Positions 1-64,000 of a stretch of DNA of 64,000 nt are shown here, in pieces. The first letter of the stretch is position 1; every line of letters starts with the position of its first letter. Below the pieces are notes generated by a model. The model searched no databases. It was not told the origin of the DNA and saw nothing but the letters and a program-made list of their open reading frames with translations. Source of the stretch: Pirellulales bacterium (GTDB lineage: Bacteria; Planctomycetota; Planctomycetia; Pirellulales; Lacipirellulaceae); the NCBI GenBank assembly GCA_022448265.1, contig JAKVCC010000005.1:1-64000 (forward strand). Reading direction: 5' to 3'. The translations under genes and the position numbers were made by a program.

Positions 1-76
1 TCATCTGATCGGCGAATGTCGAACTGGCGGACCCCAACAACATAGCCGTCATCATTACACAAACTTTAGCCTTCAT
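1..76 (-). CDS. N-terminus of a secreted protein (partial, runs off left edge)
   Basis: The reverse strand starting at ATG (position 76) reads MKAKVCVMMTAMLLGSASSTFADQM before the window ends. This is a textbook Sec signal peptide: two lysines, a hydrophobic core, and a likely cleavage after TFA. Only 25 codons are visible, so the mature protein cannot be identified. No clear Shine-Dalgarno site precedes the ATG, which is common in this window. The gene diverges from uvrA across a 469-bp gap. It is too short for the ORF track. Confidence 0.6.
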   Translation of the reverse strand, partial: MKAKVCVMMTAMLLGSASSTFADQM

Positions 77-545
77 ATAATCAGGTACACGAAGCTGAGC
101 ATGGCAATGACGAGTGGCCGGCAGAGCAGCTGGTTAGCTTGGGTGTAGTCCAACATTCATAATTCTCCGGTGCTACGGTCTCGCAGGCCATAAGATGAAC
201 AGGGTAGTACTTGTCGGCCCGATTCAGAAAAAGTTGCTAAAAGCTCATTGTAACAGCTATACGAAGCCCCGCGCGAAACTCGCCACCTTTTTCAGTATAT
301 CTTTGGCTGATGCCGCAATATGCATCCCACTGGGCACCACACTTGATTGATTCTTATTCGTTTGCCGCACGAACGCGAACCTTAGTTTTGGTGCCGGGAG
401 ATGCTGCTGCAGGCCGTGCCGCAGCAATAAAATGGAGGCAACCCTTCAAAATCGTCATCTTGGGCGGGGGCCGCTTTAGGCGTACAATGCCTAGTTCGCG
501 CATGCCCGCCCGCCAAAGAGCCCTGCCCTCGCCCATCTTCGACGT
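77..545. other. Divergent intergenic region upstream of uvrA
   Basis: The gap lies between the partial secreted-protein gene and uvrA. The two track ORFs here (310..639 and 354..587) overlap each other on opposite strands and resemble nothing I know. The only element I can support is a candidate promoter for uvrA, listed separately. Confidence 0.5.
460..488 (+). promoter_or_regulatory. Candidate sigma-70 promoter for uvrA
   Basis: TTGGGC at 460-465 and TACAAT at 483-488 are separated by exactly 17 bases. Transcription would begin near 495 and leave a leader of about 50 bases before the uvrA ATG at 546. The -10 box matches 5 of 6 consensus bases and the -35 box is weaker. This rests on motif and spacing alone. 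Confidence 0.4.
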
Positions 546-3500
546 ATGCCCTCCTCCGACATCATTATCAAAGGCGCTCGAGAGCACAATCTCCGCGATA
601 TCGATCTGGTGTTGCCGCGGAACCAGCTCATCTGCCTAACGGGCGTTTCGGGCAGCGGCAAAAGTTCGCTGGCATTCGATACGCTCTTCGCAGAGGGCCA
701 GAGACGCTATGTCGAAAGCTTGTCAACCTTCGCCCGGCAATTCCTCGGACAGATGCCCAAGCCGGATGTGGATCATATCAGTGGCCTTAGCCCGTCGATC
801 TCGATCGCCCAGAAATCAGCTGGCAGCAATCCTCGGTCGACGGTCGGTACGATCACTGAGATTTACGACTTTTTGCGTGTGCTGTACGCCCGTGTTGGTA
901 GAGGACATTGCTGGAAGTGTCAGCGGCCCATCACGGCCCAATCTCGAGAGCAGATAATCGCTCGCATCCTGATGCAGCCTGCGAAGGCCCGATTTGCGGT
1001 GCTCGCGCCTGTCGTGCGGAGGCAAAAAGGAGAGTTCTGCGATCTGGCAGACGACCTGCGCAAACGCGGTTTTATACGCGCCAGGGTCGATGGCCAGATT
1101 GTGCAACTTACCGACAATTGGTCGCTTGACCGGCAGATGCGCCACGACATCGAAGTGGTGGTTGATCGTTTAACGAATGGGCCCAGTGTTCGAAGCCGGT
1201 TGGCCGAGGCCGTCGAAAACGCCCTAGAGGTTGGCGAGGGCAGTCTGATCATCGCTCCCGAAAAAGGCGATGCCGAACTCAAAGGGGCGGCGGCGAGTGG
1301 GAGTCGATCTGCGCGCGCCAAAAACTCGAGCGATATATTCTTTAGCGCCGACTACGCCTGCAATCATTGCGGCGTGAGTTTTCAGCCACCGTCACCCCAA
1401 TTGTTTAGCTTCAACAGCCCTCAAGGGATGTGCTTCGAATGCGATGGCCTGGGGCAGATGTTCAGCTTCGACCCGGCGAAACTTGTCAACCAACCCAACC
1501 GGTCGATTGCCCAGGGCTGCATCGGGCTGGTGGGCGAGTGGAAGAGCCTGGGTCGTTGGAAACGGCATATTTACAAGGGCGTCGCCAACACGATCGAGCG
1601 CATCGAAGATTTGCCGACTGGCACCTTGTTGGAGACTCCGTGGGAGGACCTGGCGCCGGAGCACCAGTACCTTTGGCTATGGGGTGCGGGAGAGCAGCAC
1701 ATTACGTTTACCTGGCGGGGTGGCAAGAATTCGCAAATGCACGGAGGCGTTTTTGATGGTTTGATTCCCGAACTTCTAGAAAAATATCGGAGCGCCCGCA
1801 GCAAGAATCTGATTGCCAAGCTGGAAAAGTCCATGAACGTAATTGGTTGCCCCGATTGTTTGGGGCAGCGATTGAATCCACAGGCACGTACGGTAACCTT
1901 GACAACGACCCATCCGGACTTTGCGGCACAGCCAGCGCAAACACTGCCGCAAGTCAGTGCGCTTTCGATTGAAGAAGCCGAGAAGTTCTTTAGCGACTTG
2001 GAGTTGGACGACACGGGTCACAAAGTCGCGGTGGAAGTGTTGAAGGAAGTTCGCGGCCGTCTTGGTTTTTTAACGGACGTAGGGCTTGATTACCTTTCTC
2101 TGGAGCGCACTGCGCCGACCCTTTCGGGTGGCGAGACCCAGCGGATTCGTCTGGCCGGTCAAATCGGCTGTGGCTTGGTGGGCGTGCTGTACATTCTCGA
2201 CGAGCCCTCCATCGGGCTCCATCCGCGCGACAACGACCGCCTATTGGCCACTCTCAAGCGGCTGCGAGATCAGGGCAACACCGTCGTCGTCGTCGAACAT
2301 GACGAAGACACCATGCGGGCCGCGGACCAGATCATCGATTTTGGCCCAGGCCCGGGAGTCCGCGGAGGCGAGGTCGTGGCCGAAGGCAGCGTCGAGGCGG
2401 TTTGTCGCGAAAAGCGAAGTGTTACTGGCGCCTATCTGGCCGGAAGGCGGAAGATTGATGTGCCGGCACAGCGACGGATTGAGGACCTGTCATCTTCGGC
2501 TCCGACGCTTCGCGTGGCCGGTGCCCGCCACAACAATTTGAAGAATGTCGACATCGAAATTCCGTTGGGCGCCTTTGTTTGCCTTACGGGAGCCAGTGGG
2601 AGTGGAAAGAGTTCAATTTTTTCCGACATTCTGGTGGAGTCGTTGCGGCGGGATTTGAATGGCGGTAAGGGCGCCCCAGGTGAGCATGATGCCATCGAGG
2701 GCCTGGAGCATCTCGACAAGATGATTGCCATCGATCAATCGCCCATCGGCAGGACCCCCCGCAGCAACCCGGCCACCTACATTAAGGTCTTCGATGAGAT
2801 TCGCCGCCTGTACGCCCTATTGCCGGAGTCCAAACGTCGCGGCTATAAGCCCGGGAGGTTCAGCTTTAATGTTGTTGGAGGGCGCTGCGAGGCGTGCAGC
2901 GGCAATGGCTCGAACAAACTCGAGATGGATTTTTTGGCCGACGTGTGGATCACTTGCAATGTTTGCCAGGGGCACCGCTTCAATCATGAGGCGCTACAAA
3001 TTGAGTACAAGGGCAAGTCCATCTCCGACGTTCTCGAGATGGACGTGCAGCAGGCGCTGGAGCACTTTGAAAACATTCCAAAAATCCGAGACAAGCTGGC
3101 GACATTGCACGCGGTGGGGCTCGACTATTTGAAATTGGGCCAACCATCGCCGACCCTTTCGGGCGGCGAAGCACAGCGCATCAAGCTCGCCCGAGAGTTG
3201 GTCAAGAAATCGACGGGCAAGACCCTTTACATGCTCGATGAACCAACGACCGGCTTGCACTTTGCCGACATCGAACTGTTGCTCAAGGTACTGCATGACT
3301 TTGTCGACGCCGGCAACACTGTCTTAGTGGTCGAACACAATCTCGATGTGATCAAAACGGCCGACTGGGTCATCGATCTGGGGCCTGACGGAGGAAAATT
3401 TGGGGGGGAAGTGGTTGCCGTGGGGACGCCGGAGCAGGTGGTGGAGTACGCACTCAGGCAGTGCAAAACGCCGGGCGGCAACGCAAAATCCGATGCGGGC

Positions 3501-6500
3501 GGGCTGGCTCTGCCATCGCACACGGGCATGGCACTGGCCGGGCATTTGGGGCACCCGGGGGCCCATGTTCAGGAGCAGTTGCCTCCAGGGAAGGGGCGGA
3601 AGACCAGCCAGGCGACGCATATTGTTGTCCGGGGTGCTGAGCAGCACAATTTGCGAAATGTCGATGTCAAGATTCCGCGCGATCAGTTTACGGTTTTCTG
3701 CGGGCCCAGTGGGAGCGGCAAGAGTTCGTTGGCAATGGATACGATCTACGCGGAGGGCCAGCGTCGTTACGTTGAGAGCTTGAGTTCCTATGCCCGGCAA
3801 TTTATCGGTCAGTTGCAAAAGCCTCGTGTCGAGTCGATCGAAGGGCTGTCGCCGGCAATTGCCATTGAGCAGCGTACAACGGGCCATTCGCCCCGTTCGA
3901 CGGTGGGCACGGTGACGGAGATCTACGATTATTTTCGCATTCTTTTTTCGCGCCTGGGCCAGATGTATTGTCCCGACTGCGATCTGGCTGTAGGTACCCA
4001 GAGTGCTGACGAAGTGATCGATGGGGTGCTGGCCGAGTCCGCAGGCACAAAGTTGTATTTGATGGCCCCTGTGGAACTGCCCACAGGAAAGACTTATGAG
4101 GAATTTTGGGACGCCCTGCGCGCGGCGGGATACGCGCGCGTGCGGGTGGATGAGCAGACGCACTCGCTGGATTCTATTCCAGCAGTCGATCGCCGCCGCA
4201 AGCACAAGCTCGAAGTGATTGTCGATCGTGTGACTATTCGCCGAGCGCAGCGCGGCCGTCTGGCCGAAAGCGTGGAAAACGCGCTTGCCATGGGCAATGG
4301 TGTTTTGCATACGGCGGTGGTCGAGGAGGGAGTTCCGGAACCCCGGTGGCGCACCAAGGTGCATAGCCAACATTTGGCATGTGGCAGCTGTGGGCGAAGT
4401 TTCGAGCCCTTGTCGCCCCATCATTTTTCATTCAACAACGCCTTGGGCTGGTGCGGAGCCTGCGAAGGCCTGGGCACAGAAGTGGGCGCTAATCCGGCGG
4501 CCCTGCTCCGCAGCACACAGTTTACGCTTGCCGAAGGCGCGGTGCTCGTCTGGCCTAATATTACGCAGCCCCTATTTGCCGCAATGCTTGATGCGCTGTC
4601 GTGCCACACCGGTTTGCCAACGGATATTCCATTCGACCAGCTCACTCCTCGCCACCGGCGCATAGTACTTCATGGCACAGGAGAGGAGTGGATTGATGTT
4701 GTTTCGAGTCATGATAATAGGGCTGTGAGTAAAAAGAAAAAAAATCGAAGTCCCAAACTCCAAAACCGGTTTTCCTTTCGTTTTCAGTACAAGGGCCTCT
4801 ACCCCGCGCTCGAAGAGGCGTCGCGCCTTTCGCCCCGGCTGCGGGCGAAGCTCGAGCATTTGGTGGACGAAATCGAGTGCAGCGAGTGCGATGGGAGTCG
4901 GTTGCGCGACGACGCCACGGCGATGCGTTTTGCGGGGCGGACAATTGCCGAGTACGGCCGGCTACCGCTCGGCCAATTGTTGGCCGTGGTTGAGAAATGG
5001 AAGCTGCCTGGGGAGGAAAAAAAAGTGGCCGGCGAATTGGTCCGCGAGATCACCAATCGGCTCACCTTCTTGGTCGACGTGGGACTGGAATATCTGACAA
5101 TCGGTCGCCATGCGCCCACGCTCTCCGGTGGTGAGTCGCAACGGATTCGCCTGGCGAGCCAGGTAGGCAGTGGGCTGTGCGGAGTGCTGTACGTTTTGGA
5201 CGAACCAACCATTGGATTGCATCCGCGGGACAACGATCGCCTCATCAGTGCGCTCCACAAATTGCGAGATCTGGGCAATTCGCTTTTAGTTGTCGAGCAT
5301 GACCGCGACGTGGTGGCCAGCGCAGATGGCCTGCTAGACTTCGGACCTGCAGCGGGTCGTCTGGGAGGCGAAATCGTAGCCCGCGGCACACCGGGCGAAG
5401 TTGCCAAGAAGCGCAAAAGCGTCACAGGACCTTACCTCTCGGGGAAAAAAGCGATCCCCGTACCCAAGAAAAGGAGAATCGAGAATCAAGCAGCCAAGGC
5501 CAAGAAAGGCCGCTCCGAAGCGATTCTCAGGGTTGTGGGCGCTCGTCACCAAAATCTGAAAAGCGTAGATGTGGATATACCGCTGTCTACACTCACTGCG
5601 GTGACGGGCGTTAGCGGCAGCGGCAAGAGTTCGCTGGTGGAGGAAGTGCTCTACAACCAGCTCGCACGCATGCTGCACCGGGCGGGTACGAATCCGGGAG
5701 CGCATGACCGGATTGTGGGCGTGGAACAGATCGACAAAGTGATACGGGTTGACCAGCGGCCGCTGGGAAACACACCGACTTCTAATCCAGCTACCTACAC
5801 GGGTCTGTTTGAATTAGTGCGGCAACTATTTGCGCAATTGCCCGAGGCCAAGCTGCGCGGTTATTCAGCCCGGCGTTTCAGCTTCAACGTAAACGGTGGG
5901 CGCTGTGACGCATGCGACGGTGCCGGAGAAATTTGCATCGAGATGCACTTTTTGCCAGACGTATGGGTCGATTGCGATACATGCCAGGGTCGGCGCTACA
6001 ATCCCGAAACGCTGGAAGTGCGTTACTGCGGACGAAGCATAGCTGACGTGCTAGAAATGTCATGCGGCGATGCCCTGCAGCTTTTCGAGAACATCCCCAA
6101 GATCCGTCGCATTTTGCAGACGCTATGTGATGTAGGCCTCGACTATGTTGCTTTGGGGCAAAGTGCAGCGACCCTGTCTGGCGGCGAGGCTCAGCGGGTA
6201 AAACTCGCCGCAGAATTGGCCCGTCCCGACACGGGCAAGACCCTCTACGTGCTCGACGAACCGACCACTGGTTTGCATTTTGACGACATCGTCAAATTGC
6301 TCGACGTGCTGCATCGCCTGGTTGATTTGGGCAATACAGTGGTCGTCATCGAGCACAATCTTGACGTGATCAAGCAGGCCGACTGGATCATCGACCTCGG
6401 TCCAGAAGCGGGAGCTGATGGAGGACAGGTTGTAGTGCAAGGGACGCCCGAACAAATCGTTGATGAAATTCGGAGCGCAAAGCCAGGAACGAGGAAAAAG

Positions 6501-7649
6501 AAGAAAGCAACAAAAAAGAAATCCGCAACCAGTCATCCGAAGCCCAAAATGGTCTCCCTGACCGCGGCCGCCCTGGCCCCGGTTCTGGCCGCTGGCCCGC
6601 GCAAGGATCGGAAGCTCTTCGATTTTGCTGCGGCAGAGGCTTGCCGCAAAGGTGATTTGGAGATTAACCAGCTTGGCGAGAACGTGAAAATGCCGTGGGA
6701 GACCGACGGGCGCCGCTGGCATACGCGTGATCGCGTTAGTCGAGCGGGAGAGACTTGCCATTGGGACGGCAAGCTCCTGGATGCGATCGAACGTCGTGTT
6801 CAGGAACTGGGAGAATTCAGTCCAACCAATTGGAATTCGCGTACCATTGTCGAAGTGGCAGCATCTAAGAAAAGTGATGGCTGGTTTTTCCACGCCATTA
6901 CGGGCGAGCCGTGGCTGCTGAAACTTAAGTTTCGCACCGCCAAAAAGACATTCCAGCGCGACCAGCTAATGGTTGACCTTGATCTCAAGTCGCTAAACGA
7001 CATGCCTGAGGTCGAGTCCTATGGTCATGGCCCACGGATCAAATGCAAGAATTTGCGTGGCCCATGGCAGGAAGTGCAGATTGCTGCGTACAGCCGCGCC
7101 GAGCTCGACACGCCAGCGTTTTGGTCGTTTGTCGAAAAGGCTGTGGCCGGCTTCCAGAAATTTACCGACCGCGTCGAGCAAAATTGTGAGGACGTAATGC
7201 CATGGAAGGTACTGGGACGCCGTTGGCACCTGGCTCGCAAGGGTTTTCCACCGGGCAAGAGACCCAAATGGCCGGCGGAAGTGCTGGAAGATTTGCTGGA
7301 AAACCTGGGGGAAGTTGCTGGCGTCGAGGCCGATGGTTCGCAGTTTCTTTGGAATAACCAGCAGGTAGTTCATTTGCGCGTGGCCGGTCAGCGCGAGCCA
7401 TGGGCTACCGTTTACACGAAGCGCTTAGCGGGCGTCGACCTCGTGCTGAGCGGCCCATGCGGAGCGTTTGCCTCGGGCCGTATCGCCAGCTTGGCGGCCG
7501 AGCGGGCGATACGTGGGGGCGAAAATCTTGACCAGGTGAAGCTCCGCTTCATCAAGCCCGAGGATCTTAGTCCCGCCGCGCTCGCAGAGTTCCTGGGCGA
7601 ACATCTGGAGGCGGTACGTGGCGTGGCATCGGAAGCAACGACTAACTAG
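546..7649 (+). CDS. uvrA: Tandem-fused excinuclease ABC subunit A (UvrA-UvrA) with repeated C-terminal extension
   Basis: UvrA is the damage-sensing ATPase of nucleotide excision repair and normally acts as a dimer of about 940-residue chains. This 2367-residue ORF holds two complete UvrAs in one chain. Copy 1 has Walker A GVSGSGKSS near residue 33, zinc cysteines CWKC near 122 paired with CNHC/CFEC (272-299), LSGGETQ near 526, a second Walker A near 682, the second zinc module (CEAC/CNVC, about 781-807) and LSGGEAQ near 872. Copy 2 repeats the series from about 1025 (Walker A 1053, CPDC 1142, CGSC/CGAC 1279-1306, LSGGESQ 1525, Walker A 1688, zinc module 1787, LSGGEAQ 1878). The copies have clearly diverged, so this is not an assembly duplication. 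A lysine-rich linker (about 1984-2002) leads to some 365 extra residues with two related modules, MPWETDGRRWH near 2048 and MPWKVLGRRWH near 2218, which I cannot assign. All four ATPase sites look intact. Confidence 0.95.
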   Translation: MPSSDIIIKGAREHNLRDIDLVLPRNQLICLTGVSGSGKSSLAFDTLFAEGQRRYVESLSTFARQFLGQMPKPDVDHISGLSPSISIAQKSAGSNPRSTVGTITEIYDFLRVLYARVGRGHCWKCQRPITAQSREQIIARILMQPAKARFAVLAPVVRRQKGEFCDLADDLRKRGFIRARVDGQIVQLTDNWSLDRQMRHDIEVVVDRLTNGPSVRSRLAEAVENALEVGEGSLIIAPEKGDAELKGAAASGSRSARAKNSSDIFFSADYACNHCGVSFQPPSPQLFSFNSPQGMCFECDGLGQMFSFDPAKLVNQPNRSIAQGCIGLVGEWKSLGRWKRHIYKGVANTIERIEDLPTGTLLETPWEDLAPEHQYLWLWGAGEQHITFTWRGGKNSQMHGGVFDGLIPELLEKYRSARSKNLIAKLEKSMNVIGCPDCLGQRLNPQARTVTLTTTHPDFAAQPAQTLPQVSALSIEEAEKFFSDLELDDTGHKVAVEVLKEVRGRLGFLTDVGLDYLSLERTAPTLSGGETQRIRLAGQIGCGLVGVLYILDEPSIGLHPRDNDRLLATLKRLRDQGNTVVVVEHDEDTMRAADQIIDFGPGPGVRGGEVVAEGSVEAVCREKRSVTGAYLAGRRKIDVPAQRRIEDLSSSAPTLRVAGARHNNLKNVDIEIPLGAFVCLTGASGSGKSSIFSDILVESLRRDLNGGKGAPGEHDAIEGLEHLDKMIAIDQSPIGRTPRSNPATYIKVFDEIRRLYALLPESKRRGYKPGRFSFNVVGGRCEACSGNGSNKLEMDFLADVWITCNVCQGHRFNHEALQIEYKGKSISDVLEMDVQQALEHFENIPKIRDKLATLHAVGLDYLKLGQPSPTLSGGEAQRIKLARELVKKSTGKTLYMLDEPTTGLHFADIELLLKVLHDFVDAGNTVLVVEHNLDVIKTADWVIDLGPDGGKFGGEVVAVGTPEQVVEYALRQCKTPGGNAKSDAGGLALPSHTGMALAGHLGHPGAHVQEQLPPGKGRKTSQATHIVVRGAEQHNLRNVDVKIPRDQFTVFCGPSGSGKSSLAMDTIYAEGQRRYVESLSSYARQFIGQLQKPRVESIEGLSPAIAIEQRTTGHSPRSTVGTVTEIYDYFRILFSRLGQMYCPDCDLAVGTQSADEVIDGVLAESAGTKLYLMAPVELPTGKTYEEFWDALRAAGYARVRVDEQTHSLDSIPAVDRRRKHKLEVIVDRVTIRRAQRGRLAESVENALAMGNGVLHTAVVEEGVPEPRWRTKVHSQHLACGSCGRSFEPLSPHHFSFNNALGWCGACEGLGTEVGANPAALLRSTQFTLAEGAVLVWPNITQPLFAAMLDALSCHTGLPTDIPFDQLTPRHRRIVLHGTGEEWIDVVSSHDNRAVSKKKKNRSPKLQNRFSFRFQYKGLYPALEEASRLSPRLRAKLEHLVDEIECSECDGSRLRDDATAMRFAGRTIAEYGRLPLGQLLAVVEKWKLPGEEKKVAGELVREITNRLTFLVDVGLEYLTIGRHAPTLSGGESQRIRLASQVGSGLCGVLYVLDEPTIGLHPRDNDRLISALHKLRDLGNSLLVVEHDRDVVASADGLLDFGPAAGRLGGEIVARGTPGEVAKKRKSVTGPYLSGKKAIPVPKKRRIENQAAKAKKGRSEAILRVVGARHQNLKSVDVDIPLSTLTAVTGVSGSGKSSLVEEVLYNQLARMLHRAGTNPGAHDRIVGVEQIDKVIRVDQRPLGNTPTSNPATYTGLFELVRQLFAQLPEAKLRGYSARRFSFNVNGGRCDACDGAGEICIEMHFLPDVWVDCDTCQGRRYNPETLEVRYCGRSIADVLEMSCGDALQLFENIPKIRRILQTLCDVGLDYVALGQSAATLSGGEAQRVKLAAELARPDTGKTLYVLDEPTTGLHFDDIVKLLDVLHRLVDLGNTVVVIEHNLDVIKQADWIIDLGPEAGADGGQVVVQGTPEQIVDEIRSAKPGTRKKKKATKKKSATSHPKPKMVSLTAAALAPVLAAGPRKDRKLFDFAAAEACRKGDLEINQLGENVKMPWETDGRRWHTRDRVSRAGETCHWDGKLLDAIERRVQELGEFSPTNWNSRTIVEVAASKKSDGWFFHAITGEPWLLKLKFRTAKKTFQRDQLMVDLDLKSLNDMPEVESYGHGPRIKCKNLRGPWQEVQIAAYSRAELDTPAFWSFVEKAVAGFQKFTDRVEQNCEDVMPWKVLGRRWHLARKGFPPGKRPKWPAEVLEDLLENLGEVAGVEADGSQFLWNNQQVVHLRVAGQREPWATVYTKRLAGVDLVLSGPCGAFASGRIASLAAERAIRGGENLDQVKLRFIKPEDLSPAALAEFLGEHLEAVRGVASEATTN

Positions 7650-7894
7650 CTTTAAAAACCGTTGTTGCCAAGTTCTAACGATTGGTCCAGCTTGCGCTTT
7701 CATCCTACTGATCAAAATCTATCCCACTGGACGTCATTGGCCGGGCGCAGCCTGAAAGATTGATTAGTTTTCCGGAAATCAGTTTGTATTTCCGCGGATT
7801 TTGTGACGGCCCACACGCCGCTGCAGAGAGGTGATAGACTCAAGCTGTTTGGCACCAGTGAAGCAATGGCTTCAGGTTGAAACTACGCCGCGCT

Positions 7895-9037
7895 TTACCG
7901 CCCACCGTCTGTTGCCTGTTGCCCACGATTTCTAAAAAACCCATTGTCCCGCGATCGCTTCCACAACTTGCCGAGTACCTCGCGCAGCGAACCAGCGCTG
8001 CACAGGCGATAGGGTGAATCCTCCGGTAGCTCGCCGATCAGCCGGCGGTGCGCCGTAGCCAGGGCATGGTAGGGCATTGAGGGGAAGATGTGGTGCAAGG
8101 CGTGGAATCGCAGACCCACTGGTGCCCACAGGCCGGCAATGAGCGGATTCCGTGGGTAGTTGACCGAGTCGAGCATCTGCTCCACAAAATTCATCTCGGT
8201 ACCTGTGTTGGTCCAGCGATGGGCGCCCAGCGTTCGCAGGGCGTTCACGGTGAGGATGAAAACGCCCGTGCAGTAAGCTTGCAACAAGAACGTCCAGGGC
8301 AAGGGTTTATCGAAGATCAGGCCCCGCGAGGTGGTGAGCCGAATGGCGATAAAGACAATCCATAGAAAACATAGAACCTCTTGAAGCCGGATAGTTCGTA
8401 GCACGCTGGGGGTGGGGAGAGGGCGGATGTACATTGGGTCCATGATCATCGACGAAGCGTGACTATGTACCCAGCGGCGTACCGCCGAACTGATCCAGCA
8501 CAAGGGTGTCAGCAGGCCAAAGCGAATGACGGCTAGGGGAGGAATGACCAGCACTTGTGACAAATAAAATAAAATCTTCCACGCCGGCATATTGGCCAGT
8601 GGAATGTATTCACCATCTTCGTCGGTGCCATAGTGCTTGCGCCGATGGTGGTCCAGGTGCGTATAGTAGACGAAGCTGGGAATCAGGAAGGGAATACCAC
8701 AGAGCAAATTCCAAACTATGCGAAAGGCGGTGAATTCGCCGTCGCGTATGTGAACTAACTCGTGAATGAAGAGTACTGCTCGGTAATACAGGAGAGATGA
8801 AGCCACCAGCCCCACAATCTGTATGGGCCAGTGCCAGGAGACGTTTGAGGTAATGGTCTCGGGAAATAGTACCCATCCAAAGAAGAATACACCGGCGGCC
8901 ATGCTCAGTAAGAAGTCGGGCCAATAGATCCATGGATTGGGACGGAAGAACTCGCCCACGATTCGCCGCGCTTCAGCGAGCGAGAACTCGTTGTTAGCGA
9001 GGGGGGTGCAGGTTGCTACGGTTGACGGCTCTGCCAT
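7895..9037 (-). CDS. Membrane fatty acid desaturase family protein
   Basis: This is an integral-membrane di-iron desaturase or hydroxylase that would introduce a double bond (or hydroxyl) into a lipid acyl chain. The three histidine boxes are visible in order: HELVH, HLDHH and HALHH, with an extra GAHRW motif before the last. Several hydrophobic spans lie between them, including one close to the N-terminus (WIYWPDFLLSMAAGVFFFGWVLF). The track starts at a TTG (9088); I prefer the ATG at 9037 (MAEPSTVATC), giving 380 residues, though the Shine-Dalgarno there is weak. It is divergent from the degenerate ketoacyl-synthase gene, so a shared role in lipid modification is possible but unproven. Substrate and regiospecificity cannot be read from the sequence. 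Confidence 0.85.
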   Translation of the reverse strand: MAEPSTVATCTPLANNEFSLAEARRIVGEFFRPNPWIYWPDFLLSMAAGVFFFGWVLFPETITSNVSWHWPIQIVGLVASSLLYYRAVLFIHELVHIRDGEFTAFRIVWNLLCGIPFLIPSFVYYTHLDHHRRKHYGTDEDGEYIPLANMPAWKILFYLSQVLVIPPLAVIRFGLLTPLCWISSAVRRWVHSHASSMIMDPMYIRPLPTPSVLRTIRLQEVLCFLWIVFIAIRLTTSRGLIFDKPLPWTFLLQAYCTGVFILTVNALRTLGAHRWTNTGTEMNFVEQMLDSVNYPRNPLIAGLWAPVGLRFHALHHIFPSMPYHALATAHRRLIGELPEDSPYRLCSAGSLREVLGKLWKRSRDNGFFRNRGQQATDGGR

Positions 9038-9500
9038 CGTCCCGGTTGGCCCCAGCGTTATTGAGGAAGACTCGTCAGAAGCTGCCAACAGAAATCTCCC
9101 AGACGAAGCACATCACACGTGTCACGTGCGGAACCCGGTTCACGCCGGATTGCCACTTGGCAGGCTATCGGGCGGTGCATGAGGTTGATTCGAGTGTTAA
9201 TTAGATCGATTTTACATTGAGGGCAACGCGTTGACTAGGCGGACGGGGGCCTTCCTAGCTTGTTGCCATTTCTGCGTGCCGATAGACTGGAACCAGTTTT
9301 AAAACTTGGTTTGGGGTTGAAATCCTGGCGAATCTTGCCGCCGACCGATGATTTCGAAATAGCTTCTGGTGAGAATTGAGCCAGCAGGACGTATCCGCCG
9401 AAGTCCTGTCGCACCAGGATGCACCCTCCACACCCGTCGTCACACATAACCGCCCCTCGCCCCTTCATTGCTAGCCGCTAAACCCCTTTACTCCGCTTTC
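9038..9500. other. Divergent intergenic region with 68-bp element
   Basis: This is the divergent gap between the desaturase and the ketoacyl-synthase homologue. It carries copy A of the 68-bp element (9293-9360). The short antisense ORFs 9235..9468 and 9255..9443 cross the element and are not credible genes. I see no convincing -10/-35 pair. Confidence 0.5.
9293..9360 (+). repeat. 68-bp intergenic element, copy A
   Basis: It runs from CCAGTTTTAAAACTTGGTTT to CGAAAT and is exactly 68 bases long. Compared with copy B (25295-25362) it shares the first 20 bases with four changes, plus a CCGAC-GATG block and the GAAAT end. The middle has diverged. Confidence 0.5.
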
Positions 9501-10748
9501 ATGCAGGACGTCGTCATTACCGGTATCGGAATTGTTTGCCCCTTGGGCGTTGGCCGCGAAGCCGTGTGGTCGACGATCGAGAGCCGCCAGAGCGGTGTGC
9601 GCTTGCTGCCCCATCTGGTCGAGTCGGGCTGCCCGGTTCCGTTTGGCGGAGCGGTTCCCGACTTTGAGCCCAAGCAATATATCAAGCCACGAAAAAGCCT
9701 GAAGGTCATGTCTCGCGAGACACAGCTTGGCTTCACGGCGGCCGAATTGGCTTGGGATGATGCGAGGCTGGATGGGGCGGACATCGATCCGAATCGCATA
9801 GGTGTCGTGCTTGGCGCCAACATGTTCCGTTCGAGATTAGATGAACTGGTAGGACTTTTTCGAATGGCGGGTGCCGATCAGCAGATGGATTGTTCGCGAT
9901 GGAAGGAGGGAATGCGCGAGGTTTACCCGCTGTGGATGCTCAAATATCTTCCCAACATGACGGCTTGCCACATCGGCATTGCACATGACTGCCGTGGGCC
10001 GAACAATTCGTTGATCCAAGGCGATGTTTCCAGTTTGAATGCAATTGTCGAGGCGGCTAATGTTATTGCGCGCGGGCATGCCGAGGTAATGATTACCGGC
10101 GGTGCGAGCTCGTTGCTAGCCATGATCGATTTAGTCTGGCATGGCGGAGCACGGATGTCGCGACGCCAAGACGATCCGGCTGCGGCCTGCCGGCCCTTTG
10201 ACGCGGGGCGCGACGGCGCGGTCGGCAGCGAAGGATCGGCCGTTTTGGTGCTCGAGAGTCGTGCCCACGCCGAGGCTCGTAACGCGACAGTGCAGGCAAG
10301 TCTTCTGGGTTATGGCCGCCGAACCGAACCATGCGCCACAAGCCAACAGCCGACTGGCCAAGCGATTAGCCAGGCCATCGAAGCTGCGCTTGCCTCGGGC
10401 AATGTTCCGGCAAGCGAAGTCGGGCATGTGAACGCGCACGGGTTGAGTACTCAGGAAGATGATATCATCGAGGCTCGAGCCATCGCTGAGACAATGGGCG
10501 ACGTGCCGGTTACGGCGCCAAAGAGCTTGATGGGAAATATCGGCGCAGCGGGCGGCGCGGCGGAATTGGCGATCAGCCTACTAGGCTTGCAGCGGGGAGT
10601 GGTCGTGCCGACATTGAATTACAAAAAACCTGATCCAGCCTGTCCGGTCCACGTCGTGACCGAGGCTCAGCCAGCCCGTTCACCCGTCGTACTCGCACTC
10701 AACCACAAATTAACAGGCCAGGCCGTGGCTCTCCTGGTCAGCACATAG
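9501..10748 (+). CDS. Beta-ketoacyl-ACP synthase homologue (FabF fold) with altered active site
   Basis: FabF-type enzymes condense malonyl-ACP with an acyl chain using a Cys-His-His triad. This 415-residue protein has the whole thiolase-fold layout (MQDVVITGIGIVCPLG start, LPNMTACHIGIAHDCRGPN, VNAHGLSTQEDD, KSLMGNIGAAGG). The segment aligning with FabF ATACTSG reads IQGDVSS, so the nucleophilic Cys is Asp. The first His survives in NAHG, but the second (KSxxGH) is Asn in KSLMGN, and the C-terminal FGFGGTN loop is NHKLTGQ. It is therefore unlikely to condense normally. It may be a decarboxylase-like or chain-length-factor-like partner, or a structural homologue. The track start (9468) adds 11 unlikely residues; I use the ATG at 9501. 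No acyl carrier protein gene is adjacent. Confidence 0.85.
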   Translation: MQDVVITGIGIVCPLGVGREAVWSTIESRQSGVRLLPHLVESGCPVPFGGAVPDFEPKQYIKPRKSLKVMSRETQLGFTAAELAWDDARLDGADIDPNRIGVVLGANMFRSRLDELVGLFRMAGADQQMDCSRWKEGMREVYPLWMLKYLPNMTACHIGIAHDCRGPNNSLIQGDVSSLNAIVEAANVIARGHAEVMITGGASSLLAMIDLVWHGGARMSRRQDDPAAACRPFDAGRDGAVGSEGSAVLVLESRAHAEARNATVQASLLGYGRRTEPCATSQQPTGQAISQAIEAALASGNVPASEVGHVNAHGLSTQEDDIIEARAIAETMGDVPVTAPKSLMGNIGAAGGAAELAISLLGLQRGVVVPTLNYKKPDPACPVHVVTEAQPARSPVVLALNHKLTGQAVALLVST

Positions 10749-10833
10749 CAAGCGGATTATAGACCTGCGACTGGGGATGCCTTCACATTACCAAAAGGCC
10801 CCCCCCTGATTCGCCCACTGGATTGCCAACGTC

Positions 10834-11319
10834 TCAAGAGCCTCTTTCCATGTCGCGCTGCATCGCCTTCTTTTTGAGCGACTCGCGTTTGTCATACTGT
10901 TTCTTGCCGCGGCAGATGCCCATGAGTACTTTGGCGCGGCCGCGACAGAAGTACATTTTTAACGGTACGAGCGTCAGGTTTTTTTCGTAGGCCTGCGCTG
11001 CAAACTTACGAATCTCTCGTCTATGCAGGAGCAGCTTGCGGGGCCGTTTGGGAACATGGTTGAGCCGGTGGGCGTAAGTGTATTCTTGGATATTGGTGCC
11101 GATGAGCCAGACTTCGTTACCCTGGACCCGGCCATAAGCCTCTTCCATTGACAGCAGGCCGCCGCGCAGGCTTTTTACCTCGCTTCCGGTGAGCACAATT
11201 CCGCATTCAAGCGTATCCAGTACATGGTAATCGTGCCGTGCCTTGCGATTCTTGCTAATCAGCTTTTCGTTTTTCGAATCGTCTTTGGCAGCCGATTTTT
11301 TCTTGCTCGTCTTGGCCGT
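10834..11319 (-). CDS. smpB: SsrA-binding protein SmpB, apparent ACG start
   Basis: SmpB binds tmRNA and takes it to stalled ribosomes for trans-translation. The track lists only 120 residues from an internal GTG (11196), which cuts off the conserved N-terminus. Upstream in the same frame are LISKNRKARHDYHVLDTLECG and then IVLTGSEVKS, a complete SmpB start. The open frame contains no ATG, GTG or TTG there. At 11319 an ACG codon opens a reading of M/T-AKTSKKKSAAKDD, the usual SmpB beginning, with GGAG nine bases upstream. The true start is probably this ACG, or an ATG read as ACG. That gives 161 residues, the normal family length. The tail is lysine-rich (KKQYDKRESLKKKAMQRD) as expected. No ssrA gene is seen nearby. 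Confidence 0.85.
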   Translation of the reverse strand, partial: TAKTSKKKSAAKDDSKNEKLISKNRKARHDYHVLDTLECGIVLTGSEVKSLRGGLLSMEEAYGRVQGNEVWLIGTNIQEYTYAHRLNHVPKRPRKLLLHRREIRKFAAQAYEKNLTLVPLKMYFCRGRAKVLMGICRGKKQYDKRESLKKKAMQRDMERGS

Positions 11320-12085
11320 GGCTAGGGTCTCCGCGCAGAAAAGTCACATGGGCAGCGCCCGAGCAATGGGGATCTTTGCATAGCAAATGGGCCAGCGCCG
11401 CAGTCCGTTTTAGTGGGATGCAGCCTGTTGCCGGCCCTGACAAGGGCCGAATCAATCGCCGTGCGCTGATTAACCAAGCGACAGGGTGATAGTGTTTCAC
11501 CCTTAAGCTCAGCTTATAGAATAGCCGGCTTCGCCCGGTGATGGAATACTGCGAGTGGGGCCGAGCGACCGCGCCACTTGGCCGCTGGCGGCCAGCAGTT
11601 TGCATTGGGTACCCATGCCAGCCTTTTCAGGGCGGAGTCTGCGGACTTTGTCGTTGGCGTCGATTAAGGATTCCAGACGTTCAGGTCGGCTGCGCCGATC
11701 TATTTATCCAGCAAGTCCCAAATCAGTTATTTGGCTTTGGTAAGCAAATGGATACGGAGAAGTTGCCATTTTTCGCTGTTATTTCTTAGTTTTGTTGTAC
11801 AAGCATTCTCGCCGGCATTCATTTGGAATATGCGTAGAACACGCAGCGCGCGCGGAGGGTCACGTATCAGCGAGACAAGCGAGGACGCCAATTCCACCGG
11901 AGGTGCGTCGGATTCCCTCGGCTCACTACGTGGCATATAATCTGGCCCTGGAAAGCGGGCGTAATATTGCGGCGGCTCGTTGACCGCCCAGCCCCAGATA
12001 GGCTTGCACATATTTTCGTCAGCCTAGCGCCCCTTTTCAATTGTTCGCTGCTCAACTGGAACCTCCCAACATCTAAAACCTTCCC
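11320..12085. other. Long intergenic region between smpB and yyaL
   Basis: Divergent region of about 770 bases. The short ORFs here (11255..11605, 11538..11789, 11727..12011 and others) overlap in conflicting frames and have no recognisable features. A small GC stem (GCCGG-CTTCGC-CCGGT) lies near 11525. I find no tRNA, tmRNA or confident promoter. Confidence 0.4.
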
Positions 12086-14155
12086 ATGCCCAATCACCTT
12101 GCCAAAGAAACTAGCCCGTACTTGTTGCAGCACAAGAACAATCCCGTGGACTGGTATCCGTGGGGCAAGGAGGCACTGGCGTTATCGAAGCGCGAAAAAA
12201 AACCGATTTTCTTATCGATTGGTTACTCCGCCTGTCATTGGTGTCACGTGATGGAGCACGAAAGCTTTGAGGACGAATCCATTGCCAAGGCGCTCAATGA
12301 AAAGTTTGTTTGCATCAAGGTCGATCGCGAAGAGCGTCCCGATCTGGATCAGATTTACATGAATGCGACGCAAAGGATGACCGGCGGCGGCGGCTGGCCG
12401 ATGAGCGTCTTTCTCACGCCTGACCTGAAGCCGTTTTATGCCGGCACCTACTGGCCACCACGGGCGACGCCAAGCCATGCTGGATTTGATCAAGTGATCG
12501 AATCAGTTGCTGCGGCGTGGCAAAATAAGCGAGAAGCCGTGAAAGATGCCGCAGATGAAATCACTCGGGTTTTGGCCAATGATGGCGGACAAATGCTCGC
12601 CGGCGGTTCGCTCTCACAAGAATTGCTTACCGGTGCTGTCGAGAGACTTGGCCGAAATTTCGATAGCGCATATGGAGGGTTCGGTGGAGCGCCTAAATTC
12701 CCGGCGCCCATGTCATTGCAATTGCTGCTTCGGCAATGGCATCGTGGTCGCGATGCCACGGCGCTCAATATGGTGTGTGTGACACTTGATCGCATGGCCG
12801 CGGGAGGAATTTATGATCATCTGGGCGGCGGGTTTGCGCGCTATACAGTCGATGCGCAGTGGTTGGTACCCCATTTTGAAAAGATGCTGTACGACAACGG
12901 ACTTCTAGTGGCGACCTATATCGAAGCCTATCAGGCCACGCGCAACGAAAACTACGCGCGCATCGCCCAGGAAACGGTGGACTATGTACTCCGCGACATG
13001 ACCGATCCGCTGGGCGGTTTTTATAGTACCGAAGATGCAGACAGCGAAGGAGTGGAAGGAAAGTTCTATACCTGGACGCCCCAACAAATCCGAGAGGTGC
13101 TTGGGGAGGAGGCCGCTGCCACGTTTGGCCAGGTCTACGATGTGACGCAGCAAGGCAATTTTGAACACACCAATATTCTCAACTTGCCGAAGTCGCTTGT
13201 CGAGCAGGCCAAAACGCTGGGCCGCGAGCCCGAAGAACTTAAAAGGGAACTTCGCGACAGCCGCGCGAAGCTGTTTGCCGCCCGCGAAAAACGCGTCCAT
13301 CCCCACAAGGACGACAAGGTTATCGTGGCCTGGAACGGCCTGATGATTGACGCAATGGCCCGCGCAGGCGTAGTGTTGCGCGAACCGAAGTACCTGGAAG
13401 CGGCAGAAAAGGCGGCGGATTTTCTCCTCACGCATCTTCGTTCGGAAGAGGGGCGACTGTTGCACACATGGCGCCGTGGGCAGGCCAAGCTGCCCGCTTA
13501 CCTTGATGATTACACGTGTCTGGCCAATGGCTTAGTTTCGATTTACGAGGCCAATTTCTCGAGCCGCCATCTTGACGAAGCGATTAAGCTCATGGATATA
13601 GTGCTCGATAAGTTTGGCGATTCTGAGGCCGGCGGGTTCTTTTTCACCGCCGACGACCACGAAAAGTTGATTGTCCGTTCCAAGGAGATATTTGACAACG
13701 CGGTTCCCAGTGGCAACGCCATGGCGGCGACCGTTCTCGCGCGACTCGCCAAGCTGACGGGCGACTCCAAGTATCACGAAGCTAGCCGGCAGACCATGCT
13801 AGCCGCCGCGTCACTGATGCGCCGCGCACCGTCAGCCACAAGCCAGACGCTCATCGCCGTCGATTTCGAATTGGGGCCCACCTTCGAAATGGTACTGGCG
13901 GCTGATTTTCAGGAACCATCTGGCCGGGAGGTTCTGGCCGACTTGCAAGCTCGCTACTTGCCCAACAAGGTCTTGGCAGTCGCCTCTGCAACCCCATCAA
14001 CGGCGCTGGTCGACCTATTGCGGGGCAAAGAAATGTTGGGCGGTGCGCCTACGCTATACATCTGCGAAGGATTCACCTGCCAAGCCCCCGCCCAGGGGCC
14101 CGAAGAAATCGATCACGTCCTGGACGGACTAATACCCCAGGGTCTGTTTGATTGA
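12086..14155 (+). CDS. yyaL: DUF255/YyaL-type thioredoxin-fold protein (spermatogenesis-associated protein 20 homologue)
   Basis: At 689 residues this has the length and layout of the YyaL/SSP411 family. The N-terminal domain is thioredoxin-like ([25 protein letters not shown], then [20 protein letters not shown] with the CHWC pair), followed by [22 protein letters not shown]. The rest is an alpha/alpha-toroid resembling an N-acylglucosamine epimerase fold ([18 protein letters not shown]-like EDADSEG). The biochemical role is not established; a redox or carbohydrate-related function has been suggested for the family. No signal peptide is visible, so it is probably cytoplasmic. It stands alone, with no operon partner. 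Confidence 0.92.
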
Positions 14156-14172
14156 CAATATTGATCGAACAT

Positions 14173-14517
14173 CTAATAGGCGGCTTCCGTTTCATCAAGC
14201 AAGTGTTCCAATCGCTCAATTTGCTGCTGGCTTTGGGCGACGAGTCGTTCCAGAATTATAATTTTCGAACCAAGTTGGTCATTTAGGCCACGAGACATCT
14301 CGCGCATTTCCACTTTTTGGCGTTCGACTTGGGCCAGTGTGTCGCGCTGGGTACCGTCCCATTTTCTGGTAGGTTGTGGTACGCGCTCAATCGTGGCGGC
14401 ACCCGAGTACCGCCGACGGCCAAAGTAGCGAGACGGACGCTTCAGCAAGATAAACGCCAACAGGACGCACCCGGCCATGAATATCCAGAGGTTAAATTGG
14501 GCTAGTGGAATTATCAT
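14173..14517 (-). CDS. Small membrane-anchored coiled-coil protein
   Basis: This 114-residue protein has one N-terminal membrane segment (LWIFMAGCVLLAFILL, residues about 9-24), a basic stretch (KRPSRYFGRRR), then a helical, probably coiled-coil region from about 60 to the end (QVERQKVEMREM...LERLVAQSQQQIERLEHLLDETEAAY). The layout recalls PspB-like or envelope-stress small proteins, but sequence similarity is not evident to me. It ends 17 bases from the end of the convergent yyaL gene. Function unknown. Confidence 0.65.
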   Translation of the reverse strand: MIIPLAQFNLWIFMAGCVLLAFILLKRPSRYFGRRRYSGAATIERVPQPTRKWDGTQRDTLAQVERQKVEMREMSRGLNDQLGSKIIILERLVAQSQQQIERLEHLLDETEAAY

Positions 14518-14654
14518 GGAGCGTCGCTAAATCACTGGTTCTTTAGCAGCAGGTGTTTTTGCGCCAAATCTTTTTAAAGTTGCAGGCTTGAGAAAAAGGG
14601 TTCGTCAAAACCTGCCCGCTGGTGGCGAATAAGACGCGAGGATGAAATGGGCGG

Positions 14655-15854
14655 CTAGTGACCGTTCTGTCCATCTTCATCTTGCATCTGTTTCTCAAAG
14701 GCCCGCCGGGCTGCTGCGTCGACGTCGGCTAGCGGTATGCTCTTCTTATCGGCTATTTCCCGGCACCAAGCATACTCGGGGCTGAATCGACGGGTGCCGC
14801 CCGGTAATATGGCCACAATACCGGCAATATCCCCCCAGGTTGTGGCAACTTTCACCCGCTGTCGTGGCAAAACCATCCGGCGAATCGTCGAACGCCGCAG
14901 CCCCAGCGTACTCGTTTCGCGGAACACGATATGGGCCAGGCGATCCGCGTCGTCGGGCTTGCACTGTACGCTGAGAAGCGTGCCGGGACGCCCTTTTTTC
15001 ATCTGGAGCGCCGAAGTAGCCACGTCGAGCGCGCCGGACTCCTCCAGCAGCCCGACGCAGTGTCCAATCGCCTCGCCGGTACTGTCGTCAAGGTTCGTTT
15101 CCAACAGCACAACTTGATCACCGGCAGCGGCGACTTCGACAGGGCTGTCTCCCACAAGCAGCCGTAGCACATTGGGATGCTCAAAATCGGCTTGCCCGGC
15201 CCCGTAACCAATTGCAGAGATCGTGAGTGCTGGGAGGGATCCGAAGTCGTCGACGAGCGTTGAGACGAGGGCCGCGCCCGTCGGCGTCGTCAGTTCGCCT
15301 TGCACATCACTGGCTGCCAGGGGCACGCCGACAAGTAACTCACCGGTGGCCGGTGCGGGGATCGCACAGCGGCCATGAGCGATTTCTACGAATCCGGTCC
15401 CTGTGGGTATTGGCGAGCAAACTACCCGCTCCACGGCAAGCAGATCCCAAGCGATGGCCGAACCGACGATATCTGCGATGGAGTCGACTGCGCCCACTTC
15501 GTGAAAATGCACATTCTCCACGGACGTACCATGGACCTTGGCCTCGGCGTCGGCTAGTCGCCGAAAGATACGCAGGGCCAATGCGCGTTGGGGCGCACTC
15601 AGCGCACTCCCCTCGATCATGGAGACAATATGGTGCAGATGGCGGTGGGCCTGTTCGGGCTCGTGCTCAACGGTAAGCTGCAATGCGCGAAAGGCATTCT
15701 TTTTCACTTCAGTGCATACGAGACGGCAACTGGGGAGCCCCAAGGAGTTGATGCCCTGCTGCACGGCAGCAAGATCAACACCCGCGTCAATGAGGGCGCC
15801 GAGCATCATGTCGCCGCTGACGCCGCTGGCACAATCAAGATAGGCAATTCGCAT
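14655..15854 (-). CDS. larC: Nickel-pincer cofactor insertion protein LarC
   Basis: LarC is the CTP-dependent nickel chelatase that inserts Ni into pyridinium-bis-thiocarboxylate mononucleotide, the pincer cofactor of lactate racemase-type enzymes. The family start MRIAYLDCASGVSGDMMLGALIDAG is intact. The histidine-rich segment (HRHLHHIVSMI), VHFHEVGAVDSIADIVG and the C-terminal MVLPRQRVKVATTWGDIAGIVA match the family. At 399 residues it is a single uninterrupted frame, unlike versions made by programmed frameshift. larB, larE and larA are not in this window, so either they lie elsewhere or the cofactor serves another LarA-like epimerase. Confidence 0.9.
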   Translation of the reverse strand: MRIAYLDCASGVSGDMMLGALIDAGVDLAAVQQGINSLGLPSCRLVCTEVKKNAFRALQLTVEHEPEQAHRHLHHIVSMIEGSALSAPQRALALRIFRRLADAEAKVHGTSVENVHFHEVGAVDSIADIVGSAIAWDLLAVERVVCSPIPTGTGFVEIAHGRCAIPAPATGELLVGVPLAASDVQGELTTPTGAALVSTLVDDFGSLPALTISAIGYGAGQADFEHPNVLRLLVGDSPVEVAAAGDQVVLLETNLDDSTGEAIGHCVGLLEESGALDVATSALQMKKGRPGTLLSVQCKPDDADRLAHIVFRETSTLGLRRSTIRRMVLPRQRVKVATTWGDIAGIVAILPGGTRRFSPEYAWCREIADKKSIPLADVDAAARRAFEKQMQDEDGQNGH

Positions 15855-16201
15855 GGGCGTGGACTACGGGCAAGAAGATAGTGAACCAAAGGCTAAAGCC
15901 ATTCTATTGACACGTGCGATTCCAATGAACCCCTGCCACCCCAGCAACCCGCTACCTCCCGCCAAAACGGTGGCCTATTGGCTGCGCAGGGGTCAGCAGG
16001 AAAAGTTCACCGTTTGGTAGCCTTGGGGCCACACCATCGCACCCCGCCCCCCCAGCACGTTTACACAACATGCATCCGATAACGCGCATCCCGCGGCTAC
16101 CACGCTCCGTCTCAAAAGCTAGCATTCCTCCCGCGTTGACCCTGTCCGGACGCCCTGCTACAGTCTCCTCGATTTTTCCCGCCTTGGCATGGTAAGTTGA
16201 A
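15855..16201. other. Intergenic region upstream of the pseudo-receiver gene
   Basis: Divergent gap between larC and the pseudo-receiver gene. It holds a good promoter candidate (16136-16164). The antisense ORF 15952..16293 looks like a shadow. Confidence 0.5.
16136..16164 (+). promoter_or_regulatory. Candidate sigma-70 promoter
   Basis: TTGACC (16136-16141) and TACAGT (16159-16164) are separated by exactly 17 bases. The predicted transcript starts near 16171, about 30 bases before the ATG at 16202. This supports the track start over the internal ATG at 16274. Confidence 0.5.
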
Positions 16202-17242
16202 ATGACCGCCGCTCTAAAGCCTGCTGCTCCTAGGGTTGCCCTGGGTTCGTCCGTCGGCAGTTTGCCTGCTCGGATGAAGGTGCTGTATATCACGACGCTT
16301 CATCGGACGGGTGGGTGGTTGACTGAGGCGTTTGCTTCCGACAGCGCTTCCCAGATTTTGCTCGAAGAGGTTGTGGGCGTGACGGCTGGCCTAGCTCGGC
16401 TTCGCGACGAGGTCTTCGACGCAGTGCTCGTCAGCCACGAACCGGGCGTACTCGATGCACTCGATTTGGTGGAGGGCTTGCGAGGTGGTGGCAACGACGA
16501 ACCCGTTATTCTGCTTGGTTCCGAGCCTGCGCAGCAAGTCGATGCAGTAGGCTATGAGGTGGGTGCTGACGATTATTGTTGCGTCGCCGAGACGACCGTA
16601 CGAGGCCTGCTCTGGAAGTTCGCACGTGCTATCGAACGCCATCAACTGGTACGAGAAAACCGTCGACTGGTGCAGGCGGATCGGCAGCGCTTGCAACAAG
16701 AGCATCATGAAGCCGAAAGGCTACTGGACCAACAGCGTGCCCTGATTGATGACTTGGAGAACCTCGACGAGGGGAAAGCGAGAGCCGCCACTCGTGATGC
16801 TTTGGCAGAAGGTGCGCCCGTCGAAGAGTGTTTGGCGAAGACGGCAACAGCCGAGGCGGACGCCCCGCTCGAATTGCCCGAAGCACTGGTGTCCCACTAC
16901 GACGAACTGCTACGCACGTATGTCATAATGGGAGTGGGCAATCTTTCGGAAGAAATGGCTGAGCTGGCCCAGCTGCTTGCCAGTTGGGGGATTTCTGCAC
17001 AGCGGGCCATGCAGCTCCATGTACACGTGTTGCAAGAGCTGGTCAACGGTTTGGGCAATCGCAGCGCCAGGCACGTCATGAATCGGGCGGACCTATTGGT
17101 GTTGGAGGTGATGGGCCACTTGGCGGACGGCTACCGGAGACTCTATCATGAGCGGAAGAATCCAGCCCGCCAATTGGTGCTCCCCGGATTCGAACGGCAG
17201 TTTCAGTTCGATGACCGCGCCACGATAACCCAGCCTCAGTGA
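16202..17242 (+). CDS. Pseudo-receiver domain protein with coiled coil
   Basis: Residues about 25-145 have a response-regulator receiver outline (MKVLYITTLHRTGGW, FDAVLVSHEPGVLDAL, VILLGSEPA, GADDYCCVAET). The position of the phospho-accepting Asp after beta-3 reads S-H (LVSHE), and the acidic pair after beta-1 is missing. It should therefore not be phosphorylated in the usual way. Residues about 145-200 form a charged coiled coil (ENRRLVQADRQRLQQEHHEAERLL). The C-terminal part is helical (LSEEMAELAQLLASWGISAQRAMQLHVHVLQELV) and ends in LVLPGFERQFQFDDRA. No output domain is recognised. A promoter 40 bases upstream supports this start. It is followed 67 bases later by the pyrophosphohydrolase gene. 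Confidence 0.75.
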   Translation: MTAALKPAAPRVALGSSVGSLPARMKVLYITTLHRTGGWLTEAFASDSASQILLEEVVGVTAGLARLRDEVFDAVLVSHEPGVLDALDLVEGLRGGGNDEPVILLGSEPAQQVDAVGYEVGADDYCCVAETTVRGLLWKFARAIERHQLVRENRRLVQADRQRLQQEHHEAERLLDQQRALIDDLENLDEGKARAATRDALAEGAPVEECLAKTATAEADAPLELPEALVSHYDELLRTYVIMGVGNLSEEMAELAQLLASWGISAQRAMQLHVHVLQELVNGLGNRSARHVMNRADLLVLEVMGHLADGYRRLYHERKNPARQLVLPGFERQFQFDDRATITQPQ

Positions 17243-17309
17243 TCAGCCTTAGTGTCCCCTACGTGTTTCTCCAACGGGCCACTGGGTTTTTGGTCGCTCC
17301 CCAGTTTTT

Positions 17310-17675
17310 ATGTCTGATGCCCACACCACGATCAACCAGCTCCGTAAGCTTGTTGCACGATTTGTGGATGAACGCGAATGGCAGCAGTTCCATGCGCCTA
17401 AGAATATTTCTATGGCCCTGGCCGTCGAAGCGGCAGAGTTGATGGAGCACTTTCAGTGGGTCGATGTCGAGGCGTCACGACAGCTCGCAGAAGATCCCGA
17501 TAGGTTGGCCGCAGTGGGTGAAGAGTTGGCCGACGTGGTGAGTTATAGCCTTGCCCTGGCCAATGCGCTGGATATCGATGTTGCTGCTGCAGTGAGGGCA
17601 AAGATGGAAAAAAATGCGATCAAGTATCCCGCCGAAGAGTTTCGGGGTCGGGGCGGGTGTGTCGATGAGCGCTGA
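17310..17675 (+). CDS. MazG-like nucleotide pyrophosphohydrolase (dCTPase type)
   Basis: This 121-residue all-alpha NTP pyrophosphohydrolase would hydrolyse a (deoxy)nucleoside triphosphate to the monophosphate plus PPi, as in house-cleaning of damaged or excess dNTPs. The family metal site is visible as the EAAELMEHFQW motif (residues about 42-52) followed by EELADVVSYSLALANALDID (about 71-90), which supply the ExxE and ExxD acidic ligands. The single-domain length and the QFHAPKNIS segment match the DCTPP1/RS21-C6 subgroup more than two-domain MazG. Its last codons overlap the start of the ATP-grasp gene, so the two are probably cotranscribed. Confidence 0.87.
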   Translation: MSDAHTTINQLRKLVARFVDEREWQQFHAPKNISMALAVEAAELMEHFQWVDVEASRQLAEDPDRLAAVGEELADVVSYSLALANALDIDVAAAVRAKMEKNAIKYPAEEFRGRGGCVDER

Positions 17676-18732
17676 TCGCGGCGCCGTAATCGGGGTTGTG
17701 GGGGCCAGTGCTCGAGCCGCTTCGTTTACGCTCCTGCGAGCGGGAAACCAAGTCGTCGCGGCCGACCTTTATGCGGATGCTGATCTGGCTCGTGTTTGCC
17801 GCGTGTCACGGGTCACTCCCTATCCGGAGGGCCTCATCGCGTGGCTGGAGCAAACCGCCTGCCGCAGATGGCTCTACACGGGTGCCCTGGAAAACTACCC
17901 CCAACTAGTTGATCGCCTGGCGCGCATTCGCCCGCTGATCGGCGCGCAGGGAAAAGGCCTAGTTCGCGTTCGTGATCCTCTGCTATTGCAAGAGGTTCTT
18001 AATCGCAGCGGGTTTCATTTTCCCACGACTCGCGACGCGCGCCAGGCCCACTCCGGCACGGAGCGCTGGCTGGGAAAATCCTACCATGGCAGCAGTGGGT
18101 CTGAGGTGGGGCACACAGCGGGCAAGCGTTATGTCCAGCGTTACGTGGAGGGAACGCCGTTGTCAGCCGTTTTCTACGGCCAGAAACTGTGCGGCGTCAC
18201 CCGCCAGTTAGTTGGCGAGGCGTGGACGGGCGCGGCACGGTACCAGTATTGTGGATCGATTGGCCCCTGGCCGCTACGATCCGGATCTCAAGAGACCTTG
18301 CGGCGGCTGGGAGCGCTGCTCTGCCAGGAATTTGGCCTGGTTGGTTGGTATGGTGTCGACTTGATCGCTGCGGGTGAACGCTTGTGGACGATCGAAGTGA
18401 ATCCGCGCTACACAGCTGCAGTCGAAATTGTCGAACGCGCAGCCCAAGATCGCAGCGCCTGCTTTGGCAAGGCAATACTATTTTGCAAGCAACCGATTAC
18501 GGTTAGCGCCCAGCTTAGCGCAGGGCTGCTGGGCCAGTGTGGCGAAATCTCCTGGCCCCGCTTGGCAGATATTCCGCCTGCAAGAACCCAACTACGGACG
18601 GGCCAACCCATCCTAACTGCTTTTGCCGTGGCTCCAAATCCGGATGCCGTTGAGATCGAGTTGCGCCAGCGTGTGGCCGAATTGGAGCGGGGGTTTGAAG
18701 CTGTTCGGGCAACTGCGCGGGTCGAGCGCTAG
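17665..18732 (+). CDS. ATP-grasp superfamily protein (COG2232-like)
   Basis: The N-terminus is a Rossmann-like pre-ATP-grasp domain (GAVIGVVGASARAASFTLLRAGNQVVAADLYADADLA). It is followed by an ATP-grasp region with YVQRYVEGTPLSAVFYGQ and the metal and phosphate site near the end (FGLVGWYGVDLI...LWTIEVNPRYTAAVEIVERA, with E and N ligands in EVNPR). Such enzymes ligate a carboxylate to an amine or thiol through an acyl phosphate. Relatives occur in archaea and in bacteria with tetrahydromethanopterin C1 metabolism, but no such genes are visible here, so the substrate is open. I start it at ATG 17665 (MSADRGAVIG, 355 residues), 11 bases inside the preceding gene; the track start 17614 would add 17 implausible residues. 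Its stop overlaps that of convergent rimI. Confidence 0.78.
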   Translation: MSADRGAVIGVVGASARAASFTLLRAGNQVVAADLYADADLARVCRVSRVTPYPEGLIAWLEQTACRRWLYTGALENYPQLVDRLARIRPLIGAQGKGLVRVRDPLLLQEVLNRSGFHFPTTRDARQAHSGTERWLGKSYHGSSGSEVGHTAGKRYVQRYVEGTPLSAVFYGQKLCGVTRQLVGEAWTGAARYQYCGSIGPWPLRSGSQETLRRLGALLCQEFGLVGWYGVDLIAAGERLWTIEVNPRYTAAVEIVERAAQDRSACFGKAILFCKQPITVSAQLSAGLLGQCGEISWPRLADIPPARTQLRTGQPILTAFAVAPNPDAVEIELRQRVAELERGFEAVRATARVER

Positions 18733-19250
18733 CCCGCCAGGCGATTGACGCGATCGTATTTCGCGTCGTCGAGCGCGGCATCTCCCTTGTACTGGAGCTG
18801 CATTACGTAAGCGTCTTCTGGCGAATCGTCATAGTATGCCCGCAGCACAGACGTGGCGCGGAAACCGACGTTTTTGAAGAATAACTGTGCGCCGAGATTG
18901 GTTTCGCGGACTTCAAGCGAAATCCGTTTGCGTCGTTGGCCAGAAAGTTTGCTGGCCAGCTTCTCTGCCATCTGTCGACCAACACCTCGGCGCCGCGCAC
19001 TGTCCGAGACTGAAAAATTGAGAATATGCAACCGCGTCTTGTGCAACTCGTAGATCATGAAACCAACGACGCGCTCGCCCTGTTCGGCCACCATGCCTAT
19101 GCAGTTGCGTTGACGCAGGCAGCGGATAAAATCTTCCTCGAACCAGGGGAACTCGAAGCTCTCCCGTTCAATAGCCAGTACTTCCGCCATGTCACGCCTG
19201 ATCATCCAACGGATGTGGACGCGTAGCTGTTGTTTGCGGTTTGCAGTCAT
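18729..19250 (-). CDS. rimI: Ribosomal protein S18-alanine N-acetyltransferase (RimI-like GNAT)
   Basis: This is a GNAT acetyltransferase of 173 residues. Its features match RimI: IRRDMAEVLAIERESFEFPWFEEDF, the acetyl-CoA motif RRRGVGRQMAEKL, then RISLEVRETNLGAQLFFKNVGFRATSVLRAYYDD with the RimI-typical EVRxxNxxAxxFYxxxGF core. RimI acetylates the N-terminal alanine of ribosomal protein S18. I use the ATG at 19250 because GGAGGGAGG lies five bases upstream; the track start (19346) lacks this. The stop codon shares the CTAG tetranucleotide with the stop of the convergent ATP-grasp gene. tsaB/tsaD, common neighbours of rimI, are absent. Confidence 0.85.
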   Translation of the reverse strand: MTANRKQQLRVHIRWMIRRDMAEVLAIERESFEFPWFEEDFIRCLRQRNCIGMVAEQGERVVGFMIYELHKTRLHILNFSVSDSARRRGVGRQMAEKLASKLSGQRRKRISLEVRETNLGAQLFFKNVGFRATSVLRAYYDDSPEDAYVMQLQYKGDAALDDAKYDRVNRLAG

Positions 19251-20155
19251 ATCGGCCTCCCTCCGTGTCGGCCAGCTGGGCATCATTGTTTTTCGTTGGT
19301 TATCATCCCGGGGTAGCGCGAACCATCTCTGCTGGCCCACCGCCACACGACTTAGCTTGCTCCCGTTTCGGTGCCGCCGGCACCTGTTTCCTCGCCGGCA
19401 GATGCACGACGCCGGATCCTACCAGTTTTTGGCGTTGACTCAGTCATTCCCGCCTAGCGATAGGTTGCCTGCACTCCATTTGCAGGCGTGCTATCACACT
19501 GGGGCCACCGATTTGCGCTACGAAACCGAGCCATCGTGACAAGTCTCCACGACGAGTACGGGACAAGCGGAAGGGGAAACTACCAAATGCCTCCAAATGT
19601 GCCAAGCGCGAAACGTGGGGCCTGGGAAATAGACGAATCTAGATTGCTAGCGGCCAAAAATCTGGAGACCCAATCGTTCTTTCCCACATTTCGCACCTCT
19701 CACACGCCTAATCCGCTATTTTTGACACGGGGGTTTCAGATCGTAGCGCTCGTCCGACCTTCCCAGGCCTCGCTGTCTGGAGCTAAACGATTTGCTAATG
19801 ATTCAGCGAGAACTTGATAAACCAAGAAATGTTCATGCGAGGGCCAACACTTACAACTTCAAGCAACGAAAGAAGATTTTGCAACGAATGGAGAGAATCC
19901 CCAAGAACGAACGCTACAAGAGCCTAGTCTCTTACGAGATTCATGCCACGCGAGAATATAATCACACACCAAAAAGGGGGGCACCTTTCCAGGGAGAGAG
20001 ATGCGAGCAAAATCATATGAGAACGAGTTTGCTCGTTTTCGTTTGGTGTCGATACAGATGCTATGATCGCAGAAAACAGCGGGTGTCCGTGACGGCCTCA
20101 GCACGCCCCAATGCATTGCGCGCTACGATTTTTGAGATATCTCGCAGCTCGCCAT
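19251..20155. other. Long intergenic region (about 900 bp)
   Basis: This is the longest gene-free stretch. It lies downstream of the GNAT-like gene and upstream of rimI, both on the minus strand. Track ORFs (19189..19539, 19488..19817, 19792..20169) have no family features and the last runs into the GNAT-like gene. The only clear structure is a 9-bp hairpin at 20019-20040. No tRNA or promoter was recognised. Confidence 0.4.
20019..20040. other. Stable 9-bp hairpin in intergenic DNA
   Basis: GAGAACGAG-TTTG-CTCGTTTTC pairs over nine positions with one G-U and a 4-base loop. There is no long T tract on either side, so it is not a standard terminator. It lies about 115 bases past the stop of the minus-strand GNAT-like gene. 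Confidence 0.35.
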
Positions 20156-21316
20156 TCATTGCTTCATAAACTTGGCATTCGCAGTCGTATCGGGCGGACC
20201 ATAATCGTAAATGCGGTAGCCCTTGGTAATTTTAGCTCCGCCTTTCTTAAGCGTTTTGTATGAAAGGTCGTTGCTCTCCAGCACCCAAGAGAACTCCGCT
20301 TCCTGGATGCCCCATTTTAGCACGTCAGGCACGAGCCGTGATACGAGGGCCAGTCCGATTCCCCAGCTTTGGTATTCCGGCAAAACATTAGTGCTGATCA
20401 ACCGTATCTTGGTCAATTCTTTGCGATTGCGCAGTAGTTTCAAAAATCCGAAGGGAAAGAGCCGTCCGTCGATCTCCTTGATTCGCGGGTTGTAGTCGAG
20501 CAAACCAAACATGGTGCCGACCGGCTTACCATCGATCTCAGCCATGGTGGTCAGCTCGGGGACGATCATCTGTTTCATGCCTGCCGCCTGCTTTTTAATC
20601 TCACCTTTCGACATGGGCACGAAACCCCATGTCGAGACCAATGACTTGTTGTAAATATCGAGAAAGGTGGAAATCTCTTCAGCAAAGCGCTTCGTGTCGA
20701 TAATGCGACACTTAAGTTTGAACCTGTCCGATATGTTACGGGTCAGTGAGTGGAGCCGCTTTGAGATCCCGTCAAGCATGTTGACGTGTCCCCAAAAGGC
20801 GTAGAGATTCTGTGCATTGCGAAAGCCGTAGTCCTCAATCAATCGTCCGTAGTACGGTTTGTTGTAGGGCATCATGAATGAGGGTGGTTCGTCGAAACCA
20901 TCAACCAGAAGACCACATTCGTAATTGAGCGAAGGATTGACCGGGCCACGGAGGGTCTCGATGCCACGCCCCGCCAACCACGTGCGAGCAGCGTCAAACA
21001 GTTTTCCCGAGACCTCTTCGTCTTCGACTGATTCGAAAAAACCGAAAAAACCTCGTTGTTCATCGTACTGGCGATTGTGGGCGTGATTAATCAGAGCGGC
21101 GATGCGGCCACAGGGCTGGCCATCCCGCATTGCAAAAAAAGTTTGAATCTCAGCGTGATCATAGAACGGGTGACGCCGGTAGTTGAGCAGCTCTTTTTGG
21201 ACGAGCCGCAAGGGGGGAACCCAGTTGGGGTCACCTCTGTAGAGAGCCCACGGCAGGTCGAAAAAATGCTTCCGATCGCGGCGCGAACTGACGGCAACGA
21301 TTTCCACGTGGGACAT
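20156..21316 (-). CDS. GNAT-fold acyltransferase-like protein (YghO-like)
   Basis: This 386-residue protein begins MSHVEIVAVSSRRDRKHFFDLPWALYRGDPNWVPPLR, a signature I associate with a widespread family annotated as N-acetyltransferase or YghO-like. The C-terminal half looks like a GNAT domain (KPVGTMFGLLDYN, LISTNVLPEYQSWGIGLALVSRLVPDVLKWGIQEAEFSWVLESNDLSYKTLKKGGAKITKGYRIYDY). The N-terminal half (IAALINHAHNRQY, RGPVNPSLNYECGLLVDGFDEPPSFMMPYNKPYY) is the family-specific part. The substrate is unknown. There is no signal peptide or membrane segment. It is divergent from the SDR gene. Confidence 0.72.
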   Translation of the reverse strand: MSHVEIVAVSSRRDRKHFFDLPWALYRGDPNWVPPLRLVQKELLNYRRHPFYDHAEIQTFFAMRDGQPCGRIAALINHAHNRQYDEQRGFFGFFESVEDEEVSGKLFDAARTWLAGRGIETLRGPVNPSLNYECGLLVDGFDEPPSFMMPYNKPYYGRLIEDYGFRNAQNLYAFWGHVNMLDGISKRLHSLTRNISDRFKLKCRIIDTKRFAEEISTFLDIYNKSLVSTWGFVPMSKGEIKKQAAGMKQMIVPELTTMAEIDGKPVGTMFGLLDYNPRIKEIDGRLFPFGFLKLLRNRKELTKIRLISTNVLPEYQSWGIGLALVSRLVPDVLKWGIQEAEFSWVLESNDLSYKTLKKGGAKITKGYRIYDYGPPDTTANAKFMKQ

Positions 21317-21595
21317 GCAAGAGAGGTCCTAGTAAAGTGGGGAAAGGCTTACTGTAGCCCGTCAGCTGCGGTGCGGTCAAGCAATATACAGCCAAGGGCA
21401 CATCCCCTGGCCTTGATGTCAAAACTGTGAGATCAGAGTGCGTGAGGAAGGGGCGTTGGTCCCTTGACGCCCGCTAGCGATTCTGTCCATGCTGGAACTT
21501 GGGGTTCGATTGTCTCCTAGCGCAGGGCCCTACATCAGGGCCATTTGGCCTTACCTTAAAATTCTGTCCTGATTTGTTGCGAAATCTACCGCCTA

Positions 21596-22612
21596 ATGTC
21601 ACGAGCTCTAGTCACCGGCGCTACGGGATTTGTCGGTTCCAATTTGGTCGCCTATCTTCGGCGCCTTGGTTGGCACGTTCGCGGTTTGGTGCGCGATCTG
21701 GCGCGCGCTGTGCCGCTCAAAGATTTGGGTGCCGAACTGCACTTGGGGCACCTCGGAGAAGCGGAAAGCGTAGAGCGTGCTGGCGCGGGAGTTGATGTTA
21801 TCTTCCACGTTGCGGGCCGCATACGGGCACTCAGCAGCAGTCAATTCGAGATAGATAATGTCGTCGGAACGCGCCATGTCATGGCGGCCGCGGCTGCGAT
21901 AAAAAAGCGCCCTGTGGTTGTCTATGTGAGTTCGTTGGCTGCTGGGGGACCCAGTTATCGCGGTGCGCCGCGATTGGAGTCCGACCTGGATCAGCCAATT
22001 TCCGCCTATGGTCGCAGCAAACAGGCCGCCGAACGGGCGGCAGCCGACTTTGCTGGCGAAGTGCCCCTGTCGGTGGTACGCCCACCTATCATCTTTGGCG
22101 AGGCGGATCAGGCGAGCCTGGCGATTTTTCGTGGTATTCGCATGACGCGTCTGCATCCTGTTCCGGGTTTGCGAAAGTTTTCCGTTTCATTGGTGCATGT
22201 TGAGGATTTGTGCGCCGCCATGGTCCGCATTGCCGAAGCGGGCGAGCGAGTAGGCCAAACGGACAATGGTGCCGCAAGGAGAGGCGAAGGAATATACTAT
22301 GCGTCCGCTGAACGAGCTATTTCCTACCGCGAGCTGGGGAAGCTTGCCGGCAATGCATTAGGATGCAGCGCGATCCCGTTGCCGGTGCCCCGCGCTGTAT
22401 TCTGGGTCGCGGGCGGTGTGATGGAAGTTGTCGGCCAACTTCGGCGCCAGCCGGGGGTTCTCAATCTCGACAAGGTTCGCGAAGCATTGGCGCCTGGCTG
22501 GGTTTGCAGCGACGAAAAAATTCGCCGCGAACTCGGCTACCGGCCTGCTGCGACTCTGGAAGATCGATTTGCGGAGACAGTCGCCTGGTATCGCAATCAC
22601 GGTTGGCTTTAG
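21596..22612 (+). CDS. NAD(P)-dependent epimerase/dehydratase (extended SDR)
   Basis: This is an extended short-chain dehydrogenase of 338 residues. It has the N-terminal nucleotide-binding motif VTGATGFVGSNL, the DVIFHVAG segment, VYVSSLAAGG containing the catalytic Ser, and YGRSKQAAE containing the Tyr-x-x-x-Lys pair. Residues about 170-200 (VVRPPIIFGEAD) form the usual substrate-side loop. Members act on nucleotide sugars, sterol-like or dihydroflavonol-type substrates; nothing here fixes which. It stands alone and converges with groEL across the groEL terminator. Confidence 0.88.
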   Translation: MSRALVTGATGFVGSNLVAYLRRLGWHVRGLVRDLARAVPLKDLGAELHLGHLGEAESVERAGAGVDVIFHVAGRIRALSSSQFEIDNVVGTRHVMAAAAAIKKRPVVVYVSSLAAGGPSYRGAPRLESDLDQPISAYGRSKQAAERAAADFAGEVPLSVVRPPIIFGEADQASLAIFRGIRMTRLHPVPGLRKFSVSLVHVEDLCAAMVRIAEAGERVGQTDNGAARRGEGIYYASAERAISYRELGKLAGNALGCSAIPLPVPRAVFWVAGGVMEVVGQLRRQPGVLNLDKVREALAPGWVCSDEKIRRELGYRPAATLEDRFAETVAWYRNHGWL

Positions 22613-22673
22613 CCCACATTTTCCGCCGCTATTCTGCTACAACTCCGATTCCCTTGTGGCGCCGAAAGGGCAC

Positions 22674-22702
22674 AAAAAAACCCCGACTGGGAGGTCGGGG
22701 TT
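22674..22702 (-). terminator. Rho-independent terminator of groEL
   Basis: On the minus strand AACCCCGAC-CTCCCA-GTCGGGGTT forms a perfect 9-bp stem followed by seven Ts (the A run at 22674-22680). It lies about 50 bases past the groEL stop codon. Confidence 0.85.
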
Positions 22703-22751
22703 TCAGAATCACAATCAAAGATCCGCGAGACTCGTAGCTCGCGGCTCACCC

Positions 22752-24509
<1,758 letters not shown>

Positions 24510-24553
24510 TTACGAATTGTCGCTCGCGTCTCGCAATTCAAAACGCGCAAATT

Positions 24554-24871
24554 CTACTCAATCACTGCTAAGATGTCTGATTCGCTCATCAGCAGGTATT
24601 CTTCGTCATTGATGTCGATTGTTTCGGGCGCATAGCTGGTAAAAAGAACCCTATCGCCCTTCTTAACTTGAATCTCGCCACGGGTTCCATCGTCAAGTAG
24701 TTTTCCGGTACCCACGGCAACAATCGTTCCACGGCTCGGTTTGTCCTTAGCGCTATCGGGAAGAAAGATGCCGCCCGCTGTCGTATCAAGGGACTCGTCT
24801 CGCGACACGACGATCTTATCGCCCAAAGGTTGCAGCGCAACCTTTGTCTTTTTTTTGGTGGCTGTGGCCAT
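24554..24871 (-). CDS. groS: Co-chaperonin GroES (Hsp10)
   Basis: GroES is the heptameric lid of the GroEL chamber. The 105-residue product has the usual layout: LQPLGDKIVVSRDESLDTTAGGIFLPDSAKDKPSRGTIVAVGTG, the mobile-loop region around TAGGIFLP, and the C-terminal GDRVLFTSYAPETIDINDEEYLLMSESDILAVIE. A short basic N-terminal tail (ATATKKKTK) precedes the core. It is first in a groES-groEL pair. I see no CIRCE inverted repeat (TTAGCACTC-N9-GAGTGCTAA) upstream, so HrcA control is not supported. Confidence 0.96.
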   Translation of the reverse strand: MATATKKKTKVALQPLGDKIVVSRDESLDTTAGGIFLPDSAKDKPSRGTIVAVGTGKLLDDGTRGEIQVKKGDRVLFTSYAPETIDINDEEYLLMSESDILAVIE

Positions 24872-25459
24872 AGGGTGAGCTCCGTTTCAGTGTGAGATGT
24901 GAATTTTCGATATGTTTTTTATGCTGTCGGAAAACCGCTTCGGCGAGGAGGTCGCTAGCCAGGACTGCCACCAGCAGGCCCTTGCCACCAGCAGAATCGC
25001 GTGCCGCAGCGGTTCTTTGCGACCCTTGCCACCAGCGCCTCTCAAATCTGCCTAAGGGAGAGCGCACGCCGAGAAGTACGGGCAAGGACGGAGAAGCAAC
25101 CGGCGCGCCAATCCGAGATGTTGTTGCAACCTGTTGCCTCACAAGCGATTAGCGGCTTCTGGCAAATATCGCTCGCGCTGCCATTATGGGCGCCCCGTCG
25201 AAAGTGCTCCCAAAAACCCAGCTCCCGCGCTGCCATTTTGGCAGGCTGCCCGTTTCTAGTTTTTCCCTGCCGAGACTGGTCGCTAAAAGTAGTACCAGTT
25301 TCAAGACTTGGCTTGGGGATACAATTTTCGGGGGCCATGCCACCGACTGATGGCCTTGAAATGGGGGGCTAGTCAACTCGCGACTGGTAACTCCATGCCC
25401 GGACCAACTCCTCCGAAGGCGATAATATCCAATCTACGATACCATCGCCTCAACGCATC
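24872..25459. other. Intergenic region upstream of groES
   Basis: The gap lies between the end of uppP and the start of groES. It contains copy B of the 68-bp element (25295-25362) and a short imperfect duplication of CCCTTGCCACCAGC near 24979 and 25024. The groES promoter must be here or within the element, but I cannot pick a convincing one. Confidence 0.45.
25295..25362 (+). repeat. 68-bp intergenic element, copy B
   Basis: It starts CCAGTTTCAAGACTTGGCTT and ends CCTTGAAAT, exactly 68 bases. The ends are imperfect inverted repeats (AGTTTCAAG against CTTGAAAT). It lies downstream of uppP, in the same orientation as copies A and C. Confidence 0.55.
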
Positions 25460-26251
25460 CTACCGCCAAGCCACCCAAGCCACCACAGCCATGCCCAGCG
25501 GCAACAAATAGTAAGCGAACCCTGCCAGCTGGCCTCGCTGGACCCAGCGCACCAGCAGCTTGAGGGCAACCCAGCCTACGGCGAACGATACGAGCAACCC
25601 GACCGCTAGGTTCACTGGGTGGGTGCCGGTAGTGCCTTTGGAGAGGGCATCCATTCCTTCCAATAGGCCTGCACCGCCGATGGCGGGGATGGCCAGTAGA
25701 AACGCGAAGGTGGCGGCGGCCTGGCGGTTGAGTCCAGTCCCCAGGCCAGCGGCGATCGTAAAACCGCTCCGTGAAATGCCCGGTAGTACCGCCACCGCCT
25801 GCACCAATCCAATGACCAGTAATTTTTGCCACGTGAGTTGCGGATAGTCCGTCGTACCCTCGGGGCGGCGCGCCACCCACAGCAGGGCCACCGCGGTTAT
25901 GGGAAACATCAATCCAGCAACTAGCGGATTCTCCAGGATCAGGTCGTCCGACAAACTTTTTTTTACCAGAAGGCCAAAAGTTGCAGCGGGAATTGTCCCC
26001 ACTATTAGTAGCAGTATTACGCGGCGATCGGCTCCCAGGAGGCGCACGATTTCTTGTCGGTAAAAGACCAGCACCGCGCCCAGCGTGCCAACATGGAGCA
26101 CAATGCTGACCTCCACCAGATCTTTCACACCCTCGCGTCCAAACGCTTCTAGGACGGCATTGGCGACCACTAAATGGCCCGAGGAACTTACCGGCAAAAA
26201 CTCGGTAATCCCCTGAATAATCCCCAGCAATATGATTTCCCAGAGTGCCAT
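25460..26251 (-). CDS. uppP: Undecaprenyl-diphosphatase UppP (BacA type)
   Basis: This integral-membrane phosphatase recycles the undecaprenyl carrier lipid by dephosphorylating C55-PP, and confers bacitracin resistance when overproduced. The two catalytic regions are present: QGITEFLPVSSSGHLV (residues about 12-27, Glu plus the SSSGH motif) and LPGISRSGFTI (essential Arg). Multiple membrane spans follow. I start at the ATG at 26251 (MALWEIILLGIIQGITEF, 263 residues); the track start at 26287 adds twelve residues not seen in the family. The gene is flanked on both sides by copies of the 68-bp element. Confidence 0.93.
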   Translation of the reverse strand: MALWEIILLGIIQGITEFLPVSSSGHLVVANAVLEAFGREGVKDLVEVSIVLHVGTLGAVLVFYRQEIVRLLGADRRVILLLIVGTIPAATFGLLVKKSLSDDLILENPLVAGLMFPITAVALLWVARRPEGTTDYPQLTWQKLLVIGLVQAVAVLPGISRSGFTIAAGLGTGLNRQAAATFAFLLAIPAIGGAGLLEGMDALSKGTTGTHPVNLAVGLLVSFAVGWVALKLLVRWVQRGQLAGFAYYLLPLGMAVVAWVAWR

Positions 26252-26365
26252 TTTTTTACAATCGGTGAACAGGGTGAGAGTCTCCAACTATAGCCCCAGC
26301 GCCGGGTGGCGTCTTTGCTAAAATCGAGCCACTTTTCGGCAGGCCTAAACGCGTATACACTAGAG

Positions 26366-26433
26366 CCAGTTTCAAGACCCGCATGGGGTGCCGATTTGCG
26401 GTTGTTTCCGGGGCCATCTGCCAGTTTTGAAAT
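26366..26433 (+). repeat. 68-bp intergenic element, copy C
   Basis: It starts CCAGTTTCAAGACCCGCATG and ends TTTTGAAAT, again exactly 68 bases. It sits between the uppP start and the GYF_2 gene. The outer ends and the GGGGCCAT block resemble copy B; the interior differs. Confidence 0.45.
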
Positions 26434-26491
26434 CCGGGTTAGCCATGGGAATTGAAGCCGTTAGTTATCGGCAAGAGCGATTTGGCGGAGC

Positions 26492-27223
26492 ATGGGCATT
26501 CGGTTCAGCTGTCCCAACGGCCACAAACTCCACGTGAAGGCGTTCCTCGCTGGCAAGCGTGGAATTTGTCCCGATTGTGATGCTAGGTTCTTCGTACCCT
26601 CGGCCAGCGGTGATTCAGCGCAGCCGATAGAGGATAGCCCCCGTAGCGACGTTGCGCGCGAGACCGTGGCAGTTCCTGCCCTCGATCCTGAGGGGCCGGC
26701 GGCCGAGACGAAACTTCCGGTGTCCGCGCCTCCATCAGGGCCAGCGAACTTGGCGAGTTCAGCGAAGGCGCAGACCTCCGAATTGTCAGCGACTCCAATG
26801 CCAACTGAGGGGGCTGGGCCAGGATCGCCAGTTTGGTATGTACGGCCCGCGTCGGGGGACCAGTATGGCCCCGCCACCACCGAGACAATGTGTGGATGGG
26901 TCACCGAAGGGCGTGTGCTCCGAGACAGCATGATATGGCGTACGGGTTGGCCGGATTGGAAAACGGGCGAGGAGGCTCTGTCCCTATTGGGCATGCCGAT
27001 GGTGTGCGAACCGCCAGTTGCAGTGCCCGTTGAGATCGAGCCTCCTGTCGCAACTTTTAAAGCTGCTGTAAAGAGCCATCAAGCGCGCAAGCGCAGCCGT
27101 CGCGATCGGGCTCGGTTGATTACGATTGCCCTGATGGGATTGGTTCTATTATTGTTGATCGCCGTGGTGCTCGTCGTTCAAACAGGCGGAGACCTTCCGC
27201 CGGGAGATTCTCTTGATCGCTAA
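26492..27223 (+). CDS. Zinc-ribbon/GYF_2 domain membrane protein
   Basis: The 243-residue protein opens with a short zinc-ribbon-like module (MGIRFSCPNGHKLHVKAFLAGKRGICPDCDARF: CPNGH and CPDC). A Pro/Ala-rich linker (about 38-108) follows, then a GYF_2-type domain (WYVRPASGDQYGPATTETMCGWVTEGRVLRDSMIWRTGWPDWKTGEEA), and near the C-terminus a basic stretch and one membrane helix (LITIALMGLVLLLLIAVVLVV, about 207-227). It is a planctomycete-type architecture. A scaffold or signalling role is plausible, but function is unknown. The downstream secreted-protein gene overlaps its last 11 bases. Confidence 0.82.
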   Translation: MGIRFSCPNGHKLHVKAFLAGKRGICPDCDARFFVPSASGDSAQPIEDSPRSDVARETVAVPALDPEGPAAETKLPVSAPPSGPANLASSAKAQTSELSATPMPTEGAGPGSPVWYVRPASGDQYGPATTETMCGWVTEGRVLRDSMIWRTGWPDWKTGEEALSLLGMPMVCEPPVAVPVEIEPPVATFKAAVKSHQARKRSRRDRARLITIALMGLVLLLLIAVVLVVQTGGDLPPGDSLDR

Positions 27224-27875
27224 ACCACCCTATTTCTTGATCCTGATAGGTAGCCTAACTCTTGCAAGTTGGTTGTCTCCAATTTGTGCGGAGCAGGAGG
27301 CCACCGATAGTCCGGCTGAAAAATCCGCCGCTGCAGTCGCCGCACCGGAAAAACAGCCGCAGCGAATGGAGCTTATTCGGGGAAAACTGGTCGTGGCGGT
27401 CCCCGGCGAATGGCCGGCCGTGAGATCTCGTAACAATATAATAAAATATGAGTTTTCCATTCCCGCTGAGGAAACCCAAAATGGGCCGGTGGATACTGGG
27501 CTGGGCGATAGGGGATCGGGCCGAATGACCATGGCATCTGCCGGCGGCGGTGTGGAAGCCAACATCGCCCGCTGGGTGGGCCAGTTTCGCGATGCTGATG
27601 GCAAGCCGCTCGGCGAGAAGGACAAGAAAATTGTGCGGAAGAAGGTGGCTGGCCTGGACGTCTATTTGGTTGATTTTATGGGCGACTTCCACGACAAACC
27701 GCGTGGCCCCTTTGGCCCGACGGTGGAGCGCGCCGAATATCGCATGTTGGCCGCCATTATTCCGGTAGAGGAAAACGGAACTTGGTTCATCAAGTGCTAT
27801 GGCCCACAAGCGACCCTCGAAGGCGCAGAAAAACTATTTCTGGCGATGATCGAAACGATGGAATTCACTCCCTAG
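27213..27875 (+). CDS. Secreted protein of unknown function
   Basis: The 220-residue product starts at TTG (27213) with GGGAG six bases upstream, overlapping the preceding gene. It has a signal peptide (YFLILIGSLTLASWLSPICA-EQ), an Ala/Glu-rich linker, then a compact domain (LVVAVPGEWPAVRSRNNIIKYEFSIPAEE, NIARWVGQFRDADGKPL, VAGLDVYLVDFMGDFHDKPRGPFGP) ending EGAEKLFLAMIETMEFTP. The pattern resembles planctomycete proteins of the PsbP/DUF-like type that measure 40-residue beta units, but I cannot name the family. The overlap implies coupled translation with the GYF_2 protein. Confidence 0.75.
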   Translation: MIAKPPYFLILIGSLTLASWLSPICAEQEATDSPAEKSAAAVAAPEKQPQRMELIRGKLVVAVPGEWPAVRSRNNIIKYEFSIPAEETQNGPVDTGLGDRGSGRMTMASAGGGVEANIARWVGQFRDADGKPLGEKDKKIVRKKVAGLDVYLVDFMGDFHDKPRGPFGPTVERAEYRMLAAIIPVEENGTWFIKCYGPQATLEGAEKLFLAMIETMEFTP

Positions 27876-27901
27876 GAGTTGAATTATCGCCGAGTGCCAT
27901 C

Positions 27902-27936
27902 AAAAAAAGACCGGACCTCGCACGCGAGGTCCGGTC
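27902..27936 (-). terminator. Rho-independent terminator of the Cys-rich gene
   Basis: On the minus strand GACCGGACCTCG-CGTG-CGAGGTCCGGTC is a perfect 12-bp stem followed by seven Ts (A run at 27902-27908). It lies 40 bases past the stop of the Cys-rich gene and also sits in the gap behind the convergent secreted-protein gene. Confidence 0.9.
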
Positions 27937-27976
27937 CGTTGGCTCCGCTTGGTTCCACTCGAATGCCCCATCTTTC

Positions 27977-28402
27977 TTAAGTTGACGAGTCGCTTTCAGG
28001 AGCTTCGGGAGCTGATTCGGATTCGCATTCGGCCGGTGCTTCCGAGCCGCAAGTTTGAACCTTAGCACAGCATCCCCGACGACGAGCCAGGCGCTGCTCA
28101 CGACGGGTTGGGCAGCAGCTTGCCAATTGAGCTTCACAGTCTGCAGCAGCACATTCACAAGCTGATGTCGCTTCAGGCTGCGGCGCAGACTCACAACAGG
28201 CTTGTTCCTGGCAGCACTTTTTGGCAGCCAGCTTGCACTTGATGCGGTCCAATAAACCGGCTTCTCCATCGCTCGCACCCACGGCAGCCAGCTTGCACTT
28301 GATGCGGTCCAATAAACCGGCCTCTGCGTCGCTCGCACCCACGGCAACCATGCCTGCCACCATTACGATCATGGCAGCGGCTACTACTAGTACTCGTTTC
28401 AT
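27977..28402 (-). CDS. Small secreted Cys-rich protein with 20-residue tandem repeat
   Basis: The 141-residue product has a signal peptide (MKRVLVVAAAMIVMVAGMVAVGASDAEA) followed directly by a tandem repeat of (A)VGASDxEAGLLDRIKCKLAA. The rest is rich in Cys, Ala and Glu (KKCCQEQACC, CECAAADCEAQLASCC, RRGCCAKVQTC), about 17 cysteines in all. The second repeat copy again carries the signal-peptidase-like ASDGEA. Start ATG 28402 has GAGAGGGG upstream; the track TTG start adds two residues. The cysteines suggest disulfide bonding or metal binding. Function unknown. Confidence 0.75.
   Translation of the reverse strand: MKRVLVVAAAMIVMVAGMVAVGASDAEAGLLDRIKCKLAAVGASDGEAGLLDRIKCKLAAKKCCQEQACCESAPQPEATSACECAAADCEAQLASCCPTRREQRLARRRGCCAKVQTCGSEAPAECESESAPEAPESDSST
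28223..28342 (-). repeat. Two tandem 60-bp direct repeats inside the Cys-rich gene
   Basis: Units 28223-28282 and 28283-28342 match at 57 of 60 positions. Each encodes one 20-residue repeat, so the reading frame is kept. The high identity indicates a recent duplication. Confidence 0.9.
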
Positions 28403-28441
28403 AATCAATCCCCTCTCTTAGAAAAACAGATTCGCGAAACT

Positions 28442-28460
28442 GTTGGAAAACAATTCCAAC
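28442..28460 (-). promoter_or_regulatory. Inverted repeat upstream of the Cys-rich gene
   Basis: GTTGGAA-AACAA-TTCCAAC is a perfect 7-5-7 inverted repeat 40 bases before the ATG at 28402. It could be an operator or a leader hairpin. No clear -10/-35 pair was identified around it. Confidence 0.35.
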
Positions 28461-28518
28461 TGGGAACTTCACCTTTTCAATACCCGATTCCCGAAGTGGT
28501 CCATGCCGATACGTTCAG

Positions 28519-28552
28519 CCCCAATACTTTGGGCAATTGGGGGTACTTTTTT
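28519..28552 (+). terminator. Terminator-like hairpin on the plus strand
   Basis: CCCCAAT-(10)-ATTGGGG is followed by GTAC and six Ts (28547-28552). No plus-strand gene ends here, so it may terminate an unseen transcript or be chance. Confidence 0.3.
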
Positions 28553-28744
28553 CGGTTAGACTGCGCAGCCCGACAAAATAACACGGCAGGCACGAGTGTC
28601 AAGTGGCAAGATGGGTTCTCCCGCCTTGGATTGAGAAACTCTAGGTAAGATCAGTATTTTTAAGATCACGGAAATAGGACTACTTGTCCCAGCGATGCAG
28701 CACCCCTGGCGAGACGGACTGGGGCGCAAAAGCATTCATCTATC

Positions 28745-29308
28745 TTAGCGGCGCAATGGCGGTTGCGAGGGCTCGTGTGCCTGGCGGGGCGAAGACGTGT
28801 CCGTCTGGGAAGAGGCGGCCTGCTGGGGGCCAAAGAATTCTTCAGGTGATTCCAGATCCATGACCATAGGCTGTTCATTGGGTCCCATGTCGGCGGCCAT
28901 GCCAAAAATACACCAGCGTCCGTCTACGCGGCGCAGGGCCAGCGACATTTGTTCGTGATAGGTGTTGCCGCTGCCGTCCACGTCCGTCCAAACCGAGTCG
29001 ATCACCGCCTGATCCCCGTCGACAATCTCGAGCTCTCCGAGAGTGAACTTCATGGTCTCGCTTGCCGGTGGCACGAAGTCGTAGCGATTCTGGCGTATAC
29101 ACTGTTGGGCCACGGGTGACAGGAGCTCAATCGCAGCCTCGGCGTCGCCTCGCCCCACGGATTCCCAGAAAGTGCGAACTACGGTTTTGATCGCAGAGAT
29201 GTCTTCATCTCCGCTTAAGGGGGTCGCTGGTCGTTCTGTTTTCTGTTGATTGCAGCCTATCAAGAGGGCAGCGGCGGTCACGGCAAGTAAAGGCAACATC
29301 CGGCGCAT
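28745..29308 (-). CDS. Lipoprotein with an NTF2/SnoaL-like region
   Basis: I start at ATG 29308 (GGGAG nine bases upstream), giving 187 residues with a lipoprotein signal MRRMLPLLAVTAAALLIGC (lipobox LIGC). The mature part (DISAIKTVVRTFWESVGRGDAEAAIELLSPVAQQCI...MSLALRRVDGRWCIFGMAADM) has the helix-then-sheet pattern of small SnoaL/DUF4440-like domains that track residue loss and gain around RxDGxW. The C-terminal tail is low-complexity (Gln, Ser, Pro). Binding partner unknown. The first 20 codons of the track ORF are upstream of the signal peptide and unlikely to be translated. Confidence 0.75.
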   Translation of the reverse strand: MRRMLPLLAVTAAALLIGCNQQKTERPATPLSGDEDISAIKTVVRTFWESVGRGDAEAAIELLSPVAQQCIRQNRYDFVPPASETMKFTLGELEIVDGDQAVIDSVWTDVDGSGNTYHEQMSLALRRVDGRWCIFGMAADMGPNEQPMVMDLESPEEFFGPQQAASSQTDTSSPRQAHEPSQPPLRR

Positions 29309-29498
29309 CGCTGAGACTCCCGAGAATTGAAAAACCATTTGAAAAAGCAGGCGGCGGGAGTGTGGCAAAACCAGTTTGGTGGGTCAAGGTACTTCTTCAA
29401 ACCTGCCTCAAAACACCAGGGAGCTACGCTAGCAACCCGGGCGCCTAAGAAACACAAACCGTTCTGAATGGCGTGCTACGTTATCGCCCTAGTGCTTT

Positions 29499-30998
29499 TT
29501 ACTCTGTTATCAAACCACCATCGACATCTTGCTGGTCGTGGAGAAAGAGTGCTAGCTGCGCTTCGAAGGTCGCCGAGTCGAGTTGCCAGACCGGCGAGGT
29601 GTCCACGTGCGATTGACAGTGCGCGACCAGCACGCGATAGAGAAATTTAAACAATTGGCGTGGCACGCGCAAGCTGCCAAAGGCCTCGATCAATCGGGCG
29701 TCTTCGATTTCCGGGGCGAACAGTTTGCGAAGTTCGGGCGCACCTTCCTCACTGGCACATGCTGCGACGCGGGCGCTGGCCAAGTCGTAGAGCGCGTGAC
29801 CGGTCCAGTCCAGCGACGGAATCATGTTTTGCTTGTCCAGTCGTGCGCGCTGGTAAAAGTCGTGGTTTTCGTTCTGAATGAAGGCCGACAGCTCTTTGGG
29901 CAAGAGCAGCTTGAGACCCAGCCCCGGCTGCTTGAGGAATTTATTGTCGAGCATCGACCAGACCAACCCACGCATATTTTCCAGCGACCCGTTAATCAAG
30001 TGCGGTTCATCCACGCGGTCCACCAGAACGACAATGCCCTTATAGTCGCAGGCTCCGAGCACACCTTGCAGTTTGTAGAGCAATTCGTAGCGGTCGTCGG
30101 TGCTCATTTTATTGGGAATGGGCTGGCCATTGATGTCGCGGCCCGAGAATTGCATAAACACCTGACGAAGCGGATTCACGTCGCGGTTTACACACCGCAA
30201 ATTGCGAGCCACGCCAAACGCTTGCATCCACCAGCGCCAAACTTGCGATAACCAGGGAGCCCAGCCTAAGGCGATGACCAACCAGGGCCAAACAGTCGCC
30301 ATTAACGACCAGTCTTTCTTCCACCAAAACACATACGCCAGGACGGCGGACTTGATCGCCAGCCCGATGGCCCGCGTGGTCCAAGTCTGCCACGGTAGAT
30401 ACCACAGCTTGCGGCGCAAACGGTACCATCGCGACTGAAATGCTTCGGTGAGTGAGTTGTCGTAACAGGCGGCGAGTAGCAAAAGATCGCGTTTTTGAAA
30501 GCGGTCTAGTCGCTTTACGGCGTCATCTGGAAGTTCGTTAGCTGCCGAACCACTCGGCTGACGCGTGGCCAATAATCGATCGACGACGCTCGTAACCCCC
30601 AAGGATAAAATCGCGTCCATGTGATCCCAAAGTTTCCATTCGCCGAGGATCTTGGCCGGATCGCGACGCTTGCGGCTAGTAAGTCGATCGGCGAAGCGAT
30701 CCAGAAATGGGTTGAAATCGTCGTACTCAATGACAAAGGATCGGTTGTCTGGATTCGCCTGATTGTGATTTTTGATTTGCTCGGAGATCTGGATTCGCAT
30801 GGCCGTCTTGCCGGCGCCCTTTTCGCCAAACACAATCGACGTAGCAGGATTGGTTGGATCGCCGTACACCTTGTCCCAGTTCGGATGAAACTGGCTTGTC
30901 CGGCAGCGGCCATGAAACACCGGGTCGGTTTGGGCGTCTTCGTCGGCGAACGGGTTGGCCGACATGCCGTGATGAACAAGAAAGTTGTGCAATTTCAT
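29499..30998 (-). CDS. KAP-like membrane P-loop NTPase
   Basis: The 499-residue protein has Walker A GEKGAGKTA near residue 60 and a Walker B-like strand GIVVLVDRVDEPH near residue 320. Between them lie two or three hydrophobic helices (AIGLAIKSAVLAYVFWW, LMATVWPWLVIALGWAPWL; about 210-255). A P-loop NTPase with membrane helices inserted between Walker A and B is the hallmark of the KAP family, although sequence identity to classical KAPs is not obvious to me. The N-terminus MKLHNFLVHHGMSANPFADEDAQTDP suggests a conserved planctomycete group. I use ATG 30998; the track TTG adds five residues. KAP proteins are thought to organise membrane signalling complexes and some act in defence; no partner gene is adjacent. 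Confidence 0.7.
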   Translation of the reverse strand: MKLHNFLVHHGMSANPFADEDAQTDPVFHGRCRTSQFHPNWDKVYGDPTNPATSIVFGEKGAGKTAMRIQISEQIKNHNQANPDNRSFVIEYDDFNPFLDRFADRLTSRKRRDPAKILGEWKLWDHMDAILSLGVTSVVDRLLATRQPSGSAANELPDDAVKRLDRFQKRDLLLLAACYDNSLTEAFQSRWYRLRRKLWYLPWQTWTTRAIGLAIKSAVLAYVFWWKKDWSLMATVWPWLVIALGWAPWLSQVWRWWMQAFGVARNLRCVNRDVNPLRQVFMQFSGRDINGQPIPNKMSTDDRYELLYKLQGVLGACDYKGIVVLVDRVDEPHLINGSLENMRGLVWSMLDNKFLKQPGLGLKLLLPKELSAFIQNENHDFYQRARLDKQNMIPSLDWTGHALYDLASARVAACASEEGAPELRKLFAPEIEDARLIEAFGSLRVPRQLFKFLYRVLVAHCQSHVDTSPVWQLDSATFEAQLALFLHDQQDVDGGLITE

Positions 30999-31208
30999 GG
31001 CGAAGCGTTTCAACGACAGTTAACCGGAGACCCTGCCCCGTCGAAGTAGGGGCTGTCCATCGCCGAGACTGTCCTGGCAAGCGGCGGGAGTTTTTAAAAG
31101 TATAAGTTGTCAAGCCGCGGGTCTGGGGGGTCCTCTTACCCAGCCCCGGCGAACGACCCGATAACCTGACTATATTTCTGTGATTTCCGATACCCCGATG
31201 ATTGAGGT

Positions 31209-32588
31209 TCAGGGTTTCGCGTACTTTTCGTCTTCCAAACCAAGCTTTTTCATTTTCTTGTACAGCGTTGTGCGGTTGACGCCCAGTGTGTTGGCGGCGG
31301 CGTTGCGATTCCAGTTTTTCGATTCCAATACGTTGAGAATTATGCGCCGCTCGGGCTCCTCCATCGCCTCCTTCAATGTCATATTGTCCAGGCGAGGCAT
31401 GCCGATTGTCGGGCCGCCCGTAACATCGCCGGGCAAATCAGTGACGCCGATCATTTCGCTCTTACCTAACAATACGGAGCGTTCCACCACATTTTGTAGT
31501 TCACGAATATTGCCGGGCCAGGAATGCTTTTCGAGTGCGGTCAGGGCCTCGTCGCTGAATCCAAGGACCGGGCGATTGGTATCTTCACGCAATTCGTCTA
31601 AGAATGATTGGGCTAGCAGGGGAATGTCGCTGTGGCGCTCGCGCAGCGGGGGCAACTCGATGTTGATGACGTTGACCCGGTAGTACAAGTCTTGCCTAAA
31701 GCGGCCCCCCGCAACGGCTTTGGCCAGATTCTCGTTCGTGGCCAGGATGATCCGCACATCGACTTTAAATGTTTTGTCGCCGCCCACTTGCTCAAATTCC
31801 AGTTCTTGCAGGACCCGTAGCAGCTTCACTTGCATGGCCGGGCTGGCCGTGCCAATCTCGTCCAGGAAGATAGTCCCGCCGTTTGCCTGCATAAACTTCC
31901 CAACCTTGTTGCCAACCGCACCGGTAAAGGCTCCGGCCACGTGGCCAAACAATTCACTTTCCAGCAGATTTTCGGGCAATGCCCCACAGGCGACCTCGAT
32001 AAATGGTTTGCCCGAGCGGCTACTTTGACGGTGGATCGTGCGGGCGATCATTGACTTGCCCGTGCCGCTTTCGCCGGTAATCAGCATTGTGGCCTTTGTG
32101 TCAGCCACGCTTTCGACCATGTCGAACACCCGCAGCATCTGTGGATTTTGACCCACGATGTTGTCCATGGCGTGGTGCTTGTCCAACTCTTTGCGAAGCT
32201 GGGTATTCTCTTCGACGACTTGCTGTTGATTAAAGGCGCGCTCAATCGAAAGCAGCAATTCATTGTCAATTAGGGGTTTTGTCAGGTAATCGGACGCGCC
32301 GGCACGCAAGGCTTCGACTGCCGCATCGGCGTCGCCGTAACCTGTCATCATCACTACGTGACTTTCAGGATAGTTGCGGACCACTTGCTCCAGGAGATCA
32401 AAGCCATCGCCATCCTGCAGTCGCACGTCGACGAGCAACATTTTGTACGATTTTTGACGCAACTTTTCCAATGCGTCGGCGTAACCCCTTGAGGTATCAA
32501 CGTCATATCCTTGGTCGCGAAGCCAATCGGCCATTGACTCCAGCAATTGTTGGTCGTCGTCGACCAGCAGCATTGTTTCCTGTACCAT
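31209..32588 (-). CDS. NtrC-family sigma-54-dependent response regulator
   Basis: Three domains are in order. A receiver (residues 1-120) has LLVDDDQQ, phospho-Asp in MLLVDVRLQDGDGF and Lys in YLTKPL. The AAA+ domain (about 140-375) has GESGTGKS, the sigma-54-contact loop GAFTGA, the Walker B strand GGTIFLDEIG and the arginine-finger region. A Fis-type HTH is at the C-terminus (NWNRNAAANTLGVNRTTLYKKMKKLGLED). It would activate transcription from sigma-54 promoters after phosphorylation. The histidine kinases at 36670 and 42320 are possible partners, but neither is adjacent. I could not find a sigma-54 promoter in the window. Confidence 0.95.
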   Translation of the reverse strand: MVQETMLLVDDDQQLLESMADWLRDQGYDVDTSRGYADALEKLRQKSYKMLLVDVRLQDGDGFDLLEQVVRNYPESHVVMMTGYGDADAAVEALRAGASDYLTKPLIDNELLLSIERAFNQQQVVEENTQLRKELDKHHAMDNIVGQNPQMLRVFDMVESVADTKATMLITGESGTGKSMIARTIHRQSSRSGKPFIEVACGALPENLLESELFGHVAGAFTGAVGNKVGKFMQANGGTIFLDEIGTASPAMQVKLLRVLQELEFEQVGGDKTFKVDVRIILATNENLAKAVAGGRFRQDLYYRVNVINIELPPLRERHSDIPLLAQSFLDELREDTNRPVLGFSDEALTALEKHSWPGNIRELQNVVERSVLLGKSEMIGVTDLPGDVTGGPTIGMPRLDNMTLKEAMEEPERRIILNVLESKNWNRNAAANTLGVNRTTLYKKMKKLGLEDEKYAKP

Positions 32589-33043
32589 CGCGCGCTCTTC
32601 TCCCGGCTAAGGCGCTGAAGCATTCCCCTTGGCGGGATCCCCAGCGCAGGCTGTCGTATAATATGAGTTGCCAGGGACATCGGCGAAGGTGCGCTGGGGA
32701 GATGACGCAGAAAATCAACCGCCGCTGGGGAGATTTTGCCCTAGCTGTCGATTAATATGTACGTTGCAGGAGGCGCAGGGTCAAAAAAATATAGGCTGGT
32801 GGCCATTGCAGGTCGCGCGCTAATCGTGACGATCGTATGGGTTGTGGGCGTGAATCAGCGAGGGGCGCCAGTGTAGCCATCACACGCCGTGTGATGAGTA
32901 CTCTGGAGTAGACGGCGGATCTATGCGTCAACAGGACCCGCCGTTGCAGCATATGCCGATGGTTTTGGCGATAGCCGGTTTGGCTATTGCGGCTCAGAAC
33001 CGCTGGTTGAGTATGTTTTCCTTATCGTGCCGGATCGCTCCAA
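32589..33043. other. Intergenic region with inverted repeats, upstream of the sigma-54 regulator
   Basis: The gap lies between xerC and the response regulator, both on the minus strand. It contains a perfect 9-1-9 palindrome (32878-32896), an adjacent TACTC-TG-GAGTA repeat and ATAGCC-GGTTT-GGCTAT near 32970. No ORF is credible. Confidence 0.5.
32878..32896. promoter_or_regulatory. Perfect 19-bp palindrome, candidate operator
   Basis: CATCACACG-C-CGTGTGATG is a perfect inverted repeat with one central base. It lies about 290 bases upstream of the response-regulator start. The next bases hold a second inverted repeat, TACTCTGGAGTA. The size and symmetry fit a dimeric regulator site. Confidence 0.45.
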
Positions 33044-33943
33044 CTATTTGGCCCGTGGGTGGGCTTTCTCATACGCTGCCCGCAGATTGCTGGTGCTGAC
33101 GTGCGTGTAGATTTGCGTTGTCTCGAGGCTTTTATGCCCTAGCAATTCTTGCACACTGCGAATATCGGCGCCCTGATCAAGCAAATGGGTTGCAAAGCTG
33201 TGGCGCAACGTGTGGGGGCTGGTGCGCCCGTCGAGCCCGGTCAGGCTGAGATACTTTTCCAACATTCGCCCCACGCTGCGCGAAGTGAGTCGTGTGCCGA
33301 ACCGGTTGACGAATACTGGTGCCGCTGAGCCAGCGGGCAATTTCGAGGAAAGGATGCGATTTTTCAGCCAGCGCTTAAGTGCTCGTGCCGCATACGATCC
33401 CAATGGCGCCAATCTCTCTTTGCGGCCTTTCCCGCGTACGCGGACAATGCCTTGCGGGAAGTCAATATCCGTGTCGCCCAGATCGACCAGTTCACTCACC
33501 CGCAGTCCTGCGGAGTAAAGCGTTTCCAGAATGGCCCGATCCCGCAGCCCCATCGGCGTGTCGCCTGACGGTGCCCCGAGCAGTTTGCTGATTTCGGAAG
33601 TGCCGAGAAAGTGTGGAAGTTTTTTGGCTTTGCGTGGGTTGCGGAGTGCTTTAGCGGGGTTGCTATCCACCCAATCTTCGCGCTGCCCATAACGATAGAA
33701 GCTTCGTAGCGACGCAAGCTTGCGGGCGATCGAGGCTTTGGCATAGCCGGCGTCGTGCAGTGCCGACAAATAGCCGCGAAGTTGCACTGAGGTCAGGCTC
33801 CCCGGATCGGGGCACTGCCCTTGATTGTCTTGAAAGTACTCGACGAGAGTTTCAAGATCTTCACGGTAGCTCTTAAGCGTGTGGGGCGAGGCCGCACGTT
33901 CTACATGCAAGTGCTGCAAAAATTTACCAATCTTGCGTTGCAT
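33044..33943 (-). CDS. xerC: Tyrosine recombinase XerC/XerD
   Basis: XerC and XerD resolve chromosome dimers at dif. The 299-residue size and the absence of extra domains fit a housekeeping Xer protein. The N-terminal SAM-like arm-binding region ([29 protein letters not shown]) is followed by the catalytic domain with the R-K-H-R-H-Y set: [10 protein letters not shown] (Arg), [11 protein letters not shown] (Lys), [15 protein letters not shown] (His, Arg), [15 protein letters not shown] (His, Tyr nucleophile). I cannot tell XerC from XerD by eye. No integrase-associated genes or attachment sites surround it, so it is unlikely to belong to a mobile element. Confidence 0.9.
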
Positions 33944-34071
33944 GAGAAAAATTGCGGAGGCAGCCGGTCAGTGTTCAGTGAAAAGGCCATGCAATGTTTA
34001 CGCAATGCCCAATCCGCCCTGCCCCTCATCCCAGCTTCTCGCTCCTTTGTGCTTCGCCTGATTACTCGCCC

Positions 34072-34308
34072 TCACTCATCCGTTTGCTGGGGCAACGAAG
34101 TGCGCTGAAACTGCTTGGCGGCAGGTTCCGTTTGGCGCACCTTTTGGCTGAGTACCGCGGCGTCGTACCAACTGAAGCTCAATTCGGCATTTGATGCAAA
34201 CCGGCCCAGTGTCCGTAAGGTTTCCGCACGGTGTGCGTCGTCAAACAAAAAGATGTAACGATCTTTTCCTTTAACCAGTGCTAACACGTTGATATCGTCG
34301 TCGTTCAT
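34072..34308 (-). CDS. Small conserved planctomycete protein (MNDDDINVLALVKG type)
   Basis: This 78-residue protein is MNDDDINVLALVKGKDRYIFLFDDAHRAETLRTLGRFASNAELSFSWYDAAVLSQKVRQ followed by a variable tail. I recognise the motif string from other planctomycete genomes but know of no assigned function. It is soluble, slightly acidic at the start and predicted alpha/beta. It sits alone between xerC and a long gap. Confidence 0.75.
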   Translation of the reverse strand: MNDDDINVLALVKGKDRYIFLFDDAHRAETLRTLGRFASNAELSFSWYDAAVLSQKVRQTEPAAKQFQRTSLPQQTDE

Positions 34309-35148
34309 GTCAGCAGCTCTCCTAGCGGCAGCTCGTTGGGTAGGGCCTGTCCTGTCATATGGTGCCGGTCCATGACAGCGCGTGGCATGCGGGGGTGGCC
34401 GCGGCGCAAAGAGCCTGGTATTAGGGGCATCCGTGCAAGCATGGCCGGTGAAGCCCTATCAGCGAGAGGGGGCTTCTAGGGTTTCTATCGGCTTTCAGGC
34501 CCGTGCCACACCAGACGTGTTTTGTGACTCCCCCGACGGGCTGACAGCATCTCGCGGATATACAGGTGACAGCAAAGCCACATGAAGTCGTCACTACGCT
34601 AGAGATGCAACTACCAGTCGCCAAAGTGGGCGTTTCCGCAAAAGCAAATGCAAGTGGGCCCCCTCGGGATCTGTGCCGCGATAGATGTTTGTGTGCTTGA
34701 GTACGGGCCCGGGATGAGGGGTGCAAGCAGGCCGTTTCGCTTGGAGAGAGGTGGGGACAAAACAGTTTTTGTTAGGCCAACCACGTGGCAATATGCCGGT
34801 CGCATCGATCGGTTGGCTAGTAACGATTGTTTCGCTTTGTGGACCTGTGCCGTTTTCCCGGCTGCCGATGCCAGCAAGCCGTTGGCAGCAAAGCAATGAA
34901 AATCCTTCTGCACATCGTTGTGGATTTCCAAATGAAAACGCCTCCTTCCATATGGAAGCAGCGTCAGTCCAGTAGTTCTGGCGCACTGTCGGTACTTTCC
35001 TCGCAATGCTCCAAGTCGCCTAGAAAAAACTTTCTGAAGCTAAGAATCGCAAGCTAGCAAGCGCCTGCCGGAGGGGTAGAGGCCAAAAAAACGGGCAGGC
35101 CCACGAATGAGCCTGCCCGCCAAAACCTGTACGATAGCTGGGTGTTGA
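34309..35148. other. Long intergenic region (840 bp)
   Basis: Overlapping ORFs on both strands here (34421..34726, 34594..34986, 34611..35006, 34648..34899) conflict and have no family signature. A perfect 14-bp palindrome CTTCCATATGGAAG is at 34945-34958. The terminator of the next gene (35085-35119) closes the region. Nothing else was recognised. Confidence 0.4.
35085..35119 (-). terminator. Rho-independent terminator of the second Cys-rich gene
   Basis: On the minus strand CGGGCAGGC pairs with GCCTGCCCG across a 10-base loop and is followed by seven Ts (A run 35085-35091). It lies 30 bases past the stop of the Cys-rich gene. Confidence 0.85.
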
Positions 35149-35469
35149 TTACGGACGCACTCTCACATCGCCGCATTGTGTGACAACGACTTTGACAGAG
35201 TGATCGCAGCAGGACCAAGTGTAGGTGCCGATTTGTCGCCCGAAGAGGCCCGATCGCCAGCAAATCTCGGGTGCTTCGGTGCAGCAGCCGGGCACGCAAA
35301 CAGAAACCTGTTGCGAGACGCAACCGCACGGTGGGTCGACGTCTAATGAGGTGCAGATCGGAGCGGGCGGGCAGCAACAGCAGTTGTCAGCTAGGGCCGT
35401 ATTGGCAGACGCTGCCAGAGTGCCGACCGCGATTGCGGCTAGCGCTACAAAAGAACGTAAGTGAAACAT
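35149..35469 (-). CDS. Small secreted Cys-rich protein
   Basis: I start at ATG 35469, after GGGGGG at the right spacing, giving 106 residues. The signal peptide MFHLRSFVALAAIAVGTLAASANTALA-D is followed by a cysteine-rich mature part: DNCCCCPPAPICTSL, PPCGCVSQQVSVCVPGCCTEAPEICWRSG, TYTWSCCDHSVKVVVTQCGD (about 16 Cys in 79 residues). The 33 residues upstream of the ATG in the track are unlikely to be translated. The cysteine pattern suggests a disulfide-knit or metal-binding exported protein. It is probably not homologous to the Cys-rich protein at 27977, whose repeats differ. Ends in a strong terminator. Confidence 0.75.
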   Translation of the reverse strand: MFHLRSFVALAAIAVGTLAASANTALADNCCCCPPAPICTSLDVDPPCGCVSQQVSVCVPGCCTEAPEICWRSGLFGRQIGTYTWSCCDHSVKVVVTQCGDVRVRP

Positions 35470-35811
35470 GTTTATCCCCCCGGTGAAATGGTTGAAACCA
35501 GACGCGTTGGCGGCCATCACCCGTGGTCCACCCGCATCCCAAGTTAACTCTAATTCAGGTATTCCCAAGTAGTCAACTCTAATTCAGAGGTTCCCAAGTG
35601 CAAATTATAACTGGAAAGTGGCCGTTAGATGGATGTGACGCAACGAATAATCAACATGACGGGAAGCCGCGTTGTAGGAGTCCAGCGCAATGGTTGCAGA
35701 GAACCCAAAATCGTTGGGCTGGTACAGCACCGCCACTGGGGGGGCTTGTTGCTGAAAATCCGGAAAGTTTGGCATGCCCTAGAGACACAGCAGCTTGACC
35801 CAGAAATACAG
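35470..35811. other. Intergenic region between tRNA-Gly and the Cys-rich gene
   Basis: The gap lies downstream of the tRNA and upstream of the Cys-rich gene (both minus). Its main feature is a pair of direct repeats (35537-35600). The ORFs 35598..35798 and 35629..35820 overlap in different frames and are not credible. Confidence 0.5.
35537..35600 (-). repeat. Short direct repeats upstream of the Cys-rich gene
   Basis: AACTCTAATTCAG occurs twice and CCCAAGT three times, alternating in the order CCCAAGT, AACTCTAATTCAG, CCCAAGT, AACTCTAATTCAG, CCCAAGT. The units lie 70-130 bases upstream of the ATG at 35469, where regulator sites would be expected. Confidence 0.6.
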
Positions 35812-35882
35812 AGCGGGTGAAGGGAATCGAACCCTCGTAGTCGGCTTGGGAAGCCGATGCTCTACCATTGAGCTACACCCGC
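35812..35882 (-). tRNA. tRNA-Gly(CCC)
   Basis: The minus strand folds as a cloverleaf: acceptor GCGGGTG/CACCCGC, D arm GCTC-AATGGTA-GAGC, anticodon stem TCGGC/GCCGA with loop TTCCCAA (anticodon CCC, read as Gly), short variable region, and T arm AGGG-TTCGATT-CCCT. The encoded 3' end has no CCA. It reads GGG codons. Confidence 0.95.
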
Positions 35883-36203
35883 GCAACTATTACTAGATGC
35901 CATTTTACTCAATGGATCGTGGGGCGAAAAGAAGGCAACGACTGAGAAACGGAGGAGTCGAGCGACAAAGGACAGGAATTGCCGACAGAGAGAACATCCG
36001 GATGAAGAAGCTGGTGGCAGGTCAGACCCTGGACAATGCCATCTCGAAGGAAGCCGCGAAGGGAAAATTTTGAGTCTTGAGCACCGTCGCCTCACTGTTG
36101 CTGAGGTGCATCGCCGGTTGTGGCCTGAAACGTCGGGCTTGTCGCGTGTTGTGTCAGTTACGCATGACACAGCGTTTAACTAGCGCCCAGCGCCTGTTTC
36201 TCG
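35883..36203. other. Intergenic region upstream of tRNA-Gly
   Basis: About 320 bases between the end of rnhA and the tRNA 5' end, both on the minus strand. It must contain the tRNA promoter or carry read-through from rnhA. The track ORF 35862..36170 runs into the tRNA and is not a gene. Confidence 0.4.
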
Positions 36204-36653
36204 TTAGAGAAACTGTTGATACGCTGCGACGGCCAGTTCATCGACCCGGTCATTTTCAGGGTGACCGCTGTGCCCGGCCACGCGATGGTAATTAACCTGG
36301 TGGATTTGCAGCCGCTCGTCCAGGAGTCGCCATAGATCTTCATTTTTTACGGGCACGAGTTTTTTGCCCTCCTTGCGTTTCCAGCCATTGGATTTCCACT
36401 TGGCCAGCCATTCGGTCATGCCTTTGCCGACGTAGACACTATCGGTGAACAGCTCCACTCGTGCGGGCCGCTTGAGCGCTCCCAGTCCTTCGATGACCGC
36501 CTGCAATTCCATGCGATTGTTGGTGGTCTCGCGCTCGCCACCGGAATGCTCGAGCTTTTTTTGGGTCGACGGATGCTGAAGCAAGAATGCCCACCCGCCG
36601 GGACCAGGGTTGCCGCTGCAGCCGCCGTCAGTAAAGAGATGGACTATCGCCAT
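36204..36653 (-). CDS. rnhA: Ribonuclease HI
   Basis: RNase HI degrades the RNA strand of RNA-DNA hybrids. The four acidic catalytic residues are seen in context: Asp in FTDGGCSGNPGPGGWAFLL, Glu in TNNRMELQAVIEGL, Asp in ELFTDSVYVGKGM, and Asp in HSGHPENDRVDELA. The length, 149 residues, is typical. It follows the histidine-kinase gene by only 16 bases on the same strand, so the two could share a transcript. Confidence 0.94.
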   Translation of the reverse strand: MAIVHLFTDGGCSGNPGPGGWAFLLQHPSTQKKLEHSGGERETTNNRMELQAVIEGLGALKRPARVELFTDSVYVGKGMTEWLAKWKSNGWKRKEGKKLVPVKNEDLWRLLDERLQIHQVNYHRVAGHSGHPENDRVDELAVAAYQQFL

Positions 36654-36669
36654 TTAGGGACCTCGACGT

Positions 36670-38451
36670 TCATTCGGCGGCCTGATCAACGACAGGGGCA
36701 GTGGCCGGTAATTCTGGCCGGGGCTTGGTCATTTGCTTGAGCTCTTCGGCCATGGGAGATTCGATTCTTGGCACCTCTGAGAGTGTCCAGGGGAGGAGGA
36801 CGGTGAAGGTACTCCCTTTGCCGAGCTCACTTTCTAAGCTAATGTCTCCATCTAGAAGGCGGCACAACTCGCGCACGATCGATAGCCCCAAACCCGTGCC
36901 GGAATACTCGCGGGTCATTGCGTTGCCGCCTGGCAGCACCGTAGTGCCTTGCCGAAACTTTTCAAATACGAGCATTTGTTCCGATTCACTAATGCCGACG
37001 CCCGTGTCAGCAACCGAGATCCTCAGATCGCCGCGCGAATCCCGATGCGTTGCGACATGAATACGGCCTCCGTCGGGCGTGAACTTGATGGCGTTGGAAA
37101 GCAAATTATTAAGGATTTGTTCGATCTTGCCTTGATCCTGCCGCATGGGGGGCAATCCAGGGGCGTTCTCGTATTCCAAGTCGATATTCTTTTTTGCGCT
37201 CAGCGGCTGAGCTAGGTCGCATTGGGTTGCCACCACAAGGCCGATGTCCAATTCACTGGGGCGCACAGCGAGCTTGCCGCTTTCGATTTTTGCTAGATCG
37301 AGAATGTCGTTAATCATTTCCAGTAATTGTTTTCCGGAGTGCTGGATATTGCTCGCATAACGGCGCTCTTTGTCCGCCAGGTTGTCGACTGTCTCCAAGA
37401 GATCGCTAAACCCGATGATACTGTTGAGCGGCGTACGTAGCTCGTGACTCACGGTGGCTAGAAAATCACTCTTGAGCTGGTTCATCTCGAACAGCCGCAT
37501 GTTTGCCTGAGCCATTTCGTCGATCTTGACATCCAGTTCCCCATTCACTTGGCGCAACTCATCCTGTTGACGCAAAAGCTGACGCAACATTCGATTGAAC
37601 GCACCCCCGAGCTGTTCGAATTCGTCACCCGTATGAATGACGGCCCGTTGCTGCACATCACCGCTCCGCACCGAATCGCTCACATCGCGCAAATGACGAA
37701 GCGGCTTGACAATCACGTAGCGGACGACGACGTAGAGAGCCAGCATCGCTAAGAACACCGTCACGATGGCCGCCACGAACAGCAGCGCACGATTCTTGGC
37801 TTGCTCGGCTTTCGTATTCGCCGCGTTGATCTTGACGCTCACAACCGCCAGCAAATCCCCACTCTTCAATTTGGGCCAATGCACTTTGACGACAGGAGCC
37901 TTGTGGCAGGACACACAGCCGTCTTTGGCAAACACCGGCTGGTAATAATAGTATTGTTCGCTTTCCTCATTCAACATGCCCTCCCAAGGCCTCCGGCTGC
38001 CATCTTGAAGCTCGTCGATTTCGTCGTCGGAGTCGAGTTCGTCGCTCAGGTTTTGCCATCGGCGCATGAGGTCCTGTTCGTAGCGATTTCGCGGTTCGTC
38101 AATTGCTTTCGCGTTCTTTGGGTGCAGGACATCCCAATCGAAGGCGCGGTCACTCAGCAGTTTCGCAAGCGATTCATTGGCCGTGCTGTCGGCTGCTGGG
38201 GGAGGAAAGATTTTTGTTGGCTCTTGCGTGACTCGCGTATCCAAAACATCCTTGTGGTCCATCATCATCGCCAAATCAACAAGAGCTTCACCGACAAAAC
38301 GGTTTTGTTCCAAGACGATCCTATCTGTCTGCGAGCCGTACCACCAGAAGCTGCCCGCGATCAGCGGTAGCAAGCACGCTCCGAACAGCCAACGACATTT
38401 GCGCTCCAGGTTCGTTTCGCCCAGCGCTCTTTTAAATGTGCGATAACTCAT
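36670..38451 (-). CDS. Membrane histidine kinase with periplasmic CxxCH haem-type sensor domain
   Basis: The 593-residue kinase has an N-terminal membrane helix (WLFGACLLPLIAGSFWWYG), a periplasmic domain of about 170 residues containing CVSCH (about 178-182) in the order typical of DUF3365/Tll0287-like sensors (YYYQPVFAKDGCVSCHK), a second helix (LLFVAAIVTVFLAMLALYVVVRYVI), a HAMP linker, and a HisKA domain with H in FLATVSHELRTPLNSI. The HATPase domain has NNLLSNAIKFTPDGG, ADTGVGIS and GTGLGLS. CxxCH is the covalent c-type haem motif, so it may sense redox state, oxygen or NO. No receiver domain is attached. Its partner regulator is not adjacent. Confidence 0.93.
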   Translation of the reverse strand: MSYRTFKRALGETNLERKCRWLFGACLLPLIAGSFWWYGSQTDRIVLEQNRFVGEALVDLAMMMDHKDVLDTRVTQEPTKIFPPPAADSTANESLAKLLSDRAFDWDVLHPKNAKAIDEPRNRYEQDLMRRWQNLSDELDSDDEIDELQDGSRRPWEGMLNEESEQYYYYQPVFAKDGCVSCHKAPVVKVHWPKLKSGDLLAVVSVKINAANTKAEQAKNRALLFVAAIVTVFLAMLALYVVVRYVIVKPLRHLRDVSDSVRSGDVQQRAVIHTGDEFEQLGGAFNRMLRQLLRQQDELRQVNGELDVKIDEMAQANMRLFEMNQLKSDFLATVSHELRTPLNSIIGFSDLLETVDNLADKERRYASNIQHSGKQLLEMINDILDLAKIESGKLAVRPSELDIGLVVATQCDLAQPLSAKKNIDLEYENAPGLPPMRQDQGKIEQILNNLLSNAIKFTPDGGRIHVATHRDSRGDLRISVADTGVGISESEQMLVFEKFRQGTTVLPGGNAMTREYSGTGLGLSIVRELCRLLDGDISLESELGKGSTFTVLLPWTLSEVPRIESPMAEELKQMTKPRPELPATAPVVDQAAE

Positions 38452-38744
38452 AGCGGGCAGAGTAGTGAGCGGTTAGGAAACTGAGGGTTGTGGCGAAGCC
38501 CAAACCTTCAAGAGGCGGGCTTCCAGGGCTGTCAGACGTCTGGCTCAAATCCAACACAAACCCGACTCAGACTTTAAACACAACGCGAAAAAAATTCCGT
38601 CATTCGGTTCTCATATTTCTTATACTCTTGCTCCTATTCTACGTCAGATTCGTTCAGCGATCCAAGTGCGAGTTAGCATCCGAGTGGGGGTCGCGTCGCG
38701 ACCTGTATCAGATTCATTAGAGCGGGCCCCAATTCGGGGGTTGT

Positions 38745-41051
38745 TTAGAGCATGTCCCAGGGGTCGACGTCTATGGTAGTTACTACCTCTTTGGGCGGCT
38801 TGTGTTGGGCCATGGTTTGTTCCACAAGCTGGCACAAGGGACTCATCTGGGCGGCATGGAGTTGGATTTGAAATCGGAAATTGCCGCGGAGCTTGGGAAT
38901 CGCCGCTGCTGCGGGACCGACCAGTCGAAAGCCGTCTTCCTGTGCGGTCGCTGATCGCTGGAGTTGTCCGGCCAATTCTTCGGCAACCGCGCGCGCTGTT
39001 TCTTCGCGCGGGCCACGTATCAGGAGTCGAATCATTGCGCCCCAAGGCGGATATTGCAACTCCTGGCGAAACGCGACTTCCTGCTCAGCAAACGTGGGAT
39101 AATCATGATGCACTGCGGCTCGGATTGCGGGGTGGTCGGGGTTAAGCGTCTGCACCAACACTCGGCCGCCTTGGCGGCCCCGCCCCGTCCGTCCGGCCAC
39201 TTGCGCCACGAGCTGAAAGGTGCGTTCCCCAGCGCGAAAATCCGGTAGGTGCAATGCGGTATCGGCATTTATCACGCCCACCAGCGTGACGTTGGGGAAA
39301 TCCAATCCCTTGGCAATCATTTGTGTGCCAAGCAGAATGTGAATCTCGCCTCGACCAAAGGCCTTCAGCACGCGTTCGTGGCTGCCCCGGGCTTTCATGC
39401 TGTCGGTATCCATCCGCGCGCAAACGTGTTCGGGAAAGTTGCGGCGTATTTCGGATTCTAGCTTTTGTGTACCAAGTCCGCCGTAGCGAATGGACGGCGA
39501 GGCGCAATCGGGGCAAGCCGTGGGGGGCGGCTGGTGATAATCACAGTAATGGCACAGTGCGTTATTCTTTTGCCTGTGGTAAGTCAACGAGAGCTCACAA
39601 TGCGGGCAATTCAGGACATGGCCACACGCGGGGCACTGAATGTGGGTCGAAAAACCACGCCGGTTGAGTAGCAGTATCACTTGCCCGCCGTCGGCCAGTG
39701 CGCAGACCATCGCTTGGCGCAGCTGCCGACTTATGCCACCGCCCCCGCCGCGGGATTGGGCTGGATCGCGAAGGTCGACGATGACCACGTCGGGCATGGG
39801 CAGGTCCATCACCCGTTTGGGGAGCGTGGCGAGCTTGAACTCGTCCTGCTTGACGCGCTGCCAGGCTTCCAACGATGGGGTGGCACTACCGAGCACCAGC
39901 GGAATTCGTTCGTCCAGCGCTCTTTGCCAGGCAACATCTCGGGCATGATACCGGGGGGCGGTGTCTTGTTTGAACGAAGACTCATGCTCTTCATCAATCA
40001 CGATCAAACCCAAGTGTGGTGTCGGCGCGAAGATCGCGCTGCGCGCGCCAACAACTACCTGCACTTCTCCTCGCGCAATACGTTGCCATTGCCGATGACG
40101 CTCAGCGTGCGTTTGGTGGCTGTGCAATACGGCAACCGCGTCGAAGCGGGCGCGAAAGCGGCTGACCGTTTGTGGCGTGAGGCTGATTTCTGGAACTAGA
40201 ACAATCGCCTGCTTGCCGAAACCGACAACATGTTCGATCGCCTGCAAATAGACTTCGGTTTTGCCGCTGCCGGTGACTCCGTGGAGGACGATGCCTGCCG
40301 CTTCCGATGATTCCAGGGCGTCTTCAATAATCTGCAGTGCGCGCCTTTGCTCGGTATTGAGGGCAAGCGCGGGCTCTCGCTCAACTGCGCTGTCATCGTC
40401 AAATTTGTCGGTGCCGATCCGCTTCGTCTGAGCCTCGACTAAGCCTTGCTTGAGCAACTGTCGTATGGGGCCAGCCGTGCATCCAACTGCGTCGGCAAGC
40501 TGGCGCGCCGTAAGGGGCCGGCGCCCGGCAGCAAGCGTTTCTAAGGCCTGTCGCTGCTTTTTGGAGCCGACTTTCACCTGGGCCAGCCGCTGGGCCACGT
40601 CAGGCGGGACGTGCAGCAGCGTGACTTCTCGAGTGCCGGCAAGGCGGCGCACGCCTGCGGGCACAACTGCCTCGAGCACCTGTCCCCAGGGGCACAAATA
40701 GTAGTCGGCGATCCACTTCGTGAGACGCAGCATGGGGGGTGAGAGAAGGATCGACGAATCAACCACAGCGGCCACGTCTTTCATTCGCCGCGGGTCGATG
40801 GTCTTGGTTTCCAGCCCCACGCAGTAGCCTTGCAAATGGCGATTGGCACGCCCAAAGGGAACACTTACGCGCCGGCCCGGCTCGAGCAGAGAATCGCGGC
40901 TGGCAGTATCGCAGAATTTTTCGGGCACCAGATAATCGAAGACACCCCGCGCCCCTCCCGAGAGGACAACCGCGGCCACGCGCCGTTGTCGGTGCTGGTC
41001 GAGTTCCCAGTCGGGCGGTGCCGTGTCGAACAGGTTTTTCTGGGATGACAT
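38745..41051 (-). CDS. priA: Primosomal protein N' (replication restart helicase PriA)
   Basis: PriA reloads the replicative helicase at stalled forks. At 768 residues it carries the N-terminal 3'-DNA-binding domain (VFDYLVPEKF...GRRVSVPFGRANRHLQGYCVGL), the helicase core with Walker A GVTGSGKTEVYL and DEEHESSFKQD, and the zinc module with eight cysteines in four CxxC pairs (CPAC, CPHC, CHYC, CPDC) inside the second helicase lobe. The C-terminal part ends with GRTGRG (motif VI region). It is divergent from nadD. Confidence 0.95.
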   Translation of the reverse strand: MSSQKNLFDTAPPDWELDQHRQRRVAAVVLSGGARGVFDYLVPEKFCDTASRDSLLEPGRRVSVPFGRANRHLQGYCVGLETKTIDPRRMKDVAAVVDSSILLSPPMLRLTKWIADYYLCPWGQVLEAVVPAGVRRLAGTREVTLLHVPPDVAQRLAQVKVGSKKQRQALETLAAGRRPLTARQLADAVGCTAGPIRQLLKQGLVEAQTKRIGTDKFDDDSAVEREPALALNTEQRRALQIIEDALESSEAAGIVLHGVTGSGKTEVYLQAIEHVVGFGKQAIVLVPEISLTPQTVSRFRARFDAVAVLHSHQTHAERHRQWQRIARGEVQVVVGARSAIFAPTPHLGLIVIDEEHESSFKQDTAPRYHARDVAWQRALDERIPLVLGSATPSLEAWQRVKQDEFKLATLPKRVMDLPMPDVVIVDLRDPAQSRGGGGGISRQLRQAMVCALADGGQVILLLNRRGFSTHIQCPACGHVLNCPHCELSLTYHRQKNNALCHYCDYHQPPPTACPDCASPSIRYGGLGTQKLESEIRRNFPEHVCARMDTDSMKARGSHERVLKAFGRGEIHILLGTQMIAKGLDFPNVTLVGVINADTALHLPDFRAGERTFQLVAQVAGRTGRGRQGGRVLVQTLNPDHPAIRAAVHHDYPTFAEQEVAFRQELQYPPWGAMIRLLIRGPREETARAVAEELAGQLQRSATAQEDGFRLVGPAAAAIPKLRGNFRFQIQLHAAQMSPLCQLVEQTMAQHKPPKEVVTTIDVDPWDML

Positions 41052-41209
41052 GGTCAGGGCCTAAGATTTCGGCACTGTCGGGTTCTTGCGAATGTGGTCA
41101 CAGCAGTTGGAGCTAGGGTGGGGGAAGGTTCAATGGTATCGTACAGTCGGTGTAGGCTGCTGCCCACATCCCCCCTGAACCGATCCTTCCGACCCATTGG
41201 CCAAAACCT

Positions 41210-41824
41210 ATGCGTATTGGTGTTTTTGGCGGCAGTTTTGACCCGCCCCATCTGGGCCACTTGAGCTTGGCGGCCAGTTGCCAGGAACAAGCTGATCTGG
41301 ATCAGGTTTGGTTTGTTCCTGCCGCCCAGCAACCCTTCAAGCCTCGGGGGCCTGAGGCCACTGATGCCCACCGCCTGGCAATGCTAGAGCGCGCGTGCGC
41401 GGACCAAACTGCGTTTAAAGTTTGCGATATCGAAATCGGCCGGGGCGGGGTCAGCTATACGGTCAATACACTGCAGACGGTTCGTTGCGACTGGCCTCAA
41501 GCGTCGCTATTTTTTTTGATGGGAGCAGACTCTCTGTCTGATCTTCCGCGCTGGCATCGGCCCATTGAGATTTGTCAACTGGCGATCCCGCTTGTGGTGC
41601 GGCGGGCGGGATCCGATCAAGCCGGTTTTGATATTTTGCGCGATTTGGTCTCGTCGGAGCGAATGGCTGAAATTTTGCAGAGTCAGGTCGATATGCCCAT
41701 TATGCCGATTAGCAGTTCCGAGATTCGCGAAAAGATCCCGGCCGATGGAGAGTGGCAGCAATTGGTCCCGCTGGCGGTTGCCGAATATATCCAGCAGCAC
41801 GGCCTTTACGGTTGCCACCACTAG
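41210..41824 (+). CDS. nadD: Nicotinate-nucleotide adenylyltransferase
   Basis: NadD adenylylates nicotinate mononucleotide to make deamido-NAD in NAD synthesis. The N-terminal nucleotidyltransferase motif IGVFGGSFDPPHLGHL (with the HxGH-like His pair) and the C-terminal ISSSEIREKI match. In between is SYTVNTLQTV followed by LFFLMGADSLSDLPRWHR, typical of NadD. The length is 204 residues. Its stop codon lies within a CTAG shared with the convergent 86-residue gene. Confidence 0.94.
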   Translation: MRIGVFGGSFDPPHLGHLSLAASCQEQADLDQVWFVPAAQQPFKPRGPEATDAHRLAMLERACADQTAFKVCDIEIGRGGVSYTVNTLQTVRCDWPQASLFFLMGADSLSDLPRWHRPIEICQLAIPLVVRRAGSDQAGFDILRDLVSSERMAEILQSQVDMPIMPISSSEIREKIPADGEWQQLVPLAVAEYIQQHGLYGCHH

Positions 41825-42081
41825 GCCGCTTTTGGTGACCGCAAGCACTCGACAAGCTCGCGGGGGACCTTAGTGAGTTCTAGCTGCGGCTGCGAGCGGA
41901 GCGCATCGATTACATCGTCGAGCTGCTCCTGCTGGGATTGTGTCAAATCAAGCAAGAGCCACTTCTGTCCACGAATAAGGCAATGTCCCCCACCAGCACC
42001 TTCGAGTATTTCCTCGCGAACCTGAAATCCAGTATCGCGAGCAACTTCAAGCGCGGATGATAGCAGTTGAGCCGTGTGCAT
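41821..42081 (-). CDS. Small conserved protein of unknown function
   Basis: The credible protein is the last 86 residues of the track ORF: MHTAQLLSSALEVARDTGFQVREEILEGAGGGHCLIRGQKWLLLDLTQSQQEQLDDVIDALRSQP... The rest of the 205-residue track ORF (42082-42438) runs antisense into the kinase gene and has no features. The compact pattern of one helix, a Gly-rich turn, two strands and a helix matches a small planctomycete family I recall without a known function. Stop overlaps that of nadD. Confidence 0.7.
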   Translation of the reverse strand: MHTAQLLSSALEVARDTGFQVREEILEGAGGGHCLIRGQKWLLLDLTQSQQEQLDDVIDALRSQPQLELTKVPRELVECLRSPKAA

Positions 42082-42319
42082 GGAAATGAACCAGGGGTTC
42101 GAGGCAAGGGAGGCGTCTTGAGCGGCGAGATTGTACCGCGATCCATTTGAGTCGCACAGGCGAGTTCGACGATAGGGACAATAGAGGTAAGTGTTGTATG
42201 CGGTTGGGGTTAAAACTTGCCGCTCAGTTAAGCAGGCACAACTAGCTGGCTCTGGCAAGCTACGCAACCTTTTCGCGGATTCACCCAGGGAGGCAGCCGA
42301 AAGGCAGCCAATCGAAATC

Positions 42320-43156
42320 ATGCAAAGTGGCAAACCTACGGCTGAAGAACAAATCGCAATACTCACCGAGCAGCTTACGCAAGCACAGCGGATGGCGGCG
42401 CTGGGCGAATTGGTGGGCACGACGACGCACGAGTTCAATAACGTGCTGATGACGATTCTGAATTACGCCAAACTTGGGCTGCGCCACAAAGATGAGGCAA
42501 CGCGCGACAAAGCGCTCGACAAGATCATGTGTGCAGCCCAACGAGCTGAGAAGATCACTAATAGTGTGTTGGGGTTGGCACGAAATCGAAAACAAGAATT
42601 TTCCCCGACAGATATCGCGCAGCTACTGCAGGAGTCGCTTGTGCTTTTGGAGCGTGAGATGCAGAAGTATCGAATCGCGGTGCGCTGCGAGTTTGCTGAC
42701 GTTCCGCCGGTGCGGGCCATCGGCAATCAAATTCAGCAAGTACTGCTCAACCTCATGACCAATGCCCGGCAGGCTATGCCTGATGGCGGCGAGCTAGTGC
42801 TGAAGCTCCATCATGAGGCAGCGGACGGGACCGTTGATCTCACGATTCGCGATTCAGGTTCGGGTATCTCGCGCGAACAACTTCCCAAGATATTCGACCG
42901 CTATTTCAGTACTAAAAAAGGTCCCGACGAGAGCGGCAAGGGTGGTACGGGCGTAGGGCTATCGACTTGTAAGGACATCATTGATACGCACGGAGGCCGC
43001 ATCCGTGTCGAGAGTACGATTGGCAAGGGAACAGCCTTTACGGTGCGTTTGCCTGTCTATCGGGCGACTGCCAAGTCGGGTGGCACAGCACCCATCGTCA
43101 AACTGGGCATTCCTGCCCATATCGCTGCGGTTTCCACAGAGGGGAAGAGCTGTTAG
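42320..43156 (+). CDS. Soluble sensor histidine kinase (NtrB-like core)
   Basis: I start at ATG 42320 (MQSGKPTAEEQIAILTEQLTQAQRMAALGELVGTTTHEFNNVLMTI), giving 278 residues. After a short coiled-coil lead-in comes the phospho-acceptor His in HEFNN, an HPK4-like box. The HATPase domain has QVLLNLMTNARQAMPDGG (N box), DSGSGIS (G1) and GTGVGLS (G2). No membrane segment or sensor domain is visible, so input must come from a partner protein. The track start adds 43 residues without a signal. Not adjacent to a response regulator. Confidence 0.88.
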   Translation: MQSGKPTAEEQIAILTEQLTQAQRMAALGELVGTTTHEFNNVLMTILNYAKLGLRHKDEATRDKALDKIMCAAQRAEKITNSVLGLARNRKQEFSPTDIAQLLQESLVLLEREMQKYRIAVRCEFADVPPVRAIGNQIQQVLLNLMTNARQAMPDGGELVLKLHHEAADGTVDLTIRDSGSGISREQLPKIFDRYFSTKKGPDESGKGGTGVGLSTCKDIIDTHGGRIRVESTIGKGTAFTVRLPVYRATAKSGGTAPIVKLGIPAHIAAVSTEGKSC

Positions 43157-43258
43157 GGCCCTGGTACTGCGACCCAAACGGGAAGTAGCGACTTCGATGG
43201 CCGGGCGCCTCGCTTGACCAGCGGCTCTATCCAGGGGGCCGAAGATAAGCGCGCCGGG

Positions 43259-43981
43259 CTAGCCTTCTGGCGCGAGCCGCGACCGGATTTCTTCGAGAAT
43301 TTGTTGTTCAGCAAACGGATCCCGACCCTGGGGAATCCAGCTTTTTGAAAAGCGCGTGCGGCTCACTTCTTCATTCAAGCGGCTTTGCAGCGCATCGTCG
43401 TTCCGGAAGGTGGCTGCTTCCGCCGTTGAATTCTCCGGACGAGGCAAGTTCTCAAGTTCTTTGTGGACGGCCACATCGATCAGGTACCCGCCCTGCTCGG
43501 GAATCACTCGGAACACCGCACGACGACGAATCGTCTGAAATGTACTTTCCCATCGATTTTTCCAGCCCACTGAATCGGGACGGTGGGGTTCCAGCCAGGT
43601 TGCCCCGACATGCGGGAACGTGTCGATTCGCCCTTCGGTCAGAACATTTCCCACCAACTGCACGCGAACTTCTCTTTCGATGCGGAAGTAATCGTCAGCA
43701 ACGTCAACAATTTGTTCCCAAGCCCAATCTTGATTGGTCACACGCACATGCAACGGCTTGCTGGTCACAGTGCCCGGCGCAATAAATTGCGCTTGTCCGA
43801 TGATGGCGTGTTGCCCTAGGGGGGCGCCCAGTAATGGACTCATTGCAACGGGTTGTGGCGGAGCAAACAGTCCGTTGGAGGCGGTGTTCGGAAAATTTTG
43901 GATCGGTTGGCAACCCAGCACCAGCGCAGCACCGAGTATATTCCTCACTGCTGGCCAGCAACACGAAAAGTCCATCCGCAC
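43259..43981 (-). CDS. Lipoprotein of unknown function
   Basis: The 240-residue product begins with a lipoprotein signal, MRMDFSCCWPAVRNILGAALVLGCQPI (lipobox VLGC). The mature part has VTNQDWAWEQIVDVADDYFRIEREVRVQ, TFPHVGATWLEPHRPDSVGW and a C-terminal FSKSWIPQGRDPFAEQQILEEIRSRL. It may be a planctomycete envelope protein; the DYFRIExExRVQ segment suggests a beta-rich fold. Function unknown. A second Met at residue 3 is an alternative start. Confidence 0.75.
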   Translation of the reverse strand: MRMDFSCCWPAVRNILGAALVLGCQPIQNFPNTASNGLFAPPQPVAMSPLLGAPLGQHAIIGQAQFIAPGTVTSKPLHVRVTNQDWAWEQIVDVADDYFRIEREVRVQLVGNVLTEGRIDTFPHVGATWLEPHRPDSVGWKNRWESTFQTIRRRAVFRVIPEQGGYLIDVAVHKELENLPRPENSTAEAATFRNDDALQSRLNEEVSRTRFSKSWIPQGRDPFAEQQILEEIRSRLAPEG

Positions 43982-44091
43982 CTCACGCCACGAGAAACAG
44001 GGTGGAGAATACTCGCGAAATCGGTCGCTGAGGGCAATACAGAAATTGTCGCCGCCAATTTCTGCTAGCGTCCTTTGCGGGATACTTGCAG

Positions 44092-44432
44092 TTAGGCTAA
44101 CCCAAGCGTGGCCTGCTTGCGCGCGATAGAGTCCGCCCAGAGCGCCGCTTCGCTGGACTTGGGAAAGCGAGTTGCCGGCACCAGGTCAATTCGCTGCGCC
44201 AACGTGCTTTCGGCGGTTGGGGGGAACGGGGAGCTCCTGGCCCCAAGTTCGACAACTCGACTTTGGCCGCATTCCGGGCAGGCCGGGAGACAATCTTCCG
44301 CGATTGTATGGATTTAGCATGCGATACGTATTACGGCAGGAAGGGCAATAGATTTTAGCGGCCCCATCTAGCAGGTGATGGCGAGATAAGCCAAATCTCT
44401 CGGCGGTTTACGACGCCTGCGAGGCTGGTCAT
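44092..44432 (-). pseudogene. Decayed zinc-ribbon protein gene (two frameshifts)
   Basis: The minus strand encodes consecutive pieces in three frames: MTSLAGVVNRREIW from the ATG at 44432, then RFGLSRHHLLDGAAKIYCPSCRNTYRMLN, then IHTIAEDCLPACPECGQSRVVELGARSSPF to the stop at 44092. Joined, they give a plausible CxxC-(about 20)-CxxC zinc-ribbon protein of about 110 residues. Single-frame reading breaks at both junctions, so the gene is probably dead unless the sequence has errors. It lies past the terminator of the 44562 gene. Confidence 0.4.
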
Positions 44433-44451
44433 GCGGGAAGTGGGGACAAAA

Positions 44452-44487
44452 AAACAGGCCACCTACTATTTCAAGTAGGCGGCCTGG
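44452..44487 (-). terminator. Rho-independent terminator of the 231-residue gene
   Basis: On the minus strand CAGGCCGCCTAC and GTAGGTGGCCTG pair over 12 positions with one mismatch across an 8-base loop, followed by seven Ts (A run near 44449-44455). It lies about 75 bases past the stop of the gene at 44562. Confidence 0.8.
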
Positions 44488-44561
44488 CGGTTTGCAAAGC
44501 CGCAGCCAAGTGGACTATGTCCGGCCCATTTCTGCCGATCCTTGCGCTGGCTGTACGGAAG

Positions 44562-45257
44562 TCAATCGTAGCGGGCCCCGTCAATACCGAGCCGCATTTT
44601 GAGTTCTTCAAATTGATTAATGTACTCGTCGTTGGTTGAGTGGACGTGCTCGGCCTCAGTAACAAACTTCATTTCTTCCCGGCAGTTCAGGCCCGCATCG
44701 ATCAAGACACTCTCGTAAGGGGTCAGCTTCTTGCCATACACAAACAACAGCTTGTGCTCGTCGAACTGTACTTCTTGCGGCGTGTTTGGGTTGAGTACCG
44801 CGATGCCCGTACACCCGTCATTGACAAGCATTTCTTCAAAATCCCACAGAATGCTTTGCAGGATCGGCATATCGATATGTTCGCGGCAGAGATCTTGGTG
44901 GCCCGACGCGTTGTATTGGTGGCTGGTCTCCAAAACGACATCAACTGTGGGACCCAACGGATCAAGCAACTGCATGAATGTGTCAAACAGTTTTTCTCGC
45001 GACGCGGACGCCATTACGACCGGAACATCCTGGCGGGAAGATTCATTGCGATATGTGTCGTGGCGAAATCCAGTGGTGGGCACGACTTCCAGATTGTAGG
45101 AAGGGCGCACGGCGTCGGTGAGCACAAAGTCGCCGTAGCGATTGATGCCCAAGTGAGTTTCCATCTCGCTTTCGGAGAGTTTTTCAAAGCACTGGACCGT
45201 ATCGGAGGCAACATCCTCGTGAAAGACGGTGGTAAAGAACTGTTTTAAGAAACCCAT
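44562..45257 (-). CDS. Conserved protein of unknown function (231 residues)
   Basis: I start at ATG 45257 (MGFLKQFFTTVFHEDVASDTVQ); the 25 residues upstream in the track lack a signal. The protein is acidic, without signal peptide or membrane segment. Recognisable stretches are ESEMETHLGINRYGDFVLTDAVRPSYNLEVV, PLGPTVDVVLETSHQYNASGHQDLCREHIDMPILQSILWDFEEMLVNDGCTGIAVLNPNTPQEVQFDEHKLLFVYG. I recall it as a planctomycete hypothetical protein and cannot assign a fold. Ends in a strong terminator. Confidence 0.72.
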   Translation of the reverse strand: MGFLKQFFTTVFHEDVASDTVQCFEKLSESEMETHLGINRYGDFVLTDAVRPSYNLEVVPTTGFRHDTYRNESSRQDVPVVMASASREKLFDTFMQLLDPLGPTVDVVLETSHQYNASGHQDLCREHIDMPILQSILWDFEEMLVNDGCTGIAVLNPNTPQEVQFDEHKLLFVYGKKLTPYESVLIDAGLNCREEMKFVTEAEHVHSTNDEYINQFEELKMRLGIDGARYD

Positions 45258-45598
45258 CGGAGCACTCGTTGTTGTGTGGAAATTCGTCGCAAAGAATGTG
45301 TTTTGGAAACTTCGGGTCCCAATGTCTCGCATCTTTTTTGTTGCCTAATCTGTGCTTAAGCGTCGGAGATTAAGTTTGACTGTAAAAGCACACAGGCTGT
45401 TTCGTCGGAAATTTCTGGGGCGAATGCTATCGCACCACCGACATGCAAATCTAGCTTGTGGGTGAGATCGAGCCAGAAAAAAATTTCACGAAAAAAGCAC
45501 GATTTTCTGCAACACGGATGTTTTTCCCCAACAGCGACGGGCTGACGACAAAGGTGCCAGAGCGTGTATTAGAAATGCAACATGGCAGCCGATTGCCG
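45258..45598. other. Intergenic region, nothing recognised
   Basis: About 340 bases between the 231-residue gene and the squalene-cyclase-fold gene. The plus-strand ORF 45458..45973 is antisense to the neighbouring gene. I see no promoter, RNA or repeat that I would defend. Confidence 0.4.
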
Positions 45599-46915
45599 CT
45601 ATTCAGCGGCTGTAGTTGTTGCGTGTTGGCAACGTACCAAGGCGGATATCGCCATCGCCGTGCCATACTGTTGGTGGTAGTCGTAGAGGATATAATCCCA
45701 CCAGCTACCATCTTTTTCTTGCAGCGGTATGAGAATATGCGCCAGGTAGTCCTGGAAATAGGGACGCTCGGATTCTGGGAGCTCCTCAATGCACATTGCT
45801 GCATAGAAGTGGCCGTAATAGAAAAAATACCCCGCGACACCAAAGTCTCCAAAATGGGGCGACTCACCAGGGATATGCCGCTTGCGACTGATACTAAGCC
45901 ATCCATTGCGGGCGTAGAGCCGATTGAGCCAGGTGGCCAGCACCTCATCAGTTACTTGCTCGTCGCCATATAATCGCATGGCCAAATTGCAGACTTGCGA
46001 TCGACCTAGGCTCCCGGCGGGACGGTTGATGCCGTAGCGCGGCCGCATCTTCAGATATTCGCCGTAGGCGTAAGCAAAATCTGGATAACGCTGCCGTTCA
46101 ATCGCCGCGACTGCTTCATTAATTCGCTGTTGGGGGAACTCAACACCAAGCTGCGTTGCCTTGTGGATCGCAATCAGGGCCGTAGCGGTACAAAAGCAGC
46201 TAGAGCTGCCGGCCGGCCGGGTCATTTTTGCGCGTCGCGGTCGGTTAGGCCTTCCCATGCGGTCGGCAGGCGGATTGTCGTAATAGCCCCAACCGCCATT
46301 CAGAAAGGTGCAGCGGCGCAGCCGATCAATATGCTTTTCAACACTGGCCCTCAGCCGATTTTGCAGAGCCTCATCGCCCATCGCTCGGTCATGCAATTGC
46401 ACGAGCGCCTGGATCGCAAAGGAGTGGCCCCAAATATTGTACAGGGCATTGCCATATTCATCGTCGAGTTTGTCGGGCGCACTGCGTCGCAACTGCTCAC
46501 CCTGGTCGAGCAGCCAGACCTGTCCCTGATCAATGGCTGCGTCGATCCGCTGGCGTCGTGGGCCAGTGAACTGTGCCCGAGATTCTAATAAGGACGAGAC
46601 GCAGAGTCCCGTGACGGCCGTGCGAAAGGCCCGATGGGCCCCCGGTACTGGTGCCCAAATGCGGTAGTACTTCGAATTGGCCGACTTTCCCCAGGCGCCT
46701 TGTTTCAGTTGGGTATCGAGAAGAAATTCGACCCCCCGGGCGATCGCTGCGCGAACTTTGTTCGGATCGGCGGACCCAATCGGTACTGGCTTGGGACCTT
46801 GCACAGCCAGTGGCGGGGCCGCCACCGTTTGTGCCACCGCACCGGTTGCCGCGCTCCAGCAAAGAATCAGTCGCGCCAAATGAGCGATCGAAGAAATCGT
46901 AGCAGAAGGCCCCAT
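45599..46915 (-). CDS. Secreted squalene-cyclase/prenyltransferase-fold protein
   Basis: From ATG 46915 the 438-residue product carries a signal peptide (ISSIAHLARLILCWSAATGAVAQ) and an alpha/alpha-barrel of repeated helices with QW-like motifs: AIARGVEFLLDTQLKQGAWGK, TAVTGLCVSSLLES, CTFLNGGWGYYDNP, RNGWLS, HFYAAMCIEEL, PLQEKDGSWWDYILYDYHQQYGTAMAISALVRCQ. The fold matches the terpenoid cyclase/protein prenyltransferase class. The DxDD or protonating Asp motif of true cyclases is not visible, so a binding or structural role is as likely as catalysis. It is 73 bases downstream of the HlyD-like gene on the same strand. Confidence 0.85.
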   Translation of the reverse strand: MGPSATISSIAHLARLILCWSAATGAVAQTVAAPPLAVQGPKPVPIGSADPNKVRAAIARGVEFLLDTQLKQGAWGKSANSKYYRIWAPVPGAHRAFRTAVTGLCVSSLLESRAQFTGPRRQRIDAAIDQGQVWLLDQGEQLRRSAPDKLDDEYGNALYNIWGHSFAIQALVQLHDRAMGDEALQNRLRASVEKHIDRLRRCTFLNGGWGYYDNPPADRMGRPNRPRRAKMTRPAGSSSCFCTATALIAIHKATQLGVEFPQQRINEAVAAIERQRYPDFAYAYGEYLKMRPRYGINRPAGSLGRSQVCNLAMRLYGDEQVTDEVLATWLNRLYARNGWLSISRKRHIPGESPHFGDFGVAGYFFYYGHFYAAMCIEELPESERPYFQDYLAHILIPLQEKDGSWWDYILYDYHQQYGTAMAISALVRCQHATTTAAE

Positions 46916-46988
46916 GGCCTTACCTTTCCGTGTTGCAAGAGCCAACTGCAGCCGACTCCGAGAAACAGCACCAGTCGTCTCGTTCAGA

Positions 46989-48713
46989 CTACTCGCTGTC
47001 TGTGGGATCCTTCTTCTCTTCTTTTACAATTTCGTCGCCTTCCGCAAGTCCTTTTAGCACCTCGACCATCTTGCCCTGCTTGTGGCCCAGCTTGACCTTG
47101 CGCTTGACAGGTTCGCCTGCTTCGGGATCGATAAGCATCACATACTTGACTTTTTCGTCGTCTTCGTCGGCTTGCACCAGGGCGGCGGGAATCTGTAAGG
47201 CCTTTTCGTTGTGGTAAGTAGTGATTTTTGTTTTGCAAGTCATTCCGGCGACGAGCCAATCAGGGATATTGGAGTTGTCAAAGTCGAGCTGTACGTTGAA
47301 CTTGTTGTTTTTTCCAGGCACTGTGTCCAGCTTGGTTACTGTGCCTGAGAATCCCACCTCATCATCCGCAGCAGGACTGATCGTTGCCGACTGACCATCG
47401 GCCAAACTGGGCAAGTCATTCTCTTCGCAGGTCGTTTCAACGTGCAACGGCCGTTGATTGACGATAGTCATGAGCACGGACTTGGCTGTCACAGATCCGT
47501 CCGGCTTGAGCTTTGCTTTCATGGTCGAGACTTCTGCCCACTTGCCGTCGAGGCAACGGCCATAATAAGCAATGCCGTCCGATGGGGCACGGATTTCCAT
47601 CAGCCCCTTATCACTGAGTAGATTTGCGTGACGCTCGATACTCCGCGCCCTGTTCTCGCGCAGTTGTTCCATTTCGAAGGCGCGGCGGGTGCGCCCTGTT
47701 GCGTTAGCCATTTTGGCTTGCTGGAAGGAAAGATCGCTTTCTTCCATGGCAACTCGGTACTGCTCGTCGCGGCGGGGAATGTTGACATTGAGGGCACGGT
47801 CGCGATCCGCTGTTTCCAATTGCATGACCAGTTCGGCCCTTTCAACTTGAAATTCTTGGCGGCGCAAAACGATCTGTTCCGTGTCCTCTGTCAGTTCGTC
47901 GGCCTCGTACATTTTTTTGAGCTGCTCGAGCTCTTCATGCTGGGAGGCAAGATCCTCCTTCGCGTCTTTGTAGAGGAAGTGGGCAATCGTAATCGAAAAG
48001 GGCCGATCCGTGTTTTGGTAGTATTCAAAATCCTCTCGCAGTTGCTCGTGCCGCCGCTGGGCCGCCTGAAATGCGATTTCTGCCAATTGGTTTTTACGCG
48101 GAAATTCTTCCTCGGCTCGCAAAAATGCAACTTCATTTAAACGTTGGGTAATGGACTGCTCCGCCAATTCTTTTTCGAGGTCTTCCGGGTCGAATCGCAC
48201 TAGGACGTCATTTTTCTTGACGGCCGTGCCGTGCTCGACAGCGGCCAGCACTTTAAAGGTCGCCCAAACCTCAGGCCGTAGTTTGACCTCTTCCATCTGA
48301 TCTGCGACAAAGACCCCAGCTAGCTTGACTTCGACTGTCAGTGGCTTGCTTTCTACCTGAAACGACTTGGGCTTTTCGGGCGTTTTTTCGTCTTCGGCAC
48401 TGGCGTCTTTTTCGTCTGTGTCCGAATGCGTTTCTGCAGGTTCCGCAGCAGCGGCTGCTTCGTTGCTTTCTGGCGGGCTACCGTTATCGGGCTCTTTTTT
48501 CTCGGTGCCGTTTTCATCGGCCTGATCGGATTCCGCTACTGGATTCTTGTTGGCGGTCTTTTCGGCCGCATCTCCAACCGCCTGCGCTGCTCGGCCGACT
48601 TGGATTTCCCTAGCAGCGGCCCGTTCGGGAAGCGCTTTGGCGGGCTGCACTTGGTTGCCCATGGCGCCAATCACAATTGCAAATAGAGTAAGCACGGCAC
48701 AACAGCGGGTCAT
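46989..48713 (-). CDS. HlyD-like membrane-fusion/adaptor protein
   Basis: I start at ATG 48713 with GGAG six bases upstream. The 574-residue product has a signal peptide (AVLTLFAIVIGAMGNQVQPAKA), an acidic low-complexity region rich in Glu, Asp, Ser, Ala (residues about 40-110), a barrel-sandwich half with the periplasmic adaptor outline (VFVADQMEEVKLRPEVWATFKVLAAVEHGTAVKKNDVLVRFD), a long coiled-coil hairpin (about 185-340), then IRAPSDGIAYYGRC and a C-terminal beta-barrel region. Adaptors link an inner-membrane transporter to an outer-membrane channel. No transporter gene is adjacent. The 33 residues upstream in the track are unlikely to be translated. Confidence 0.82.
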   Translation of the reverse strand: MTRCCAVLTLFAIVIGAMGNQVQPAKALPERAAAREIQVGRAAQAVGDAAEKTANKNPVAESDQADENGTEKKEPDNGSPPESNEAAAAAEPAETHSDTDEKDASAEDEKTPEKPKSFQVESKPLTVEVKLAGVFVADQMEEVKLRPEVWATFKVLAAVEHGTAVKKNDVLVRFDPEDLEKELAEQSITQRLNEVAFLRAEEEFPRKNQLAEIAFQAAQRRHEQLREDFEYYQNTDRPFSITIAHFLYKDAKEDLASQHEELEQLKKMYEADELTEDTEQIVLRRQEFQVERAELVMQLETADRDRALNVNIPRRDEQYRVAMEESDLSFQQAKMANATGRTRRAFEMEQLRENRARSIERHANLLSDKGLMEIRAPSDGIAYYGRCLDGKWAEVSTMKAKLKPDGSVTAKSVLMTIVNQRPLHVETTCEENDLPSLADGQSATISPAADDEVGFSGTVTKLDTVPGKNNKFNVQLDFDNSNIPDWLVAGMTCKTKITTYHNEKALQIPAALVQADEDDEKVKYVMLIDPEAGEPVKRKVKLGHKQGKMVEVLKGLAEGDEIVKEEKKDPTDSE

Positions 48714-49216
48714 CTCAGACTCCTCGTTAGATCTGGCTAGCGTGGAGCCAGTCGGGGTTTTATCTGGAACCTTGGGCTGTTCGCACAGGATGGCAACGCC
48801 ATTCCTGTGCAAATAGGCAAGGTAGGCAGTATTTTTGCTGCTTGATTCTAGCCGCCTGCCTTGCTAAAGCCTACATTCCGCTTTTGGTTTTTTGAGCGAC
48901 AGCAGCAAAAAAATAGACTCTTTCTCCAGCGAAGGAGCTGTTTTTGGCTCAGGATGGGTGGCTATTCGGTGGCGGGCTTGAAATTCTTACGTACCCGGGA
49001 GGTAATGGTTTGCTGAACATTCGGTCTGGCATTTACGCTACTTGCGCTGTCAGGATCGGTTCAGATGGTACAGACGGAGGAGCGTTGGGTGGAGGATGCG
49101 TGTTGGAAGAATCGGCATGTGCGACGTTGGGCCCTGCTTTGACAGCTTCCTGGCACGAGCGAGGAGTGGGCAGCCGCGCGTCGCAGGTCGTCAGAATTTG
49201 AAATGAGGAACGAATC
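48714..49216. other. Divergent intergenic region, nothing recognised
   Basis: About 500 bases between the HlyD-like gene and the cobalamin adenosyltransferase. ORFs 48944..49201 and 49033..49218 overlap on opposite strands and have no features. A cobalamin riboswitch would be plausible before this gene, but I cannot recognise one. Confidence 0.4.
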
Positions 49217-49765
49217 ATGAAAATCTATACCCGCACTGGCGACCAAGGGTCTACATCCTTGTTTGGGAATCAGCGGGTGCCGAAGTGCGATCTTCGCATC
49301 TGCGCCTATGGTACGGTCGATGAGCTCAATGCCGTTCTGGGAGTTGCCCGGGCGCAGGGGCTTTCGGCCCAATTAGACACCGTGGTCCAGCGATTGCAAA
49401 ATCAACTTTTTGACTTGGGCGCGGAGCTTGCAAGTCCCGACCCAGAGCAGTGCAGTACCGAATTCTTGCAAGAAGCGGTGATTGCCGAGCAGGAAGCTTG
49501 GATGGATGCTTTTGAGCAGCAGTTGCCACCTCTCACTAATTTTATTCTTTCGGGTGGGACCGAAGCGGCCGCGACATTGCATCTGGCGCGCTGTGTCTGC
49601 CGGCGTGCGGAACGCGAGATCGTGGCGTTGTCGCAGGCCGCCGCTGTTCGCGATTTGGTGCTGAAATACGTTAATCGCACAAGTGACCTGCTCTTTGTGA
49701 TAGCGAGAATGGCCAATGTCGAGGCGGGCGTGGCCGATGTGGTGTGGCAGAGGCCTGACCGGTAA
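49217..49765 (+). CDS. Cob(I)alamin adenosyltransferase (PduO type)
   Basis: This enzyme transfers adenosyl from ATP to cob(I)alamin, making adenosylcobalamin. The N-terminal ATP site MKIYTRTGDQGSTSLFGNQRVPKCDLRICAYGTVDELNAVLG and the C-terminal VCRRAEREIV...YVNRTSDLLFVIARMAN are diagnostic of the PduO-type ATR. The length is 182 residues. The upstream GAGGAACG may serve as Shine-Dalgarno. No cobalamin-dependent enzyme gene is adjacent. Confidence 0.93.
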   Translation: MKIYTRTGDQGSTSLFGNQRVPKCDLRICAYGTVDELNAVLGVARAQGLSAQLDTVVQRLQNQLFDLGAELASPDPEQCSTEFLQEAVIAEQEAWMDAFEQQLPPLTNFILSGGTEAAATLHLARCVCRRAEREIVALSQAAAVRDLVLKYVNRTSDLLFVIARMANVEAGVADVVWQRPDR

Positions 49766-49934
49766 TCGGTTATTGTATCGGGCGCTGGACTCCCGCGCAG
49801 GTCGCCTCAGCTACTTTACGGGGTGTTGGTCGCTACTTAAGCTAGGTAGCTCGATCTCAAGCCAGGGTGTTCGAGTCACGTAGCTCGGGGCGGAAGGTCC
49901 GATAATCGTTTCACGAAAAAGGTGGGAGGAAAAT

Positions 49935-51323
49935 ATGGGCGGAATATTTCGATCGCTGATCGTCGGGCTTGCCGTCACTTGGATGGTGTCAATGGTGCAA
50001 ACTGTCCAAGCGCAAGATTTGGCGGAGGTAGCAGCGAAAGCGGAGGAAGCAGCCTTGGCGGGCCACAATGCCTGGATGCTGACCAGTTGTGCGCTAGTGC
50101 TTTTTATGACGGCCCCCGGCTTGGCCATGTTCTACGGCGGCTTGGTCCGCAAGAAAAACGTACTCGGCGTGATGATGCAGTGCATGTTTCTCATGGGGCT
50201 GATGACGGTGCTGTGGGCGCTGTACGGATACAGCTTATGTTTTGGCGAGGGCGGACTTTATATCGGGAACGCTGACTATTTGTTTATGAATGGAGTCCAG
50301 CGGACTTGGGACGAGGCAGCCGGAGGCCCGGTAACACCCATGGAAGGTGTCATCCCTCGCTACACCCATATGCTCTTCCAGGGCATGTTTTTCATTATTA
50401 CACCAGCTCTCATTTGTGGAGCATTTGCCGAGCGAATGAAGTTCAGCGCAATGGTGTTATTTAGTATTTTGTGGGGCACCGTTGTTTATTGCCCCCTTTG
50501 CCACATGGTCTGGGGTGGTGGATGGTTAGCATTTGATGGTAAAGAGTCCTTAATGGGAGGTGCGCTTGATTTTGCCGGTGGTACAGTCGTGCATATTAGT
50601 TCGGGAGTCTCAGCTTTGGTTTGTGCCATGCTGATTGGCAAACGAAAAGGGTTTGGAAGTGCCGATATGCGACCTCACAATCTTACTTACACCGCACTGG
50701 GAGCTGCCATGCTTTGGGTTGGTTGGTTCGGTTTCAATGCTGGAAGTGAGCTGGCCTCCGATGGCCTGACCTCCAGCGCTTTTGCCGTAACCCACTTTTC
50801 GGCAGCAGCAGGCGTTTTGGGATGGGCCTTCTACGAGTGGCTCGTTCATGGCAAGCCAAGCGTACTGGGAGCCGCTTCGGGAGCTGTGGCCGGTCTCGTG
50901 TGTATCACCCCTGCAGCCGGTTTTGTTCATCCGATGGCAGCTCTCATCATGGGTGGTGCAGCTGGCGTAGTTTGTGCCATCGCCTGTGGGAGCATCAAGG
51001 CAAAATTTGGTTACGATGACTCACTGGATGCTTTTGGCGTTCATGGGGTAGGTGGTACTTTGGGTGCCGTACTTACCGGCGTTTTTGCTACTCGCGAGTG
51101 TTGGGACATTGCTGGTTCCACAAAACTCGGTTTGATTGAAGGCGGTAGCATTATGGGAGGCCAGGTTGCTGCTGTGGTGGTGACTTGGATATTTAGCCTG
51201 GTGGCCACGTTCATCATTTTGATGATCGTCAAAGCGATGGTTGGCTTGCGTGTCAGCGAAAGCGACGAAACGCTTGGTCTCGACCAAAGTGAACATGGTG
51301 AAGAGGGCTATATCTTCCCTTAA
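49935..51323 (+). CDS. amtB: Ammonium transporter AmtB
   Basis: AmtB is a trimeric channel that conducts ammonium and is gated by PII. The 462-residue product has an N-terminal signal-like segment (LIVGLAVTWMVSMVQTVQAQD) and about 11 membrane spans. Recognisable are WMLTSCALVLFMTAPGLAMFYGGLVRKKNVL, CGAFAERMKFSAMVLFSILW, DFAGGTVVHISSGVSALVCA and GVHGVGGTLGAVLTGVFA, which hold the twin pore histidines. GGAGG lies five bases before the ATG. It is followed by glnK (133 bases) and glnD, the common nitrogen-sensing order. Confidence 0.96.
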   Translation: MGGIFRSLIVGLAVTWMVSMVQTVQAQDLAEVAAKAEEAALAGHNAWMLTSCALVLFMTAPGLAMFYGGLVRKKNVLGVMMQCMFLMGLMTVLWALYGYSLCFGEGGLYIGNADYLFMNGVQRTWDEAAGGPVTPMEGVIPRYTHMLFQGMFFIITPALICGAFAERMKFSAMVLFSILWGTVVYCPLCHMVWGGGWLAFDGKESLMGGALDFAGGTVVHISSGVSALVCAMLIGKRKGFGSADMRPHNLTYTALGAAMLWVGWFGFNAGSELASDGLTSSAFAVTHFSAAAGVLGWAFYEWLVHGKPSVLGAASGAVAGLVCITPAAGFVHPMAALIMGGAAGVVCAIACGSIKAKFGYDDSLDAFGVHGVGGTLGAVLTGVFATRECWDIAGSTKLGLIEGGSIMGGQVAAVVVTWIFSLVATFIILMIVKAMVGLRVSESDETLGLDQSEHGEEGYIFP

Positions 51324-51443
51324 TACCGGCAAGCGGGTCAACTGGTGGAGGTTTTTCCGCGGGCCTGTTAAAATTCAATCCTAGAGTGCGGCGCGACGAG
51401 GCATTTGGCATGGGTCGCGCGACACCAGGTCAAAAAAACATAA

Positions 51444-51794
<351 letters not shown>

Positions 51795-51810
51795 GCGGTG
51801 TGGGAACGAG

Positions 51811-51838
51811 GCGCTGGGCGCTGGGCGCTGGGCGCTGG
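51811..51838 (+). repeat. Heptamer repeat GCGCTGG x4 between glnK and glnD
   Basis: Four perfect copies of GCGCTGG begin 17 bases after the glnK stop. The unit is not a multiple of three, so a change in copy number would shift any frame through it. It sits about 120 bases before the likely glnD ATG. Confidence 0.9.
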
Positions 51839-51956
51839 TCGGTTGGCGCGAATTCCTCCCGCCGGATACAACTATGGGCCATTTTTTGCACCGTTGCAGG
51901 AGAAAATGGGCTCCCGTTGGTCGTTTGTCCGTTTGCGGGTGTCAGTTCAGGACCGC

Positions 51957-54587
51957 ATGAACAGCAACTTGAGCATTCGCGAAACGGTAGAGTGGCTGCG
52001 CGACGATTTGGTCGAGCAGCGGCATGCAGTACGAAAGGTCCATGATCGCCAGCTTACCGGACCGCGCGTTTCTGCGAAGCTGACAACACTGATCGACACT
52101 GTCGTATCGCGATTGTTTGATGCCACCTTGGCGGAACTTGCTCCCGACGCAATTGGCTTGCTACGGGCGAACATTGCGATAGTAGCCTTGGGCAGCTATG
52201 GCCGTCGGCAGTGTGCACCGTTTTCCGATGTCGATTTGATGATCCTTCATCAAACACGTCATAGTGACGAGATTGCAGCCCAACTGCGACCGCTTACACA
52301 GGGCGTGTTCGACGTCGGCTTGCAACTCGGCCACAGCATACGGACAGAGAACGAAGCGGTCCAGTTGGCACGCGACGACGCGGTGATTTGTACGTCGCTG
52401 ATCGATTCCCGGTTCTTGTTAGGAAATCAGCAGCTTTTCGAATCGTTTCGTGCCAGTTTTCAAAAAATGGTGCAGCGAAATAGTCGAGCATTGTGCCGGA
52501 CATTTCTCGACGCCCGTGGCGAGGAACATCGGCAGTACGGTGAAACCGTTTATCTTTTGGAGCCCCATGTCAAACGTTCGCGCGGTGGGCTCCGCGATTT
52601 GAATCTGCTCAGCTGGTTGGGTTTTGCGGAACACGGCGTCGCAGACCCCGACCGGCTGCACTTGCAGGGTGCACTTTCTAAGCAAGACTACCATCGACTG
52701 CAATCGGCCCGCGCTTTTTTGTTGCGGCTTCGTAACGAAATGCACTTCCACGCAGAGAGCAGCCGCGACTTGCTCGATCGAGCTGAGCAATTGCGGGTGG
52801 CGGAGTGGCACGGGCATACGCATCACGCTGGTTTATTGCCGGTTGAGAATTTTATGCGTGATTATTTTCGCCATTCAAACCATCTTTGGCAGATGGTGCG
52901 TCGGCGCGATGCAAGCTTGCAAGTCGGTTCGCGAGTTTCCCGCGTACTGGAACCAGTGTTGGGAAAAAATGTGGACGGAGACTACCGCGTGGGCCTCCGC
53001 AGCGTGAGCGCCACCGCCTCAGGGGTCACCAAGCTCAAGCAAGATCTTCGCGAGGTATTGCGATTCGTCGAACTCTCGGTGCGCACGGGAAAACCAATCG
53101 AGTATGCAGCTTGGTCAGTGCTACTTTTGGCGGCACCGGACTTCACCGAGGGAGCCACTGCGGAAGTTAATCAGCAGTTTTACAATATGTTGGCCGACCC
53201 CCAGACGGTGGGCGAGATCGTCCGGGTTCTTCATGAGTTGGGATACTTGGAAAAGTTGGTCCCTGCCATGCGGCATGCCCGTTGCTTGCTGCAGTTCAAT
53301 CAATACCATAAATATACGGTTGATGAACACTGCTTGCGATCCGTTCGCAGAGCATCCGAGTTTGGCGAACGAAACGACTCGCTGGGTAACGCCTATCGCG
53401 AAGTCCAAGACAAGCGACGGCTTCACCTGGCCTTGTTGTTGCACGATTTAGGAAAAGGATTTGAAGAAGACCACAGCGAGGTCGGCCGGAAAATTGCTGA
53501 GGAGACCTGCGCGCTGCTGGGGCTCGACGAGCCGTCCTCGGAGGATGTGAAGTGTTTGGTTCACAAGCATTTGGTGATGTCTCATTTGGCGTTTCGTCGC
53601 GACACGAGTGACCAGGGTCTAATCAAGAATTTTTCCGATGAGATTGGTAGTGTCGAGCGTCTAAAAATGCTGTTCGTGATGACTTGCGCCGATTTGGCAG
53701 CGGTGGGCCCCGGCGTACTCAATGACTGGAAGATTGAGGTGCTGGCTGATGTTTTCGCAAGAGCTGTCCCAATGTTTGCCCTTCCCGAAGAGGTCTCCCC
53801 TGAGTCGCAACTTGCGTCCCATCGACGGGCAGTCTACGAGTCATTGACGGCCGATGAACAAGCGAATGCGCAGATTGTAGATCGGATCGAGGCGTTGCCG
53901 CCGAGTTTTATTGCCAGTTGCGAAGTTCCGGAAGTGGTCGATGCGCTCCGCCGTTTCCGTCGATTAACGTCGGAAAGTGCGGCGGTGGCTTGGGGCGTAT
54001 TTCAGTCCCGCACCAAAACTATGCAGTTCACAGCAGGCGTGAGTCAGGGGGTTGGTCGCGGCGTCTTCTCCAGCATGGCCGGTGCTCTCTCGAGCGCGGG
54101 CCTGGAAATTCTGTCGGCAAGTACCGACGTATTGCCGGAAAAATTCTTGATGCTACGCTATCTCGTGACGGATCCCCGACATCTAGAAGTGCCATCTGCT
54201 GAATATTTGGAGCAAACAAGCCAGGCATTGGTCGCGGTCGTCGAGTCGCAAGAAGCCCCTCGCTTTCCGCAGGTTTGGGGCCGAGAAAAAGCTGAGGCTG
54301 CTACCCGGCTCTCTGCATTGCCTAATGAAGTGCGGATCGACAATAGCCTTACCGAGGATTTTACCATTGTCGAAGTCTTCACATTTGACCGTGTCGGACT
54401 GCTCTACTTGCTTGCCCGCAAGCTACACGATTTGAAGCTGGTTATTGCGCATGCGAAAATCGCCACCTATCTTGATCAGGTGGTCGATGTGTTTTATGTC
54501 ACTGATCGCGAGGGCCACAGTGTCACGGACGAGCAGCGTTTGAATGAGCTGCGCAGGGAGTTGCTAGCGGTTGCCGAGACAAAATAG
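51957..54587 (+). CDS. glnD: PII uridylyltransferase/uridylyl-removing enzyme GlnD
   Basis: GlnD uridylylates PII when nitrogen is scarce and removes the group when glutamine is plentiful. From ATG 51957 (MNSNLSIRETVEWLRDD) it has 876 residues. The domains are a nucleotidyltransferase (GSYGRRQCAPFSDVDLMIL near residue 79, with the DxD metal pair), an HD hydrolase domain (LLHDLGKGFEEDHSEVG near 493), and two C-terminal ACT glutamine-sensing domains (starting near 690 and 800). The track start (51798) runs through the GCGCTGG repeat and is not credible. It is the third gene of amtB-glnK-glnD. Confidence 0.95.
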   Translation: MNSNLSIRETVEWLRDDLVEQRHAVRKVHDRQLTGPRVSAKLTTLIDTVVSRLFDATLAELAPDAIGLLRANIAIVALGSYGRRQCAPFSDVDLMILHQTRHSDEIAAQLRPLTQGVFDVGLQLGHSIRTENEAVQLARDDAVICTSLIDSRFLLGNQQLFESFRASFQKMVQRNSRALCRTFLDARGEEHRQYGETVYLLEPHVKRSRGGLRDLNLLSWLGFAEHGVADPDRLHLQGALSKQDYHRLQSARAFLLRLRNEMHFHAESSRDLLDRAEQLRVAEWHGHTHHAGLLPVENFMRDYFRHSNHLWQMVRRRDASLQVGSRVSRVLEPVLGKNVDGDYRVGLRSVSATASGVTKLKQDLREVLRFVELSVRTGKPIEYAAWSVLLLAAPDFTEGATAEVNQQFYNMLADPQTVGEIVRVLHELGYLEKLVPAMRHARCLLQFNQYHKYTVDEHCLRSVRRASEFGERNDSLGNAYREVQDKRRLHLALLLHDLGKGFEEDHSEVGRKIAEETCALLGLDEPSSEDVKCLVHKHLVMSHLAFRRDTSDQGLIKNFSDEIGSVERLKMLFVMTCADLAAVGPGVLNDWKIEVLADVFARAVPMFALPEEVSPESQLASHRRAVYESLTADEQANAQIVDRIEALPPSFIASCEVPEVVDALRRFRRLTSESAAVAWGVFQSRTKTMQFTAGVSQGVGRGVFSSMAGALSSAGLEILSASTDVLPEKFLMLRYLVTDPRHLEVPSAEYLEQTSQALVAVVESQEAPRFPQVWGREKAEAATRLSALPNEVRIDNSLTEDFTIVEVFTFDRVGLLYLLARKLHDLKLVIAHAKIATYLDQVVDVFYVTDREGHSVTDEQRLNELRRELLAVAETK

Positions 54588-54948
54588 GCTGGTGTTGAGC
54601 ATGGCGACCAAAGTTGCCCCAGACAGTTCTTGCAATGACCGGCCCACCAAGCAGTCTGCCCAAGGGCGGGGGCGTCTAAATTGTCTACTTGCCGCACAAT
54701 AATTTCAGCTGCGTTGTCGTGATCAATACATCGCATCCACGTTTGGTGGATCACGTCTATCTAGAAATCGATTTCTGTGCGAAACGTGGGCAATGGGGTG
54801 TTCAACACCCCAATGCTGTGCTTGTCTAAGAGATTGGCTACGACGAGCTGCCCGGTCGCGTCATCGCACGCGAGAAATTGGGCGACGTTGGCCAACGCCC
54901 AGGGAATGGTTTGTGGCAAAGAGTCCTTGTTGGCTTATTGGGATTGGA
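54588..54948. other. Convergent intergenic region with a cluster of hairpins
   Basis: Between convergent glnD and mutM lie three inverted repeats: ATCCAC-GTTTG-GTGGAT (54735-54751), AGAAATCGATTTCT (54763-54776) and TGGGGTG-TTCAA-CACCCCA (54794-54812). None is followed by a strong T run. They are plausible transcription-end or processing signals. Confidence 0.5.
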
Positions 54949-55806
54949 CTATTGGATGTCGAGCGCGCCTGTGCGCCTCTGGCACCCTGCACAAAAAAAC
55001 GTGGATCGCTGCGATTGTACGATCCGTTGTATGTGGCTTGTCCGACAGCGCAGGCATGGTAGCCCATTCCGATTGTAAACCTGATGTTCGTTCTGGTACC
55101 GGCCCTGGTTGTTCAATGCGTTCCGATAGGTTCCGTCACTGAGAGTAGAACCTTCATACCGAATTGCTTCCTTCAGTACCTTATGGGTTGCCAAGGCGAG
55201 AGATTCCCATTGCAAGCGACTCATCCTCTGGCAGCGCCGCTGGGGATGAATACCCGCTAGGTGCAGGATTTCTGACGCGTAGAGATTGCCAATGCCTGCT
55301 ACGGCCCGCTGATCTAACAGCGCGGGTTTGATCTCGCGACGCGACTTCCCGAGCATCCGCTGGTAGTCAACCGCTGAGATCTCTAGCGCATCGGGTCCCA
55401 GTTGTGACGGACCAAAAGCTTTCTGGAACTGCGTACGCGACATCAGGCGGATACTTCCCAGGCCGCGACGATCCCAATACAGAATTTCGCCCGCCGCGCT
55501 TCCCTTCAGCTGCAGCCGCCAGCGGAGATGTTTGGCTGTGGGGGGATCGACCACCAGCACTAGGCCGGTCATCCGAGGTTCAATTACTATCGCGTCCTTG
55601 GAGTCGAGCCAGATTACCACCCGTTTGCCAACCCGGCCAAGTTCTGTGATCGTGGCACCCCGAATGCGGCGACGAAAGGCGCTTTGGCCGGGATGAATTG
55701 CAATAGGCTTGCAGCTGCCTCGCATCCATTGGGCATTGACCACGCGGCTTCCGATCGCCTCGGCAATGCCACGCCGCATCGTTTCAACTTCAGGAAGCTC
55801 AGGCAT
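54949..55806 (-). CDS. mutM: Formamidopyrimidine-DNA glycosylase (Fpg/MutM)
   Basis: Fpg excises 8-oxoguanine and formamidopyrimidines and nicks the strand. I start at the MPELPEVETMRRGI Met (55806), because Pro2 and Glu3 are the catalytic N-terminus after Met removal; the track adds one Met. Lys in RVGKRVVIWL and the C-terminal zinc finger CLRC-(16)-CAGC with SQRSTFFCAGCQ are intact. The helix-two-turn-helix motif has LLDQRAVAGIGNLYASEILHLAGIHP. The segment normally HLGMTG or HLRMTG reads EPRMTG, an uncommon change. Size is 285 residues. Confidence 0.93.
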   Translation of the reverse strand: MPELPEVETMRRGIAEAIGSRVVNAQWMRGSCKPIAIHPGQSAFRRRIRGATITELGRVGKRVVIWLDSKDAIVIEPRMTGLVLVVDPPTAKHLRWRLQLKGSAAGEILYWDRRGLGSIRLMSRTQFQKAFGPSQLGPDALEISAVDYQRMLGKSRREIKPALLDQRAVAGIGNLYASEILHLAGIHPQRRCQRMSRLQWESLALATHKVLKEAIRYEGSTLSDGTYRNALNNQGRYQNEHQVYNRNGLPCLRCRTSHIQRIVQSQRSTFFCAGCQRRTGALDIQ

Positions 55807-55897
55807 CACAAATACACAATCGTCACGCTGATTCCACGAGGGGCTTGGTAATTCACTGTTTTCGATTTATGATCGGCAGTTTAACCCAGAGTATTCC

Positions 55898-57109
55898 ATG
55901 CTCCCACCCCCTGGATCTTGTTCTGCTGACGTTCCCGATGAAACGGGACGCTACGGCAAATTCGGCGGACGTTATGTGCCGGAAACGCTGGTGTACGCGC
56001 TAGACCAACTCGCGGCGGAGTACGAGGCTGCCTGCGGGGACGCCACCTTTCGGGGCGAACTCGATGGATTGCTCCAGAACTATGTGGGCCGCCCTTCTCC
56101 GCTCTTTTTTGCTCGTCGTTTGACGGCCCATTGTGGCGGAGCTGAAATCTGGTTGAAACGCGAAGATCTGAATCACACGGGCGCTCATAAAATCAACAAC
56201 ACACTGGGACAGGCGCTCTTGACCAAGCGGATGGGCAAGAAGCGGGTGATTGCCGAAACAGGTGCCGGGCAACATGGAGTGGCAACTGCTACAGCATGTG
56301 CGCATTTCGGATTACAGTGCGTTGTTTATATGGGCGAAGAGGATATTCGTCGGCAGGCGCCTAACGTATTTTCGATGAAGCTGCTTGGCGCTGAGGTGCG
56401 CGGAGTGACCAGCGGTTCGCGGACCCTGCGTGACGCCATTAATGAAGCCATGCGGGATTGGATGTCGAGTGTCGAAACGACGCATTACATACTCGGGTCG
56501 GTGGTCGGGCCACACCCGTTTCCCAAAATTGTGCGTGACTTCCAGGCTGTGATCGGCAGGGAAACCATTCAGCAAAGCCACGCGCAATTTCAGGGCCTTC
56601 CCAACACGGTGGTTGCCTGTGTTGGCGGCGGCAGTAATGCGGCGGGAATGTTTTACCCTTTGGTGGGACATCACGAAGTCGAGCTTATCGGAGTGGAGGC
56701 AGGTGGTCGGAGTTCATCGCCGGGCGACCATGCTTCGCCGCTCACCTACGGAAGCCCCGGGATCTTGCACGGGAGCTTTTCTTATGTGATGCAGGACGAA
56801 GATGGTCAAACGTCGCCCGTGCATTCCATGTCGGCTGGCCTAGACTACCCCGGCGTAGGGCCGGAGCACAGCTACTGGAAGTCCACGGGCCGAGTGAATT
56901 ACACTTGCTGCAGTGATGAAGAAGCGCTGGCGGCTTTTGACGTACTTGCCAGTTGCGAGGGCATTTTGCCCGCGCTCGAGTCCTCGCACGCGGTCGCCCA
57001 CGCCATGGCATGGGCCCGCGAGCGGAGTAGCGACCAGCGGATAGTCGTTTGTCTTTCTGGCCGAGGAGACAAAGATGCCTCTGAGATCGCGAGGCTTAAG
57101 CGAGGTTAG
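55898..57109 (+). CDS. trpB: Tryptophan synthase beta chain
   Basis: TrpB condenses indole with serine to tryptophan using PLP. The 403-residue product has PLP lysine in [17 protein letters not shown] (Lys98), the catalytic Glu in [13 protein letters not shown], and the phosphate-binding loop [12 protein letters not shown]. The N-terminal extension [31 protein letters not shown] is typical of TrpB apart from the first few residues. trpA follows within about 80 bases, so the two form an operon. Confidence 0.97.
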
Positions 57110-57185
57110 AAGAGGCGAGAATAAGTTGTAGACAGATGATTTGACAGCGTATCCCACAACTTCAATCCAATATCGAACTCCAATT

Positions 57186-57992
57186 GTGTCTTCCATCGAC
57201 GACTTATTTTCGAAGCTTCGCAGCGAGAATCGCAAAGCGCTCATGCCGTTTGTCACTGCCGGCGATCCGGACTTGGAATTTACCTCTGCAGTGATCGAGG
57301 AGTTGGTCGCGCGGGGCGCGTCGATGTGTGAGGTGGGCATTCCCTATAGCGATCCGATTGCCGATGGACAAGTGATTCAGGAATCCTACACGCGGGCGCT
57401 CAGTCGTGGGATCAAAGTAAGCGACATTTTGCAAACCTTGGGCCAGCTAGCGCCGCGGATCAACGGGCCCCTCGTGACAATGGTCAGTCACGCCATCATT
57501 TATCGGCATGGCATGGAACGTTACGCCGACGCGCTCCAAGACAAAGGCATTGCGGGTATGATCGTGCCGGACTTGCCTGTTGACGAGTCGGATGGACTGG
57601 CGGCCGTGTGCAAGACGCGGGACTTGAGTTTGATCCAACTGGTTACGCCCACCACTTCCCGCGATCGGGCGCTAAAGATCGCTGATACATCGAGTGGATT
57701 TTTGTACTACGTTTCAGTGGCAGGGATCACTGGCGAACGGAGCGTGGTGCCGCAAGAACTGCAAGAGCGGGTGGGATGGCTTCGCGAGCAAACCAGCCTT
57801 CCTGTTTGCATTGGATTTGGCATCAGCCAGCCGGAGCATGTCCGGGTTCTGTGTCAGGTTGCCGATGGTTTGATCGTTGGTTCTGCTATCGTTCGTCGCA
57901 TGGCCGACGCTGCAACCGATTCGCGCGATCAAGCATTGCGGCAGGTCGGCGATTATTTGTCGAGCCTGCTAGCGGTCATGGACGCCCGATAG
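57186..57992 (+). CDS. trpA: Tryptophan synthase alpha chain
   Basis: TrpA cleaves indole-3-glycerol phosphate to indole and glyceraldehyde 3-phosphate, channelling indole to TrpB. The catalytic Glu lies in MCEVGIPYSDPIADGQVIQ and the catalytic Asp in GMIVPDLPVDES. The phosphate site VSVAGITGER and GFGISQPEHV are intact. The track start is a TTG at 57141; aligned to the family start (xxIDDLFxKLR..ALMPFVTAGDP), the GTG at 57186 fits better (268 residues). Neither has a good Shine-Dalgarno, so the choice is tentative. A terminator follows 100 bases after the stop. Confidence 0.93.
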   Translation: MSSIDDLFSKLRSENRKALMPFVTAGDPDLEFTSAVIEELVARGASMCEVGIPYSDPIADGQVIQESYTRALSRGIKVSDILQTLGQLAPRINGPLVTMVSHAIIYRHGMERYADALQDKGIAGMIVPDLPVDESDGLAAVCKTRDLSLIQLVTPTTSRDRALKIADTSSGFLYYVSVAGITGERSVVPQELQERVGWLREQTSLPVCIGFGISQPEHVRVLCQVADGLIVGSAIVRRMADAATDSRDQALRQVGDYLSSLLAVMDAR

Positions 57993-58304
57993 TGTCCATC
58001 TTCCAAGAGAAGAAGAAAACGCCAAACTGCGTTCTCCTGAGGTGATGTTTTGCCTTGCGGAATTTCGCATCTGAGCCCACCGGAAATCGATGAGGCATGC
58101 GGCGCATCAACCGCATGCCGATTTTTCTCATTGAACCGTAGCGATAGATCCGATGAAAGGATACGTGTTAATCCTGGGACACGCGATTTGACTTGCCTGA
58201 AAAGCGTAGGGTAGAATTGAATAGGTTGGACTTGCATGAGGCGTCGCAAAGGCGTAATCGTGCGCGGTCCAGCCGGCCCTCATCCTTTTTTTTGGAGGTC
58301 GTCG
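57993..58304. other. Intergenic region after trpA
   Basis: This gap holds the trpA terminator (58094-58126) and the upstream sequence of the next gene, which has GGAGG six bases before its ATG. Nothing else was recognised. Confidence 0.5.
58094..58126 (+). terminator. Rho-independent terminator of trpBA
   Basis: GGCATGCGG-CGCATCAA-CCGCATGCC is a perfect 9-bp stem with an 8-base loop, followed by GA and five Ts. It lies about 100 bases past the trpA stop. Confidence 0.85.
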
Positions 58305-58862
58305 ATGACAGCAGGCTCTCCACGCCGCCGTCCTAAAGATTCGCGACGCAGTGAAGTGTTGCATCGTTTCTTTGCCGGTTTGACGGAGTACACATTTGCG
58401 GCACGGCTCGGTGTTGCCGACCCGCCGTTGGTGGACTACCTCTCTTCCATGCTTACGCACTTTGTGCATTGCGATGCGATCTACGGTTTGCGCTCTCCGA
58501 CAGGTGAACGGCTTACTCAGGTTGCCGACATGTTGGCCGAGGCGCAGGCGCGCCAAGGTTCGGCTCGCCGCCGCATCCACCGACATATTGGAGATTTTAC
58601 GCTCTTTTGGACAGGACTTTATCCAGAGGTCACCGAGCAGCTGCGGTGTGGGCGCAAAGACAGCCTCATCGATTATCAAGACCAAGGCAAGCGCAACTAT
58701 CTGATGGCCAGTCGTCTCCCGGCCGGGCGAGAGTCGGCGCCGGACGACGTGCTGGAGCGGCTGAGCGATTGTTTTGAGCTCTGCGTTTACGGACTGGGTG
58801 AATTGCGCAAACAGTGGGAAGATCGTGAGGAAGGTGGCGACTTACCTATTCTGCTGGGGTAA
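58305..58862 (+). CDS. Conserved protein of unknown function (185 residues)
   Basis: I start at ATG 58305 because GGAGG is six bases upstream; the track start adds 23 residues with no function. The product begins MTAGSPRRRPKDSRRSEVLHRFFAGLTEYTFAARLGVADPPLVDYLSSMLTHFVHCDAIYGLR and continues mostly alpha-helical (RRRIHRHIGDFTLFWTGLYPEVTEQLRCGRKDSLIDYQDQGKRNYLMASRL). The Phe/His-rich helices are unusual. No membrane segment, signal peptide or catalytic motif is seen. I recall this as a planctomycete family without function. Confidence 0.7.
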   Translation: MTAGSPRRRPKDSRRSEVLHRFFAGLTEYTFAARLGVADPPLVDYLSSMLTHFVHCDAIYGLRSPTGERLTQVADMLAEAQARQGSARRRIHRHIGDFTLFWTGLYPEVTEQLRCGRKDSLIDYQDQGKRNYLMASRLPAGRESAPDDVLERLSDCFELCVYGLGELRKQWEDREEGGDLPILLG

Positions 58863-59291
58863 CGGACCTGTTGGCGTAGTTGACCAGAATCGCTTTTCCT
58901 ATCGGCAGCCATGACCAACCAGCAGACATCGCGGTTGTTACCACAATAGGCACAAGCGCAGAGCCATCCAGACTGAATGGATGAGCAGCCCGCGCAAGCG
59001 GGCACTCGCCAGCAAAAGTACATGGCCCCACCGACTAAGCTAGCAACGCCCGCGCAGTGGATTGAGTACCGGTGGCCTAGAGTTGGGGCCATCGTTGAAA
59101 ATAGTCGCGCGAGACCTGCGGAGTGCCCTGCTATTCACCGTGGATTGGGATGGTGTGCCCCAGAGTCGTTTGCTACTTTTCCGCTGCGGATCCTCAGCAC
59201 TTGGCGTGGATCGACTTTTGGCAGCAACCTCCCTTTGCGTCGTGCACTTTTTATGCAAATCCAGCGTACACAACACCAGAAAAAGCCACAG
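58863..59291. other. Intergenic region with a GC hairpin
   Basis: Between the 185-residue gene and the HEAT lipoprotein. It has GCCCGC-GCAA-GCGGGC at 58987-59002, a 6-bp stem with a GNRA-type loop. The minus-strand Cys-containing ORF 58787..59092 is not convincing (see rejected). Confidence 0.4.
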
Positions 59292-59936
59292 ATGGCAAAC
59301 CTGGCCCTGCTCTATGTGCTGCTTATCAGCGCGGGCTGTACTGCCTGGCCGTTCCAGGAGCGAGAGCGGACTTCGATCATCATCCCCGCAATGCGTGTCG
59401 CGGCGGTGCGTGAGATTGGCCTGGGCGCGAAGCAGGCTGACAATAACGAGCAAGTACGGCTTACCGAGCAGCTTGCGAGTCAGATTCGTACCGAGCCGGA
59501 TCCGCTCGTGCGGCTGGCAATTCAAGAATCGATCGCACAGTTTTCGACTCCGTTGGCACGGAGTGTCTTGATTGCCGGCCTCAACGACCAGGATATGGAC
59601 GTCCGAATTGCCTGCTGCGAGCGTCTCGGCGGGCGATCCGATCCGTCCGTTGTTAGTGCTTTGCGAGGGGTTCTGGAAGCTAAGGAAGAGCTGGACGTGC
59701 GACTGGCGGCCATCGATGCATTAGGCCGAATCTCCTCGACTGAAAGCGTTGCCGCGCTGGCGCTGGCACTTAAGGATCGCGACCCCGCTGTGCAATACGC
59801 TGCCGTTGTCAGCCTCAAAGCGGCCAGTGGTCAGGATTACGGCAATGATGTGGCGGCGTGGCGCAAGTACACCGAAAGCGATCAGCCGCAAATATCGGCT
59901 GCCAGCAAGAACAAGAGCTGGTTGCCATTCTATTGA
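59292..59936 (+). CDS. HEAT-repeat lipoprotein
   Basis: I start at ATG 59292, where MANLALLYVLLISAGC gives a lipoprotein signal with lipobox SAGC; the 105 track residues before it are not credible. The mature part (to residue 214) is made of HEAT/armadillo-like helix pairs: PLVRLAIQESIAQFSTPLARSVLIAGLNDQDMDVRIACCERLGGRSDPSVVSALRGVLEAKEELDVRLAAIDALGRISSTESVAALALALKDRDPAVQYAAVVSLKAASG. Such repeats form protein-binding solenoids. No Shine-Dalgarno is clear. A bidirectional terminator follows. Confidence 0.8.
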   Translation: MANLALLYVLLISAGCTAWPFQERERTSIIIPAMRVAAVREIGLGAKQADNNEQVRLTEQLASQIRTEPDPLVRLAIQESIAQFSTPLARSVLIAGLNDQDMDVRIACCERLGGRSDPSVVSALRGVLEAKEELDVRLAAIDALGRISSTESVAALALALKDRDPAVQYAAVVSLKAASGQDYGNDVAAWRKYTESDQPQISAASKNKSWLPFY

Positions 59937-60607
59937 TCTCTACGCCTCAGCCGCGCAAAAATGATTGCCACGTAGCGGCAATCATTTTTCGGCACAAAGG
60001 TCTGGAGCAGCTTCCAATTTGGGATGACTCGCGAGGTCGATCACTCGAATGAGAGGCCTGCATCGATGGCGGCTGTATTGTAGCCATCAAGCTTTGCGTG
60101 ATGAACGTCAGGCGCGCAGCGGCCCACCCCGGGGGTCATTTCCTATCTGCTATCAGGAAAAGGCCATCTAAAGAAGCGATCTACCCCAACGACCCTTCCG
60201 CCGCGTATGAGTCGCCCCCCACACTCGGCATTTGGTATCTAGCAGTGATCCTGCCGGCGGCGGTATGGGGCCGTTTGCCGTGTCATGTTCCTTGGTGCTC
60301 TTGGTCGCCTTGATCCTGCGGGCTCGGCAAACTGTTGCGCACACCGAGTAAGGTAGAAAAACTTGCCACGGTTACTATTTCTGGATGCCTGCAGAAAAGC
60401 CCCCTTCTAGAGCTGAAGTTCTAGCGAAGCTTTCCCGATATCAACTACATCCGACTGGAGATCGCGCCGCCGTAAGTGCTAGCAACGGGGATTGGCCTGT
60501 TGCCGCTTCTTAGGCGCCTGGTAGTGCCGTCTACCGAAATTCCGGACCGGAAAATTGAAATCCACATTGATAGAGGCAAAAGTAGGCAGTCTCGGGGGGG
60601 GATAATT
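59937..60607. other. Intergenic region before the large secreted protein
   Basis: It contains the terminator of the HEAT gene (59957-59989). The remaining 600 bases hold no ORF I would support (60098..60313 has no features) and no recognisable RNA or repeat. Confidence 0.4.
59957..59989 (+). terminator. Bidirectional terminator after the HEAT lipoprotein
   Basis: AAAAATGATTGCC-ACGTAGC-GGCAATCATTTTT is a perfect 13-bp stem including an A/T run on each side, so it could act on both strands. It starts 20 bases past the stop codon. Confidence 0.9.
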
Positions 60608-62182
60608 GTGTTACCACGCTGGGTGCCAGTGTTTGGCAGAAGAATGGCAGTTGCCTGTGCGCACAGCGCAGCGCTGCTAGTAGCGCTCCAGGTATCGAGC
60701 GCGCAAAGCGATTTCAGTAGCGGCTCCTTTGCGCCACCGTCGACACTCGACGGCTATGTGCCACGCCAGGATTTGGATGTCCAATCCGCGCTGATCGATT
60801 TTTTGGGAAGCAGCAATATCGGGGGGGAGCCAAAAAAAGAAATCCAGGTGTCTCCCACAGCATCGCCGGGCGAGAAGTCCGGCAGTTCTCCTTTTCGCAA
60901 ATGGGTTGCCCCACAGCGGGGTGTGTTGATTCCAGGAAATCTTGCTCAGCCGCTGGAGATCAAGGCGGAAGAGGTTGCTCTGAGGCCGGGTGCGCGGCGC
61001 CGCGTATTGCGTGCAGCACCGCCAGCGAAGACGCGAGAATCGGAGCAGCTGTCCGCACCGTCACAAGGTGTCCCGGCCGCGCCGGCTGTCGACATTCCGG
61101 TGCCCCCCGTCGTGTCGCCGCGTGTCGCTCCCCCAACGGATTCTGACACGTTGCCGCCCTTGTCGCGTAGCCAGGAGAATTTGCGCAACAAAGTTCGCCG
61201 CGTTCTGACACACTATTACAAGCGTCCACTCAATACTCGGGATCGCAGTCCGTGGGAAGTCATGCACGCTATGTTGGCCTACGAGGTGCATAGCAAAGTG
61301 CTCCAAGGCGGGCCTCAAGGCGATCCCATCACGGCAGTTGGCTGGCTATGTTTCAACCAAGGCTGCAAGCGCCGGAGCCTGATGTACGTAAACGACCAGG
61401 GCAAGATCCGCGTACGCGTCGGACCGGCAATGCAAGGACATCGTGGCCAGTTGCTCGCGATGCTGGCCCAAGCGAAGGTGAGTAGAGAGTATCCCATGCG
61501 GATTGATGAGCAGGATTTCACCATCGCTGATCTCGTTCACATGGAGATGGAAACCTGCTATTCTCGGACCGAGCTGACATTCAAACTGATTGGCTTGATC
61601 CGTTATCTCGATACCAGCACGACATGGATGAACAACCAGGGGATGGAATGGAGTATTCCCCGGCTCATCTCCGAGGAGTTGCGGCAGCCAGTACGGGGAG
61701 CGGCCTGTGGTGGCACGCATCGCCTAGCTGGGTTGACTGTGGCTTACAAAACGCGCGAGCAGCGAGGCGAACCCGTTGACGGCGAATATCTGCGGGCCAA
61801 GAACTTCGTCCGGCGATATCAAAAATATGCTTATCGCTTGCAAAACAGCGACGGCAGTTTTAGCACCGAGTGGTTTCGCGGGAAAGGAGACGAGCAGGAC
61901 CTAGATCGCAATCTGAAGACCACCGGCCACTTGTTGGAATGGTTGCTGTACGCGGCGAGCGAGCGGGAACTACAGCATTGGCGAACCCGAAAAGCGGCCA
62001 ACTATTTGGCCAACATTTTGAACAACAACCGCTTCAAAGATTGGGAGGCAGGGCCGCTTGGGCACGCGATTCACGCCCTGCTGATCTACGATCGTCTGGT
62101 GTTTCAAGCTCATGACTCTCCTGAGACACGGCCGCTTTTCGCCAAATCGAAGTCGCGTGGTAGTACCAGTCGACAGCACTAA
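60608..62182 (+). CDS. Large secreted planctomycete protein
   Basis: I start at GTG 60608 after GGGGGG at seven bases, giving 524 residues with a signal peptide (VPVFGRRMAVACAHSAALLVALQVSSAQS). A Pro/Ala/Ser-rich region (about 40-180) precedes a C-terminal domain with HYYKRPLNTRDRSPWEVMHAMLAYEVHSKVLQG, GWLCFNQGCKRRSLMYVNDQGKIRVRVGPAMQGHRGQLLAMLAQ, ACGGTHRLAGLTVAYKTREQ, and NSDGSFSTEWFRGKG...NLKTTGHLLEWLLYA, which reads like the squalene-cyclase alpha/alpha fold (QxGSF, TGH). I have seen this domain in planctomycetes with only uncertain names. Function unknown; the track start (60476) lacks a signal peptide at its N-terminus. Confidence 0.75.
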   Translation: MLPRWVPVFGRRMAVACAHSAALLVALQVSSAQSDFSSGSFAPPSTLDGYVPRQDLDVQSALIDFLGSSNIGGEPKKEIQVSPTASPGEKSGSSPFRKWVAPQRGVLIPGNLAQPLEIKAEEVALRPGARRRVLRAAPPAKTRESEQLSAPSQGVPAAPAVDIPVPPVVSPRVAPPTDSDTLPPLSRSQENLRNKVRRVLTHYYKRPLNTRDRSPWEVMHAMLAYEVHSKVLQGGPQGDPITAVGWLCFNQGCKRRSLMYVNDQGKIRVRVGPAMQGHRGQLLAMLAQAKVSREYPMRIDEQDFTIADLVHMEMETCYSRTELTFKLIGLIRYLDTSTTWMNNQGMEWSIPRLISEELRQPVRGAACGGTHRLAGLTVAYKTREQRGEPVDGEYLRAKNFVRRYQKYAYRLQNSDGSFSTEWFRGKGDEQDLDRNLKTTGHLLEWLLYAASERELQHWRTRKAANYLANILNNNRFKDWEAGPLGHAIHALLIYDRLVFQAHDSPETRPLFAKSKSRGSTSRQH

Positions 62183-62449
62183 ATCCGGCCAGGCTGGGGG
62201 CCCGTCTTTTCCAAAATGCCGTTTCTTTCGAAGAATGGCTATCTTTTTCCAACGAACTACGGATGTAGGTAGTGCCGAGGTCTCCTTGAGCGTTTCTGGC
62301 TCATTTGGTGTTGTACGCGGCCAGTACCGACATTGAAATCCCCAGTGCGCCGCATTAAATTGCACGTGACGAGCGGGGTATTAGCGCATCTCTGGATCGT
62401 AGATCCACTGGTTTTGCGTATCGGACCACTTGGCTTATGCGGTAACCGA

Positions 62450-63391
62450 ATGGCGCCTTCGATCAAGTTTACAGACCAACTCGCAGCTTTTTGCAAGACG
62501 GCGGCGCAATTGGCCAAGCGGGAGGATGCCGATGCGCTGCTGTTCTTGTTAGAAGGCTCGACTGATTGGGGAAAACTTCGCGGCGCCACGGGACAACTTC
62601 ATGTCCTGGTGTCCAGCGACCGAACTCAGCACTTGGCGAAGGCGGAAGACTTCGGTTTTGATACGATTGAGCTCAATATCCCGGATAGTCCCGTTTACGA
62701 GCGGCTCACCCAGTCGCTCCTGGAGGCCGTTGCCGAAGACCTCATCGCCCCCGAGGCGTGTGTCGTTGCTCTCTACAGCGGGTTTGAAGTGGGCACCATC
62801 GATTCGATTAGCGTTATCCGTCTCGACGAACACTTGGGACGGCTGACCGTCCACGACCTCTGGCAGCTCGATACCAAAGTCCCTACCGAAACGCTGAAAA
62901 CCGCCGTGGACCTGGCGGTCGCCATTGGTCGTGAAGGCCGGGAAGGCAAGCCTGTGGGCACGCTTTTTGTAGTGGGCGAGCATCGCAGAGTGCTTAAGCA
63001 CTGCTACCCATTGGGCTTTGACCCGGTACGCGGCTACGGGGCGAACGAGCGGCAGCTCAAGGACGCGAAGGTACGTGAGTCGATCAAGGAGATTGCCCAA
63101 TTGGACGGAGCGCTCATTGTCGCAGCCGATGGAGCGGTGGCAGCTGCGTGCCAGTATGTTTCTGCGCCGGCTGCCGACATTTCACTCAGCAAGGGCCTTG
63201 GGGCGCGACACTGGGCTGCCGCGGCCATCAGTCGTGCCACCAAGGCAATTGCCATCAGTGTGAGTGAGTCCAACGGCACGGTGCGGTTGTTTCAAAACGG
63301 TGAAGTGATGCTCCGCATTGAACCGTTTCGCCGGGCTATGAAGTGGAAAGACTTTGAGTATGAGCCGCCGGCAGGCAAAGACAAAGACTAG
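62450..63391 (+). CDS. DacZ-like diadenylate cyclase candidate (DisA_N domain)
   Basis: The C-terminal third is a DisA_N/DAC domain, which makes cyclic di-AMP from two ATP: LDGALIVAADGAVAAACQYV contains the catalytic DGA motif, and SKGLGARHWAAAAISRATKAIAISVSESNGTVRLFQNGEV covers the second motif. The usual RHR of that motif reads RHW. The N-terminal 190 residues form an alpha/beta domain, giving an overall layout like archaeal DacZ (N-terminal regulatory domain plus DAC). I start at ATG 62450 (MAPSIKFTDQLAAF, 313 residues); the track TTG start adds 39 residues and Shine-Dalgarno support is absent for both. Activity is likely but the RHW change needs care. Confidence 0.82.
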   Translation: MAPSIKFTDQLAAFCKTAAQLAKREDADALLFLLEGSTDWGKLRGATGQLHVLVSSDRTQHLAKAEDFGFDTIELNIPDSPVYERLTQSLLEAVAEDLIAPEACVVALYSGFEVGTIDSISVIRLDEHLGRLTVHDLWQLDTKVPTETLKTAVDLAVAIGREGREGKPVGTLFVVGEHRRVLKHCYPLGFDPVRGYGANERQLKDAKVRESIKEIAQLDGALIVAADGAVAAACQYVSAPAADISLSKGLGARHWAAAAISRATKAIAISVSESNGTVRLFQNGEVMLRIEPFRRAMKWKDFEYEPPAGKDKD

Positions 63392-63625
63392 GGCCCAGAG
63401 ATCCATAGCCGGCTAGTGTCACGCCCAGAGCGGATGGGCCTAATGACGAATATGCTGTCTGCGCGCATTTCTACAGAAAATATGGGAATTGGAATGCGGT
63501 CAAATATGGCTACGACGAATCTTCCATAAAGCGGCTGCACAAGCCAATCAATTTCTAATACGATGGTTGCCAACACGTGACGTGAGCAACCGATCCAAAA
63601 TGATAATCAAAATGGAGTCCCGATT

Positions 63626-64000
63626 ATGTCCCCGAAAAGTTCATCAGCCATGCCCTCAGTTATGTTTGCAATGCTGAAAAACTGCTGGATGTGTCTCGCG
63701 ATCCTGCTCTCGCTAACCCTGCCCGTTATGGCGGAGGACGTGCCCCAGCCCGTGCGGATGGGTTGCGGAAACATGACCTTTGACACGGTGCCCGGCTGGG
63801 GGCTCCGTCCCAGTGGCGACTCCGCTTTGGGCTCAACCCACGGTGCGGTTGTTGTTGATAGGGCGGGCAATGTTTACACCAGCGCCCAGAAAGGAGTCGT
63901 TGTGTTTTCGCCTGAGGGTGTGGTGATCCACTCCTACTTGGGTAAAGACTACTCCGACATCCATGACATGGAGATCCGTGACGAAGAAGGGACTGAGTAC
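63626..64000 (+). CDS. Secreted protein with a beta-propeller-like start (partial, runs off right edge)
   Basis: ATG 63626 has GGAG eight bases upstream. The 125 visible residues begin with a long signal peptide (MLKNCWMCLAILLSLTLPVMA-ED) followed by VPGWGLRPSGDSALGSTHGAVVVDRAGNVYTSAQKGVVVFSPEGVVIHSYLGKDYSDIHDMEIRD. The DRAGNVY/FSPEGVVI pairs are the repeating strands of NHL/SMP-30-like six-bladed propellers. The gene is open to the end of the window and is missing from the ORF track. Confidence 0.75.
   Translation, partial: MSPKSSSAMPSVMFAMLKNCWMCLAILLSLTLPVMAEDVPQPVRMGCGNMTFDTVPGWGLRPSGDSALGSTHGAVVVDRAGNVYTSAQKGVVVFSPEGVVIHSYLGKDYSDIHDMEIRDEEGTEY

Follow-up and report, generated by a model that had tools for sequence, protein, structure and literature searches.

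A Cys-less ketosynthase family with a conserved acidic residue in Planctomycetota: candidate non-condensing partner subunits in lipid synthesis

The KSB locus

The window analysed here, a stretch of 64,000 nucleotides from a Pirellulales bacterium, contains a gene for a 415-residue protein, named KSB, that starts at the ATG at position 9501 (Table 1); its open reading frame (ORF) opens further 5', yet the orthologues start at this same ATG. That KSB is a ketosynthase (KS) homologue is beyond doubt, given that the Pfam domains ketoacyl-synt (4.2e-36) and Ketoacyl-synt_C (4e-20) span the protein in profile searches and that its best match in a PDB sequence search is E. coli FabF (1.3e-56). Against the NCBIfam FabF model it reaches 274.6 bits, far under the cut-off of 493.75, and the genome's own FabF scores 600.8 bits on the same model. 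The AlphaFold model of KSB (pLDDT 92.5; TM-score of 0.91 to FabF structures) predicts that the thiolase-type KS fold is intact.

Alignment to FabF bears out what an earlier note had read from the DNA letters, namely Asp at the position of the catalytic Cys, Asn at that of the second catalytic His, and an altered C-terminal loop. The Cys-His-His triad is thus absent from KSB, which has Asp175, His313 and Asn346 instead, and no other Cys was aligned in the pocket motif. Within the altered loop, Gly406 and Gln407 are nearly invariant. Since the signature residues recur in every close relative, the pattern can be ascribed neither to chance nor to a sequencing error; the nearest paralogues in the genome that do bear the normal triad are 33% identical to KSB.

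Table 1. Features of the KSB locus and of the ceramide-type genes in the window.
Feature	Position	Strand	Evidence or remark
Membrane fatty-acid desaturase (PF00487)	7895–9037	-	Pfam 1.8e-19; start uncertain, ORF opens to 9088
Intergenic region common to desaturase and KSB	9038–9500		34 distinct regions in relatives, 199–994 bp
KSB, Cys-less ketosynthase homologue	9501–10748	+	KS domains, AlphaFold model
Asp175 at catalytic Cys position (FabF Cys163), ..IQGDVSSL..	10023–10025 (codon)	+	Alignment
His313, first catalytic His, kept (VNAHGLST)	10437–10439	+	Alignment
Lys341, conserved Lys, kept	10521–10523	+	Alignment
Asn346 at second catalytic His position (KSLMGN)	10536–10538	+	Alignment
NHKLTGQ in place of GFGGTN gating loop (FGFGG)	10701–10721	+	Alignment
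YghO/bacterial ceramide synthase-like GNAT	20156–21316	-	9.4 kb from KSB here; directly upstream in other lineages
NAD-dependent epimerase/dehydratase, CerR-like (26%)	21596–22612	+	Divergent to GNAT

The desaturase that the earlier note placed beside KSB is a divergently transcribed membrane protein, for which a PDB sequence search returned no credible relative. The interval between the two genes may serve as their common control region. Inverted repeats shared among the desaturase/KSB intergenic regions were sought and nothing convincing was found; the 9-mer AGTTTATCC occurs in 7 of the 34 regions, the maximum in shuffled sequences being 4, in a comparison that leaves the relatedness of the regions uncontrolled. 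Elsewhere in the window, positions 546–7649 hold an ORF of 2367 residues that is apparently composed of two tandem UvrA copies and a C-terminal extension, and several relatives likewise have UvrA homologues upstream of their desaturase/KSB pair. Positions 16202–17242 weakly match the C-terminal domain of KaiA (PF07688) at 3.1e-4, slightly short of the cut-off.

Conservation of the acidic residue in planctomycetes

A close relative of KSB was found in 56 genomes of the order sample (60 genomes, the window genome included), and a species-level scan, with one genome for each species, gave 52 loci, nearly all from planctomycetes. How far the acidic clade reaches beyond Planctomycetota was probed by this species scan and by a plasmid search; the former yielded a weak Omnitrophica relative with Ser at the Cys position. 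One locus labelled Candidatus Nealsonbacteria (L050, JABMRB010001057.1) is a typical Pirellulales locus, on a contig that is probably misbinned.

Throughout this large planctomycete-wide family the catalytic Cys is replaced by an acidic residue: among 121 distinct Cys-less planctomycete proteins, 115 have Asp or Glu at the position, 4 have Asn, and Gly and Ser are found once each, with neither Cys nor Gln in any of them. By group, the acidic residue is present in 73 of 78 KSB proteins, in all 21 members of a paralogous group, KSA, and in 21 of 22 other family members. The earlier note had asked whether the Asp/Asn pair is conserved in other planctomycetes; the second His position is Asn in 58/78 KSB and 20/21 KSA proteins and varies elsewhere in the family. 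The acidic residue is much more strictly conserved than either the second His or the loop, Lys341 and Glu355 hardly vary across KSB and KSA, and the 50 homologues retaining the Cys also retain both His and the Lys. The loss of catalytic residues might suggest a decaying FabF pseudogene; the KSB ORF is, however, intact in all relatives, which over the order show 46–72% identity and numerous invariant columns, and this conservation refutes decay, the probability of which we consider negligible.

A function for the family was sought in the literature, which yielded only Rattray et al. (2009; PMC2649909), whose Table 2 includes two Rhodopirellula baltica FabF paralogues in which Cys163 is replaced by Glu or Asp. 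The first, NP_866153 (RB4527), shows the signature of KSA and KSB, combining Glu163 with His298, Lys328 and Asn333; the second, NP_865682 (RB3714), with Asp163 and Ile328/His333, is closer to a Roseimaritima copy (L084) than to KSB. Theirs is a passing mention for one species, without function, gene context, partner or family-wide analysis. In the literature searched we found no description of the clade, of the acidic rule that holds across it, of its two conserved paralogues, of the operon pairing with a KS or of the gene neighbourhoods; these are reported here as new.

Phylogenetic relationships

In a tree of 85 rows the Cys-less proteins form one group apart from the condensing ketosynthases and the chain-length factors (SH-aLRT 99.9). 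A careful tree of 53 rows again recovers the condensing ketosynthases as one group (96/99), and in it the Streptomyces chain-length factors, on long branches, join close to the Cys-less side; joining the Cys-less group with the actinobacterial chain-length factors is not rejected (p-AU 0.34). The tree that the earlier note had called for therefore separates the family from condensing enzymes, and leaves a grouping with chain-length factors compatible with the sequences.

Chain-length factors and KSQ domains carry Gln at the Cys position, and Gln is indeed present in all four Streptomyces chain-length factors compared. With Asp or Glu there in the KSB family, the analogy to decarboxylating KSQ domains drawn in the earlier note fits poorly. 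A KSQ-like role, with decarboxylation of malonyl-ACP to prime chain synthesis, would agree with the lost Cys and the retained first His and Lys of KSB, but an acidic residue for Gln would place a negative charge at the enolate site, and most members have Asn for the second His, which together make this role highly improbable.

Paralogues and gene pairing with an intact ketosynthase

The window genome encodes five KS homologues. KSA, on contig C34, is 41% identical to KSB, has Glu at the Cys position and stands in the gene order fabD-fabG-acpP-fabF-orf409-KSA-nusA-IF2, which several relatives share. At loci L189, L190, L191, L192 and L194, from planctomycetes outside the class, the Cys-less gene lies directly 5' of an intact KS, and at L193, likewise from outside the class, one small gene comes between the two. 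ACP and FabA-like dehydratases precede the Cys-less gene in one operon at L189, L190, L191, L192 and L195 (the L195 contig ends within the gene that follows the Cys-less gene), the full order in these other groups being FabA-like/ACP/FabA-like/Cys-less/KS. These operons and the family-wide loss of the Cys lend good support to the suggestion of the earlier note that KSB has a non-condensing or partner role. The adjacent ketosynthase pairs of family f32 (L185–L188) were considered as further pairs of this kind and rejected, since both members keep an intact Cys; the L185 pair lies beside ACP and FabA-like dehydratases.

In family f22 (L196–L198) the Cys-less gene stands alone with no KS beside it, and in the order of the window gene KSB is not in an operon with a KS. 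Contig C23 of the window genome carries FabA-like/ACP/FabA-like/KS without the Cys-less gene (L088, 6091–8995), and the KS there clusters with the partner ketosynthases of the other groups (SH-aLRT 98; within a 100/95 group in the 53-row tree). The simplest reading of these arrangements would be that the Cys-less member of an ancestral pair moved away and was duplicated.

The lone position of KSB in its order would also suit an enzyme with other chemistry and no KS partner, in which the buried carboxylate, His313 and Lys341 would act on an acyl- or hydroxyacyl-ACP, for example by hydrolysis, dehydration or acyl transfer. Such an enzyme would account for the stricter conservation of the acidic residue relative to the second His and the loop, and for the near invariance of Lys341 and Glu355. 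It is nevertheless unlikely, given that His313 is lost in 14 of 78 KSB proteins and the second His position is variable, which argues against a fixed catalytic set, and that a family member is paired with a KS in other planctomycetes.

Desaturase and ceramide-type neighbours

The divergent desaturase is kept in 32 of 85 KSB loci, with a distribution by identity to KSB of 12/16 at 60% or more, 5/10 at 53–60%, 13/32 at 48–53% and 2/27 below. The link to the desaturase proposed in the earlier note consequently stands as gene order; as an obligate partnership it is weakened by loci and genomes that hold only one of the two.

In 17 distinct loci, divergent Thermoguttaceae members among them, KSB has upstream of it, on its own strand, a GNAT 32–36% identical to E. 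coli YghO, and in some the desaturase lies between. At L050 and L051 the YghO-like GNAT upstream of KSB is doubled, as one protein of about 775 residues with two GNAT halves. YghO is a candidate ceramide N-acyltransferase and a homologue of Caulobacter CC_1154 (PMC9386255). In its gene neighbourhood, E. coli yghO adjoins genes for an Spt-like protein, an ACP, an epimerase and an acyl-AMP ligase; the homologous GNAT is a frequent neighbour of KSB, whereas the E. coli and Klebsiella yghO neighbourhoods examined contain no KS homologue. On contig C11 of the window genome (L220, 5317–8808, minus strand) a fusion protein of 1163 residues combines an acyl-AMP ligase, an ACP and a serine-palmitoyltransferase-like domain, and this fusion together with the GNAT and the epimerase of the window predicts ceramide synthesis.

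These neighbours raise the question of an accessory of ceramide or unsaturated-lipid synthesis, in which KSB would present acyl-ACP to the desaturase or to the YghO-like N-acyltransferase, in agreement with the recurrence of both genes beside KSB and with the presence of GNAT, CerR-like epimerase and desaturase in one window. However, genomes G025, G033, G038, G041 and G047 have KSB and lack both the GNAT and a close homologue of the FAAL-ACP-Spt fusion, and G044 and G051 have the GNAT, the fusion and the desaturase and lack KSB. A dedicated ceramide function is weakened by this, and we regard the accessory role as quite improbable. Since KSB and the ceramide genes each occur without the other, KSB is better described as a general lipid gene that is often near ceramide and desaturase pathways than as a dedicated member of them.

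Proposed function of KSB

Most likely, KSB serves lipid synthesis as the non-condensing partner of a functional ketosynthase, and is neither a decayed nor an independent condensing enzyme. That it works like a chain-length factor, as the beta subunit of a putative heterodimer with an intact KS, we consider on balance probable. KSB would retain the ketosynthase fold without being able to carry an acyl chain on Cys, and would associate with an intact Cys-His-His ketosynthase, the C23 KS being the best candidate; it may thereby tune the acyl-ACP that the partner accepts, or the chain length, for membrane lipids. The heterodimer, its partner in the window genome, the part played by the carboxylate and the acyl product are all putative in this scheme, and a catalytic role that has been retained would explain the strict conservation of Asp/Glu and Lys just as well.

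If KSB is such a partner, non-catalytic KS subunits with a conserved carboxylate serve core fatty-acid synthesis throughout a major bacterial phylum, a substitution known since 2009 without a function is explained, and a tractable system becomes available for the origin of chain-length-factor-type subunits from FabF. A wider proposal, which we make tentatively and think less probable than its opposite, is that ordinary fatty-acid synthesis in Planctomycetota relies on a two-subunit ketosynthase, in which the acidic pseudo-KS copies in the fab operon and beside lipid-modifying genes would stand in for one another as beta subunits and determine the length or type of the acyl chain. Control by a heterodimer would in that case not be peculiar to polyketide synthesis.

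Comparison with known systems

With FabF (KAS II), KSB shares the fold and about 31% identity, and differs in having neither the Cys, the second His nor the gating loop and in falling far under the FabF model cut-offs. The KSQ decarboxylase has Gln for Cys and both His, whereas KSB has neither Gln nor the second His. The closest functional parallel proposed here, the chain-length factor or KS-beta of type II polyketide synthases, likewise has a KS fold without the Cys, and in other planctomycetes a family member adjoins an intact KS, with ACP and dehydratases. The two differ in the residue at the Cys position (Gln in chain-length factors, Asp/Glu in the KSB family), in the gene order of the planctomycete pairs, where the Cys-less gene comes first and the KS second, and in that KSB in the window genome is unlinked from any KS. 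Because the Gln is not shared and the heterodimer is only putative, we do not class KSB as a chain-length factor, and place it beside these proteins as a KS homologue in which a carboxylate occupies the position that they fill with Gln.
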